Source: Chloroflexota bacterium (lineage in GTDB: Bacteria > Chloroflexota > Anaerolineae > Aggregatilineales > Phototrophicaceae). Taken from it: a stretch of 64,000 bases of DNA. Each line of letters begins with the position of its first letter. The first letter of the stretch is position 1. Positions 1 through 64,000 of this stretch are shown piece by piece. Position numbers and translations under genes: made by a program. Location of the stretch: the NCBI GenBank assembly GCA_011523545.1, contig WTGN01000105.1, positions 1 to 64,000 on the forward strand, read 5' to 3'. The notes beneath the pieces are model-generated. The model ran no database searches, was not told the DNA's origin, and saw nothing but the letters and a program-made list of their open reading frames with translations.

Positions 1-1376
1 CGCTGGTACAGCCGACCACAGACGCCGAGGAGGCAGAGTCCGTCGCCGAAGCGCCCGCTGAAGAATCGGACGCCGACGAGGCGCAGACCGTCGCCGAAGC
101 TGACGCCCCAGCCGAAGAAGCGCCCGCCCCGGCGGAAGCGCAAGACGCGGTCAAAGCTGAAGCGGCCGAAGAACCGGCGCCCGCCAAAGAGACATCGCGC
201 TTCAAGCGGGGTCAGGTTTATCGCGGTGTCATCAGCGCCACCAAACCGACGGCGGTGACGGTCGACCTGGGTGAAGGCGACCAGGGCATCGTGCCCGGCC
301 GCGAGCTGGAACTTATGACGCGCAAGCTGCTCGAATCGCTGGTGGTCGGCGCCGAGATTGATGTTTATGTCGTCAACCCGCGCAATCATCGTGGCGAAAC
401 GATTCTGTCAATCAATCACGCGCTGGAAGAGCTGGACTGGCGCAATGCCGAAGATTTCGCCAAATCCAGAGCGGTGTATGACGCCTTGATCGGCGGTTAC
501 AACAAAGGCGGGCTGATTGTGCGCTTTGGCCGCCTGCGTGGCTTTGTACCGCAGAGCCAACTGGCGGAAGAACGCGCCCGCGGCATGTCCGGCGCGACGC
601 CGGAAGAACGCTATGGCCCCATGGTCAACCAGCCAATCGGCGTCAAAGTGATGGAGGTGGACCGCCACCGCAACCGGCTGATCTTGTCTGAACGGGCCGC
701 GGCGCGCGAGCTGCGTCAGGCGCGCAAGGAAGCGCTGATCGCCGAGTTGAAGGTCGGCGATATCAAGAGCGGGCTCGTTGTCAGCTTGGAGAATTTCGGC
801 GCATTCGTGGATATCGGCGGCGGCGAGGGCCTTGTGCATGTTTCCGAGTTGGCATGGGGGCACGTCACCCACCCGCGCCAGGCGGTGAAAGTGGGCGACG
901 AAGTCGAGGTCGAAGTCATCAGCATCGATCCCAAGGCAAAGCGGATCGGCTTGAGCCGGCGGCGCGTCTTGCGCGACCCCTGGGACGAAGTCGCGACCGC
1001 CCTCCGCCGCGGCCAGTTGGTGCGCGGCCGCATCACCAAGCTCACCAAGTTTGGCGCTTTCGCCCGCTTGACGGACTATGACGCCATCGAGGGGCTCATT
1101 CATATTTCCGAGCTCTCCGGCGAGCGCGTCACCCATCCGCGCGAGGTCGTCAATCGCGGCGATGAGCTGGTCCTGCGCATCGTCAAGATTGACATCAGAG
1201 ACCGCCGCCTGGGCCTGAGTTTGAAATCGGTCAAGTCCACCGAATACCTCGATCTCGATTGGGAGATGGCGATTCAGGAATCGGTCACGCTGCAAGACCA
1301 AGCGGCAGATGACGAAGAACCGGAAGCCCAAGCCGAGGCCGAAGCGCCGGACGCTCAAGCCGAAACCGAAGATTAG
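1..1376 (+). CDS. rpsA: S1-domain RNA-binding protein (30S ribosomal protein S1-like), 5' end outside window
   Basis: Reading frame is open upstream of the listed ATG at 255 to the window edge (LVQPTTDAEEAESVAEAPAEES...); repeated S1 motifs (GLVVSLENFGAFVDIGGGEGLVHVSEL, GRITKLTKFGAFARL...EGLIHISEL); Ala/Glu-rich N- and C-terminal tails. Confidence 0.88.
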   Translation, partial: LVQPTTDAEEAESVAEAPAEESDADEAQTVAEADAPAEEAPAPAEAQDAVKAEAAEEPAPAKETSRFKRGQVYRGVISATKPTAVTVDLGEGDQGIVPGRELELMTRKLLESLVVGAEIDVYVVNPRNHRGETILSINHALEELDWRNAEDFAKSRAVYDALIGGYNKGGLIVRFGRLRGFVPQSQLAEERARGMSGATPEERYGPMVNQPIGVKVMEVDRHRNRLILSERAAARELRQARKEALIAELKVGDIKSGLVVSLENFGAFVDIGGGEGLVHVSELAWGHVTHPRQAVKVGDEVEVEVISIDPKAKRIGLSRRRVLRDPWDEVATALRRGQLVRGRITKLTKFGAFARLTDYDAIEGLIHISELSGERVTHPREVVNRGDELVLRIVKIDIRDRRLGLSLKSVKSTEYLDLDWEMAIQESVTLQDQAADDEEPEAQAEAEAPDAQAETED

Positions 1377-1461
1377 CCGGGCCGCAGAAGCGGCGTTAGC
1401 ACTGCCGCTCTCATCAAAGATTCTGGCTCATACAAATCAGCGAGCACGCACAACGAGAAAC

Positions 1462-1537
1462 TGTAGGGGCGAGCCATTGGGTCGCCCGTCGTTTAGACAG
1501 GCCGCGTATTCGGGCGACTTGATAAGTCGCCCCTACA
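1462..1537. repeat. Double-hairpin dispersed repeat (TGTAGGGGCGA...TCGCCCCTACA), full copy
   Basis: Terminal inverted repeats TGTAGGGGCGA / TCGCCCCTACA with internal hairpin GGGCGACTT-gat-AAGTCGCCC; same family elsewhere in window. Confidence 0.85.
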
Positions 1538-1710
1538 TGTCTCGATTTGAATGCAGATGGGATTTAGCGCGTCCGTCAATAAAGCGGGGACGCCCGCCGG
1601 GCGCCCGTATCAACAAACTTCCTCAGTATGGCCGCAGGATTTGACAATTCTTCCCCCAAACCTTAGCATGTATACAAGCGGCAAATGCTAGCGCGCGGGA
1701 TAGATTCGCA

Positions 1711-2475
1711 GTGCCAAACAAAATGGAGCGCTTTACACAGCGGGCGCGCCGGGTGCTGAGCCTGGCTCAGGAAGCGGCGATCGCGATGGACAGCGCCTGG
1801 ATAGACACAGAACACGTGCTGCTCGCCCTCATTGACGAAGGCGGGGGCACAGCGGCGCGCATCCTGAGCGAGACGGGGATCGATCGCCAGCAAGTAGAGG
1901 CCCTGGCCAGAGCCGAAAGTAGAGCGAAGTCAACGCGCTCCCATCAGCTTGACCTGTCCCCCGACACCAAGAAGACGCTCGAGATGGCGGTGGACGAGGC
2001 GCGGCGCATGGACCACGGCTACATCGGCAGCGAGCACCTGCTCCTGGGCTTGCTGCGCTTGGAGAACTGCGCCGCCGTCAACATCCTGCGAAAACTTGAT
2101 GTCAATCGCGAGGAGATTCGGCGGCAATTCACCGTCATCATGCAAGAGGGGCCAGCGCTCACGCCACAAAGCGACGCGCCAGGATCTTCACGGCTTGAAT
2201 TCGCGAGCAACATCGAATACTTCCTCTTGCGAACGACCAGCCGCACAACGGGACAAATCAGCCATTTGCCGCTTGACCTCTCGCCGGACATCAAAGCCGC
2301 GCTGGAAGAAGCGCTGAAGGAAGTCGGGCATACCGGTCTTTTGCTTCTGGAAGAGCGGCATCTGCTTCTCGGCCTGCTGCAGAATCGCGCCGGCGCCCTC
2401 AGCCGCATCTTGCTTGCGGCCGGCATTGAAATTGACGAATTGATCCTCAGTCTGCGCCGCCCCGGCGACGATTGA
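1711..2475 (+). CDS. Stand-alone Clp N-terminal (Clp_N/Clp_R) repeat protein without AAA+ domains
   Basis: GTG start; [22 protein letters not shown].. is nearly identical to the start of the adjacent ClpC; LLLGLL repeat motifs, third partial repeat at C-terminus; no Walker motifs. Confidence 0.85.
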   Translation: MPNKMERFTQRARRVLSLAQEAAIAMDSAWIDTEHVLLALIDEGGGTAARILSETGIDRQQVEALARAESRAKSTRSHQLDLSPDTKKTLEMAVDEARRMDHGYIGSEHLLLGLLRLENCAAVNILRKLDVNREEIRRQFTVIMQEGPALTPQSDAPGSSRLEFASNIEYFLLRTTSRTTGQISHLPLDLSPDIKAALEEALKEVGHTGLLLLEERHLLLGLLQNRAGALSRILLAAGIEIDELILSLRRPGDD

Positions 2476-2727
2476 TTCGCCATTCGCGCATCCGCCGCCC
2501 TACGATTTTCCCGCGTCTCTGTCCGATGCGCTTGAGTCTCCGTTGATAAACCGGGACGCATCCGCTAGTATTGATGCGCAATGCTGCGCCGGAAGCAAAG
2601 GCGCGGGATTCTTGCGAACATTTAAGAAGGCATATCACGACGAGACGCAAGTGCTGGTATAATTGCAGGTAGGCTAAACTTTCGGACGAGCCCAAGAGTC
2701 GGGCTGCTGATGTTGGAGGAGTAGACC

Positions 2728-5226
2728 GTGCCGAATAAAATGGAACGCTTCACACAGCGGGCGCGGCGCGTGCTGAGCCTGGCGCAAGAAGAGGCCGAAC
2801 GACTGCAGCACCACCAGATTGGAACGGAGCATCTGCTTCTCGGCTTGATGCGTGAAGATGGCGGGGTTGCCGGGCGCGTCCTGCGTGACCTGGGCCTGGA
2901 CGCGCGCCGGGTGGAAGAACTGGTGTCGCGCCTGTCCACCGCCGATGAGCGCCGCAGCCATGTGCAGCTGGACTTGTCGCCCGGGACCAAAAAAGTGCTG
3001 GAGCTGGCGGTCGATGAAGCGCGGCGGATGGGCCACCATTACATCGGCACCGAGCATCTGCTGCTGGGCCTGGTGCGCCAGCAGGAAGGCATCGCGCTGG
3101 ATGTGCTGCGCCGGCTGGGCGTAAGCCCGGAAGAGGTGCGCCGGCAGACCAGCAAAGTGCTGCAGGAGAGCCCGGTGCAATCGGCGCAGAGGACGCAGGA
3201 CCGCCCCCAAGGCAAAGGCTCGCGCAAAGACAGCACACCCCTCGTTGATCAATTGGCGACCGACTTGACCAGCCTGGCGGAAAATGGCAAGCTTGACCCC
3301 GTCGTCGGCCGCGAGATGGAAATCGAACGGGTCATACAAGTGTTGAGCCGCCGGCGGAAGAATAACCCGGCCCTGATCGGCGAACCGGGCGTCGGCAAGA
3401 CCGCCATCGTGGAGGGCTTGGCCCAGCGCATCGTCGAGGGCGACACGCCCAAACCCCTGCTCCGCAAGCGCGTGCTGCAGCTGGATGTCGGCTCATTGGT
3501 CGCCGGCACCATGTACCGCGGGCAATTTGAAGAACGTCTCAAACGCGTCATTGAGGAACTCAAGGCCTCGGATACCATCCTGTTTATTGACGAGGTGCAC
3601 ATGCTGGTGGGCGCGGGCTCGGCCGGCAGCAGCGTCGACGCCGCCAACATCCTCAAACCGGCGCTGGCCCGTGGCGAATTGCAATGCATCGGCGCCACCA
3701 CCCTCGATGAATATCGCAAGCATATCGAAAGCGACGCCGCCCTCGAGCGCCGCTTCCAGCAGATTCAAGTGGCGGAGCCGACGATTGAAGAAACGATTGA
3801 AATCCTGCAAGGCATCAAATTCCCTTATCAAGATCATCATAATGTCGAAATCACTGACGACGCCATTGAAACCGCGGCAAACCTGTCCGCCCGTTACATC
3901 CCCGACCGTTTTCTGCCCGATAAGGCGATCGATTTAATTGACGAAGCGGCGGCGCGGCTGCGCATGTACAAAAGCCCGGAGGCGGCCGCCGTACGCCGTG
4001 TCATGGATGAACTGGAAGAAATCCACGACGATATCGAACTGCTGCAAGACGCAGGCGAGCCGGAGGAAGCCGAGACGCTGCGAATCCGGCGCGAGTCCCT
4101 GGATGCCAAGTTGGCGGATATACGCCTGAACTGGAATGAAGACACCGGGCAGCCGCGCCTGGTCGGCGAGGATATCTCCGAGGTGGCGGCGATGTGGACC
4201 GGCATCCCGGTCACGCGTATCGCCAATGAAGAGAGCGAGCGCTTAATGGAGATGGAAGACAAGCTGCACGAGCGCATCATCGGGCAGCACGAAGCCATCG
4301 TCTCCATCAGCAAGGCGGTCCGCCGCGCCCGCGCCGGTTTGAAAGATCCGCGGCGCCCCATCGGCTCCTTCATGTTCCTCGGCCCGACCGGCGTCGGCAA
4401 AACCGAATTGACGAAAGCCCTGGCCGAGTTTCTCTTCGGCAGCGAGGACGCCCTGATCCAGCTGGATATGAGTGAGTTCATGGAGCGGCATTCGGTCGCG
4501 CGGCTCGTCGGCGCGCCTCCCGGTTATGTCGGCTACGAAGATGCCGGCCAATTGACCGAGGCTGTGCGGCGGCGCCCCTATAGCATTGTCGTCTTTGACG
4601 AAGTGGAGAAAGCGCATCCGGAAGCCTTCAACATGCTGCTGCAAGTCATGGAAGAAGGCACCTTGACGGACGCGCGCGGCCGGCGGGTAGATTTTCGCAA
4701 CGCCATGATTGTGATGACAAGCAATGTCGGCGCCGAGCTGATCAAACCCAATTCCGGGCTGGGTTTCAACACCCAGCTGGATGCTGAAAAGCTTGATGAC
4801 GAGCAATACCAAGACATGAGCCGCAACGTGACCGACAAGCTCCAGCGCATGTTTCGGCCAGAATTTCTCAATCGCGTTGATGCCACGATCATATTCCGCT
4901 CGCTCACCCGCGACGAGATCAGGCAGATTGTCGATCTCGAATTGAACAAAGTGCGCGAACGCCTGCTTGAGCACGCTATCACGCTGGAAGCCAGCGATGG
5001 CGGCATCGGCTGGCTCTCGGACAATGGCTACAACCCCGAATTCGGCGCCCGCCCCCTGCGCCGCCTGATCCAAAACGAAGTCGAAGATCGCCTCTCCGAT
5101 GGCATCCTCTCTGGTGAATTCGGCCTGGCCAGCGTCGTGCGCGTCGATGTCGACGATGACGGCGGCCTGACGATGTACACTGTCGAGGAAGAAGAAGTCG
5201 CGGACGAACTCGAGACACCGGTCTAG
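2728..5226 (+). CDS. clpC: ATP-dependent Clp protease ATP-binding subunit ClpC
   Basis: GTG start; 832 aa; Clp_N repeats, two AAA+ modules ([27 protein letters not shown]), UVR-like middle region. Confidence 0.97.
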
Positions 5227-5236
5227 ACAAGCCTTG

Positions 5237-7102
5237 ATGGCGCGTTCGCAATCTGCCATGCGTCGGCCGGCAGTGCTCGGGCGGCGTATCGCCTGTCTGT
5301 TGTTTGCGGTCTTGGCGCTGCTGTCATTTATTCTTGTCCTGTATCTGGGAAGCCACAGCCGGCTGATCGGTGATGACTTTTGTCATTTGGTCTCGGGGCA
5401 GGCGTATGGGCCCTGGGGAAATCTTCTCTTTTGGCGAAACTCCTATAACGGCAGCTACAGTTTCTATTTCTTGCAAGGATTAAGCGGGCCGCTGGATACA
5501 CGGGCTCCCGGCCTGTTTATTGTCATTACCGTGGCAGCTTTGCTAATCGGTTTCGTCTGGCTCATCCTTGCCGGTCACCGTCTGTTAGGACTGGTGAGAC
5601 CGCCATTGGCACAGGTAATCCTGGTGGTGGCCGCATTAGTGTGGCTCGCCATAGATGGGCTGCCGTCTGCGCTTGGGATCTACTTCTATACAGTCCTGTC
5701 CCGCCATACGCTTCCAATCGCCATTCTTGCGATCGCCCTAGCCGCCTGCTGCGAAGTTGCTCATCGTGTCCGTAGCGCACGCAAGCTCGCGGCCGCCTGT
5801 TTGATCTTCGCATTGCTTGCCTTCGTCAACGCAGGCATGGCGGAAATCTTCGCCTTCATTCAGCTGGCGCTACTCACTACATTGTTGCCGGCAGTCTACG
5901 TGATGATTCCAGAAACGGCCCGGCGAAACAGTATTGCCTTAAGCATATTCGGATGGGCGGCGACCGTCTCAGGATTGCTGGTAATGTTGACCGCGCCGGG
6001 GGCCGCCAGGCGAATGGCAATATATGACGCACGAGGATTGCCACTACGCTCTTTTGGCGAGATGTTGCCGCAGTTTCTCGAGAGTAGCCTGACATTCATC
6101 GCTGACAGTCAATATCTCGTCGGGCTTATTGGCATGCTTGCGCTCTGTCTTTTTTTGATGCTGTTTTTCCCGCGCCCGGCCACGTCAACGCCAGTTCGAA
6201 AGCCGATGCAACTTTATCTCCCGCCACTGTTGCTTTGTGTGCATGTGCAACTGCTGCTCATACCGCTCGTCTGGAGTCACCAGAGCGACAACCCGCTTGT
6301 ATTTGGACGATTCAGCCCCGCATACGCGGTGGTGGTCGTTTCTCATACGCTTCTCGTGCTGTGCCTGGTGGGCATCTTGCTGGCGCAGCGAAATATCAAT
6401 TCCCGATTGCTGAAAAGACCGGAATACTGGATTGCGATTCCGGTTTTGACGTTGGCATTTGTCTTCGCTCTGTTCAGCCTTACCCAATTCCGAAGCGTCG
6501 ATTCGCGCGTCCAGAGATATGGCTTCTGCAGTATCTTCATTTTGCTCCTCGCTCTACTCTGGCAATTTCATTTTCATTTTCGAGGAACCAGAAACAATCG
6601 TTTCCCTGCAACCGCAATTTGGGTCTCCCTTGTGATGTGCATGTCCGCCCTTATCCCGGTTGCAATAAACCTGGTCATTAACAACGGTCTATATCTTTAC
6701 ACTTTGTCGTTCGTGTCATTTGCATTTTCCATTGTCGGATTCATTTGCGGCATCTCGATTGCCTATGCAATCAATCTGGCAAATGCAGAAACGGCCGCCA
6801 TTCCTCAAACGCGAATGCTCGCGTATGGGAGCGCCATAATCGCCATTGTGATCTGGGCCAGTACGTTGTTGGGTAATGCCAGGAACATAAGTAAATTCGA
6901 GCAGTTCTCGCAGGCCTGGAATGAAAGACATCAGTTGATATTGTCTAGTCGAGAAAGTGGAGAACTGCTGGCAGAGGTCCCTCCACTACTCACTGGAAGT
7001 CCAAAAGCTCTAGGCTATGATTCGCGACCGTTTTATTATTGGGAGACTTACTGCGCTTCCGACGAAATCACCGCGTTGCTTGAGGAAAAGTATCGGGCAT
7101 AA
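5237..7102 (+). CDS. Multi-pass membrane protein, paralog P1 (DUF6056/GT-C-like by motif)
   Basis: Many hydrophobic helices; GDDFCHL after TM1; LTAPGAARR; QAWNERHQLI near C-terminus; starts ~10 nt after clpC stop. Confidence 0.82.
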   Translation: MARSQSAMRRPAVLGRRIACLLFAVLALLSFILVLYLGSHSRLIGDDFCHLVSGQAYGPWGNLLFWRNSYNGSYSFYFLQGLSGPLDTRAPGLFIVITVAALLIGFVWLILAGHRLLGLVRPPLAQVILVVAALVWLAIDGLPSALGIYFYTVLSRHTLPIAILAIALAACCEVAHRVRSARKLAAACLIFALLAFVNAGMAEIFAFIQLALLTTLLPAVYVMIPETARRNSIALSIFGWAATVSGLLVMLTAPGAARRMAIYDARGLPLRSFGEMLPQFLESSLTFIADSQYLVGLIGMLALCLFLMLFFPRPATSTPVRKPMQLYLPPLLLCVHVQLLLIPLVWSHQSDNPLVFGRFSPAYAVVVVSHTLLVLCLVGILLAQRNINSRLLKRPEYWIAIPVLTLAFVFALFSLTQFRSVDSRVQRYGFCSIFILLLALLWQFHFHFRGTRNNRFPATAIWVSLVMCMSALIPVAINLVINNGLYLYTLSFVSFAFSIVGFICGISIAYAINLANAETAAIPQTRMLAYGSAIIAIVIWASTLLGNARNISKFEQFSQAWNERHQLILSSRESGELLAEVPPLLTGSPKALGYDSRPFYYWETYCASDEITALLEEKYRA

Positions 7103-7129
7103 GAATCTGACGGGGGACGCAATCTCACT

Positions 7130-7259
7130 CAGCAGCACCTTTTCGGGGGAATTCGGTTTGGACCGAGTCGTGCGGATCACTGTCGAAGATTACCCCGGCC
7201 TGACGACGTGCACGGTCGAGCATGAAGAAGTCGCGGACGAACTCGAGGCGCCGGTCTAG
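7130..7259 (+). pseudogene. Duplicated clpC 3' end, copy 1
   Basis: [37 protein letters not shown] matches ClpC C-terminus [37 protein letters not shown]. Confidence 0.9.
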
Positions 7260-7266
7260 GCGAGCG

Positions 7267-9138
7267 ATGATGGCGCATTCTCAACCTTTGAACTACTGGC
7301 AGTCACGTTTTTGGCGGCGAAGCGCTTGGCCGATATTCGCAGGCTTGGCGCTGATATCTCTGATTCTTGTCCTATATCTGGGTAGCCATAGCCGCATAAA
7401 GGGTGACGACTTCTGTCACCTGTCCTCGGGATTGGAGTACGGTCCCTGGGGCAATCTCCTCTACTGGCGCAACTCATTTAATGGCAGCTACAGCTACTAT
7501 TTCTTGCACGGTTTGACCGCGCCGCTGGACACGCTGGCGCCTCTCGCCTTCGTCGCCATCAACATCGTCGCCTGGCTGTTCGGGCTCGCCTGGCTGATCG
7601 TCGCCGGCCGCCGGTTCTTGGGTGGGGAAAGCCTACCCCTGGCACCGGTGACACTGGTGGCGGCCGCCTTGCTATGGTTCACAATCTATGGACTGGTGAC
7701 TCAGCATTCAATCTACTTCTATTCAGCCGCGACCCGCCATACGCTTCCAATCGCTGCCTTGCTGATCGCCTTGGCTGCCTGCTGCGAATTCCTCGCGCGG
7801 TTGCATTCTACTCGTGGTTTTGCGCTCGGCTGTCTGATCTTCGCATTGTTCGCCTTTGTCAACGCGGGCATGGCGGAGGTCTTTGCCGTTCTGCAGCTGG
7901 CGCTTTTCACTGCATTGCTTGCCGCAGCCTACATGATGATTCCACAGGCAGTCCAACGCAAGTGTTACGCCATTATCATATCGGGATGGGCAGCGAATTG
8001 CCTGGCGCTGATTACAATGCTGAGCGCCCCGGGGGTCGCCAGACGGCTCGCGTCATTTAAGTCCTGGACAAGCATGCCGCAACGCTCATACGCGGATATG
8101 CTGCACCAGAGTCTCGAACATATTCAGTCTTTGTTCATTGACGCGGAATTGAACGCCGGGTTCTTTGGCATGTTCTTCTTTGGCGTGTTTATGACGCTGG
8201 CTTTCCGCTCCCCCCACCTCGCGCCGCCTTTACCGAGCCGCAGGTCATTTCAACTGGCCGCGCTGCCACTTTGGCTCGGTTTCCTTGGGCAATTGCTTCT
8301 TGCGCTAGTCCTTTGGTCTGGCTTGAGCGCAAACCCGCTTGCGCAAGACCGGCTTAGCCCGGTGGTCGCTGTTGCCGTCGGCGTCAACGCGCTTCTTCTG
8401 TTGAACTTGGGCGCCAGTATCGTGGCCCGGCGCGAGCTTAACGCGTATTTGCTGGACAAGCCAAGTCATTGGGCCGCGATGCCAATTCTGACGCTGGGAA
8501 TGATTGTACTTTTGTTCGGTCTAGCCCAATTGGATTCCATTGCTCCGCAAGCGGCGACGATAATCCTCGTCAACAAATCTCTGCTAATCTTTATTCTGCT
8601 TTGGCAATTTAATATTAACCGTTCGGGGACGAGAAAGGCCAAGACCATTGCGCCGGCCGTGTGGGGCTTCCTCGTAATGTGCATGTCCGCGGCCGTCGTT
8701 GTTGGCGTAGGCGAAGTGATTCGCGGCCGTGTCTATTTGTACACATTGTCATTCCTGCCATTCGCGTCCGCCTTTACAGGATTCCTTTGGGGCCTCGCGC
8801 TTGCCTCAGCCATCCATCAGATACACGCAGCAACGCCCGCCACGCGCGCAACGCGCCTGCTCATGTCTGGCAGCGCCGGAGTCGCCATCGCGATCTGGGT
8901 CGCTTCGTTGGCTGGCTACGCCGGCAACATACCCCAATTTGAGCAATACTCGCAGGCTTGGGACGAGCGGCATGAACTAATACTGGCCCGTCGCGACAGT
9001 GGAGTTTTTCTGTCAAAGGTGCCTGAACTGACAGTTATGCCCGACATCCTTGACTACAGCCGGGAGCTAGATTATTGGCAGGCGTCCTGCGCCTCCGATG
9101 ATATTACCGCGTTTCTAGAAGAAAGATATCGGGCCTAA
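7267..9138 (+). CDS. Multi-pass membrane protein, paralog P2
   Basis: ATG at 7267/7270 preferred over ORF start 7222, which lies inside the clpC-tail copy; GDDFCHL, MLSAPGVARR, QAWDERHELI motifs. Confidence 0.82.
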   Translation: MMAHSQPLNYWQSRFWRRSAWPIFAGLALISLILVLYLGSHSRIKGDDFCHLSSGLEYGPWGNLLYWRNSFNGSYSYYFLHGLTAPLDTLAPLAFVAINIVAWLFGLAWLIVAGRRFLGGESLPLAPVTLVAAALLWFTIYGLVTQHSIYFYSAATRHTLPIAALLIALAACCEFLARLHSTRGFALGCLIFALFAFVNAGMAEVFAVLQLALFTALLAAAYMMIPQAVQRKCYAIIISGWAANCLALITMLSAPGVARRLASFKSWTSMPQRSYADMLHQSLEHIQSLFIDAELNAGFFGMFFFGVFMTLAFRSPHLAPPLPSRRSFQLAALPLWLGFLGQLLLALVLWSGLSANPLAQDRLSPVVAVAVGVNALLLLNLGASIVARRELNAYLLDKPSHWAAMPILTLGMIVLLFGLAQLDSIAPQAATIILVNKSLLIFILLWQFNINRSGTRKAKTIAPAVWGFLVMCMSAAVVVGVGEVIRGRVYLYTLSFLPFASAFTGFLWGLALASAIHQIHAATPATRATRLLMSGSAGVAIAIWVASLAGYAGNIPQFEQYSQAWDERHELILARRDSGVFLSKVPELTVMPDILDYSRELDYWQASCASDDITAFLEERYRA

Positions 9139-9165
9139 GTATTAACCAACGGGCGCAATCTGGCT

Positions 9166-9295
9166 CGGCGGCATCCTCTCGGAGGAATTCGGCCTGGCCA
9201 GCGTCGTGCGCGTCGATGTCGATGATGACGGCGGCCTGACGATGTACACTGTCGAGCATGAAGAAGTCGCGGACGAACTCGAGGCATCGGTCTAG
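9166..9295 (+). pseudogene. Duplicated clpC 3' end, copy 2
   Basis: [42 protein letters not shown]; about 94% identical by eye to the clpC 3' end. Confidence 0.92.
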
Positions 9296-9302
9296 GCGAG
9301 CG

Positions 9303-11183
9303 ATGATGGCGCATTCTCAACCTTCGAACGACTGGCGGACACGTTTTTGGCGGCGAATCGCTTGGCTGTTGTTTGCGGTCTTGGCGCTACTATCTCTGAT
9401 TCTTGTCCTATATCTTGGTAGCCACAGCCGCTTGTACTTAGACGACTTTTGTCATCTAACTACGGGCGCGGAATACGGTCCCTGGGGCAATGTCTTGTTT
9501 TGGCGAAACATTGTTAACGGCAGTTTCAGTTGGTATTTCCTACATGGATTGGCCGCGCCGCTGGATGTACTGACGCCGAGCACTTGTGTTGTAATTATCA
9601 TCGCAGCCTGGCTCGTCGGGCTCGTATGGCTGATTGACGCCGGGCGCCGCCTGGTCGGTCTTCCTAAGCCGCCGCTGGCGCAGACTTTCGTATTGGCGGC
9701 GGCGCTTGTGGCTCTTTCAATAAATGGTTTGCTGACGCCGCAATCGATCTATTGGTTTTCAGCCAGCGCGCGACATACGCTTCCTATTGCCGTTGTGCTG
9801 ATTGCGGTGGCCGCCGGCTGTGAATTCGCCCTCCGCATTCGCAAGTGGGGCCGCCTGCCGGTTGCCATCGCGGTATTCGCCTTGGTTTCCTTCTTCAACG
9901 CAGGCATGGCGGAGACTGTCGCCGTTTTGCAGTTGGCGCTTCTCGCTGCGCTATTTCTGTTGGTCTTCACGGTTGTTCCAGCGCCTTCCCGACAACGATG
10001 TTACGCTTTTCTCATTTCTGGTTGCGCTGCAAGCTCCGCGGCGCTATTGCTTATGTTGAGCGCACCGGGCGTCGCTAGACGGCTGGGGATGTTTGAAGCA
10101 TGGGCAGATCTACCGACGCGCTCGCCGTCTGAACTTTCTCTGGCGTTTCTCGAGCATTTGCAGACGTTCTTTGTGAATACGGAACTAAACGCGGCCTTTA
10201 TGACTATGTTTGCCCTGAGCCTTATTCTTCACCTCGGAAGAGAGGATAGACGACAGGTCCAGGCGCCGCCGAGTCAAAAGCCATTTCAACTGGCCGCCCC
10301 TCCCCTAGTGTTTTGTATGCTGGTGCAGTTGGCGCTCTTGCCGCTGGTGTGGACTCAACAGAGCGATAACCCATACATAGTTGGCCGCTTTAGTCCGTCT
10401 TACATGTTTATCGTCGCTGCAAACATAGTCCTGCTGCTGATTGTGGCGGCTGTCCTCGTGGCGCGGAATCACATAAACACAAGGTTGCGGCGCCAGCCGG
10501 GGCGCTGGGCGGCGATTCCAGCATTGACGCTGGCTGTCGTATTTCTTTTCTTCTGCCTCGCGCACTTTCGTGGCGTTGACTGGCGCGCGAAAGTATTTGT
10601 GTACGCCAGCGTCTATACGCTGCTGCTTGGTCTCCTCTGGCAACTTCACTCGCAGTTGCCAGCTTCCATTCGGGTTCGACTCTTCGCAACCGCTGTTATG
10701 ATAATGTTGACGCTAGGAGGGCCAGTTCTCGCCCTGGTAGGAGTCAACGAATTCATATTTGGCACCCTGCGATATTACAGTATGCCCTTCGTTCCTTTCG
10801 TGTTTGCGATTGCTGGCTTCCTCTGCGGCATAGCGCTGGCCTCTGGTATCAAGCGCGCAAATGAGACAGCGCCGGCGGATCGTTCAACGCGCGCGATCCT
10901 TGCGGGGAGCGCAATCGTCGCGATTGCAGTATGGCTCGGCATGATTCAACGCAATGTCAACACCATTCCAATATTCCAAAACTTTTCGCAGGCCTGGGAC
11001 AAGCGCCACAATCAAGTGTTAACCCATCGAGAACACGGTATGCTTTTGGAGGAGCTACCGCGATTGGAAGCGGAGAATCCAAACGCGCTGGGCTATTTTG
11101 GCGGCGGAGTCAATGACTACTGGCAAAGTTCCTGCGCCTCCGATGATATCACCGCGTTGCTAGAAGAAAGATATCGGGCCTAA
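9303..11183 (+). CDS. Multi-pass membrane protein, paralog P3
   Basis: LDDFCHL, MLSAPGVARR, QAWDKRHNQV motifs; ATG 9303 lies just after clpC-tail copy 2. Confidence 0.82.
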   Translation: MMAHSQPSNDWRTRFWRRIAWLLFAVLALLSLILVLYLGSHSRLYLDDFCHLTTGAEYGPWGNVLFWRNIVNGSFSWYFLHGLAAPLDVLTPSTCVVIIIAAWLVGLVWLIDAGRRLVGLPKPPLAQTFVLAAALVALSINGLLTPQSIYWFSASARHTLPIAVVLIAVAAGCEFALRIRKWGRLPVAIAVFALVSFFNAGMAETVAVLQLALLAALFLLVFTVVPAPSRQRCYAFLISGCAASSAALLLMLSAPGVARRLGMFEAWADLPTRSPSELSLAFLEHLQTFFVNTELNAAFMTMFALSLILHLGREDRRQVQAPPSQKPFQLAAPPLVFCMLVQLALLPLVWTQQSDNPYIVGRFSPSYMFIVAANIVLLLIVAAVLVARNHINTRLRRQPGRWAAIPALTLAVVFLFFCLAHFRGVDWRAKVFVYASVYTLLLGLLWQLHSQLPASIRVRLFATAVMIMLTLGGPVLALVGVNEFIFGTLRYYSMPFVPFVFAIAGFLCGIALASGIKRANETAPADRSTRAILAGSAIVAIAVWLGMIQRNVNTIPIFQNFSQAWDKRHNQVLTHREHGMLLEELPRLEAENPNALGYFGGGVNDYWQSSCASDDITALLEERYRA

Positions 11184-11207
11184 GCATTAACTGACCGGCG
11201 CAATCTC

Positions 11208-11339
11208 GCTCGGCGGCATCCTTTCGGGGTATTCGGCCTGGCCAGCGTGGTGCGCGTCGATGTCGATGATGACGGCGGCCATACGATGTACACAGTCGAG
11301 GACAAAGACGTTGCTGACGAGCTCGAAACACCTGTCTAA
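11208..11339 (+). pseudogene. Duplicated clpC 3' end, copy 3 (distal, followed by terminator)
   Basis: [35 protein letters not shown]; 1-nt frameshift near its start; many differences at third codon positions. Confidence 0.9.
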
Positions 11340-11370
11340 GTTGGGTTGGGCAACTGGTTACGTCAAAGGA

Positions 11371-22008: not shown

Positions 22009-24930
22009 TCAGCCTTCCATGATCACAAGCGACAGCTGCGACGCGGCTCGGTTCCCCACCTTGTCATAAGCAAGCGCCTTGAATGAGAAATCGCCCGCGC
22101 CGTCCAGGGCCGCCTCGATACCATAAGGCCAGTCGCGATCGTCGCCCAACAAACTCTCATCTCGGTAGAATTCAACCCGGTCAATTGTGAGGTTGTCGCT
22201 GACCTCCGCCAACAGAGACAGCGTCCTTTGAGACGGATAGCGGATCTCCGCGGCTGGCTCGCTGAGCCGCAGTTTCACCGCCGGCGGCGTATTGTCAAAA
22301 GTCAGCAGCTTGCTATCCGTCGCCAGCTCCCCATCGGCGAATTCAACTGAAAGGCGCAGGGTGTAGATGCCGCTGAACAAAGCTGTGTTCCAGGTCGCCG
22401 AAATCTCGCCGCCTGCGTCGACAGTCTGGCGCTCGCCGATCGGAATCCATCGGTCAGGATTCACTTCAGCGCCGTATTCCAACTGCCAGGTTCGCGCGCC
22501 CGCCCGCTCAATGCTGGCCGCGATATCCACGCGAGAGCCGACATAGGCATAATCTGCCGGCGAAGTGATGCGGGCAGCTTTGGCGCTGGGCGGCAAGCTA
22601 TCGGTGCTGTAGCTGCTTGGCGGGAGCGGCTTTCCATTTTCCAGCCACCAGTCCATCAACTCCTCCGGCGGCATGAAATATGCAACCGACTCGCGTAAAT
22701 CATCCGGCGTATTCACCGTGGCCAAATGGCCCGTCGCCCGATTGATCTCGACGGTCTGCCAAAAGTGATCGCGCTGCATCAAGGAGCCGGCGGGCACCAT
22801 TTCCCGCCGTGTCGGGCAATGAGATGTCGTCGCCGGCAGCAACCCGGAAATCTCGCAAACCAGAAACTCCTCGATATCGGCGGGCGGGGCCCAAGCTCTA
22901 TCAGGCAAATCCAGATGCGCGTGGGCATAGTCCATCAGCGCCTGCCAGACCGGCGCTGAACCGGCGCGGTCGCCGGCGCCAGGGCTGAGCCGGGCGCCCT
23001 CAAGCCGGCCCGTGTGCAGCGCCAGAACCAGATCGGGGCTATAACCCAGGGTCCAGCTATCGCGCTGGTCGGCGCTAAAACCATCGAGGACGGCCGCCGC
23101 GCGAGAAATCGGCAGGCTGCTTTCCCACCGCTGTAAAACAGCTTCCCGCCTGTCAATATCGGCCAGAATGTCATTCACCATGTACGCGGCGCTGGGCGGA
23201 ATGATCTCCGTCTCCTTCGCCATGGAGTCTTCTTCGTATGACCAGAGGACCTGCCCCGCCGCGTCTTCGATTTTCAAGACCGCGACCGGGTCTCGTCCGC
23301 GGAAGCCAGCTTGCAGAGGCGGCGCCGGGACGCCGCGCATCGCGCCCATGGAAGCCAGCACGCTGTAGGCGTAGGCGCTATCCAAAACGGATACTGCCCC
23401 GCCCCGCTCCAGCAGGTCCAGGCCGGCGCCGCTCGCTGCCAGGCTGTTGAATCCCAGCGCTTGCGCGGTATGTATCGCTGGCTCTATGCCGCTGACGCTC
23501 GCCACTTGAACGGCTGCGGGCAAGCGCCCGGCCTCCATCGCATCGCGCAGATTCATGGGACCGTGATACAAGCCATCCGCATTCGCCGGTCGGTAAATCA
23601 AGTCGGCGGATGCGCCCGGGTAAGAGCGCGGCACATCATACACCATCGATGCCGGCGTGAACTCGCGCCGCAGGAAGGCATCCAGGTAGACAAAAGGCTG
23701 GAGCAGGATCGCGGGTTGATGACCTGCCGTCAGCGCATCCCCGGCCAGGCTCAATATCCGTCCACTGCCGACATCAATGAGCGCCAGCGCGCCAGTATCC
23801 GGCCGGTCTGCCTCGGCTGTGAGGGGGGATTGCGCCGGCGGACAGGGTGACCCATCCAGGGCAATCGCCGCCTCCCGCTGCTGCAAATGCGCGCGCAGAA
23901 GGCACTCCGCGCTCAACTGCAGTTCAAGGTCGAGCGATGTCGTGATGCGCAGGCCGCCACGAGCCAGCAGCCGGGCGCCGTCAAGACCACGCCTGTCAAG
24001 GAGTGTTTCCGCTTGGCCGCGCGCGTACTTGATGAAGGCCGGCGCAATGTCGGATTGTCGCGCGTCAACCCCTCGGAAGCTCGGGACGGCCGCCGCCGCT
24101 TCATCGAATTGGGATTTTTCGATCAGCCCCTTGTCCAGCATTTGGAACAGCAGGTCCGCGCCCCGTTCACGCGCTTGCTGGGCCGCATCGACCGGATTGA
24201 GCGTTGGCGCCTGGCCGATTGCGGCCAACAGGGTCGACTCCGTCAGCGACAAATCCAGCGCCGACTTGCCGAGGTAGACCTGGGCGGCCGCTTCAATGCC
24301 AAAGGCGTCCCCGCCGTAATAAGCGCTGTTCAGCCGCCACTCGAGCAGGGCCTCCGGCGAATGAATGCGTTTGCTCTCGGCGACCAGCACAATCTCCAGC
24401 AGGCGGGCGTCCAACCCGCTGGCCGCCGTCAGCGGCAGAATGGCATCGCGCACAAGATTGCCGCTGATGCCCGGCTGAGATTTCAGCGGCAAGCCCAGAA
24501 TATAGCGCGTGACTTGTATCAAGGTCAGAGGTAGATCGAAGGGTAGGGACGCGGAGTCGGGGCCGGCGTCTTCAGCTAGAGCGGTCGCGTCTACCAGCTG
24601 CGGCGGCAATTCCTCCAGCGCCTGCCAGCGGCGCCGCTCGCCCAGCGGATCTGTGACGGTGTGAATCAGTCTTTCGCCGCTCGCGTCAAGAAAGCGCGTC
24701 CTGCCCTGCGCCTGTTCAAAGAAGACGGTCGCTTGTGGCGCTGGCATGTGGCTGGCAGCGGCGAGATAAAGCCAGAGAGACAGCGCCAGGCCGGCCAGCA
24801 GCGGCGTCATCGCCAGGGCCAGCGGAATGCCGATGATGACAATTGACCAAAACGCGGAGCGCCGGGCGCCCTTGATCCGCCGGCCTTTGCGGCTGTGGCG
24901 GCGGCGAATGATATGCGCGACAGAGGGCAT
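22009..24930 (-). CDS. Class A PBP-like (GT51 + transpeptidase fold) protein with degenerate catalytic motifs and C-terminal Ig-like domains
   Basis: Start re-assigned to Met at 24930 (MPSVAHIIRRRH); GT51-like LLEWRLNSAYYGGDAFGIEAAAQVYLGK; transpeptidase fold with SxxK, SxN and KTG positions substituted. Confidence 0.82.
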   Translation of the reverse strand: MPSVAHIIRRRHSRKGRRIKGARRSAFWSIVIIGIPLALAMTPLLAGLALSLWLYLAAASHMPAPQATVFFEQAQGRTRFLDASGERLIHTVTDPLGERRRWQALEELPPQLVDATALAEDAGPDSASLPFDLPLTLIQVTRYILGLPLKSQPGISGNLVRDAILPLTAASGLDARLLEIVLVAESKRIHSPEALLEWRLNSAYYGGDAFGIEAAAQVYLGKSALDLSLTESTLLAAIGQAPTLNPVDAAQQARERGADLLFQMLDKGLIEKSQFDEAAAAVPSFRGVDARQSDIAPAFIKYARGQAETLLDRRGLDGARLLARGGLRITTSLDLELQLSAECLLRAHLQQREAAIALDGSPCPPAQSPLTAEADRPDTGALALIDVGSGRILSLAGDALTAGHQPAILLQPFVYLDAFLRREFTPASMVYDVPRSYPGASADLIYRPANADGLYHGPMNLRDAMEAGRLPAAVQVASVSGIEPAIHTAQALGFNSLAASGAGLDLLERGGAVSVLDSAYAYSVLASMGAMRGVPAPPLQAGFRGRDPVAVLKIEDAAGQVLWSYEEDSMAKETEIIPPSAAYMVNDILADIDRREAVLQRWESSLPISRAAAVLDGFSADQRDSWTLGYSPDLVLALHTGRLEGARLSPGAGDRAGSAPVWQALMDYAHAHLDLPDRAWAPPADIEEFLVCEISGLLPATTSHCPTRREMVPAGSLMQRDHFWQTVEINRATGHLATVNTPDDLRESVAYFMPPEELMDWWLENGKPLPPSSYSTDSLPPSAKAARITSPADYAYVGSRVDIAASIERAGARTWQLEYGAEVNPDRWIPIGERQTVDAGGEISATWNTALFSGIYTLRLSVEFADGELATDSKLLTFDNTPPAVKLRLSEPAAEIRYPSQRTLSLLAEVSDNLTIDRVEFYRDESLLGDDRDWPYGIEAALDGAGDFSFKALAYDKVGNRAASQLSLVIMEG

Positions 24931-25075
24931 GGCCCAACCTATGGAGAACAACGAGGCGGCTACAAAGTCAAGTGTACTGATTTTCGCGCGCGCTGCGAAC
25001 GCGGCGCCAAGCGATATGGCGTCAATCGAGGGCGGAGTCAAACGAGGGGCGCAAGCATCGCCCGTGCGAGAGCTG

Positions 25076-25600
25076 TCAGATGCCCTCTTGAAAGGCGCGC
25101 AGTCCTTCCCAATCGTCCTTGGCGGCAAGTTCCGCTTGCCGCGGTATCGTCTCCAGGCCAGCTGGCGCGGCCCGCCCAGCCTCGCTGAAGATCGCGCGCA
25201 AGTCATCTATGGAAGCGCCGGCTAGGGCCGCGTAGCTGTGGATGCCCGCTTCATTCAATATACGCTGATAACCGGCCGCGATGCCTTTGATCTTGGTCAG
25301 GTCATCGCTCTCGCTAGCATCGGGCTGCTCCGTTTCGCGCCGCACTTCGCGCCGTTTCGCCAGCGCTTCCGCCTCGTCGGCCGCGTCCTGCGCCGCCTGC
25401 ACTGCCTCAGCCGAGCCTTCGGCCGCCGCGTCACGGCGAAGCCAAATCCAAAACAGGATGGCCACCGCCAGCAGGCCGAGCGACCAGGGGAACATATCGC
25501 GTCCGCTCTCAGGGGCGATCACGGCGTTCAGCGCGAGGACAATGGCGCCGACCAGCGCCATCGTAGCGGTTAAATCCTTGGCGTTCTTGTTGAGTTTCAT
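25076..25600 (-). CDS. Membrane protein with C-terminal helix-hairpin-helix-like domain
   Basis: Two TM helices, then LTKIKGIAAGYQRILNEAGIHSYAALAGASIDDLRAI. Confidence 0.7.
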   Translation of the reverse strand: MKLNKNAKDLTATMALVGAIVLALNAVIAPESGRDMFPWSLGLLAVAILFWIWLRRDAAAEGSAEAVQAAQDAADEAEALAKRREVRRETEQPDASESDDLTKIKGIAAGYQRILNEAGIHSYAALAGASIDDLRAIFSEAGRAAPAGLETIPRQAELAAKDDWEGLRAFQEGI

Positions 25601-25839
25601 AATGCCTTCCAGCACTTTAAGTCACATGGCACAGCCTGGATTATAGCATAACCGTCAGCGCATATTTCAGCGCAAATGTATACCGCGACCAATCCGCTCC
25701 CGCTCCGCCAGCTGCATAGGGCAGATTTCGGCGGCCGCCCCTTGCGGGAAAACGCGCCACCTTGACAAATCGAACATTTATGCTGACAATGGCTGGGCAT
25801 TGGCATCCAAGAGCATAAACCGGAGAAAGGTCTACTATC

Positions 25840-26235
25840 ATGATCATCGGGCTTACCAGCGTGATTGTCGACGACCAAGACAAAGCGCTGAAATTCTATA
25901 CTGAAAAACTCGGCTTTGAGCTGAAGCGAGACATGCCCCTCGGCAATCCAGCCGGCGACCGCTGGTTGACGCTGGTGTCCCCCGAAGGCGCCCACGGCGT
26001 CGAGCTGCTGCTCGAGCCTGCCAGCAACGCCCTTGCAGCCGACTTTCAGCAGGCGATGTTCGAGCAAGGCATCTCGGGCGGGCAATTCAACAGCAGCGAT
26101 ATCCAAGCGGAACACGAAAGACTCAGCGAGCGCGGCGTCGAATTCACGATGACGCCGACCGACATCGGGCCGGCCATTATGGCGGTCTTCAAGGATACCT
26201 GCGGCAATTACATCACGCTGGTACAGGAAAAATAG
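25840..26235 (+). CDS. VOC/glyoxalase family protein
   Basis: 131 aa; VIVDDQDKALKFYTEKLGFE and FKDTCGNYITLVQ. Confidence 0.9.
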   Translation: MIIGLTSVIVDDQDKALKFYTEKLGFELKRDMPLGNPAGDRWLTLVSPEGAHGVELLLEPASNALAADFQQAMFEQGISGGQFNSSDIQAEHERLSERGVEFTMTPTDIGPAIMAVFKDTCGNYITLVQEK

Positions 26236-26361
26236 CGTTAGCGAGAGAGCGCCCTGCCCGGCTATTTGCCCGGTGGCAGTTCAAGTGATATAGTCTGGCT
26301 CAGCGCGTAACTTTGTCCGCCTCCAGTTGCGGGGCGCAGGCGCGCCGATGGAGTCAGATAC

Positions 26362-27228
26362 ATGAATGATCTTGAATTGCTGCAATACCTCTTTGATTTA
26401 CAGGGCTTTATCGTCATTGAGAATGCGCTGAGCGCGGGCGAAGTCGCGGCGCTTAACCGGCTCATTGATGAGCAAAATCTGCCGCCGCCGTCCGAGTCGA
26501 CGCGTTTCGGCAGCGCGCCCACGCTGGCCGCGTCGCTTGTGAAGCCGGAAGCGGGCGTGCCGGAAGGCGAAGCTAGCGCTGACCAGAGCGCCCCGGTCGG
26601 CTCGGGTTTCCTCGGCTGGGGCAAAGCATTTTGCGACCTGCTTGATCATCCTTCCATCTTGCCGGCGCTGCGCATGCGCCTGGGCGACGCCTTTCGCCTC
26701 GACCGCCTCTACGGCATGAACATGACCAAGGGAATGGCCTACGGTCGCCTGCATGCCGATTACGGCGCGACGGCGCCAAAATCCGGTTCGCAGCCGGGCG
26801 AATATTATGCCTTCCGCCCCAACCAGGTCTACGAAGGCTTCATCGTGGTCGCCTGGGCGCTGTCCGATTCCGGGCCGGATCACGGCGGCTTCTGCTGCAT
26901 CCCCGGCAGCCACAAAAGCAATTACAAGCTGCCGCAGCGAATCAGCGACGAGCATGAGGCCTCGCCCGCCGTCGTCATTCCCGCGATGCCCGCCGGCTCC
27001 GTCATCCTGTTCACTGAGTCCTTGACCCACGGCACCGCCACCTGGCAGGCCGACCACGTCCGCCGGGCGCTGCTTTACAAATACTGCATATCGCACCTCG
27101 CCTGGACGTCCAAACGGGTTGAAGCGCCGACCAATATCGAATTGACGCGGCGTCAGAAGCTGCTCCTGCGCGAGCCGGGCGATCCGCTGCGCCACTTTCC
27201 ATCCCTGTTTGAAGAGGTTCCCGCGTAG
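26362..27228 (+). CDS. Phytanoyl-CoA dioxygenase (PhyH) family protein
   Basis: LQGFIVIENALSAGEVAALNRLID; HADYGA; CCIPGSHKSN. Confidence 0.88.
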   Translation: MNDLELLQYLFDLQGFIVIENALSAGEVAALNRLIDEQNLPPPSESTRFGSAPTLAASLVKPEAGVPEGEASADQSAPVGSGFLGWGKAFCDLLDHPSILPALRMRLGDAFRLDRLYGMNMTKGMAYGRLHADYGATAPKSGSQPGEYYAFRPNQVYEGFIVVAWALSDSGPDHGGFCCIPGSHKSNYKLPQRISDEHEASPAVVIPAMPAGSVILFTESLTHGTATWQADHVRRALLYKYCISHLAWTSKRVEAPTNIELTRRQKLLLREPGDPLRHFPSLFEEVPA

Positions 27229-27237
27229 AATGACAAC

Positions 27238-27313
27238 TGTAGGGGCGACCTAGTAGGTCGCCCGACAATTCAAGGAACCTGTGGCGCGGGCGACCCGGTG
27301 GCTCGCCCCTACA
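27238..27313. repeat. Double-hairpin dispersed repeat, full copy
   Basis: TGTAGGGGCGACCTagtAGGTCGCCC...GCTCGCCCCTACA. Confidence 0.88.
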
Positions 27314-27336
27314 CGTCTTTCGTTTCTGCGCGAATC

Positions 27337-27410
27337 TGTAGGGGCGAGGCGGTGACTCGCCCAACGGAGTCTAACATTGAAAGCGGGCGACTCGCCGAGT
27401 CGCCCCTACA
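27337..27410. repeat. Double-hairpin dispersed repeat, full copy
   Basis: TGTAGGGGCGAGG...GGGCGACTCgccGAGTCGCCCCTACA. Confidence 0.88.
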
Positions 27411-27426
27411 TACCGTTGTTGAGGCG

Positions 27427-27453
27427 CGGGCGACTCACCTAGTCGCCCCTACA
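27427..27453. repeat. Half copy of the same repeat
   Basis: CGGGCGACTcacctAGTCGCCCCTACA. Confidence 0.8.
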
Positions 27454-27470
27454 GATATCGTTGTATTGCC

Positions 27471-28649
27471 TCAGCCGCCATGCTGCTTAAGCAGACGCAG
27501 CGCGCTTTCGGCCATGACGCCGACGCCCACCGGCAGGCAGCCCTCATGGATGTCGAATATCGGGCTGTGATGCGGCCGATTGAACTCATCCAGCTGCGCG
27601 CCCAAGCGCAGCATCGCGCCCGGCGCTTTCTGAGTCATGTAGGCGAAGTCCTCGCCGGCCATGATTGGCTCGCCATGGCCCGCTCGATCTTCGCCCAGCA
27701 GGTCGGCCGCGGCGCCTCGTATCAATTCTGCGACGGCCGGATCGTTGTAAAGCGGGGGATAGCCGGTGCGAATCTTCAATTCGTAATCGCCGCCGAAGTG
27801 CCGTACCAGCGCAAAGGCTTCTTCCACCAGACGATGGATTTCTTCGCGCGCCTCCTGCTCGAAGCTGCGGATGGTGCCGGTCAGGATTACTTCGTTGGGG
27901 ATGACATTGTCAGCGACGCCGGCGTGGATTGTGCCAACGCTCACGACCGAACGTTCTGTCGGGTCGCGCCGGCGGGAGCGAATCGCCTGCAGGGCGTTCA
28001 CCACTTGCGCCTGCAGCCAGATGGGATCCAGGCCGTGATTGGGCGTCGCGCCGTGCGTGCCTTCGCCGATGATCTTGGCTTCGAAGACATCGGGCGCCGC
28101 CATCGAAACGCCATCGGCCACACGCACCTCGCCCATCGGCTGCCCGCTGGCCACATGACAAGCGATCACGGCATCCAGGCCGTCCAGCGCCTTCTCTTCG
28201 ACCATCAGGCTGCCGCCGCTGTGGCCGTCTTGCTCGCGCCATTTCTCTTCGCTGGGCTGAAACAGCAGGCGGATTTCACCGGCGGGCCGGTCAGGCAAAT
28301 CGTTCAGCAGGCTGGCCACGCCCAGCAGCATTGATGTATGCGCGTCATGCCCGCAGGCATGCATCAAGCCGGGCTGGCGCGATTTGTAAGGCACATCGTT
28401 GGCCTCGTGAATCGGCAGCGCGTCCATGTCAGCGCGGATGCCAACGGCCGGCCGCCCTTCGCCGATGCGCGCCACAACGCCCGTCTCCGCCACGCCGACT
28501 TCGGCCTCAATGCCCATCTCGCGCAGGGACTCGGCCACCAGCCGCGAGGTCCGCTGCTCTTCAAAGCCGAGCTCCGGCTGCATGTGAATCTCACGCCGCC
28601 AGGCGACCAGCTGGTCCGTCAGCGCATTGGCTCTTTCCAACATCGTCAT
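27471..28649 (-). CDS. M20 family amidohydrolase (N-acyl amino acid amidohydrolase/hippurate hydrolase-like)
   Basis: GIRADMDALPIHE; HACGHDAHTSMLLG; GEDFAYM. Confidence 0.93.
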   Translation of the reverse strand: MTMLERANALTDQLVAWRREIHMQPELGFEEQRTSRLVAESLREMGIEAEVGVAETGVVARIGEGRPAVGIRADMDALPIHEANDVPYKSRQPGLMHACGHDAHTSMLLGVASLLNDLPDRPAGEIRLLFQPSEEKWREQDGHSGGSLMVEEKALDGLDAVIACHVASGQPMGEVRVADGVSMAAPDVFEAKIIGEGTHGATPNHGLDPIWLQAQVVNALQAIRSRRRDPTERSVVSVGTIHAGVADNVIPNEVILTGTIRSFEQEAREEIHRLVEEAFALVRHFGGDYELKIRTGYPPLYNDPAVAELIRGAAADLLGEDRAGHGEPIMAGEDFAYMTQKAPGAMLRLGAQLDEFNRPHHSPIFDIHEGCLPVGVGVMAESALRLLKQHGG

Positions 28650-28715
28650 GATTCCATCCTTCGTTTCCAGTTCAAGCTTTCACAATCTTACCGTAGTTTT
28701 GAGCGCGGGCGAATA

Positions 28716-29669
28716 TCAGAGGGCGGCGCGCGTCATCGCCCGCTTAGGCTTGTCGTTGACGGAGAAAGCAAATACATCCGGGCGGTTGTAGTGGCCCACG
28801 ACATCGAAATCCAAATGCCCCTGATGGATCTTGCGCAAATCAAGATCGGCATAGAGCAAGCCCTCTTTGCCGTAAAGCGGCGGACAAACATATTCGCCGA
28901 AGGGATCCACAATGGCGCTTCCGCCGCGGCACAACTCTTCCGGCAAGTCGGCCAATTCATCATATAGCGCCAGGTCTTGCGGGTACATTGAGCACGTGAA
29001 ATATTGATTGCAGCCGAGGACAAAGCAGCGGCCTTCACAGGCGATATGCCGCAGCGTCGCTTGCCAGGAATCGCGCTGGTCCGCTGTCGGCGCCAGATAG
29101 ATGCTCAGGCCCTGGGCATACATTGCCATTCGCGCCAGCGGCATATAATTTTCCCAGCAGATCAAGCCGCCAATCCTGCCAAATGGCGCATCCACCGTAC
29201 TGAGCGTGCTGCCATCGCCGCGACCCCAGATCAGCCTTTCAGCGGCCGTCGGCACGAGCTTGCGGTGCAGGCCCAGCACATCGCCAGCCGGGCCGATATA
29301 CAGCAGCGAATTATAGAGCGTGCCCCCGTTGCCTTCACCGCTCCGTTCTGAAATGCCTACCACCACATAAGCGCCGGCTTCTTGAGCTGCCTCGCGCAGC
29401 GGCTGTGTTTCCGAATCGTCCAGGCTCATTGATGATTTCCAGTATCGCTCGAAATCTTTGCGGCCGGCCAGACTGCGGTTGCCAACAGTCGCGCCATAGC
29501 TGAAACCCCGCGGATAGCCCGGGATCATCACCTCCGGCAGCAGGATAAGCGCGGCGCCTTCCGCGCCCGCCTCTCGGATTGCCGCAGCCGTTTTCTCGAT
29601 GCAGGCCTGCTTGTCAGCGAAGACGGACGCCAACTGCGCCACCGCCACGCGTACGGTATCCATTGCCAT
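28716..29669 (-). CDS. Nitrilase / carbon-nitrogen hydrolase
   Basis: ILLPEVMIPGYPRG; HRKLVPTAAERLIWGRGD; GGLICWENYMPLAR; start trimmed from 30008 to the Met at 29669. Confidence 0.92.
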   Translation of the reverse strand: MAMDTVRVAVAQLASVFADKQACIEKTAAAIREAGAEGAALILLPEVMIPGYPRGFSYGATVGNRSLAGRKDFERYWKSSMSLDDSETQPLREAAQEAGAYVVVGISERSGEGNGGTLYNSLLYIGPAGDVLGLHRKLVPTAAERLIWGRGDGSTLSTVDAPFGRIGGLICWENYMPLARMAMYAQGLSIYLAPTADQRDSWQATLRHIACEGRCFVLGCNQYFTCSMYPQDLALYDELADLPEELCRGGSAIVDPFGEYVCPPLYGKEGLLYADLDLRKIHQGHLDFDVVGHYNRPDVFAFSVNDKPKRAMTRAAL

Positions 29670-29733
29670 GTCCCCTGGCTGCCTTGAATCTGCCCTTGAT
29701 TTTAGCGTACAGAAAATCAATTGCCGAGCGCGC

Positions 29734-30417
29734 TCAGCCGCCCGCGTCAGCTTGGGTCGGGCAGCCGCGATTCGCCGCCGGTCCGGCCGCCTCCGGGCAA
29801 TCGTCCTCGGCTGTGTCCAGGCCGTCGTCATCAAAGTCTCGGCAGCCGCGCCGCGTATTCGGGGCGAACTCGTTGGGACAAAAGTCGGCGTCGCCGCGGA
29901 AGCCGTCTCGGTCAGGGTCGTCCTGATATGGGCAGCCGTCATTATCGGCGAAACCGAAATCCTGCGGGCACCTGTCATCGGCGTCGGCGACCCCGTCGCT
30001 ATCGGCATCCGGAACGCCGGCCGTGGCGCTGGCGAAAGGCGTCGGCGATGCAGCGATCGGGATGGGGGACGGGCTGATGACCGTCTGCGCGGCGATCGTA
30101 TGCGCCGGCAGCGGGGTCGGCGGCACGTACTGAGCGGGCGTGGCCGGCAGGCGGCTCTCCGGTGTAGCTGTAATGGACAGCGGCGCCAATGGCGTGAACG
30201 TGGGCGCCCGCGCTTGACCCGCCCCCAGCGGTGTGACGCTCGGCGCCAACGTCGCGGTCCGCGTCAGATCAGCGACCGGCACATCAGCCGGGGAGTTGCC
30301 GATGAGGATGATCGCCAGCGCGTAAAAGGGAAATGTGCCGGCGATGATCAAGAGCATCAGCAGGCGCAGGCACTGATTGCGGTTGCTCTGGCCTTGCAGG
30401 ACGTCGATCGTTCTCAC
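29734..30417 (-). CDS. Membrane-anchored protein with Pro/Thr-rich linker and thrombospondin type 3-like Ca2+-binding repeats
   Basis: N-terminal TM; PTPLPAH..-type linker; DADSDGVADADDRCPQDFG..DDPDRDGFRGDADFCPNE..DFDDDGLDTAEDDCPEA. Confidence 0.8.
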   Translation of the reverse strand: MRTIDVLQGQSNRNQCLRLLMLLIIAGTFPFYALAIILIGNSPADVPVADLTRTATLAPSVTPLGAGQARAPTFTPLAPLSITATPESRLPATPAQYVPPTPLPAHTIAAQTVISPSPIPIAASPTPFASATAGVPDADSDGVADADDRCPQDFGFADNDGCPYQDDPDRDGFRGDADFCPNEFAPNTRRGCRDFDDDGLDTAEDDCPEAAGPAANRGCPTQADAGG

Positions 30418-30511
30418 CGGATGTTCCAGAGGATTTCATGCTCGCGAGATTGCCGGGAACCAGGCCAGGCAGGGCAAGCCGCCGCGCCGGCAATAAAGCG
30501 CGAACCGGGCG

Positions 30512-31738
30512 CTACCCGGCGCTCCAGGGATAAATAAGGAAACGATACCAATATGCGAAACCGGACAGAACGTGCAGCGCAAACAAGGCAAAGCCGACGC
30601 TGACCCGATGGGATAATCGCGGGCCCGCGCGACGCGTCTCAAGGTCTTGCGTCTCGCGCTCTCGTTTATGCTGCTCGATTAGGAACTTTAACGACGCGAA
30701 CATCAATACAAACATCGCGCTGTAAGCCGTCCATAGAAAGTTGCCTGAGCGAAAACCAGGTCCCTCTTGATATAGAGTCAGCAAGTACAGGGCGCCAACG
30801 GCAAATACGATCCAACACAGTTTTAGATACTGGCATTTACGCGCCGCGTCAACATAGAGCAGGCAAACGCCGACCGGGAAGACCAGCGACAAGGCGAACT
30901 GAATCGGTACGCGCCAAAGCGGGATCCAGGCTGTCATAAATCTCAGCGGTCCAAACGCGATAGGCCCGCCATGCTGAAAGCCAGAGGCGAAGGTGTAGAG
31001 ATATTCAAGCGCAAGCACAATGCCTCCGGGGATGCACAAGCCCAATAGAATGAAGACAAAGTCGCCTCCCTTTCCCATTCTCAAGCGTCGCCAAATCGCA
31101 AACAGAACTACAGCCGGCAACAAGGCAATTGTATAACTGGGCTTGCTCAATGTCGTCAGCATAATGACTGAAGCGGCCGCCAAGAGCCAAAAAACGCGCT
31201 GATTGCGATCGCGGTAGTCGCGCTCTTTCACCGCCAGCAAAGCCAGGAGGGACAGGGGAATGACAAAGAGACGCAGCGCGATCAGCGTGGGGTTGTGATA
31301 AACGATGGGGTTGATGTAACCCATCATAAATTTGTTGTTCGCCCAGACTGTGACGGGAGACGCAAAGGTCAATCCCAATGCTAAAGCGCCAATGAATAAA
31401 TCCGGCAGCGCCCCGCCGGCCGATCGCTTCAGCAGCAGGTGAATCATCGCCGGAAGCGGCAGCATGAAACTCAGAACGCTTATCAACTGAACATCTAAAT
31501 TTGAAGCTGCGGGCAACAGCGCCCGGACAACTTTCACAACGGCGTGGTAAAGAACATGGCCAACGGCGCGATTGGTCGTCTGCGCCGGCAATTCCATAGC
31601 GCGGAGGTAATGATTCTCATAATCTATCGATACCTGTATCGCATGGCGCATCACTGGCGTGAGAAACATCATGCTCAACGCCAGCAACAAGACGTACATC
31701 ACACTGTTGCTGAGGACTTCGCCGCTTTCAGTTTTCAT
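30512..31738 (-). CDS. Multi-pass membrane protein, tandem paralog Q3
   Basis: MKTESGEVL start; DYENHY, PSYTIALLPAVV, WTAYSAMFVLMFASL motifs shared with Q1/Q2. Confidence 0.8.
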   Translation of the reverse strand: MKTESGEVLSNSVMYVLLLALSMMFLTPVMRHAIQVSIDYENHYLRAMELPAQTTNRAVGHVLYHAVVKVVRALLPAASNLDVQLISVLSFMLPLPAMIHLLLKRSAGGALPDLFIGALALGLTFASPVTVWANNKFMMGYINPIVYHNPTLIALRLFVIPLSLLALLAVKERDYRDRNQRVFWLLAAASVIMLTTLSKPSYTIALLPAVVLFAIWRRLRMGKGGDFVFILLGLCIPGGIVLALEYLYTFASGFQHGGPIAFGPLRFMTAWIPLWRVPIQFALSLVFPVGVCLLYVDAARKCQYLKLCWIVFAVGALYLLTLYQEGPGFRSGNFLWTAYSAMFVLMFASLKFLIEQHKRERETQDLETRRAGPRLSHRVSVGFALFALHVLSGFAYWYRFLIYPWSAG

Positions 31739-31764
31739 GACCGTGCTTTCGCAAACGGCGCGCG

Positions 31765-32976
31765 CTAAACATAATCGAAGAATCGATGCCAATAAGCGAT
31801 TCCGGACAAAACGTGCAGCGCAAACAAGGCCAAGCCGACGCTGACCCGCGAGGATAATCGGGGGCCCGCGCTACCCGTCTCAAGGCCTTGGCTCTTGCGT
31901 TCTCGCTTATGCTGCTGTATCAGAAATATCAGGGAGGCGAACATCAGCACAAACATCGCGCTGTAAGCCGTCCAAACAAAATTGCCCGACTGAAAATCGC
32001 CGCCGTCTTGATATAAAGTGAACAAGTACAGGCAGCTAATGGCCAATACGAGCCACGACAGTTTGAGGTATTGGCATTTGCGCGCCGCGTCAAAATAAAG
32101 CAGGCACACGCTGATCGGGAAGACCAGCGACAAGGCGACCTGAATCGGTATGCGCCAGGCCGGAATATAATAGGTCATGAAACTCAGCGGTCCGAACGTG
32201 ATCGGCCCGCCATGTGGTAATCCGCTGGCGAAGGTGAAGAAATACTGAAGTGCGAGAATAATGCCAGCGGGGAGGCACAAGCCCCATACTATGAAGACAA
32301 AGTCGCCCCTCTTCCCTCTCAAGCGGCGCCACATCGCATAAAGGACCACAGCCGGCAGCAGGGCAATCGTATAGCTGGGCTTGCTCAATGTCGCCACCAT
32401 GATGGCGGAAGCGGCCGCCGACAGCCAAAAGAATCGCTGATTGCGATCGCGGTAGACGCGCGACTGAACGGCTAGCATAGCCAGCAGGGACAGGGGAATG
32501 ACAAACAGACGCAGCGCGATCAGCGTCGGGTTGTGATAAACGATGAGATTGATATAGCCGATCATCCACCTGTTGTCCGTCCAAACAGTGACGGGAGCGG
32601 CAAGCGTTAATCCCAATGCCAAGGCGCCGATGAATATATCCGGCAGCGTCCCGCCGGCTGATCTTTTCAGCAGCAGGTAAATCAGCGCCGGAAGCGGCAG
32701 CATGAAACTCAGTATGCTTATCAATTGCACGTCGGCGTCTGTGGCCGCGGGCAACAGCGCCCGGAAGACTTTCACGACGGCGTGGTAAAGCACGTGACCG
32801 ATGGCGATGTTCCCGATCTTCGTCGGCAATTCGATAGCGAAGTTGTAATGATTGTAATAATCTGACGCTTCATCTATGGCATGGCGCATCACTGGCGTGA
32901 GAAACATAAAGCTCAACGTCAGCAACAAGACGCACATCAAACTGTTTTGAAGGAAATCAGCGCTTTCAGTTTTCAT
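31765..32976 (-). CDS. Multi-pass membrane protein, tandem paralog Q2
   Basis: MKTESADFL start, 403 aa, collinear with Q1. Confidence 0.82.
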   Translation of the reverse strand: MKTESADFLQNSLMCVLLLTLSFMFLTPVMRHAIDEASDYYNHYNFAIELPTKIGNIAIGHVLYHAVVKVFRALLPAATDADVQLISILSFMLPLPALIYLLLKRSAGGTLPDIFIGALALGLTLAAPVTVWTDNRWMIGYINLIVYHNPTLIALRLFVIPLSLLAMLAVQSRVYRDRNQRFFWLSAAASAIMVATLSKPSYTIALLPAVVLYAMWRRLRGKRGDFVFIVWGLCLPAGIILALQYFFTFASGLPHGGPITFGPLSFMTYYIPAWRIPIQVALSLVFPISVCLLYFDAARKCQYLKLSWLVLAISCLYLFTLYQDGGDFQSGNFVWTAYSAMFVLMFASLIFLIQQHKRERKSQGLETGSAGPRLSSRVSVGLALFALHVLSGIAYWHRFFDYV

Positions 32977-33002
32977 GATCGCGCTTTCGCGACCGGGGCG
33001 CG

Positions 33003-34214
33003 TTAAACATAATTGAAGAATCGATGCCAATAGGCGATACCGGACAAAACGTGCAGCGCAAACAAGGCAAAGCAGACGCCGACCCGCGGGGATAATCGGG
33101 GGCCCGCGCGACGCGTCTCAAGACCTTTCCGCTTGCGCTCTCTTTTATGCTGCTCGATCACAAACGTCAAGGATGCGAACATCAACACAAATATCGTGCT
33201 GTAAGCCGTCCAAACAAAATTGCCCGACTTAAGATCGCCGCCGTCTTGATATAAAGTGAACATGTACAGGCAGCCGATGGCCAATACGAGCCACGACAGT
33301 TTGAGGTAATGGCATTTGCGCGCCTCGTCAACATAGAGCAGGCAAACGCAGGCCGGGAAGACGAGCGACAAGGCGACCTGGATCGGTATGCGCCAGGCCG
33401 GAACATAAAAATCCATGAATCTCAACGGTCCGAACGCGATCGCCCCGCCATGCCGAAAGCCGGCGGCGAACGTATAAAGATATTCCAGCGCGAGAATAAT
33501 GCCGCCAGGGATGCACAAGCCCCACAGCAGGAAGACAAAATCGCCCTTGCAGCCTTCTGATCGTCGCCAAATCGCATATATAATCAAAGCCGGCAGTAGG
33601 GCAATTGTATAGCTGGGCTTGCTCAGCGTCGTCAGCATCATGAGGGCAGCGGCCGCCAGCAGCCAAAAGAGGCGCTGATTGAGGTCGCGGTAGCCGCGCT
33701 CTTGCACCGCTAGCAAAGCCAGCAGGGACAGGGGAATGACAAAGGGACGCAGCGCGATATATGTGGGGTTGTGATAAACAATGGGAGTGACATACCCGAT
33801 CATAAATTTGTTGTCCACCCAGATCGTGACGGGCGCCGCAAGCGCTAATCCCAAAGCCAGCGCGCCAGTGAACATATCCGGCAGCGTCCCGCCGGCTGAT
33901 CTTTTCAGCAACAGAAAAATCATTGGGCAAAGCGGCAGCATGAAACTCAGCACGCTTATCAATTGAATATCTGGCCCGGCAGCAGCAGGCAGAAGCCCAC
34001 GGTAGACTTTCACAACCGCGTGATATAGAACGTGACCGATAGGGCGATTCGTAGTCTGCGCCGGCAATTCCATAGCGTTGCGGTAATGATTCTCATAATC
34101 TGTAGACTCCTGTATCGCATGGCGCATCACCGGCGCGAATAACCCCAAGCTCAACGCAAGCAGCAAGGCGAGCGTCAAACTGGTTCTCAGGAAATCGCCG
34201 CTTTCAGTTTTCAT
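33003..34214 (-). CDS. Multi-pass membrane protein, tandem paralog Q1
   Basis: MKTESGDFL start, 403 aa, collinear with Q2. Confidence 0.82.
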   Translation of the reverse strand: MKTESGDFLRTSLTLALLLALSLGLFAPVMRHAIQESTDYENHYRNAMELPAQTTNRPIGHVLYHAVVKVYRGLLPAAAGPDIQLISVLSFMLPLCPMIFLLLKRSAGGTLPDMFTGALALGLALAAPVTIWVDNKFMIGYVTPIVYHNPTYIALRPFVIPLSLLALLAVQERGYRDLNQRLFWLLAAAALMMLTTLSKPSYTIALLPALIIYAIWRRSEGCKGDFVFLLWGLCIPGGIILALEYLYTFAAGFRHGGAIAFGPLRFMDFYVPAWRIPIQVALSLVFPACVCLLYVDEARKCHYLKLSWLVLAIGCLYMFTLYQDGGDLKSGNFVWTAYSTIFVLMFASLTFVIEQHKRERKRKGLETRRAGPRLSPRVGVCFALFALHVLSGIAYWHRFFNYV

Positions 34215-34319
34215 GACCGCGCTTTCGCGACCCGGGCGCAAGGTAACGAGTTAAAGAGCATATTCCTTGTGGCCAAGCTCCAGCACATATTTTAGCGTAA
34301 TGAACAGAATCTGCAGGAT

Positions 34320-36161
34320 TCAATCTCTGAGATAGCGGATCTGATAGAGTTCACCGTCAACAAAGCCGCGCTTGCGGTAATAGGCGCGGGTGCCGATGGA
34401 AGAAATGACCGCCAGGCGCCCATACCCGCGCGCAGCCGCCAGCGCAGCCGCTTTGTCGATGAGCCGCCGGCCCAGGCCAACATGCTGCGCCCGGCCGGGC
34501 TGGGCCGCGCCGATGCCGAGCGCCAACCCATAAACATGCACCTCGCGGATCATAGCCGCGCCGCGCAGTTCGTCGATCAAGGGCGCTTCAGCATCATCGG
34601 GCAATGACAGGCGCAGAAAGCCGGCGATGTCGCGCTCCGCCGTGATGTATTGCAGAAACAACTCTTCGCCAACGCTCGTGCGATAGCGCAGGCAGTCCAG
34701 TTGCAGCTCACGCTCATCTACTGCTTTCACGCCGATTTCGCGGGCGCGGATATCGACGCTGCCTCCCCCGCGCCGCGCCAGTTCGCGCTCGACCAATTGG
34801 CGGAAGTTGGTCACTTTGTTGCCAGCGACAATATCAGTGCCGGGAATATCGCGGATGACGCGCGTCAGCCGGCAGTACTCCGGCGTCCGCTTGAAACAGG
34901 CGACCAGCAGCTCAAGCAGCTCTTCATGTTGGTAGGGCCGCCATTCGCCCGCTTGATATTGCTGCATCAACTCGGCGCTTTCGATCAGCGAGCAGGGATA
35001 AATCTTCAACTCGTCAGGCCGGAAATCGGGGTCTCCAAATAGCAATTCGAAATCGGCAAGGTCGTCAGCCGGCGACGAGCCGTGGAGATTGGGCATCCAG
35101 TGGGCGTGAATCTTGAAGCCAGCTTTGCGCAGCAGCTGCACCGCCCGCCGCGTCGCCGCCACATCGTGACCGCGTTTGTTCAGCGCCAGGACGCGATCAT
35201 TCAGACTTTGAAAGCCGATCTGCACTTTGGTGCAGCCGAGGCGCCGCACGCGGATGACTTCATCTTCGCTGATATGGTCGGGGCGCGTCTCGATCACCAG
35301 GCCAACGGCGCGGCAGGCGGCAGTCTCGTTTTCCCGCTGCGCCGCTTCCAGCTCTTCCCAGGTGGCATATTCATCTACAAGGCTGCGCGCGCGCATCCCG
35401 GCAGCGATCTCACTCGCCAGCCCGCGGGAACGCAGCATCTCGGCGGCGTAAATCTCCTGCACCGTCTGATTGTAGGAGGCCGTCATCTGAGCGCCATGCA
35501 GCGTCACGTTGCTGATCGGCTCGCCCGCGAACATCGATTTTTCGCGCAAAGAGTCTTGCACATTAGCGCGCCGGTCGACGCCATGCCCAAAGTCATGCAA
35601 GGCGTCCAGAATGCGCTTGATGAACCAGATTTGATAAGTCTCGGGATAAAAGGACCAGGTACCGCCCAATATGATGATCTCGATTTTGTCGGTCGAGTGC
35701 CCGAGATTGTGGTAGGTCTGCAAGCGCGTCACAGTCTGCAAATAAGGATCGAAGGCGTTCTTTTCCGCCCGCTGCGCGCCCGGTTCATCGGCCAGATAAC
35801 TCTTCGGCATGCGCACGTCATTCGGGCAGAAGATGCAGGTGCCCGGGCAGGGAAAGGGCTTCGTCAAGACCGTCAGCGGCGTCACGCCGGAGAGCGTACG
35901 AACGGGCTTCCGCCGCAGCTTGTAGAGAAGCGCCTGATCAAATGCGGGCAGGCCATCTTGCCCGGCGAAAACGCGCCAAGCATCAACCAGGTTCGCCAGG
36001 CTGTAGAAGCCTTCGCCCGCCGGCCGGGGGTGGCGCCGCATCAACTGCTGATGCTCGCGCGAGCTCAGGCGGCCGGGCGCATGCAGAATGACCTTGAGCA
36101 GGGGGATCAACTGCTCGCGGTGGGCCTCGGCGTCAAAGTCGTACTTGCTGTCCTTAGTCAT
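34320..36161 (-). CDS. elp3: Elp3-like tRNA uridine(34) 5-carboxymethylaminomethyl synthase (radical SAM + GNAT)
   Basis: KPFPCPGTCIFCPNDVRMPKSYL; GTWSFYP; HWMPNLHGSSPADD; C-terminal acetyltransferase GLGRRLIDKAAALAAARGYGRLAVISSIGTRAYYRKRGF. Confidence 0.93.
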   Translation of the reverse strand: MTKDSKYDFDAEAHREQLIPLLKVILHAPGRLSSREHQQLMRRHPRPAGEGFYSLANLVDAWRVFAGQDGLPAFDQALLYKLRRKPVRTLSGVTPLTVLTKPFPCPGTCIFCPNDVRMPKSYLADEPGAQRAEKNAFDPYLQTVTRLQTYHNLGHSTDKIEIIILGGTWSFYPETYQIWFIKRILDALHDFGHGVDRRANVQDSLREKSMFAGEPISNVTLHGAQMTASYNQTVQEIYAAEMLRSRGLASEIAAGMRARSLVDEYATWEELEAAQRENETAACRAVGLVIETRPDHISEDEVIRVRRLGCTKVQIGFQSLNDRVLALNKRGHDVAATRRAVQLLRKAGFKIHAHWMPNLHGSSPADDLADFELLFGDPDFRPDELKIYPCSLIESAELMQQYQAGEWRPYQHEELLELLVACFKRTPEYCRLTRVIRDIPGTDIVAGNKVTNFRQLVERELARRGGGSVDIRAREIGVKAVDERELQLDCLRYRTSVGEELFLQYITAERDIAGFLRLSLPDDAEAPLIDELRGAAMIREVHVYGLALGIGAAQPGRAQHVGLGRRLIDKAAALAAARGYGRLAVISSIGTRAYYRKRGFVDGELYQIRYLRD

Positions 36162-36309
36162 TTTCGATCCGGTTGCGACCATAAGCCAACATTCTAACGG
36201 CGATGGGCGTAAAGTTAAACGCGCATCTGTAATCGCAGGCCTGCGCTTTCTCCAGCCAGCTTTTCCGCTAAACTAGGTTTGTCATGCCGATTTTAGCCAG
36301 CAGGCGGTA

Positions 36310-37089
36310 ATGCATTTACTTCCCCCGTTCACCCGCGCCCTGATGCGCCGCCCGGCGAAGAATCTCGCTGACGGCGAGACGACCTCCAGGCGACTCGGCG
36401 CGCCGGATTATGAGCGCGCGCTGCGGCAATTCGGCGCCTACGCCGGGGCTCTGCGCGACTGCGGGCTGACGGTTGCCATCGCCCCGGCCGATGCACGCTT
36501 TCCCGATGGCCATTTCGTCGAAGACCCCTTCGTGATCTTCCACGACATCGCCTTTCTATGCCGCTCGGGCGCGCCGGCCAGGCGTGAAGAAGGCCAATCG
36601 CTGAAGCCCTATTTGCAGCATCTGCGCATCATCGAGCCGCCGGCGGGCGCCCGACTTGACGGCGGGGATGTCTTGTTCTGCGCCGATCGCGTCCTCGTCG
36701 GCATCTCCAGCCGCAGCAACCGCGCCGGCTTTGTTGCGTTGCGCGCGGCCCTGCAAACGGTCCAGCCGGATATCCGCGTCGACCCGGTCCCCTTCAGCGG
36801 CGTCCTGCATCTCAAAAGCGGTTTGACCGAATTGACGCCGGGCGTCTTGTTCCGCCATCCCGCCCTGCGCGCCGACTACGAGCTGGGCTGGGCGGAGGTG
36901 ATTGACCTGCCGCCCGCGGAAGCCCATGCCGCGGATGTGATGCCGGTGAACGATACGCTGTTCATCGCCGCCGGCTGCCCCCATGCCTTCAATGCCGCGA
37001 CAAAATACTGCAAGCGCGTGATTCCGCTTGAATTGAGCGAATTCGTCAAAATGGATGGTGGCCTGACATGCCTGTCCTTGCGCTATTGA
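36310..37089 (+). CDS. ddaH: Dimethylarginine dimethylaminohydrolase-like protein
   Basis: FVEDPFVIFHDIAFLCR; LDGGDVLFCADRVLVGISSRSN; HLKSGLTEL. Confidence 0.85.
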   Translation: MHLLPPFTRALMRRPAKNLADGETTSRRLGAPDYERALRQFGAYAGALRDCGLTVAIAPADARFPDGHFVEDPFVIFHDIAFLCRSGAPARREEGQSLKPYLQHLRIIEPPAGARLDGGDVLFCADRVLVGISSRSNRAGFVALRAALQTVQPDIRVDPVPFSGVLHLKSGLTELTPGVLFRHPALRADYELGWAEVIDLPPAEAHAADVMPVNDTLFIAAGCPHAFNAATKYCKRVIPLELSEFVKMDGGLTCLSLRY

Positions 37090-38417
37090 GACGGGGCCTG
37101 ACGCCCTTCGTCCTGTTGCTGCTGCTCTTGTCAGGCGGCGGCCTTGGCGCGCGGGCCCAACAGCCTGACCTGGGACCCTGCAGCGAGCGCCCGACATACA
37201 TCTTCAGCCGCTTATACGCCGATAATGCGCGTTGGTGCGTCGAAGGCGTTCTGCATCAGCCAGAGCTGGAGCCGCTGTCCTTCACGGCGATGACAGTGGC
37301 GCCAGACGGCACACTGTACGCGACGCGCCCCTTGAGCGGAACGGTCGTGGCCATACGAGACAGTGACGGCGACGCCCTGGCCGACACGATGGAGCCATTC
37401 GCCCAAGGCCTGACCCGGCCGAACGGCATCGCCTACCACGATGGTTTTATCTATGTCTCCGGCGGCTCGCGCATATATCGCATTGCAGAAACGGGCGCTG
37501 TTGAATCGGTGGTCGACGACCTGCCGGCCGGCGCCGGCTTCTGGACCGGCGGCATCACCATCGGCGCTGATCAACGTTTGTATGTAGCCCTTGGCGCGCC
37601 CTGCGACAACTGTGTATTTGACGAGCGCGAGCGCGGCGTCATCCTCAGCATGAACCTGGACGGCAGCGACCGGCGGATTGTCGCGGGCGGCTTCAGGCAG
37701 CCGGCTGATGTCGCCTTCTATCGCGGCCAGTTGTGGACCCTGGACAGCGCGCCACGCGGATCGGAAGGCAAAGCGCGCGACGAGCTGAATTGGGTCCAGC
37801 CGGGCGGCTGGTACGGCTTTCCTTATTGCCTGGGCGCGGCGGAGCAGAATCTCGCGTCGGACAAACATGACTGCGCGGACAGCATTGCGCCGGTCATGCT
37901 TTTCGGCGCCGGCGCCAATCCGATCAGTCTGGCGGCTTACCCGCATGACACGCTGCCGGGCGCGGGCGACACGCTGATTGTCGTGCTCAGCGGCGAACCC
38001 AGCCAGATCGATATTGTCGGCTACAAGGTGATAATGATCAGCTTCGACGCGGCGAATCAACCGCTGGGCGCGACGATACTGATGCCATATCGCCACCAGA
38101 CCTGGCAACCGGCGTATGTGAAGTATCAACCTGATGGGCTCTTCTGGGAGCGCTTCATTTATGTCAGCGAGCAGGGTTTCGGCCTATACCCCCAGCGGCC
38201 CCTGGCGGTCGCCGTGCATCCGCGCGGCTGGATATACATAAGCATGACGGGCGGGCGGATCATCGCCTTGCGCCCGCGCGCCAGCATCCCCGATCATGCC
38301 GCGCTCTACCCCATCTGGACGCCGATGCACCCCGAATTCGATCCAGCCGCCGAGCCCGACGCCGATGAGCAATCGCAATTGGAACGCTGGTACGCGCAGA
38401 ATCGCGCCGGGGATTAA
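37068..38417 (+). CDS. Secreted PQQ-type sugar dehydrogenase-like beta-propeller protein
   Basis: Signal-like N-terminus; GLTRPNGIAYHDGFIYVSGGSRIYRI; GITIGADQRLYVALGAPCDNC; overlaps ddaH end. Confidence 0.85.
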   Translation: MPVLALLRRGLTPFVLLLLLLSGGGLGARAQQPDLGPCSERPTYIFSRLYADNARWCVEGVLHQPELEPLSFTAMTVAPDGTLYATRPLSGTVVAIRDSDGDALADTMEPFAQGLTRPNGIAYHDGFIYVSGGSRIYRIAETGAVESVVDDLPAGAGFWTGGITIGADQRLYVALGAPCDNCVFDERERGVILSMNLDGSDRRIVAGGFRQPADVAFYRGQLWTLDSAPRGSEGKARDELNWVQPGGWYGFPYCLGAAEQNLASDKHDCADSIAPVMLFGAGANPISLAAYPHDTLPGAGDTLIVVLSGEPSQIDIVGYKVIMISFDAANQPLGATILMPYRHQTWQPAYVKYQPDGLFWERFIYVSEQGFGLYPQRPLAVAVHPRGWIYISMTGGRIIALRPRASIPDHAALYPIWTPMHPEFDPAAEPDADEQSQLERWYAQNRAGD

Positions 38418-39415
38418 GGGCCGAGCTTTTTGCTAATCAGCTTCGATACGCCTTTATCCAGCTCCCAAAAGGGATAGAAAGCGATGCCATCCAGCCGTTC
38501 CCCCATACCCGCCTCTATCCCCGCCAGGGCAAATGTCAAGGTTTCCGCTTGGGTCTGATGCGAAGCCGTCCATTCAGCCGAAACCGACGCGCCGATGATG
38601 AGCTCTGCGGTCAGGCCGCGCATGGCCTCCTGGCTCCGCCGCGCTTGATAACTAACCCAGCTGATGTAATCACGCGGAAACACGAGGCCGGAGTCGTATG
38701 CCATCAGCACCAGTTGATCGACATGTTGGGCGGCGCGCCCCAGATAGGCCGCCGACCAATGATGCCGCACATGCGGATAGGGCATGAGGGTGACCGTCTC
38801 GTCAAGCCGCAAGGGATGCGCCGTTGCCGAAAACAGCGCGCCCGCGGGCAGGGCCTCGCCGATTGCGGTCAGCGTCTCCAGAAAGCTGGCGTCACCGTCA
38901 GCGATCAACTCCGCATTGAGATGAACGCCATCAAAGCCGAGTTCAGCAACGGCAAAGCGACAGAAGTCGGCGATGCGCTTTCGGATAGCCGCCGATTCCA
39001 GGCGATTCGCCGTATCGGAGCCGGACAATGAAACCGGCACGCCGATCCAGGCAAGGACGCGCAAGCCCGGGGCGGACTGCTTCAGCGCGGCGACAAACTC
39101 GGGCGCGAAGGCGTAACTGGGATTAAAGGTATCATTGGCTGTGAGGTAGCTGACAAATGCATAAACATCGTCAACGACCAAGGCCTTCAGCTGCGCCGCC
39201 AAGCGCTTTACGCGTGCTGGATTCTGCTTCTCCATGGACCAATCAACGCCCAGCCAGGTGGCCAAACGAAGATCCGCCCGCGGCAGCTTCAAGTCGGCCG
39301 GAAGCGGCGGCGCGAATGCATAAACCATGAGCGCCAGCCAAACCAGCGAGACACAGCACAAGCCGAGAACAAATTGACGCCGTCGACGAATGAATGGCTC
39401 CCCTCTGCGCGACAA
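38414..39415 (-). CDS. Membrane-anchored TIM-barrel (GH18-like) hydrolase-like protein
   Basis: N-terminal TM; FDGVHLNAELIADGD and VDQLVLMAYDSG motifs. Confidence 0.65.
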   Translation of the reverse strand: MSRRGEPFIRRRRQFVLGLCCVSLVWLALMVYAFAPPLPADLKLPRADLRLATWLGVDWSMEKQNPARVKRLAAQLKALVVDDVYAFVSYLTANDTFNPSYAFAPEFVAALKQSAPGLRVLAWIGVPVSLSGSDTANRLESAAIRKRIADFCRFAVAELGFDGVHLNAELIADGDASFLETLTAIGEALPAGALFSATAHPLRLDETVTLMPYPHVRHHWSAAYLGRAAQHVDQLVLMAYDSGLVFPRDYISWVSYQARRSQEAMRGLTAELIIGASVSAEWTASHQTQAETLTFALAGIEAGMGERLDGIAFYPFWELDKGVSKLISKKLGP

Positions 39416-39575
39416 AATACAACGCGCCCGATCGCCGGGAAAAACAGACTATTGTGATTCTAGCACGGCATTTAGCAGGCCTCTTGGGGTCATTTGCGCT
39501 GGGATTCTCGTCGTTGCGCGATTCATCTAAGCTATAATGGGGCGATTGCGCGAACTCACCAGAAGAACGGACTCA

Positions 39576-40205
39576 ATGAACATGACCGCGCTCGACATCA
39601 TCGCGAAAAACAAAATCGTCGTCATCGTCCGGCTTGACGACCTCTCTATCGCCAAGGCCCTCTGCGATGCGCTGATTGACGGCGGCATACGCGCTATCGA
39701 ATTCACGCTGACCAACCCCGACGCCGTCGCCACCATCGCCGAGATCCGGGCGTCGGTCGACGCATCCCTTGCCATTGGCGCGGGTTCCGTCATCACAGCG
39801 GAGCAGGTATGGGCGGTGGCCGATGCCGGCGCGCAGTTCGTCGTATCGCCGGTTTGGAAGCGCGAGGTGAATAGCGCCTGCCACGAAGCCGGCCTGCCCT
39901 TCATGCCGGGCGCCTTCACGCCGACAGAAATTCAGCAGGCCTGGGACTGGGGAGCGAGCGTCGTCAAAGTCTTTCCCGCCAATCATTTGGGCCGGCGCTA
40001 TATTAAGGATGTGCTGGCGCCACTGCCTCACCTGCGCTTGATGCCGACCGGCGGCGTCAACCGGGACAATATGCGCGAATTTCTGGCACAAGGCGCCTTT
40101 GCCTTGGGGGTCGGCTCGTCGCTCATCAACAACGACGCCATCGCCGATCGTGATTGGGGGCGTTTACGGGCGGAAGCGCAGCGCTACGTCGACATGCTGG
40201 CCTAA
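39576..40205 (+). CDS. eda: KDPG/KHG aldolase
   Basis: IRAIEFTLTNPDAV; IGAGSVITAEQ; FMPGAFTPTEIQQA; VKVFPANHLG; MPTGGVN. Confidence 0.93.
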   Translation: MNMTALDIIAKNKIVVIVRLDDLSIAKALCDALIDGGIRAIEFTLTNPDAVATIAEIRASVDASLAIGAGSVITAEQVWAVADAGAQFVVSPVWKREVNSACHEAGLPFMPGAFTPTEIQQAWDWGASVVKVFPANHLGRRYIKDVLAPLPHLRLMPTGGVNRDNMREFLAQGAFALGVGSSLINNDAIADRDWGRLRAEAQRYVDMLA

Positions 40206-40753
40206 GCGTCAAATTCGGCGAACAGCTTCAAGAGCCGGTTGCAGGTGTTCCAGTTGCGGGCGGTCGATTGCAGACCTAGCGCCCGTTCGATGCGCTTGTT
40301 GTCCAGTTTCGATCGGGCTTGCCCGTCGCGGTAAAAGATAAAGAGCTCGCTGCCATCGGTATGAATGACTTCGCGCCCCGGGTTCTTCGCGCGCAACTCA
40401 TCAACCGCGGCCGGAGACGCTTCGCCGGACAGAAAGACAATAGCGAGCTTGTTCGTTTCGAGCAACTGCTCGGCGCTGAAGCGATGACGGCTGAAGATCG
40501 TTTCGAAATCCGCCGACGAGCGCATGATCACGCGGATATCATGACCGAAAGCGCGCCGGATGCCGTCTTCAATCTGCCGGCCGACCAGCGTCAAGTCGCC
40601 CTCGGCTGTCTCGAAGACGACGTTGCCGCTCTGCAGAATTGTGCGCGCCGCCCCGAAGCCAAGCGAAGCGTACATAGCGCGCAGGTCGGCCATGCGAATC
40701 TTGTTGTGGCCGCCAACGTTGATGCCGCGCAAAAGCGATACAGCCAGGACCAT
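40202..40753 (-). CDS. DUF1697 domain protein
   Basis: SLLRGINVGGHNKIRMADLRAMYASLGF...TILQSGNVVFE. Confidence 0.92.
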   Translation of the reverse strand: MVLAVSLLRGINVGGHNKIRMADLRAMYASLGFGAARTILQSGNVVFETAEGDLTLVGRQIEDGIRRAFGHDIRVIMRSSADFETIFSRHRFSAEQLLETNKLAIVFLSGEASPAAVDELRAKNPGREVIHTDGSELFIFYRDGQARSKLDNKRIERALGLQSTARNWNTCNRLLKLFAEFDA

Positions 40754-40895
40754 GATGACGCTCCTCTCAACGCCAATACCGCAGCGACAGCTTAACACAT
40801 TCAGTAGCGCGCCGCTCCGGCGGATTCCGCGCTGTTGCCCGCCGACAATTTTCGTTAGACTGACATTTTGCCGTACTGATCACTGTTTACCGCCG

Positions 40896-41606
40896 ATGCT
40901 TGCTGATATCCGCGCCGCCTTCACTTTTCTGACGATTCTGCCGCTGGGCTCGCTGGCGGCAATGCGAAAGCCGGGCGCGACCTTCGCCTGGTTTCCGCTG
41001 GTCGGCCTGTGCATCGGCGTTGCGCTGTTGACGGTCGCCCATCTCTCGCCATTTGACCGCGATCTCACCGCCTTCTTCATCCTGCTGATCTGGGCGATCG
41101 TCACTGGCGGCTTGCATCTGGATGGCTTCGGCGATTGCTGCGACGGCCTGCTGGCCAGCGTCCGGCCGGCTGAGCGCCTCAGAATCATGCGTGATCCGCG
41201 CGCCGGCGTTTGGGCGGCCGCCGGCTTGAGTCTCCTGCTGCTCGGCAAGTGGCTGGCGCTGCGCACGGTGGCGGTCGAGTGGCTGCCGCTGGCGCCGGTC
41301 TTCGGGCGCTGGGCGATGGTTTGGGCGGCTTACCGCTTTCCCGCCATTCGAAGCGAAGGGCTGGGCGCCCGTTTCCGTGACGGGCTCACCAAGGGCCAAG
41401 TGCTGATCGCTTCGGCGAGTGTCGTTCTCCTGCTCACTAGCCCGGAGATTGCCGCCCTCTGGCTGCTCATATTCGCTTTCACGACAGTGTTCGGGCGCTG
41501 GGCGGCGCGGCGGCTCGGCGGCGGGATCAACGGCGACGTTTATGGCGCCATCTGCGAACTGAGCGAGTTGCTCTGCCTGCTCTACCTGGGCCTGGTATAT
41601 GGCTAA
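40896..41606 (+). CDS. cobS: Adenosylcobinamide-GDP ribazoletransferase
   Basis: LTILPLG; TGGLHLDGFGDCCDGLLAS; IMRDPRAGVWAA; start trimmed to ATG 40896. Confidence 0.93.
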   Translation: MLADIRAAFTFLTILPLGSLAAMRKPGATFAWFPLVGLCIGVALLTVAHLSPFDRDLTAFFILLIWAIVTGGLHLDGFGDCCDGLLASVRPAERLRIMRDPRAGVWAAAGLSLLLLGKWLALRTVAVEWLPLAPVFGRWAMVWAAYRFPAIRSEGLGARFRDGLTKGQVLIASASVVLLLTSPEIAALWLLIFAFTTVFGRWAARRLGGGINGDVYGAICELSELLCLLYLGLVYG

Positions 41607-42141
41607 GCGGCTGATTCTGCTGCTGGGCGGCGCGCGCAGCGGAAAGAGCCGCTACGCCGAAACCTGGGCGCGCGAGCAGGCCGAAAATGTGCTCTTTGTC
41701 GCCACCGCCCAGGCAAGGGATGCCGACATGCGGGCGCGCATCGCCCAGCACCGCGAATCGCGTCCAAGCCACTGGCACACGCTGGAAGCGCCGCATAACA
41801 CCGCCAAGCATATCGCCACATCAACTGCAAAGCATGACACCCTGATTCTCGACTGCATCACGCTGATGACGAGCAACATCCTGCTGAATCTGCCGGAGTC
41901 GGCGGCGCAAGAGGACGCCAACGCGGCCGTTCTGCATGAGGTGGACCGCTTGTTGGAGGTTCAGTCGCTCTCGAGCGCGACCTGGCTGCTGGTGAGCAAC
42001 GAGGTGGGCATGGGCGTCGTCCCGCCGACGCGGCTGGGGAATCTGTATCGTGATATGCTGGGCCGGGCGAATCAGCGGTTTGCGGCAGCGGCGGATGAGG
42101 TGCTGCTTCTGGTGGCGGGGATCCCCTGGCGGCTGAAGTGA
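41599..42141 (+). CDS. cobU: Adenosylcobinamide kinase/guanylyltransferase
   Basis: LLLGGARSGKSRYAE; VATAQARDADMRARIAQHR; LVSNEVGMGVVP. Confidence 0.95.
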   Translation: MAKRLILLLGGARSGKSRYAETWAREQAENVLFVATAQARDADMRARIAQHRESRPSHWHTLEAPHNTAKHIATSTAKHDTLILDCITLMTSNILLNLPESAAQEDANAAVLHEVDRLLEVQSLSSATWLLVSNEVGMGVVPPTRLGNLYRDMLGRANQRFAAAADEVLLLVAGIPWRLK

Positions 42142-42144
42142 GGG

Positions 42145-43056
42145 CTAGATCTTGGCGAAGAAGTCAGGCTCGATTGTATATGTAGGAACCATTTCCTTTG
42201 CTACGCCCAACTCCAATTCTGCCAGTCTGTCAATCAACTGTTCCCCATCAACCAGATCAATCTCTGGAGCGCCGTCACGTGTAGCTTCACGTGTCGCGGC
42301 AGGTGTAAAGCTTCCTGTAGTTACAATCAAGCCCTTGTCAGTACGTCCAACCATAGCACCGCGAAAATCGCGTATTACACTCGCTCCGATGGATCCCTTG
42401 TACCGCTTGCATTGAAATAGCACTTTGAATGAGAGGAATCCTCCGATTCGCATAACTCCAATTCCGTCAATACCGCCGTCTCCGCTTCGTCCAGTAACCT
42501 CGACCTGCGTAAAGCCACTCTCGCGCAATATCAATTGAAACAGCCGCTCAAATGCCGCCGGCTCAATGCCGAGCAAGATATCGTAGAGACAATCTTTCCA
42601 AACTTCGTCTTCATGGACGTCTGTGGAAATCGGATCGAATGCGTCCGAATCGCCAGAGTCCGATTGTTCGTCTTCGTGCGTGAGTCTATTTTCTACCGTG
42701 CGGTCTGCTTCATGTTCCACTCGATTTTGACTCAGGTTCACGTGCGGTACCACTTCCGACACTTCGTCTTGGTTTATCGAGATCTGCGCTTTGCCTTTGG
42801 GTGTCAGAATCCAGAATCCACGTTCGGGATTCGTAGCAAGTTGATGCCGCTTTAATCTGTCAAGCGCAAACTGCACTCGATGAGCGGCCATGGATTTCGC
42901 TCGCTTATGCGGTATGGCCAGCTGTTCGTTGCTAAGACACATCGCCTTAAAGACTTCATCATAAATCTCATGGTTGTGTCCTGAATCACCTAGTCGCTTC
43001 AACGCTTCAAACGTCGGAGCGACGAATGACTTCTGCGAGGGTAGCCGGACATTCAT
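42145..43056 (-). CDS. Mrr-family restriction endonuclease with intact catalytic motif
   Basis: N-terminal winged-helix-like region; GDGGIDGIG...FQCKRYKG...DFRGAMVGRTDKGLIVTTGSF. Confidence 0.9.
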   Translation of the reverse strand: MNVRLPSQKSFVAPTFEALKRLGDSGHNHEIYDEVFKAMCLSNEQLAIPHKRAKSMAAHRVQFALDRLKRHQLATNPERGFWILTPKGKAQISINQDEVSEVVPHVNLSQNRVEHEADRTVENRLTHEDEQSDSGDSDAFDPISTDVHEDEVWKDCLYDILLGIEPAAFERLFQLILRESGFTQVEVTGRSGDGGIDGIGVMRIGGFLSFKVLFQCKRYKGSIGASVIRDFRGAMVGRTDKGLIVTTGSFTPAATREATRDGAPEIDLVDGEQLIDRLAELELGVAKEMVPTYTIEPDFFAKI

Positions 43057-43107
43057 ATATGCAACCTCAAAATCTGAATGCTGTTGACTTTAACTTGTAC
43101 TGCCAGG

Positions 43108-43704
43108 CTACACCGCCCCAAACCACTCGCGGTCAATCACCACGCGCTCGACCGTCACCAACTCCGCGCGCACGCCAAGTTCCAGCTCCTTCAGCTTGCC
43201 GATCAGTTCCTCGCCATCGATCAGCTTGATCTCCGGACTGCGATCGCTGGCCGCCTTCAGTTCCGCCTCCTGCGTGAAGCTGCCGGTTGTGATAAGCAGC
43301 CCCTTGTCGGCGCGCCCGAGCATGACGCCGCGGCGAAAATCGTCCACCTCGGCCGAACTGATGCGCCCGCCGCCGCGGATGCAGCGGAAGGACACGCGGA
43401 AGGTCAAAAAGCCGCCGCCGCCGAAGATGCCGATGCCCTCAATGGTGTCGTTTGCGCTGCTCAGCTCGATCTGCCCGACGCCGTCTTTCTCCAGCAGCTG
43501 CAAGATCAGCCGCTGAAAGCCGTCGGTGGTCATCTGTTCCAGCGTGTCGGTTAATTCATCGCGCCAGCCCGTCAAATTGCTGATCAGCTCTGCCGGGTCG
43601 ATTGTGCCGGCGGCTCGCTGCTCTTGCTCAAGTCCCGCATCTGTAGCCGGCTGGTCGGCGTCTTCAAGGCTGGTCATCTGCTGTCCATCTTCCTGGTTCA
43701 TCAT
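43108..43704 (-). CDS. Mrr-like domain protein with degenerate catalytic motif
   Basis: Collinear with neighbour: ANDTIEGIG...FRCIRGGG...DFRRGVMLGRADKGLLITTGSF. Confidence 0.85.
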   Translation of the reverse strand: MMNQEDGQQMTSLEDADQPATDAGLEQEQRAAGTIDPAELISNLTGWRDELTDTLEQMTTDGFQRLILQLLEKDGVGQIELSSANDTIEGIGIFGGGGFLTFRVSFRCIRGGGRISSAEVDDFRRGVMLGRADKGLLITTGSFTQEAELKAASDRSPEIKLIDGEELIGKLKELELGVRAELVTVERVVIDREWFGAV

Positions 43705-43737
43705 TTTTGCTCCATTCCTTTTTCGATAGTCATTAGC

Positions 43738-44736
43738 TCAGGTTTGCGCCAGGCTGGTCACAAGCAGCTCCATTGCCAGCCGCGGCTCGATCTTTCCCGT
43801 TTTCATATCCTGGTCATAACGCTGCAGCCGCTTGATGATCCGATCCAACTGCCCGGCGTTGAAGCGCCGCGCTTGCGTCCCCAGCTTGCCGGCGGCGTAG
43901 GGATGCAGGCCGAGGACTTTGGCGATCGCGCTGCCCTGCGCGCCCCCGCCGCGGTCGAGATGTTCGCGCGTCATGGCCAGCAGGCGAAACTGCCGCACGA
44001 TCAGCGTGAACAGCCGGAAGCCGGGATCTTTCGGATCATGATGCAGCGAGCGGTGCATCAGCTCCAACGCGCGCGCGCCATCGCCGACCGCCAAGGCATC
44101 CACCATATCGAAGACCTTCGCCTCCGGCACATAAGGCGTCAAAGCGGCGACATCATCTTCGCCGATTTCGCGCTGCCCATCCACATAGCAGACCAGCTTG
44201 TGCAACTCGTTATCGGCGACCAGCAAGTCATCGTTGACCAGGCTGGCGATGGCCTGCGCCGCGCGCGGGCTGATCTCGGCGTCATATTCTTGCCGCGCCC
44301 GCTCTTTGATCCACTGGGTCAGATTCCGCGGCTTCCGGTAAGCGCGGACATAACCGTTTTCCAGCGTTCGCGCCGCCTTGAGGACCCGGTTGCTATCGCT
44401 CAGCGTCTCGCTCTCCACCAGCACCAGGCGCGCGAATTCGGGCAAGTTGGGCAACTCGGCGATCAGCCGCTCGGTCGCCGTTTTCCCCGCCTGGCCCGCG
44501 CCCCGCCTGCTGATATGGCTGATCAAGCCCTTGGCGATCACCAGGCGCTTTTCCGCCAGAAATGGCATTGACTTGACCGCCGCCAGAATCTCGACCACGG
44601 ACCTTTGCGCGCCATCGAATTCCGATCGGTTCAGGTCGCCATCTTCGCCCATCGATTCACGCATCCGCGCCAAAGCGGCGTCGCGGCTGATGCTGTCATC
44701 GCCGTGCAGGATGTAGAAAGTCGGCGTCGCGCTCAC
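43738..44736 (-). CDS. holA: DNA polymerase III subunit delta
   Basis: FYILHGDDSISRDAALARM; PFLAEKRLVIAKGL; C-terminal delta-fold sequence. Confidence 0.88.
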   Translation of the reverse strand: MSATPTFYILHGDDSISRDAALARMRESMGEDGDLNRSEFDGAQRSVVEILAAVKSMPFLAEKRLVIAKGLISHISRRGAGQAGKTATERLIAELPNLPEFARLVLVESETLSDSNRVLKAARTLENGYVRAYRKPRNLTQWIKERARQEYDAEISPRAAQAIASLVNDDLLVADNELHKLVCYVDGQREIGEDDVAALTPYVPEAKVFDMVDALAVGDGARALELMHRSLHHDPKDPGFRLFTLIVRQFRLLAMTREHLDRGGGAQGSAIAKVLGLHPYAAGKLGTQARRFNAGQLDRIIKRLQRYDQDMKTGKIEPRLAMELLVTSLAQT

Positions 44737-44743
44737 CGCTCGC

Positions 44744-45292
44744 TCATCCCTGACGCGTGACGACGCGGTGCAGCGTCACGCGCTGGCCATTGAAGGGCAA
44801 GGTTTTTGTTTCGCGCCGGACGCTGACCAATTCCATCTCCCCGAGATCGCCCTCGGTGGTAAAGTGCTTCTGTACGCTCATGCCCAGCGGCGTTGATATG
44901 AACACAGCCGCCATCATCGCCACCATCATGTTGGGAAAGCGCGCCCAGCTCTGGCGCAGGCTGCGCCCGGCGAAGCCGATAAATGCGAGCGCCGTCGCCA
45001 GAAAGCCGGTGGTGACCAGGTTGGTGCCGCAATTGGGATGCAAGGCCAGCTTGTGTTCACCAGCCTTCATGCGCGCCAACGCTTCGTTCACCGCGCTTTC
45101 AACCTGTTCAGTCGGCGCCTCGCCTAGCAGGATAAAGCCCGATTCGCTACTGCGGCCGGACAGTATGTATTTGTGGCGATTCAAGATGTGAATGGTGGCG
45201 TGTTCCAGGCCATGATTGCGCCGAACGCGCAAGATGGTGGGATGGCGCGTCACCGGCTCGGCCAATTCCGCCAGGCGTTCCATCGGGTTCAT
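44744..45292 (-). CDS. DUF6391-like membrane protein
   Basis: RVRRNHGLEHATIHILNR; LHPNCGTNLVTTGFL; start trimmed to MNPMERLAE. Confidence 0.8.
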   Translation of the reverse strand: MNPMERLAELAEPVTRHPTILRVRRNHGLEHATIHILNRHKYILSGRSSESGFILLGEAPTEQVESAVNEALARMKAGEHKLALHPNCGTNLVTTGFLATALAFIGFAGRSLRQSWARFPNMMVAMMAAVFISTPLGMSVQKHFTTEGDLGEMELVSVRRETKTLPFNGQRVTLHRVVTRQG

Positions 45293-45458
45293 AACGGGTC
45301 CTTTTCTGCGTGGGCTCGCAACCCGTAACTTAACACAAAGCCCGGCGCCTTTCGAGTGGTTTGTGGCGGCAGGCAGCGCGTTTGCGCCGGGTTCATTAGA
45401 CCACCGAGGACACCGAGAGCACCGAGATTTAGCCCTTTCCCCGCCACCAAAGAAACAA

Positions 45459-45485
45459 TGTAGGGGCGATTTTGTGAATCGCCCG
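45459..45485. repeat. Half copy of dispersed hairpin repeat
   Basis: TGTAGGGGCGATTttgtgAATCGCCC. Confidence 0.8.
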
Positions 45486-45550
45486 CCGCTGCGAAAGGAT
45501 GCGCTGCCGGGAGGATTCGTCGCGTCCCTCACGTATGATATAATGCCGGC

Positions 45551-46123
45551 ATGACCAAGATATACAAGCCGCCCAATCCTGCAAAGCGAATAATCAAGTT
45601 CGTACAGACCGGCCCGCGTGCCATACAACTGCGTATCGAGGAAGACCTCCACCGGCGGAGCTATGGCGTCTCCCGCCGCAAACACAGTGAAATCACGCCG
45701 CAGTTGCATGTCGGTGGGCAGCATCGCAAGAAAGGATACCAGCGCCTGCTCAAGCGCGGCATCACCGCCATCGTGAATATGCGAGAAGCGGAATACAGCG
45801 ACGTCAGCAAGGGCATCGCTGGCGAGCGTCATTTGCATTTGCCGACGATAGACCATACCCCGCCAAGCATCGACGACTTGATGCGTGGCGTCGCCTTTAT
45901 TGCACAAGAAATCGAGGAACATGGCGGCAAAGTGTATATCCATTGCCGAGCTGGATGCGGACGGGCCCCTGCGATGGCGGCCGCTTACCTGATATCAACC
46001 GGGATGTCCCGCAAGGAAGCGCTCAATTTCATCAAGAAGTCGCGCCCATTCATTAGCCTGAATAAGAATCAGAGGCGAGTCCTCGACGAATTTGCAGCGG
46101 CCTGGGCGGAACAGCGTGATTGA
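45551..46123 (+). CDS. Dual-specificity protein phosphatase family protein
   Basis: CX5R signature in VYIHCRAGCGRAPAMAAAYL. Confidence 0.88.
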   Translation: MTKIYKPPNPAKRIIKFVQTGPRAIQLRIEEDLHRRSYGVSRRKHSEITPQLHVGGQHRKKGYQRLLKRGITAIVNMREAEYSDVSKGIAGERHLHLPTIDHTPPSIDDLMRGVAFIAQEIEEHGGKVYIHCRAGCGRAPAMAAAYLISTGMSRKEALNFIKKSRPFISLNKNQRRVLDEFAAAWAEQRD

Positions 46124-46923
46124 GCCAAATGCCGAACTTGATCGTCACCGCGGATGACTGTGGCCTGACCGACGCCATCAACCAGAAAACCTACGATCTT
46201 CATCAAGCGGGATACATCAGCGCCGCCAGCGTGATGACCAACTACCCGGCCCATCAACATGCCCTGGCGCTCTTCCGCAACTGTCCCGAGCTTGATCTGG
46301 GCATTCATCTTTCGCTGACGGACGGGCATCCGGTCACCGGCCACGAAGGCCATCATCCCCATCTTTTGAACGAAGACTTCAGCTTCCGCGGCAATCTCAG
46401 CCTTTACCTGCGCTCGCATTTCTTCAGCGCCGGCGCCACCCGCTGGATCCTCAACGAGCTTGACGCCCAGATGCGCCGCTTCACGGAGGCCGGCTTGCGC
46501 CCGCGGCACATCTCCACCCATCACCATTTCCACACGATACCCTTGCTGCGCCGCATCGTGCGCGAGCTGGCGCGGGAATACGCCGTCGACTGGGTGCGCG
46601 CTCATGATTTTCGCGCGTCGGTTTCCGCGCACAATATCTTCTTGCGCCGGCAGCGGCGTCGAGAGCGGGACCGCTTCTTCATGCCGGATTATGTGGCGGC
46701 GGTACAAGCTTGCATGTCGCTTTCGGTGGGCGAATTCTGCAAGCGGATCAGCCGTTTAAGCGGCACGGTGGAGATTGTTGTGCATCCCGCCCCGCGCCAG
46801 GATCCGGATTTCCCGACGGATTGGCATTATGGCACGGCGCCCCGCCACGCCGAGACGCAGTTCCTCATCAAGGCCGTCGAGCGCTTGCGTGAGATGGGCA
46901 TCGTCAGCGCACCGGTCCGCTGA
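46120..46923 (+). CDS. ChbG/HpnK (YdjC) family carbohydrate deacetylase
   Basis: LIVTADDCGLTDAIN; DLGIHLSLTDGHPV; ISTHHHFHTIP. Confidence 0.93.
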   Translation: MSQMPNLIVTADDCGLTDAINQKTYDLHQAGYISAASVMTNYPAHQHALALFRNCPELDLGIHLSLTDGHPVTGHEGHHPHLLNEDFSFRGNLSLYLRSHFFSAGATRWILNELDAQMRRFTEAGLRPRHISTHHHFHTIPLLRRIVRELAREYAVDWVRAHDFRASVSAHNIFLRRQRRRERDRFFMPDYVAAVQACMSLSVGEFCKRISRLSGTVEIVVHPAPRQDPDFPTDWHYGTAPRHAETQFLIKAVERLREMGIVSAPVR

Positions 46924-47007
46924 TGGGCCGAAAAGCGCGAGCGTCGAAATCGTTTCGTTTGAACACAGATGCGATTCCAGTGAATCTATGCAAAGAATAA
47001 GGAGCTC

Positions 47008-47080
47008 TGTAGGGGCGTCTCGCTGAGACGCCCGCCATTCCAATCCCATGCATTGGGCGTTTCAGCGAAACGCCCCTACA
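47008..47080. repeat. Double-hairpin dispersed repeat, full copy
   Basis: TGTAGGGGCGTCTCgctGAGACGCCC...GGGCGTTTCagcGAAACGCCCCTACA. Confidence 0.9.
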
Positions 47081-47249
47081 GATCAGTATCGTTGCGGATT
47101 GTTATTTCGCCTGAGCCAATCCCTGATCTGAGACTTCCTTTCTATAGCCGCCAAGCCTGATTGACAGCGCTATGACCTTGCCATACAATGGCTTGCGCTA
47201 TTTTTGCCCGATATAAACTGGCCGCCGGCATAAGCGGAAATCATCGACC

Positions 47250-49652
47250 ATGATCAGCGAAAAGACGCTCGCCACGCTTGAGCTCCATAAAATCCTGGCT
47301 GAACTCAGCGCTTACACCAGCTTTGGCGCCGGCGAAGAGCTCGCCATTGAGCTGCAGCCGTCGACCGAGCTGGAAGAAGTGCAGACCTGGCAGCGCGAAA
47401 CGGCGGAAGCGGTCGCCTTGTTGGAAGAGCGCTCGCACATCACGGTGCGCGGCGCGCGCGATGTCCGCGAGCCGGTCATCAAGGCGCAGCGCGGCGTGCT
47501 CATTGAGCCGGGCGTTTTTCTCGATATCCGCTACACACTGCGGCGGGGCTCCACGCTCAAGCGCACGCTCGGGCGCATGGGGGCGAGCTTTCCCCTGCTG
47601 GCCGATCTGGCAATTGAAATTGAAGAATGCATCGCCCTCCAGAGCGCGATCGAAAAGACCGTTGACGACAAGGCCGAAATCAAAGATACAGCCAGCGCCC
47701 GCCTGGCCATCATCCGGCGCGATTTGAAAGTCTCATTCGATCGCCTGCAAAACAGACTCCATCGCATCGTCACCAGCAAAGCAAACCAGACCAAGCTGCA
47801 AGAAGCCATCATTACGATGCGTCACGGCCGCTATGTCATCCCCCTCAAAGCCGAGCACAAAGGCAAAATCAAAGGCATCCTGCATGACTCCTCGTCTTCC
47901 GGCGCCACCCTCTTCATCGAGCCCCTGGAAACGGTCGAGCTCAACAACAAATGGCGGGAGCTGCAAGTCGATGAAGAGAAAGAGATCCGCCGCATTCTGA
48001 CGGACCTGACGGAAGAAGTCGCCGCCGAAAGCGAGCGCATCGTGCGCACCGTGCAGCTGCTGGGTTACCTCGACCTGACCTTCGCCAAAGCGCATTACGC
48101 GATCGAAAACAACTGCGTCCAACCGAAAATGGAAAGCATCCAGCCGCATCCGACCAACCCGGCGCGCCCGGGAACGACCATCCACCTGAAGGCGGCGCGG
48201 CATCCGCTCTTGAAGGGCCATGTGGTGCCGCTGGATCTCAGCTTCGATGATGACTCCTGGGTGCTTGTCGTGACCGGCCCCAACACCGGCGGCAAGACGG
48301 TGGCGCTGAAGACGGTCGGCTTGATCGTCCTGATGGCGCAGTGCGGCTTGCAGGTCCCGGCGGCTGAAGCGGAACTGTCCGTCTTTGCTGGCGTATTCGC
48401 CGATATCGGCGATGAACAGAGCATCGAGCAGTCCCTCTCCACATTCTCATCGCACATGACCAATATCATTGATATTTTGCAGGCGGCCGATCATCAGTCA
48501 CTCGTCGTGCTGGACGAAGTCGGCGCCGGCACCGACCCGGCCGAAGGCTCGGCATTGGCGCGCGCCCTGCTCAATTGCCTCAAGAATCGCGGCGTCACCA
48601 CCTTGGTCACCACCCATCATCCCGAGTTGAAAGTCTATGGCGTGGAGACAGCTGGCGTGCGCAACGCCAGCGTCGAATTCGACCTGGAGACGCTGCGACC
48701 CACTTACCGGCTGATCGTCGGCTTGCCCGGCCGCTCCAATGCCTTGGCGATCGCCGAGCGGCTGGGGCTGGCCCCGTCCATCATCGCCGACGCGCGCGGC
48801 ATGGTCGCCACCGAAGACCTGGCCGCTGATGACCTACTGGACGAGATTCAACGCACGCGCGCCGAAGTTCGGCTGCATCAAGAAGAAGTCGACCGCCTGC
48901 GCCAGGACATGACCGGGCAGCGCGACGCCTTGCAAGCCCGTCTTGACAATATCGAAGACGAACGCCGCGATGTGATCCGCGCCGCGCGCCGCCACGCCGA
49001 AGAAGACCTGGCCGATTTCAAGCGACAGCTGCGCAAGATGCGCAATGAGCTGCGCTCGGCGGGCATGCCGGCGGAGACACTCAACGCCCTGAAAGCGGCC
49101 GCCGATAAAATGGCGAATTGGACCGACGCGCCCCTGGACGGCGACGATGAGGTGCGGCAGCTTGAAGATTTGGACTGGCTGCCGCGCGTGGGTGATACCG
49201 TTTTCCTAGAGGCGCTCAACGCAGAAGGCGTCATCGACGAGTTGGATGAAAAGGCAGCCATGGTGCGGGTCGGCGCCTTGCGCGTGCGGGCGAGTTACAG
49301 TGACATGCGCAAACGGACGCGCAGCGAAAAGCGGGCGGCGGAGCGCGGCCATGTCCGCCAGTACGAACCGGCCGAGGCGCAGCTGCCCGCTTCAAAATCG
49401 CCGGGCATGGAGCTGGATATCCGCGGCAAACGCGTCGACGAAGCCCTGGAGATTCTCGACCGCTACATCAATGCCGCTTACAACGCTGGCCTGCCCTTCG
49501 GCCGCATCATCCATGGCAAAGGCACCGGACGCTTGCGCGGGGCGGTGCGCGGCTACCTGAGCGAGCATTTGCTCGTAAGCAAAGTGACACAGGGCCAGCA
49601 GCAGGAAGGCGGCGCCGGCGTCACCGTCATCCACATGGTGCCGATTGCGTGA
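47250..49652 (+). CDS. mutS2: Endonuclease MutS2
   Basis: VTGPNTGGKTVALKTVGL; DEVGAGTDPAEGSALARALL; C-terminal Smr domain (LDIRGKRVDEALEIL...IIHGKGTGRLRGAV). Confidence 0.96.
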   Translation: MISEKTLATLELHKILAELSAYTSFGAGEELAIELQPSTELEEVQTWQRETAEAVALLEERSHITVRGARDVREPVIKAQRGVLIEPGVFLDIRYTLRRGSTLKRTLGRMGASFPLLADLAIEIEECIALQSAIEKTVDDKAEIKDTASARLAIIRRDLKVSFDRLQNRLHRIVTSKANQTKLQEAIITMRHGRYVIPLKAEHKGKIKGILHDSSSSGATLFIEPLETVELNNKWRELQVDEEKEIRRILTDLTEEVAAESERIVRTVQLLGYLDLTFAKAHYAIENNCVQPKMESIQPHPTNPARPGTTIHLKAARHPLLKGHVVPLDLSFDDDSWVLVVTGPNTGGKTVALKTVGLIVLMAQCGLQVPAAEAELSVFAGVFADIGDEQSIEQSLSTFSSHMTNIIDILQAADHQSLVVLDEVGAGTDPAEGSALARALLNCLKNRGVTTLVTTHHPELKVYGVETAGVRNASVEFDLETLRPTYRLIVGLPGRSNALAIAERLGLAPSIIADARGMVATEDLAADDLLDEIQRTRAEVRLHQEEVDRLRQDMTGQRDALQARLDNIEDERRDVIRAARRHAEEDLADFKRQLRKMRNELRSAGMPAETLNALKAAADKMANWTDAPLDGDDEVRQLEDLDWLPRVGDTVFLEALNAEGVIDELDEKAAMVRVGALRVRASYSDMRKRTRSEKRAAERGHVRQYEPAEAQLPASKSPGMELDIRGKRVDEALEILDRYINAAYNAGLPFGRIIHGKGTGRLRGAVRGYLSEHLLVSKVTQGQQQEGGAGVTVIHMVPIA

Positions 49653-49678
49653 ATCGTTGCACGCCATTCAGAACACAT

Positions 49679-49707
49679 GCAGGGGCGAGCTATCAGGTCG
49701 CCCGCCG
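49679..49707. repeat. Half copy of dispersed hairpin repeat
   Basis: GCAGGGGCGAgctatcaggTCGCCCG. Confidence 0.7.
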
Positions 49708-49719
49708 CGCTATTTCGCC

Positions 49720-50307
49720 ATGACCGATGACCGCCAGGCCAGCTTCAGCCTGCGCTATGCCAGCGGCGACATGCCCTGGGACAGCGGCATCACCCCGCCA
49801 GAAATCGTCGAACTGCTCGCGGATTTGCCCGCCGGCTGGGCGCTGGATCTCGGCTGCGGCGCCGGCACTGTCATGCGCCACCTGCTGCGGCGGGGCTGGC
49901 GCGCCGACGGGCTGGACTTCGTGCAGCGGGCGATCGATATGGCCGATGCCAAGCTGCGAGAATTCAGCCCCGAATCGTACCGGCTCTTCCGCCATGATGT
50001 GACACGACTGGACGACCTGCCTCTCTTGCGCAGCGACTACAATCTCATCATCGACATTGGCTGCGGGCACAGCCTCGACCCCGCCGATGTCGGGCGCTAT
50101 GCGGATTCCATCGCCTCGCGCTTGAACGCCGGCGGCTTGTTCATGCTCTACGCCAGCCACCCACGCCCGGATTCGACGGTCGGCTGGGCGCCCAGGCAGG
50201 TAGCGCAGACCTTGGGCCGCCAGCTCGATTTGCTCTGGGAGCAGCGGGGCGACGACCTCTCTATCGGCGCGCCCGCCAGCTGGTACAAACTGCGCAAGCC
50301 GGCTTGA
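49720..50307 (+). CDS. Class I SAM-dependent methyltransferase
   Basis: GWALDLGCGAGTVMRHLLRRGW; start trimmed to ATG 49720 because the ORF start reads through a repeat. Confidence 0.88.
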   Translation: MTDDRQASFSLRYASGDMPWDSGITPPEIVELLADLPAGWALDLGCGAGTVMRHLLRRGWRADGLDFVQRAIDMADAKLREFSPESYRLFRHDVTRLDDLPLLRSDYNLIIDIGCGHSLDPADVGRYADSIASRLNAGGLFMLYASHPRPDSTVGWAPRQVAQTLGRQLDLLWEQRGDDLSIGAPASWYKLRKPA

Positions 50308-50418
50308 ACCACGCTCCCGAAACAAGAAGGCATTCGAGCGTCACCGCGTAAACGACCTTCTGATTTGCCGCGCCTGATTCTCCAATTTCACTATAATTGA
50401 TGGGCGGGGGAAGCGCTT

Positions 50419-52593
50419 ATGCCACGACTCGCGATCATCATTATCATCCTGCTTTTTTCGCTTTCGGCATGCGCGTCAACTGGCGAAGAGGCGGCGATTC
50501 AACTGGGGACGGCAGCGCCCAATCCGGCTGAGCTCGCCGATTTGGAAGCCGCTGGCCAAGTCGCGCGGCGCTTCCTAGACGCCTGGGCGGCCCGTGACTT
50601 CGCCGAGATGCATGGCCTGCTGACGTTCCGCAACCGCGAGTTGACGCCGTTGGAAGAGTTCCGCGCCATATACGACAATGCGCAGACCAGGCTGCGGTTG
50701 GAATCCCTGGAATACACGCCAACGAATCTCACTGGCGAGGGTCGCGTCCTCGCCTTTCAATACGATATCACTTTTCATACGCGCGTTTTGGGCAGCTTTG
50801 TCGACCCCCGGCGCACCCTGCATCTGGTGATTGACCCGCAAGTGGGCGCATGGCGCGTCGCCTGGTCCCCGGCCGATATTTTCCAGGAGATGGGCGAGGG
50901 CGCCCGCATCGTCTTCGAAGCGCAGACGCCCAGCCGCGCCAATATCTACGACCGCGCCGGCGATGTGCTGGCCGACCAAAACGGCCGCATGGTGCGCGTC
51001 CTGGTTGACAACGGGCGCATCCCCGATAGCGATGTCTGCTTCCAGATCCTGGCGGAAGCGCTGGAAACACCGCCGGAAGAAATCAACGATCTCTTCAACG
51101 TCCGCTCCAGGCCTGACTGGATCGTGGACGCCGGCCTGCTTGAACCGAACACATTCATAAAGAACAACGATCTCATAAAGGCGTATTGCGGCGCCGAATT
51201 CAGGCAGCTGCCCACCCGCCGTTACGCCCAGGGCAGTTTGCTGCCGCATGTGGTCGGTCATGTGGGTTATCCCGATGCCGAGCAAATCCCCGCGCTGGAA
51301 GCTGTCGGCTTCAACGCCGAGACGATCATCGGCAAAGGCGGCGTCGAAGCGGGCATGAATGATACCCTGGCCGGGCGTCCAGGCGGCCGGCTTTCCCTGA
51401 TCGCGCCTGACGGCCGGCGCCTGCGCGTGCTGAGCGAGGTCCGCTCGCAGGTCCCGGAGAGCCTGTGGCTGACCATCGATGCCGATTTGCAGGCGGAGGT
51501 CGCGCGCCTGCTGGCGGAAGCTTACGCCAACAGCGCCTGGGCGGAAAACTCCGAAGGCGCCGCCGTCGTCATCATGGACGTCAACAATGGCGAAATCCTC
51601 GCCATGGTCAGCTTCCCGATCTACGACAGCAATGTCCTCAATCCCTTCCCCGCGGTCGGGCGCGCCCAGGCGGAGGAAGCCTTGAAGGCCATCGTCGAGG
51701 ACGAGCGCAAACCCCTGATCAACCGGGCGACTCAGGGCGCATATTCCACCGGCTCGGTGATGAAAGGCTTGACGACCGTCGCCGCGCTAGAAAGCGGTAT
51801 CTACGACGAGGCGACGCGTTATAACTGCACCGGCGTCTGGACCTACGGGCGGGATGTTCGTTATGACTGGCTGCGCGGCGGCCATGGCATCATGTCCGTG
51901 CAGACGGGCATCACCAACAGCTGCAACCCCTTTTTCTATCAGGCGGGCTTCCAATTGAACGCCAAGGATCCCTGGCTGCTGCCATCTTTCGCGCGGCTCC
52001 TCGGTTTGGGCCAGCCTACCGGCATCAGCACCCTTCCCGAAGAGGCCGGCAACGTCCCCACACCGGACAATGTCGAGCGGATAACCGGCCTGCCCTGGTC
52101 ATATTCACACGCTGTCAACCTCTCCATCGGCCAGGGCGAGGTGCAGGCGTCGCCGCTGCAAATGCTGCGCTTGTATGCCGCCATCGCCAACGGCGGTTAT
52201 GTCTTGCGCCCGCATCTCGTGCGCGAACGGGGCATCCTCGACCAGCGGACGCGCGTCGCCCAGCGCGATGTCATGGTCGATGCCCAGCTCGACCCCGCCA
52301 ATCTCGCCCTCATCCGCCGCGGCATGTGCGATGTGGTTAATAGCCCAACGGGCACGGCCGCCCATCAATTCTATCGATCGCCCTTGCTGGATGTCGGCGT
52401 CTGCGGCAAGACCGGCACCGCCCAGGTGCCCGGAGAGGACGACCCGCCCCACAGCTGGTTCATCGCCTATGCGCCGGCAAAAGCGCCGCAGATCGCCATC
52501 GTCGCCATGGTCGAGAATGCAGGCGAAGGGTCGGCCGTCGCCGCGCCCCTCACGCGGGATATCCTGGAGTATTACTACTTTGGCAAGAACTGA
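50419..52593 (+). CDS. Penicillin-binding protein (class B-type transpeptidase)
   Basis: Lipoprotein-like N-terminus; STGSVMKGL (SxxK), TNSCN (SxN), GKTGTAQ (KTG) all intact; NTF2-like N-domain. Confidence 0.92.
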   Translation: MPRLAIIIIILLFSLSACASTGEEAAIQLGTAAPNPAELADLEAAGQVARRFLDAWAARDFAEMHGLLTFRNRELTPLEEFRAIYDNAQTRLRLESLEYTPTNLTGEGRVLAFQYDITFHTRVLGSFVDPRRTLHLVIDPQVGAWRVAWSPADIFQEMGEGARIVFEAQTPSRANIYDRAGDVLADQNGRMVRVLVDNGRIPDSDVCFQILAEALETPPEEINDLFNVRSRPDWIVDAGLLEPNTFIKNNDLIKAYCGAEFRQLPTRRYAQGSLLPHVVGHVGYPDAEQIPALEAVGFNAETIIGKGGVEAGMNDTLAGRPGGRLSLIAPDGRRLRVLSEVRSQVPESLWLTIDADLQAEVARLLAEAYANSAWAENSEGAAVVIMDVNNGEILAMVSFPIYDSNVLNPFPAVGRAQAEEALKAIVEDERKPLINRATQGAYSTGSVMKGLTTVAALESGIYDEATRYNCTGVWTYGRDVRYDWLRGGHGIMSVQTGITNSCNPFFYQAGFQLNAKDPWLLPSFARLLGLGQPTGISTLPEEAGNVPTPDNVERITGLPWSYSHAVNLSIGQGEVQASPLQMLRLYAAIANGGYVLRPHLVRERGILDQRTRVAQRDVMVDAQLDPANLALIRRGMCDVVNSPTGTAAHQFYRSPLLDVGVCGKTGTAQVPGEDDPPHSWFIAYAPAKAPQIAIVAMVENAGEGSAVAAPLTRDILEYYYFGKN

Positions 52594-52594
52594 T

Positions 52595-52963
52595 TTAGAA
52601 GGGCAACAAGTACTGTATAAGGATGATGCCCAATTCAAACGCAAGCACCTGCAAATATACGCGATTCAGCCGCCGCGCGCGCCAGCCTCTGAAGTAACGG
52701 TCGATGCAAAAGATGATTAAGCCAAGAAAAAGCACGCCCCCGATCAGCAGCCACAGGTTTCGAATTGTCACCAGGGCATACTTGGCGCGCACCGCGCTGT
52801 CTATAGATTGCGCGACTACCGGAGCGCTTAGCGCCAGCACGATCTCCAGCGACGCCAGGAACGCCAGGAATCCAATCACAGCCACAGCCGCCAGCAGCGC
52901 GAAGTTGAGCGCGGCATAGACTGGCCAGGGGAGTTCGCTGCCGTCAATCTTTGACTTAGCCAT
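52595..52963 (-). CDS. Small multi-pass membrane protein
   Basis: 122 aa with several TM segments. Confidence 0.6.
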   Translation of the reverse strand: MAKSKIDGSELPWPVYAALNFALLAAVAVIGFLAFLASLEIVLALSAPVVAQSIDSAVRAKYALVTIRNLWLLIGGVLFLGLIIFCIDRYFRGWRARRLNRVYLQVLAFELGIILIQYLLPF

Positions 52964-53114
52964 AGCGCCACCGACCTATAATGCGTCTAAGTGATATTAC
53001 CGCAATCGCCGGACTATTCCAACGCGCAGGGTGCGGGGTAGTGTATCCATTTCGGTTGAAGTTCATTTGGTCAGTCATCGACATGGGATGCTTAACCCAA
53101 AATACCCACGATCT

Positions 53115-53236
53115 GGTAGGGGCGACTCGGTGAGTCGCCCGCTATTCGTCCAGTTTCTAGCCGGCGGACGTTTCAGTGAAGCGCCCGTGATTGTGAAAGC
53201 GCGTGCTCGTAGGGCGAGACGAGTCTCGCCCCTACA
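53115..53236. repeat. Compound dispersed hairpin repeat
   Basis: GGTAGGGGCGACTCggtGAGTCGCCC (53115-53140) and GTAGGGCGAGACgaGTCTCGCCCCTACA (53209-53236). Confidence 0.82.
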
Positions 53237-53522
53237 GATTCCCATCTGCCCACGTTCCTTATTTTCAGTGAGCCTGGCTGTAACGCGCGAGGAACTGCGT
53301 TGAATAAGTGACCGGCCCGAGCTGCAAAAAAACGCCCAACATATTCGCCACAACGAGGCAGACCTGAACTTGTAAACAGCGCCTCTTTTCGCTACAATTG
53401 TGACAAATTTAACAAGCGGAACAATTCGGCGAACGAATTGAATCGCGCGTTCTGTGCGGACGCGCCGGCAACGCCCAGGCAAATGGCAGTTGCGCGGCGG
53501 TGATTTCAGGTGGAATGCCAAT

Positions 53523-54857
53523 ATGCAAAACAGTCGTTCCAGGGGTCCATCGATTAGCCCGGCAGCGGTAGTCGTCGCGGCGGTCTTCTTGCTGGTCAGC
53601 GTCATTGGCATCAACTGGTTCACGAGTTTTGTGCCAATCGTGCTGCCCGAGCAGGCATCGGCCGAATCCAAGAGCGTCGATGAACTCTTCTACATCCTGG
53701 TCATCATCGGCGGCGTCGTTTTCTTCTTGATTCAAGGCATGCTGCTGATCTCGGTCATCGCCTTTCGCGCCCGCCCGGGCGACCACAGCGACGGCCCCAC
53801 CTACCATGGCAATCCGCTCCTCGAAATCATCTGGACGATTATTCCGGCGCTGGTCGTCGTCTTTCTCGCGGTCATCAGCTTCAACATCTGGAACCAGAAT
53901 TCTCAGCCCAAGGCCTCGGTCAACATGGTCGATGGCAACAGCATCGCGATTAATGTGAATGGCGCGCGTTACGCCTGGACGCATACCTATGTCACCGAGC
54001 GCTTCGACCCCAACGGGACGCAAATCATCATCAACAGCGGCGCGGAATTGCATACCTACATCGGCCAGAATGTCGATTTGACGCTGCAAACGCAGGATGT
54101 CATTCACTCCTACTGGGTGCCGGCCATGCGCGTCAAGCAGGATCTCTTGCCCGGCGACCCGATGCAAGGCGGGCGCCCCACCCATCTGCGCTTCACGCCC
54201 GTGCGCGTCGAAGGCCGCCCCTACCCAGCCGAGTACCCAATCGTCTGCGCCGAGCTATGCGGCGACGGTCACGGCCGGATGCGCGGAACGGTCATCGTTT
54301 ATGAAAACGAAAGCCAATTCCTCGAGCTATTTTATGAGCCGGCTATCCACGCCATCCTCAACCCGCCGGCCGATCCGGTGCTGCGCGGCGAGGTCGAAAT
54401 CCAGAATTACATCTGCAACAGCTGTCATATTCTGGACAGCCTCGGCTGGACCTCGACGACCGGCCCGACCTTGAACGGCATCGCCGACCGCGCTGGCGAG
54501 CGCGTGCCCGGCCAATCGGCTGAAGAATACATCGCCACCTCAATCTGGAATTCGGGCGCCTTTCGCGTCCCCGGTTATGATCAACAGATGGCCGCGTTCG
54601 GTCCCGATGTCATGGAAACCGCCAACGTCATGAGCCCCGAGCAGCTCTATTCAATCGTGGCTTATCTCTGCACCCAGGGCGAGGCCTCCGATTGCGACAT
54701 GGAAAACCCGGGCACGGCCATTCCCAACGCCATCAAGACCGTCTTCGGCTACGATGTCGATATCACATTTGGCATGGATCTCGATGAGGTAGATGAGGTA
54801 GATGAATCGCCCGCGGAAGACGCTGAGGCATCCGAAAACAGCGACGATTCTGCCTAA
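53523..54857 (+). CDS. coxB: Cytochrome c oxidase subunit II with fused cytochrome c domain
   Basis: CAELCGDGHGRM CuA motif; C-terminal YICNSCHIL (CxxCH). Confidence 0.94.
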   Translation: MQNSRSRGPSISPAAVVVAAVFLLVSVIGINWFTSFVPIVLPEQASAESKSVDELFYILVIIGGVVFFLIQGMLLISVIAFRARPGDHSDGPTYHGNPLLEIIWTIIPALVVVFLAVISFNIWNQNSQPKASVNMVDGNSIAINVNGARYAWTHTYVTERFDPNGTQIIINSGAELHTYIGQNVDLTLQTQDVIHSYWVPAMRVKQDLLPGDPMQGGRPTHLRFTPVRVEGRPYPAEYPIVCAELCGDGHGRMRGTVIVYENESQFLELFYEPAIHAILNPPADPVLRGEVEIQNYICNSCHILDSLGWTSTTGPTLNGIADRAGERVPGQSAEEYIATSIWNSGAFRVPGYDQQMAAFGPDVMETANVMSPEQLYSIVAYLCTQGEASDCDMENPGTAIPNAIKTVFGYDVDITFGMDLDEVDEVDESPAEDAEASENSDDSA

Positions 54858-54869
54858 GGAGCAATTCAA

Positions 54870-55193
54870 TTGTACGGCTGTTTGAAGTACGGCGGCATTC
54901 TCCTAATCATCATCGGAGTGTTTTGCATGCTCGGCGGGATTGGAGTTTCTGGGTCAATTGATGACATGGTGCTGAGGTTGAAAACAGGCGAATCAGCATC
55001 AGAATTTGATGTAGTTTCTTACGAATTGCTCGCCGTAACATTTACTCTCATCATTGTTGGATTTACGAGCTTAGGAGCGATAGTTGCATTAATCGGAGTT
55101 GTATCGTCCATTGCTGGACATGCCGGAACCAAGACTATCAGGCGCTTGGATGACCAAGAGCAGGGACTGCAAGAATTAGAAATGACATTGTGA
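54870..55193 (+). CDS. Small membrane protein between coxB and coxA
   Basis: 107 aa, two TM helices; TTG start preceded by AAGGAG. Confidence 0.6.
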   Translation: MYGCLKYGGILLIIIGVFCMLGGIGVSGSIDDMVLRLKTGESASEFDVVSYELLAVTFTLIIVGFTSLGAIVALIGVVSSIAGHAGTKTIRRLDDQEQGLQELEMTL

Positions 55194-55251
55194 AAAGCAT
55201 ACGAATGCGAATTTGTAAAAACTGAGACAACAAGAAGGACAAGGCGCAACT

Positions 55252-56931
55252 ATGGCCACGATTGCGGTCCCTCTGGGGGCAGAAGCAGAAGAACAGGTAG
55301 CTGATGCGGTTAAGCGCCCCGCCCTGAGCGAATACCTGCGCTGGAGCGTCGACCACAAGATCATCGGCGTGCAGTACGGTATCGCCTCCTTTATATTCTT
55401 CATCGTTGGCGGCGCGATGGCGATGCTCATTCGTCTCGAATTATGGTCGCCCGATCTCGATTTGATGGTCTCGGGCGCCGCCTATAACAGCCTCTTCACC
55501 ATCCACGGCACCATCATGATCTTCCTTTTCATCATTCCGATGTGGGCCGCCTTCGGCAATTTTGTCGTGCCGCTGCAGCTGGGCGCCAAGGATATGGCAT
55601 TCCCCTGGCTAAACGCCTTCGCCTTTTGGCTGATTCCGCCGGCCGCCATTGTGGTGCTGCTCGGCTACTTCGTCAGCCCGGCCGAAGCTGGCTGGACCTC
55701 TTATCCGCCACTCTCGACGCTCTTCAGCGGCGACGGGCAGACGCTGTGGGCTTTGGGCGCGCATTTGCTCGGCATTTCCTCCATCATGGGTTCGATCAAT
55801 TTCATCGTGACGATCTTCAACATGCGGCCGCCCGAGATGACCGTCTGGCGCATGCCCTTGCTCTGCTGGGCGGTGCTCGCGACCAGCATAATCGCCGTCA
55901 TGGCGACGCCCTTCCTGGCCGGCGCGCTCACCCTGCTGCTGCTGGATCGCGTAGCGGGCACGACCTTCTTTGACGCGGCCGGCGGCGGCGATGTGCTGCT
56001 CTGGCAGAATATCTTCTGGTTCTACAGCCACCCGGCCGTCTACATCATGGTCCTGCCCGGCATGGGCGTGCTCAGCGAAGTGCTGGCGATTCACAGTCGA
56101 AAGCCGGTCTTCGGTTACCGCATGGTCGGCCTGTCGAGCATGGGCATCGCCTTCGTCGGCTTCACCGTCTGGGCGCACCACATGTTCACCAGCCTGCAGC
56201 CGGAATTGCGCATCCCCTTCATGATTACCACCATGATCATCGCCGTGCCCACCGGCATCAAAATGTTCAGCTGGCTGGGCACGATCTGGGGCGGCAAGAT
56301 CCGCTTCACCAGCGCCATGCTCTTCGCGCTCGGCTTTTTGTCGCTCTTTGTCATCGGCGGCATCACCGGCGTCATGCTGGCCGCCCTGCCCTTCGATATC
56401 CATGTGCACGACACCTACTTCGTCGTCAGCCACTTTCATTTCGTGCTATTCGGCGGCAGCGTCTTCGCCATCTATGCCGCCCTTTATCACTGGTTCCCCA
56501 AGATCACCGGCCGCATGATGAACGAGCGCCTGGGGGTGATCCATTTCGTCTTCACCTATCTGGGCTTTCTCTTCACATTCTTCCCGATGCACATCGTCGG
56601 CATGTTGGGCATGCCGCGGCGCGTGGCCGTGTACGACGCCAGATTCACCGACTGGAATCAGTTCATCAGTTTCTCCGCCTTTGTGCTCGGCTTTTCGACC
56701 TTTATCGTCATCTACAACATCATCCGCTCCTACTATCGCGGCCCGATCGCCGGGGCCAATCCCTGGCGCGCGTTGACGCTGGAATGGCAGACAACATCGC
56801 CCCCGCCGCCGACCAATTTTGTCGATGATCCCATTCCCTTTGAAGAACCCTACGGCTATGGCACGGCAGCGTCGGCCGCCTACCTGGAAGCGGTCGACGA
56901 AGCTTTCGGGAGAGACGATCCGAGCCAGTAG
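55252..56931 (+). CDS. coxA: Cytochrome c oxidase subunit I
   Basis: 559 aa; FYSHPAVYIMVLPGMG; VWAHHMFTSL; HVHDTYFVVSHFHFVLFGG. Confidence 0.97.
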   Translation: MATIAVPLGAEAEEQVADAVKRPALSEYLRWSVDHKIIGVQYGIASFIFFIVGGAMAMLIRLELWSPDLDLMVSGAAYNSLFTIHGTIMIFLFIIPMWAAFGNFVVPLQLGAKDMAFPWLNAFAFWLIPPAAIVVLLGYFVSPAEAGWTSYPPLSTLFSGDGQTLWALGAHLLGISSIMGSINFIVTIFNMRPPEMTVWRMPLLCWAVLATSIIAVMATPFLAGALTLLLLDRVAGTTFFDAAGGGDVLLWQNIFWFYSHPAVYIMVLPGMGVLSEVLAIHSRKPVFGYRMVGLSSMGIAFVGFTVWAHHMFTSLQPELRIPFMITTMIIAVPTGIKMFSWLGTIWGGKIRFTSAMLFALGFLSLFVIGGITGVMLAALPFDIHVHDTYFVVSHFHFVLFGGSVFAIYAALYHWFPKITGRMMNERLGVIHFVFTYLGFLFTFFPMHIVGMLGMPRRVAVYDARFTDWNQFISFSAFVLGFSTFIVIYNIIRSYYRGPIAGANPWRALTLEWQTTSPPPPTNFVDDPIPFEEPYGYGTAASAAYLEAVDEAFGRDDPSQ

Positions 56932-56943
56932 TATATCGAGCGC

Positions 56944-56970
56944 CTGTAGGGGCGACTCGGTGAATCGCCC
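56944..56970. repeat. Half copy of dispersed hairpin repeat
   Basis: TGTAGGGGCGACTCggtgaaTCGCCC. Confidence 0.8.
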
Positions 56971-57003
56971 GACTGCGCCAGCTTTTAGATCGGTGAGAGC
57001 GCC

Positions 57004-57606
57004 ATGACCAGTTACGCTGAACCACGAGAAAAACCGAAACTCGGCCGACCAAGCGAAGCCGATTTGCGCTTGAAGAACAACCGCTTGGGCATGACCATCT
57101 TCCAACTCAGTTGGATCATGGCCTTTGTGGCGATGATCATCGTCAACTGGCAGCTGCGTTTCAGCTATTCGGAGTGGCCGCCGGCCGGCGTCGCCCCCTT
57201 CGATCCGCTTCTGCCCTCCTCCGCCACCCTGGCCCTGCTGCTGAGCGCGTTTTTGGTTCGGCGGGGCGTGGAAGCCCAACGCAGCGGCCACTTGATCGGC
57301 TTCACCATGTGCTGGCGCGGCGCGATGGCCCTCGGCGTCGCTTTCATGGCGGTCATCATCTACGAGTTCGTCAATGTTTCCGCGGCAGCGATGGCCACGC
57401 AATACGGCATCACCATGCGCTTGATGACCGGCTTTCATTTTGTGCACGCGCTGGCCATCGTGGCGGTGCTGCTACACGTCTACCGCAAGGGCAGCCGCGG
57501 CCATTACAGCAGCGATTCCTGGGCGCTGGAAGGCGCCGCCAAATTGTGGTATTTTGTCACGCTGGCCTGGATGCTCTTTTATGTTGTCCTGTACTGGATC
57601 CGATAA
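57004..57606 (+). CDS. Cytochrome c oxidase subunit III-like protein
   Basis: Five or so TM helices; MTGFHFVHALAIVAVLLHVYRKG. Confidence 0.75.
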   Translation: MTSYAEPREKPKLGRPSEADLRLKNNRLGMTIFQLSWIMAFVAMIIVNWQLRFSYSEWPPAGVAPFDPLLPSSATLALLLSAFLVRRGVEAQRSGHLIGFTMCWRGAMALGVAFMAVIIYEFVNVSAAAMATQYGITMRLMTGFHFVHALAIVAVLLHVYRKGSRGHYSSDSWALEGAAKLWYFVTLAWMLFYVVLYWIR

Positions 57607-57775
57607 ATGAACAACCGAGTACACAGGGAGCACAGAGGCAAAGCCTTTGTTGTGGCGGACATGAGCGGATACGGAACGCTATTACGCGCTTGGGCGAGCT
57701 GCCAAGAGCTTACTCTAACTGATTCTCTGTGGTCTCTGTCCACTCTGTGGTTAAGAAAAAAGGAAAGGGCGGCTC

Positions 57776-58786
57776 ATGGATAAACCGGGTCTCGCCAGGG
57801 CGATACCGGCCTTGATCATCGGCTTCATCGCATCGCTCGCCTTCGTCTATGCCGTGCGCGTCTTGCAGAATATGGAGCCGGTCTGGATGAATGCCGATTC
57901 CAGCGAGGGCGCGCAAGTTGGCCTGGTGCTGGCCGCCTTCGTCTGCATGGCGACCTTCATGTGGGGCGTCGGCGCCTTCGACCCCAAGATGAGCGAACAT
58001 GGCGAGCACGCCGATGAACACGAAGAAGAAGCGCCGGAGAAAGAATTCGCTCTGCGCACGAGCGGTCCCGTCTTCCGCGCCGGCAAATGGCTTTGGGACT
58101 TGACCTGGCGCATCATCAACGATACGCCGAAACCCTGGGTTTTCCCTTATCTGAACGTCAGCTTCTTCTTGATCAACTGGATTGTGAATGTCGTCTGGTT
58201 CCTGGTCTGGTTTGCTGTTGGCTTCCTCGCCTGGCGTGTTGTCCTGATGCTCATCGCCGGCATCCCGGGCACGCTGGGCGCGCTCTTGATGAGCGTCTCC
58301 TGCCTCTGGCAGACGATGGCCTTCTATGCCGGGCAGCTCTTCCTGGTGCTGACCATCGCCGTCATCACCACCGTCCTGCTCTTTACCTTCGCCCTGCTGC
58401 CGCATGGACTGGGCTTGCAAGTCACCACCGAGCCAAACGCCGATTTCTTCGCCAACGGCTTCGGCGATTTCGTCATTCCGATTCAGGACATCCTTGGGCT
58501 GTTGCTGCCGCCGGATGACTTCGCCAATCAGACGATTGAAGGGACCAGCCAATTCACCGTCTTGCTCGGCTTCATTCTGATCATCTTCGTATCGCTGGCG
58601 CTGGCGGCCGGTGGGATTGCCGTCTTCTTCTACCTGGCGCACCGCGGCGTCCGCGAGGTGAAAGAATTCGAGCCGACCGACGGCGAACGGACGCAGATCC
58701 TGCCCATTCGCGAGGCGGGCAAAATCGCCGGCGGCGTCGTCGGCGTCATCCGCGCTATCCCGCGCGCCATCGGCTACCAGAAATAA
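57776..58786 (+). CDS. Cox-operon membrane protein of unknown function
   Basis: Several TM helices; acidic/His-rich loop MSEHGEHADEHEEEAPEKE. Confidence 0.75.
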   Translation: MDKPGLARAIPALIIGFIASLAFVYAVRVLQNMEPVWMNADSSEGAQVGLVLAAFVCMATFMWGVGAFDPKMSEHGEHADEHEEEAPEKEFALRTSGPVFRAGKWLWDLTWRIINDTPKPWVFPYLNVSFFLINWIVNVVWFLVWFAVGFLAWRVVLMLIAGIPGTLGALLMSVSCLWQTMAFYAGQLFLVLTIAVITTVLLFTFALLPHGLGLQVTTEPNADFFANGFGDFVIPIQDILGLLLPPDDFANQTIEGTSQFTVLLGFILIIFVSLALAAGGIAVFFYLAHRGVREVKEFEPTDGERTQILPIREAGKIAGGVVGVIRAIPRAIGYQK

Positions 58787-58801
58787 AGCGAGAGAGATAG
58801 C

Positions 58802-59437
58802 ATGGCCGAACTGACAGCGAGTCACCTTCCCGCCGCCGCCCACGACGATCACGGGCACATGAGCGAAGAAGAGCACAACAACAACATGAAACTTGGCGTC
58901 TGGCTTTACCTGGCGTCGGAAATCGTCATCTTCTCGATCATGATCGTTGGCTACATTATCTTTCGCATCAACGAAAAAGATATCGTCGCCCAGGCGCATG
59001 AAGAGCTCGGCGTCGGCCTGGTCACCGCCAACACCTTCGTTCTGCTGGCCAGCAGCTTCTTCATGGTGATGGGCTTGCGCGCCATGCAAAGCGGCAACCG
59101 GGCCGGCATGCTGCGCTGGATCGGCTTGACCGCGCTTGGCGGCATCGTCTTCCTCGGCGGGCAATACATCGAATACAGCGAGCTGGCGCATCTGGGCATT
59201 GTGCTCGGCTTCGATACCGCTTCCGAGTGGAGCACCTTCGGCATGCGTTTCTATGCGCCCACATTCTTCCACGGCGCCCACGTCTTCGTCGGCGTGCTCT
59301 GGGCGCTGGAGGTGATGCGGCGCGGCGCCAAAGGCCGCTACGACAGCAACCCCATCGGCATCGAGATGTTCGGCTTATACTGGCACTTCGTCGATGTCGT
59401 CTGGATTATGCTGTTCACCCTCATTTATCTGGTTTAG
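58802..59437 (+). CDS. coxC: Cytochrome c oxidase subunit III
   Basis: FHGAHVFVGVLWAL...LYWHFVDVVWIMLFTLIYL. Confidence 0.92.
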   Translation: MAELTASHLPAAAHDDHGHMSEEEHNNNMKLGVWLYLASEIVIFSIMIVGYIIFRINEKDIVAQAHEELGVGLVTANTFVLLASSFFMVMGLRAMQSGNRAGMLRWIGLTALGGIVFLGGQYIEYSELAHLGIVLGFDTASEWSTFGMRFYAPTFFHGAHVFVGVLWALEVMRRGAKGRYDSNPIGIEMFGLYWHFVDVVWIMLFTLIYLV

Positions 59438-59447
59438 GAGCGCAGCC

Positions 59448-59828
59448 ATGGCCGAAGCGATGCAGCACGAGGGCGACCATCACAGCAACACCGTGCAACT
59501 TTTCGGGCGCGAAATTACGGTTGAAGGCGGCGTATACACCGTCGTCTTTGGCGCTCTTGCCGTCCTCACAGTGATCGAGGTCTTGAGCGCCGAATTCCTC
59601 AATGGCGCCATTCATGACGCGCCGGACGCCGCCGCAACGTTGCAGGCGATTAAAGCCGTGCTCCTGCTTGGCATCGCCATCGTCAAATCAAGCCTCGTCA
59701 TCTGGTTCTATATGCATCTCAATAGCGAGAACAAGCTGATCGCGGTCGTCATCCTCTTGCCGCTGCTCATCGCTGGCTTGTCAATCATGTACCTGCTCGC
59801 GATTCCGCCCAGCGGCTACGGCCTCTGA
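59448..59828 (+). CDS. Cytochrome c oxidase subunit IV-like protein
   Basis: Small three-TM protein directly downstream of subunit III; AVLLLGIAIVKSSLVIWFYMHL. Confidence 0.85.
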   Translation: MAEAMQHEGDHHSNTVQLFGREITVEGGVYTVVFGALAVLTVIEVLSAEFLNGAIHDAPDAAATLQAIKAVLLLGIAIVKSSLVIWFYMHLNSENKLIAVVILLPLLIAGLSIMYLLAIPPSGYGL

Positions 59829-59914
59829 CCAACGCCAATTCAAGCAGTCCTTAACTTCCGCATGCGCAAGTATGTTATACTTTGGCGACGGCTTGGGCTG
59901 GAGTCTAAAGCGAT

Positions 59915-60484
59915 ATGGTAATCCAGCAGAATCTTTACACAGTTGACGATCTATGGGCGATGGAGAGCGATCCCGCATACGAGCATCGCAAGTTTTATCT
60001 CATTGATGGAGTATTGTATGAGGACGAGATGCCCACACGGCCGCATGCCAGACTTCAAGTACGAATAGGGCACTTCCTCTACGAATACGAAGTCGGGTTC
60101 GGGCTTGGCGAAGTAACCACCGAATGCGGCTTCCACCCGCCCGAGAAACGCTACACAGCGCTATTATCCGATGTCGCCTTTCAGCGTTTCGACCAGTTGC
60201 CCGACCCGCCGCCAGAACGCTATGTGCCCAAAATGCCAGACTTGGCGGTCGAAATACAATCGCCTTCCGACTCAATGAGCAAGCTGTTGCAGAAGGCGCG
60301 CGCCTACCTCGAAAATGGCACAACCATCGTGTGGCTCGTTCAGCCCAAGAGGCATGGCGTCACAGTCTGCCGCCTGGGCGAAGATGGAGCGATCCATTCC
60401 GAGTTTAAGCGCCAGGGCGATCTGCTTGGCGGCTATGACTCTATGCCCGGCTTTGAACTGGAAGTCAGCAAAATATTCGCTTGA
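59915..60484 (+). CDS. Uma2 family (DUF820) endonuclease-like protein
   Basis: MPDLAVEIQSPSDSMSKLLQKARAYLENGTTIVWLVQP. Confidence 0.92.
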   Translation: MVIQQNLYTVDDLWAMESDPAYEHRKFYLIDGVLYEDEMPTRPHARLQVRIGHFLYEYEVGFGLGEVTTECGFHPPEKRYTALLSDVAFQRFDQLPDPPPERYVPKMPDLAVEIQSPSDSMSKLLQKARAYLENGTTIVWLVQPKRHGVTVCRLGEDGAIHSEFKRQGDLLGGYDSMPGFELEVSKIFA

Positions 60485-60545
60485 ATAGCGCCTGCCGTTT
60501 CTTATTTTGGCGAGCATTGGGCGCCAGTGTTGGAGCGTCACTACC

Positions 60546-61127
60546 ATGATTATCGAAAAACAGCTGTTTACCATTGATGATGTCTGGGAGATGGCGCAAG
60601 ACCCGGACAACGAGCATGTCTTCCTTGAGTTAATTGACGGAGAGCTTGTCACCATGACGCGCCCGAGCAGGCCGCACGGACTTCTCGCTTCAAATCTATC
60701 CGGGTACATTTGGCAATATCTTCAATCAAACGATATTGGCGAGCTAACCGGCGAAATCGGATTCCATCCGGCGAGGAACCGCTATACGGTCCTAGGACCC
60801 GATGTCGCGTTTATTCGCTACGAGAATCTGCCGCAGCCGCCTTCCAAAAGATTCATTCCCGCAATGCCGGATTTGGCAGTAGAGGTGTTGTCACCGAGCG
60901 AGACTTTCTCGGCGGCGAGACGGAAAGCTGAGATATACCTGCTAAACGGATCAGCGCTCGTTTGGCTATTCCAACCAGAAAGGCGGGGCGTCGAGGTCTG
61001 CCGTCTGATTGATGGCACTGAATTTCAGATAGAATTCGTCGACAGTGACGGGTCCTTAAGCGGCGAAGATGTCCTGCCCGGCTTTGAATTGGAAGTCAGC
61101 AAAATATTCGCCGTCCTGCGCGATTGA
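60546..61127 (+). CDS. Uma2 family (DUF820) endonuclease-like protein
   Basis: MPDLAVEVLSPSETFSAARRKAEIYLLNGSALVWLFQP; tandem paralog of preceding gene. Confidence 0.92.
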   Translation: MIIEKQLFTIDDVWEMAQDPDNEHVFLELIDGELVTMTRPSRPHGLLASNLSGYIWQYLQSNDIGELTGEIGFHPARNRYTVLGPDVAFIRYENLPQPPSKRFIPAMPDLAVEVLSPSETFSAARRKAEIYLLNGSALVWLFQPERRGVEVCRLIDGTEFQIEFVDSDGSLSGEDVLPGFELEVSKIFAVLRD

Positions 61128-61164
61128 CCTTGCCGCAGTCGTAGACACAGATGAGGAATTAACA

Positions 61165-61590
61165 ATGCCCGTAGACATCGTGCTGCAAGACGGCACGCGC
61201 ACAACCATCAAAGTCCGCCATCATCAATGGCATGTGGATGAACCGGCCGAAGCTGGCGGCACGGACACCGCGCCCACGCCGGGCGAAATGATGCTGGGCG
61301 CCCTCGGCTCCTGCATGGCCATCACCTGCCGGCTTTATGCCGAACGCAAAGGCTGGGACTTAAAGCGCGTCGAGGTCAAGCTTGATTACGAACGTTTCAG
61401 GGGCAGCGATTACCCGGGCCACGTGGGCAATGACGCCTTCGTGCATGAACTGCGTGAGGCGCTGGTCTTCCACGGCGACCTGGACGCGAAGCAACTCAAG
61501 CGGCTGCGCGATATCGCCGGCAAGTGTCCCATCCACCGCCTGCTTGAGTATCCGACCTATTTCGTCGAGTTGGCGCAGACGGAAGCCTAA
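61165..61590 (+). CDS. OsmC family protein
   Basis: PGEMMLGALGSCMAITCRLYAERKGWDLKRVEVKL. Confidence 0.9.
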   Translation: MPVDIVLQDGTRTTIKVRHHQWHVDEPAEAGGTDTAPTPGEMMLGALGSCMAITCRLYAERKGWDLKRVEVKLDYERFRGSDYPGHVGNDAFVHELREALVFHGDLDAKQLKRLRDIAGKCPIHRLLEYPTYFVELAQTEA

Positions 61591-61596
61591 GCTCAA

Positions 61597-62160
61597 TTAA
61601 CGCCGGTGCGCGCGGATCCAGCCGCCGCGTATGAACTCCGAGTGCTCCACCGTCACAAAGACATCTTCTTTGATGTTGTGGATGATGCGCAGGACCTGAT
61701 GCAGGTCGCGCCGATGCACGATGATGCGCAGTTCTTCAACCTCGCCATGCGCGCCCTCGCCCATAATCTCGGTGACGCCATGCCCGCGCTCGCGCAATGC
61801 CAAGGCCATCTTGTGCGAGATTTCGCGCGCGGCGATAACGGTCACGCTCTCATAAGATTTGACGAAGCGGTTCTCCACCTGCATGCCAACGAAGCCGCCA
61901 ACCGCAAAGCCGAAGACATAAGCCGCCAGCTTGGGGATGTTCTCCAAATCCGTGATCACATGGCCGGCGGTATAAGCGAATAACAGCGACTCCAACGAGG
62001 CGAAGGCGAAACCCCAGGCGCGCTGCCCGCGCGACATCAAAATCAGCCGCAGGGTCCCGATGACATTGTTGCTGACGCGCAGGAGGAATATCAATATCGG
62101 TATATAGCTGGGCTCAATGGTCATGGCGTCCGCTATCGTGTCTGGAAATACCATTCTCAT
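61597..62160 (-). CDS. UPF0316/DUF2179 membrane protein
   Basis: RVSNNVIGTLRLILMSRGQR; G(F/Y)VGMQVENRF; C-terminal DUF2179-like domain. Confidence 0.87.
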   Translation of the reverse strand: MRMVFPDTIADAMTIEPSYIPILIFLLRVSNNVIGTLRLILMSRGQRAWGFAFASLESLLFAYTAGHVITDLENIPKLAAYVFGFAVGGFVGMQVENRFVKSYESVTVIAAREISHKMALALRERGHGVTEIMGEGAHGEVEELRIIVHRRDLHQVLRIIHNIKEDVFVTVEHSEFIRGGWIRAHRR

Positions 62161-62252
62161 TTTAACAGAATCGACGGCGCGCAATTCGCTCACCCTATTC
62201 AAAACCGCCCCGCTATGGTCAACTGAATCCACCCGCCCTTGCATTCAGGCCA

Positions 62253-64000: not shown

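Follow-up and report, generated by a model that had tools for sequence, protein, structure and literature searches.

A class A PBP homologue, very likely inactive, is retained across the bacterial family Phototrophicaceae

The window, by which we mean the whole 64-kb stretch of DNA that was analysed, carries on its minus strand at 22009-24930 an open reading frame which translates into 973 codons plus stop. The frame stays open upstream to 25206, and translation probably begins with the ATG at 24930, because the starts of the orthologues share its column (MPxVAHII). The encoded protein is a homologue of class A PBPs, and its residues make it very likely that it is catalytically inactive; together with its orthologues in the GTDB family Phototrophicaceae (f1) it is referred to here as the pseudo-PBP. 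The features of the gene and of its surroundings are the following.

22009..24930, minus strand: class A PBP homologue, very likely catalytically dead, 973 aa plus stop (translation; TIGR02074 E 5.4e-57; orthologue starts)
24754..24921, minus strand: basic N-terminal segment and transmembrane helix, residues 4-59 (AlphaFold helix 4-59; conserved MPxVAHIIRRRR)
24061..24648, minus strand: degenerate GT51 module, residues 95-290 (PF00912 over 168-264 only; motif counts)
24541..24573, minus strand: remnant of glycosyltransferase (GT) motif I, residues 120-130, E120 and D121 kept, HxG lost (alignment, motif counts)
24445..24480, minus strand: remnant of GT motif II, residues 151-162, GGSTITQQ replaced, essential Gln 0/90 (alignment, motif counts)
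22861..23988, minus strand: transpeptidase-fold module without catalytic residues, residues 315-690 (alignment, motif counts, model, fold matches)
23686..23721, minus strand: dead SxxK helix HQPAILLQPFVY, residues 404-415 (Ser 0/90, Lys 0/90)
23509..23541, minus strand: dead SxN segment AMEAGRLPAAV, residues 464-474 (alignment and motif counts)
23053..23094, minus strand: dead KTG strand AVLDGFSADQRDSW, residues 613-626 (Lys 0/90)
22012..22593, minus strand: C-terminal Ig-like beta domains, residues 780-973, with PF17957 Big_7 at 888-941 (Pfam; AlphaFold)
25076..25615, minus strand: upstream neighbour, 179 aa, weak helix-hairpin-helix match (same place in 33/33 loci of the genus)
20517..22001, minus strand: downstream neighbour, DUF6056 polytopic membrane protein, GT-C-like predicted fold (Pfam, model)
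14834..20468, minus strand: three more DUF6056 membrane proteins in tandem, 14834-16678, 16950-18812 and 18822-20468 (Pfam)

The profile searches place the protein among the class A PBPs by descent, since homology extends across both the GT51 and the transpeptidase modules. The NCBIfam model TIGR02074 matches residues 173-671 with E 5.4e-57, and the PbpC-type models match with E 1e-41 to 1e-43 (PbpC model 1.9e-43). The scores lie far under the curated cut-offs: the PBP1C equivalog TIGR02073 gives 142.5 bits against 494.2, and NF051885 gives 149 against 900 bits. The two Pfam profiles that an earlier, sequence-only reading of this DNA had named as a check were also searched; PF00912 is found at residues 168-264 only, which is the second half of the GT domain, and the transpeptidase profile PF00905 gives no match at E 0.01. 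The matches in the PDB, by sequence and by fold, are class A PBPs, and the description of an intact, class A PBP-like protein of 973 residues given by the sequence-only reading is borne out by the frame and by TIGR02074. Structure prediction, which it had also proposed, returned a class A PBP fold that is predicted to be intact (AlphaFold, pLDDT 87.6, pTM 0.75); the model retains the SxxK helix (residues 407-420) as well as the KTG hairpin (residues 613-618 and 624-630). Foldseek against the PDB gives class A PBPs, such as 3dwk_A (TM 0.65 by target length, 694 columns), and also transpeptidase domains, such as 2je5_B (TM 0.70). By analogy with the topology of class A PBPs, the rest of the protein would be anchored outside the membrane.

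The transpeptidase module of the protein has lost its catalytic residues. The SxxK positions are I408 and Q411, the SxN positions are G468 and L470 (the family consensus of this segment is AMAAGLLPPAV), and KTG is replaced by L615-D616-G617, so that all three motifs had been aligned correctly by eye before. What had been noticed in one protein holds for the whole family: an alignment of 90 Phototrophicaceae orthologues from about two dozen genera shows the same losses in 90/90, and the proposed search for orthologues sharing the substitutions found the catalytic residues missing in every one. Neither Ser nor Lys of SxxK occurs (0/90 each), SxN is effectively gone (Ser 1/90, Asn 1/90), and KTG has Lys in 0/90 and Thr in 2/90; judged by these three motifs, the family does not qualify as class A PBP enzymes. 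The corresponding residues are present in 41-42 of the 42 orthologues of equal length that were taken from further families within the order and class, which served as the comparison with intact enzymes. The replacements in the family are mostly hydrophobic, SxxK Ser having become V, P or I in 75 orthologues, SxN Asn having become L in 75/90 and KTG Lys having become V, I or L in 85/90. The recurrence of the same losses in 90/90 orthologues means that chance is no issue, and misalignment was likewise ruled out by the residues P412, R462 and W626, which flank the motif columns and are invariant in 90/90. At the level of sequence, peptide cross-linking by known chemistry would be precluded, and so would covalent beta-lactam binding, for which a negative result is to be expected with no nucleophilic Ser.

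The degradation of the GT module, remarked on earlier for motif I, was confirmed and reaches motifs II and III as well. Motif I (EDxxFxxHxG) reads EDAGPDSAS in the protein of the window; across the family HxG is lost, though the acidic pair persists, with the Glu (E120) in 82/90 and the Asp in 63/90. In motif II the first Gln is found in none of the 90 orthologues, the second in 5 and the Ser of GGS in 7, and in motif III (RKxxE) Arg is kept in 3/90, Lys in 0/90 and Glu (E179) in 83/90. The 42 intact orthologues have the Glu and Asp of motif I, the two Gln of motif II and the Arg, Lys and Glu of motif III in 41 or 42 cases each. The combination of GGSTITQQ and RKxxE expected of a GT51 enzyme is therefore lacking in these orthologues, and motif IV (LEWxLN..YYG) is almost invariant. 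The persistence of both glutamates and of motif IV could be taken to mean that cross-linking alone was lost and that the protein is still an active glycosyltransferase. However, this is improbable. By its position in GGSTITQQ, the absent first Gln of motif II equates with Gln136 of S. aureus MGT, and mutating that residue abolishes the polymerisation of lipid II (PMC6053601). The Arg and Lys of motif III, the Ser of GGS and HxG have been lost in addition, and residues 124-127, which follow the catalytic Glu, are of low confidence in the AlphaFold model. These losses argue strongly that the pseudo-PBP most likely does not polymerise lipid II, and the conservation of E120 and E179 may reflect some glycan- or lipid-related binding or activity.

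The adjoining membrane genes had been read as a link to the envelope, and this view stands for the genus of the window but not for the other genera of the family. Directly downstream of the pseudo-PBP gene, the genus has DUF6056 membrane proteins in 27 of 33 loci and GroEL in the other six; in the Phototrophicaceae genera outside it, neither the helix-hairpin-helix protein nor the DUF6056 proteins were found beside the gene. The four DUF6056 proteins of the window stand in tandem at 14834-22001 on the minus strand, and the one that was modelled has a conserved DD near its N-terminus. Its model (pLDDT 86.3) matches the folds of oligosaccharyltransferases and ArnT (7oci_F, E 4.7e-4; 5f15, E 0.16, probability 0.97; TM 0.3-0.45), which weakly favours a fold of the GT-C type and suggests that the DUF6056 proteins may be membrane glycosyltransferases. 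Outside the genus, an OmpR-type response regulator is divergently adjacent in 21 of 57 Phototrophicaceae loci, and a PAS/GAF histidine kinase usually comes after it. From this arrangement one could picture the pseudo-PBP as a ligand-sensing receptor which signals to the adjoining two-component system, much as a wall-stress sensor would, but we give this little credence. A similar regulator (about 50% identical) occupies the corresponding position next to six intact orthologues, and therefore the arrangement is older than the loss of catalysis; besides, the divergent regulator is absent in the genus of the window, and hydrophobic residues fill the pocket. No neighbour gene is common to the whole family, so the context suggests an envelope setting and no single partner.

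Elsewhere on the minus strand of the window, three membrane-protein ORFs in a row, of 412-426 aa and with no Pfam match (30512-34241), form an apparent tandem paralogue array, the first and third being clearly alike by eye. The region 34320-36182 on the same strand encodes a protein with radical SAM and GNAT acetyltransferase domains, a domain content like that of Elp3, here found in a bacterium.

An orthologue of the pseudo-PBP is present in 94 of the 98 genomes of the family and is full length in the majority, with 37-87% identity across about two dozen genera. The remaining genomes (G010, G046, G063 and G095) have weaker, paralogue-like matches only and apparently lack the orthologue, and contig ends truncate the gene in G022, G024 and G040. 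In G053 it lies in two overlapping ORFs (G053:C153:5384-8300), owing to a frameshift or an assembly error. Pairwise NG86 dN/dS between close orthologues of the family is 0.05-0.25 for the whole gene and 0.03-0.35 for the motif columns, and well below 1 in all modules; the intact orthologues give 0.04-0.15 for the whole gene. Mean column entropy, calculated for the SxxK, SxN and KTG segments, is 1.02 bits in the dead SxxK helix and 1.01 in the SxN segment versus 1.68 for residues 95-690, and the KTG strand is about average at 1.64. Additionally, 22 columns hold a residue that is shared by 80% or more of the family yet rare among the intact orthologues. E508 (85/90), R509 (76/90), R642 (81/90) and W762 (90/90) belong to these and occupy columns in which the intact enzymes have a different invariant or near-invariant residue; P754 is a further example. 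Such columns, together with the constraint on the motifs, would fit a new constraint of a non-catalytic kind.

Three of these residues, E508, R509 and R642, are charged and lie in the transpeptidase module, and they could speak for an enzyme that is still active, either through a nucleophile at another position or through new chemistry in the transpeptidase fold. We regard this as very unlikely, since the catalytic positions have turned hydrophobic and none of the orthologues has an SxxK within residues 395-425. A different Ser or Lys in the active site is what the sequence-only reading had named as speaking against its own proposal, and no conserved Ser/Lys pair that could substitute for the lost residues was found in the alignment of the family. 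Slow decay of a pseudogene that is still unbroken is scarcely credible and largely refuted: it could draw on evolution quicker than in the intact orthologues (the stem branch of the dead clade is long and dN/dS is higher in several pairs), on the four genomes that apparently lack the gene and on the two ORFs in G053, but simple decay is ruled out by full-length frames open in 90 loci from about two dozen genera, by the low dN/dS in all modules, and by family-wide conservation with many invariant columns and new family-specific residues. Intact orthologues, which together with frameshifts would have pointed to decay, occur only outside f1 and a further family, f3, and the frames of f1 are open except for the split gene of G053.

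The catalytic residues are lost while fold and selection are retained, which is the pattern of a pseudoenzyme. In our judgement the protein probably descends from a bifunctional synthase and has been retained as an envelope scaffold or as an allosteric partner of active synthases. The ancestor would have been a PBP1A/PBP1C-like bifunctional peptidoglycan synthase altered in place, and both the PBP body, anchored in the membrane, and the Ig-like domains at the C-terminus may still dock to envelope partners, through which the pseudo-PBP would serve active peptidoglycan or envelope-glycan synthases. A retained non-enzymatic role had been proposed earlier; the loss of catalysis, purifying selection (dN/dS 0.05-0.25) and the predicted intact fold uphold its first half, and the role as scaffold or regulator is what we infer from them. 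The PBP at 50419-52593 on the plus strand, previously offered as the intact comparison, is a class B protein of the PBP2/MrdA type with a MecA_N (NTF2-like) domain (Pfam, NCBIfam), and it was ruled out as an intact class A counterpart. Elsewhere (C48 and C57) the genome has two class A PBPs whose transpeptidase motifs are intact, along with several class B PBPs, and the enzymatic work would be left to these.

The order-wide list of matches contains no second full-length copy above 464 bits in any Phototrophicaceae genome, split genes aside. This, and the OmpR-type regulator beside dead and intact genes alike, indicate that the change took place in the orthologous gene and not in a duplicate; functional replacement by a paralogue was ruled out, as shared synteny and the tree also support a change in place. 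Same-length orthologues outside f1 are intact in 42/42 cases, with the exception of f3, where the same orthologue is dead through other replacements (L160, L162 and L168): the SxxK Ser is kept in 2/3, the SxxK Lys has become Arg, the KTG Lys has become Tyr, GGSTITQQ is DDPILLYL-like, and 4 of the 22 f1-specific conserved columns are shared. In a PBP tree calculated without the motif columns, the dead f1 proteins form one clade (SH-aLRT 100%) which joins the dead f3 proteins (SH-aLRT 98%), but the AU test does not reject a grouping of f3 with f2/f4/f7 (p 0.21). Conversely, rpoB does not place f3 beside f1, but that placement is not rejected either (p 0.21). An independent loss in f3 is thus possible. 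It could be, though we hold this rather doubtful, that the orthogroup was made non-enzymatic at least twice (f1 and f3), that a structural function which can be separated from catalysis is ancient in it, and that f1 relies on a pseudo-PBP devoted to scaffolding as a permanent component of the machinery of its envelope. One genome of family f4 (G129) has an intact copy plus an f1-type dead copy (L157, L158), the latter on a 5.9-kb contig; this dead copy is likely contamination and possibly a transfer.

Pseudoenzymes and non-catalytic roles of PBPs are already known kinds, and such roles of class A PBPs are usually studied with engineered point mutants. The pseudo-PBP would be a separation-of-function allele made by evolution and fixed family-wide, with the intact orthologues of neighbouring families as controls, and the functions of class A PBPs other than catalysis become directly testable with it. 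Automatic annotation labels the protein as an enzyme (PBP1A family, transglycosylase), which it very likely is not. In the open-licence literature searched, no natural class A PBP was found that is uniformly dead and fixed through a bacterial family. The closest known type is the PBP1A/PBP1C-type class A PBP (TIGR02074, NF051885), with which the protein shares the membrane anchor, GT51, the transpeptidase module, VCxxSG...CPTR and the Ig-like C-terminus; it is orthologous to intact enzymes of sister families, and unlike this type it has neither transpeptidase catalytic residues nor GT motifs II and III. H. pylori Csd2 is described as a homologue of Csd1, a peptidoglycan hydrolase, that has no enzymatic activity of its own and belongs to a cell-shape complex (PMC9507126). 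Like the pseudo-PBP, Csd2 is a naturally dead relative of a wall enzyme, and it is kept in an envelope complex; however, Csd2 is related to a hydrolase and not to a PBP. In C. difficile, PBP3 works together with PBP1 in a non-catalytic way (PMC12539705), and non-catalytic PBP function is described for SpoVD and for B. subtilis PBP2b (PMC12713402). C. difficile PBP3 and B. subtilis PBP2b resemble our case in that a PBP body is needed beyond catalysis, activating or organising other synthases, but they are intact class B proteins whose catalysis was removed in the laboratory, whereas the protein of the Phototrophicaceae is naturally dead and belongs to class A.
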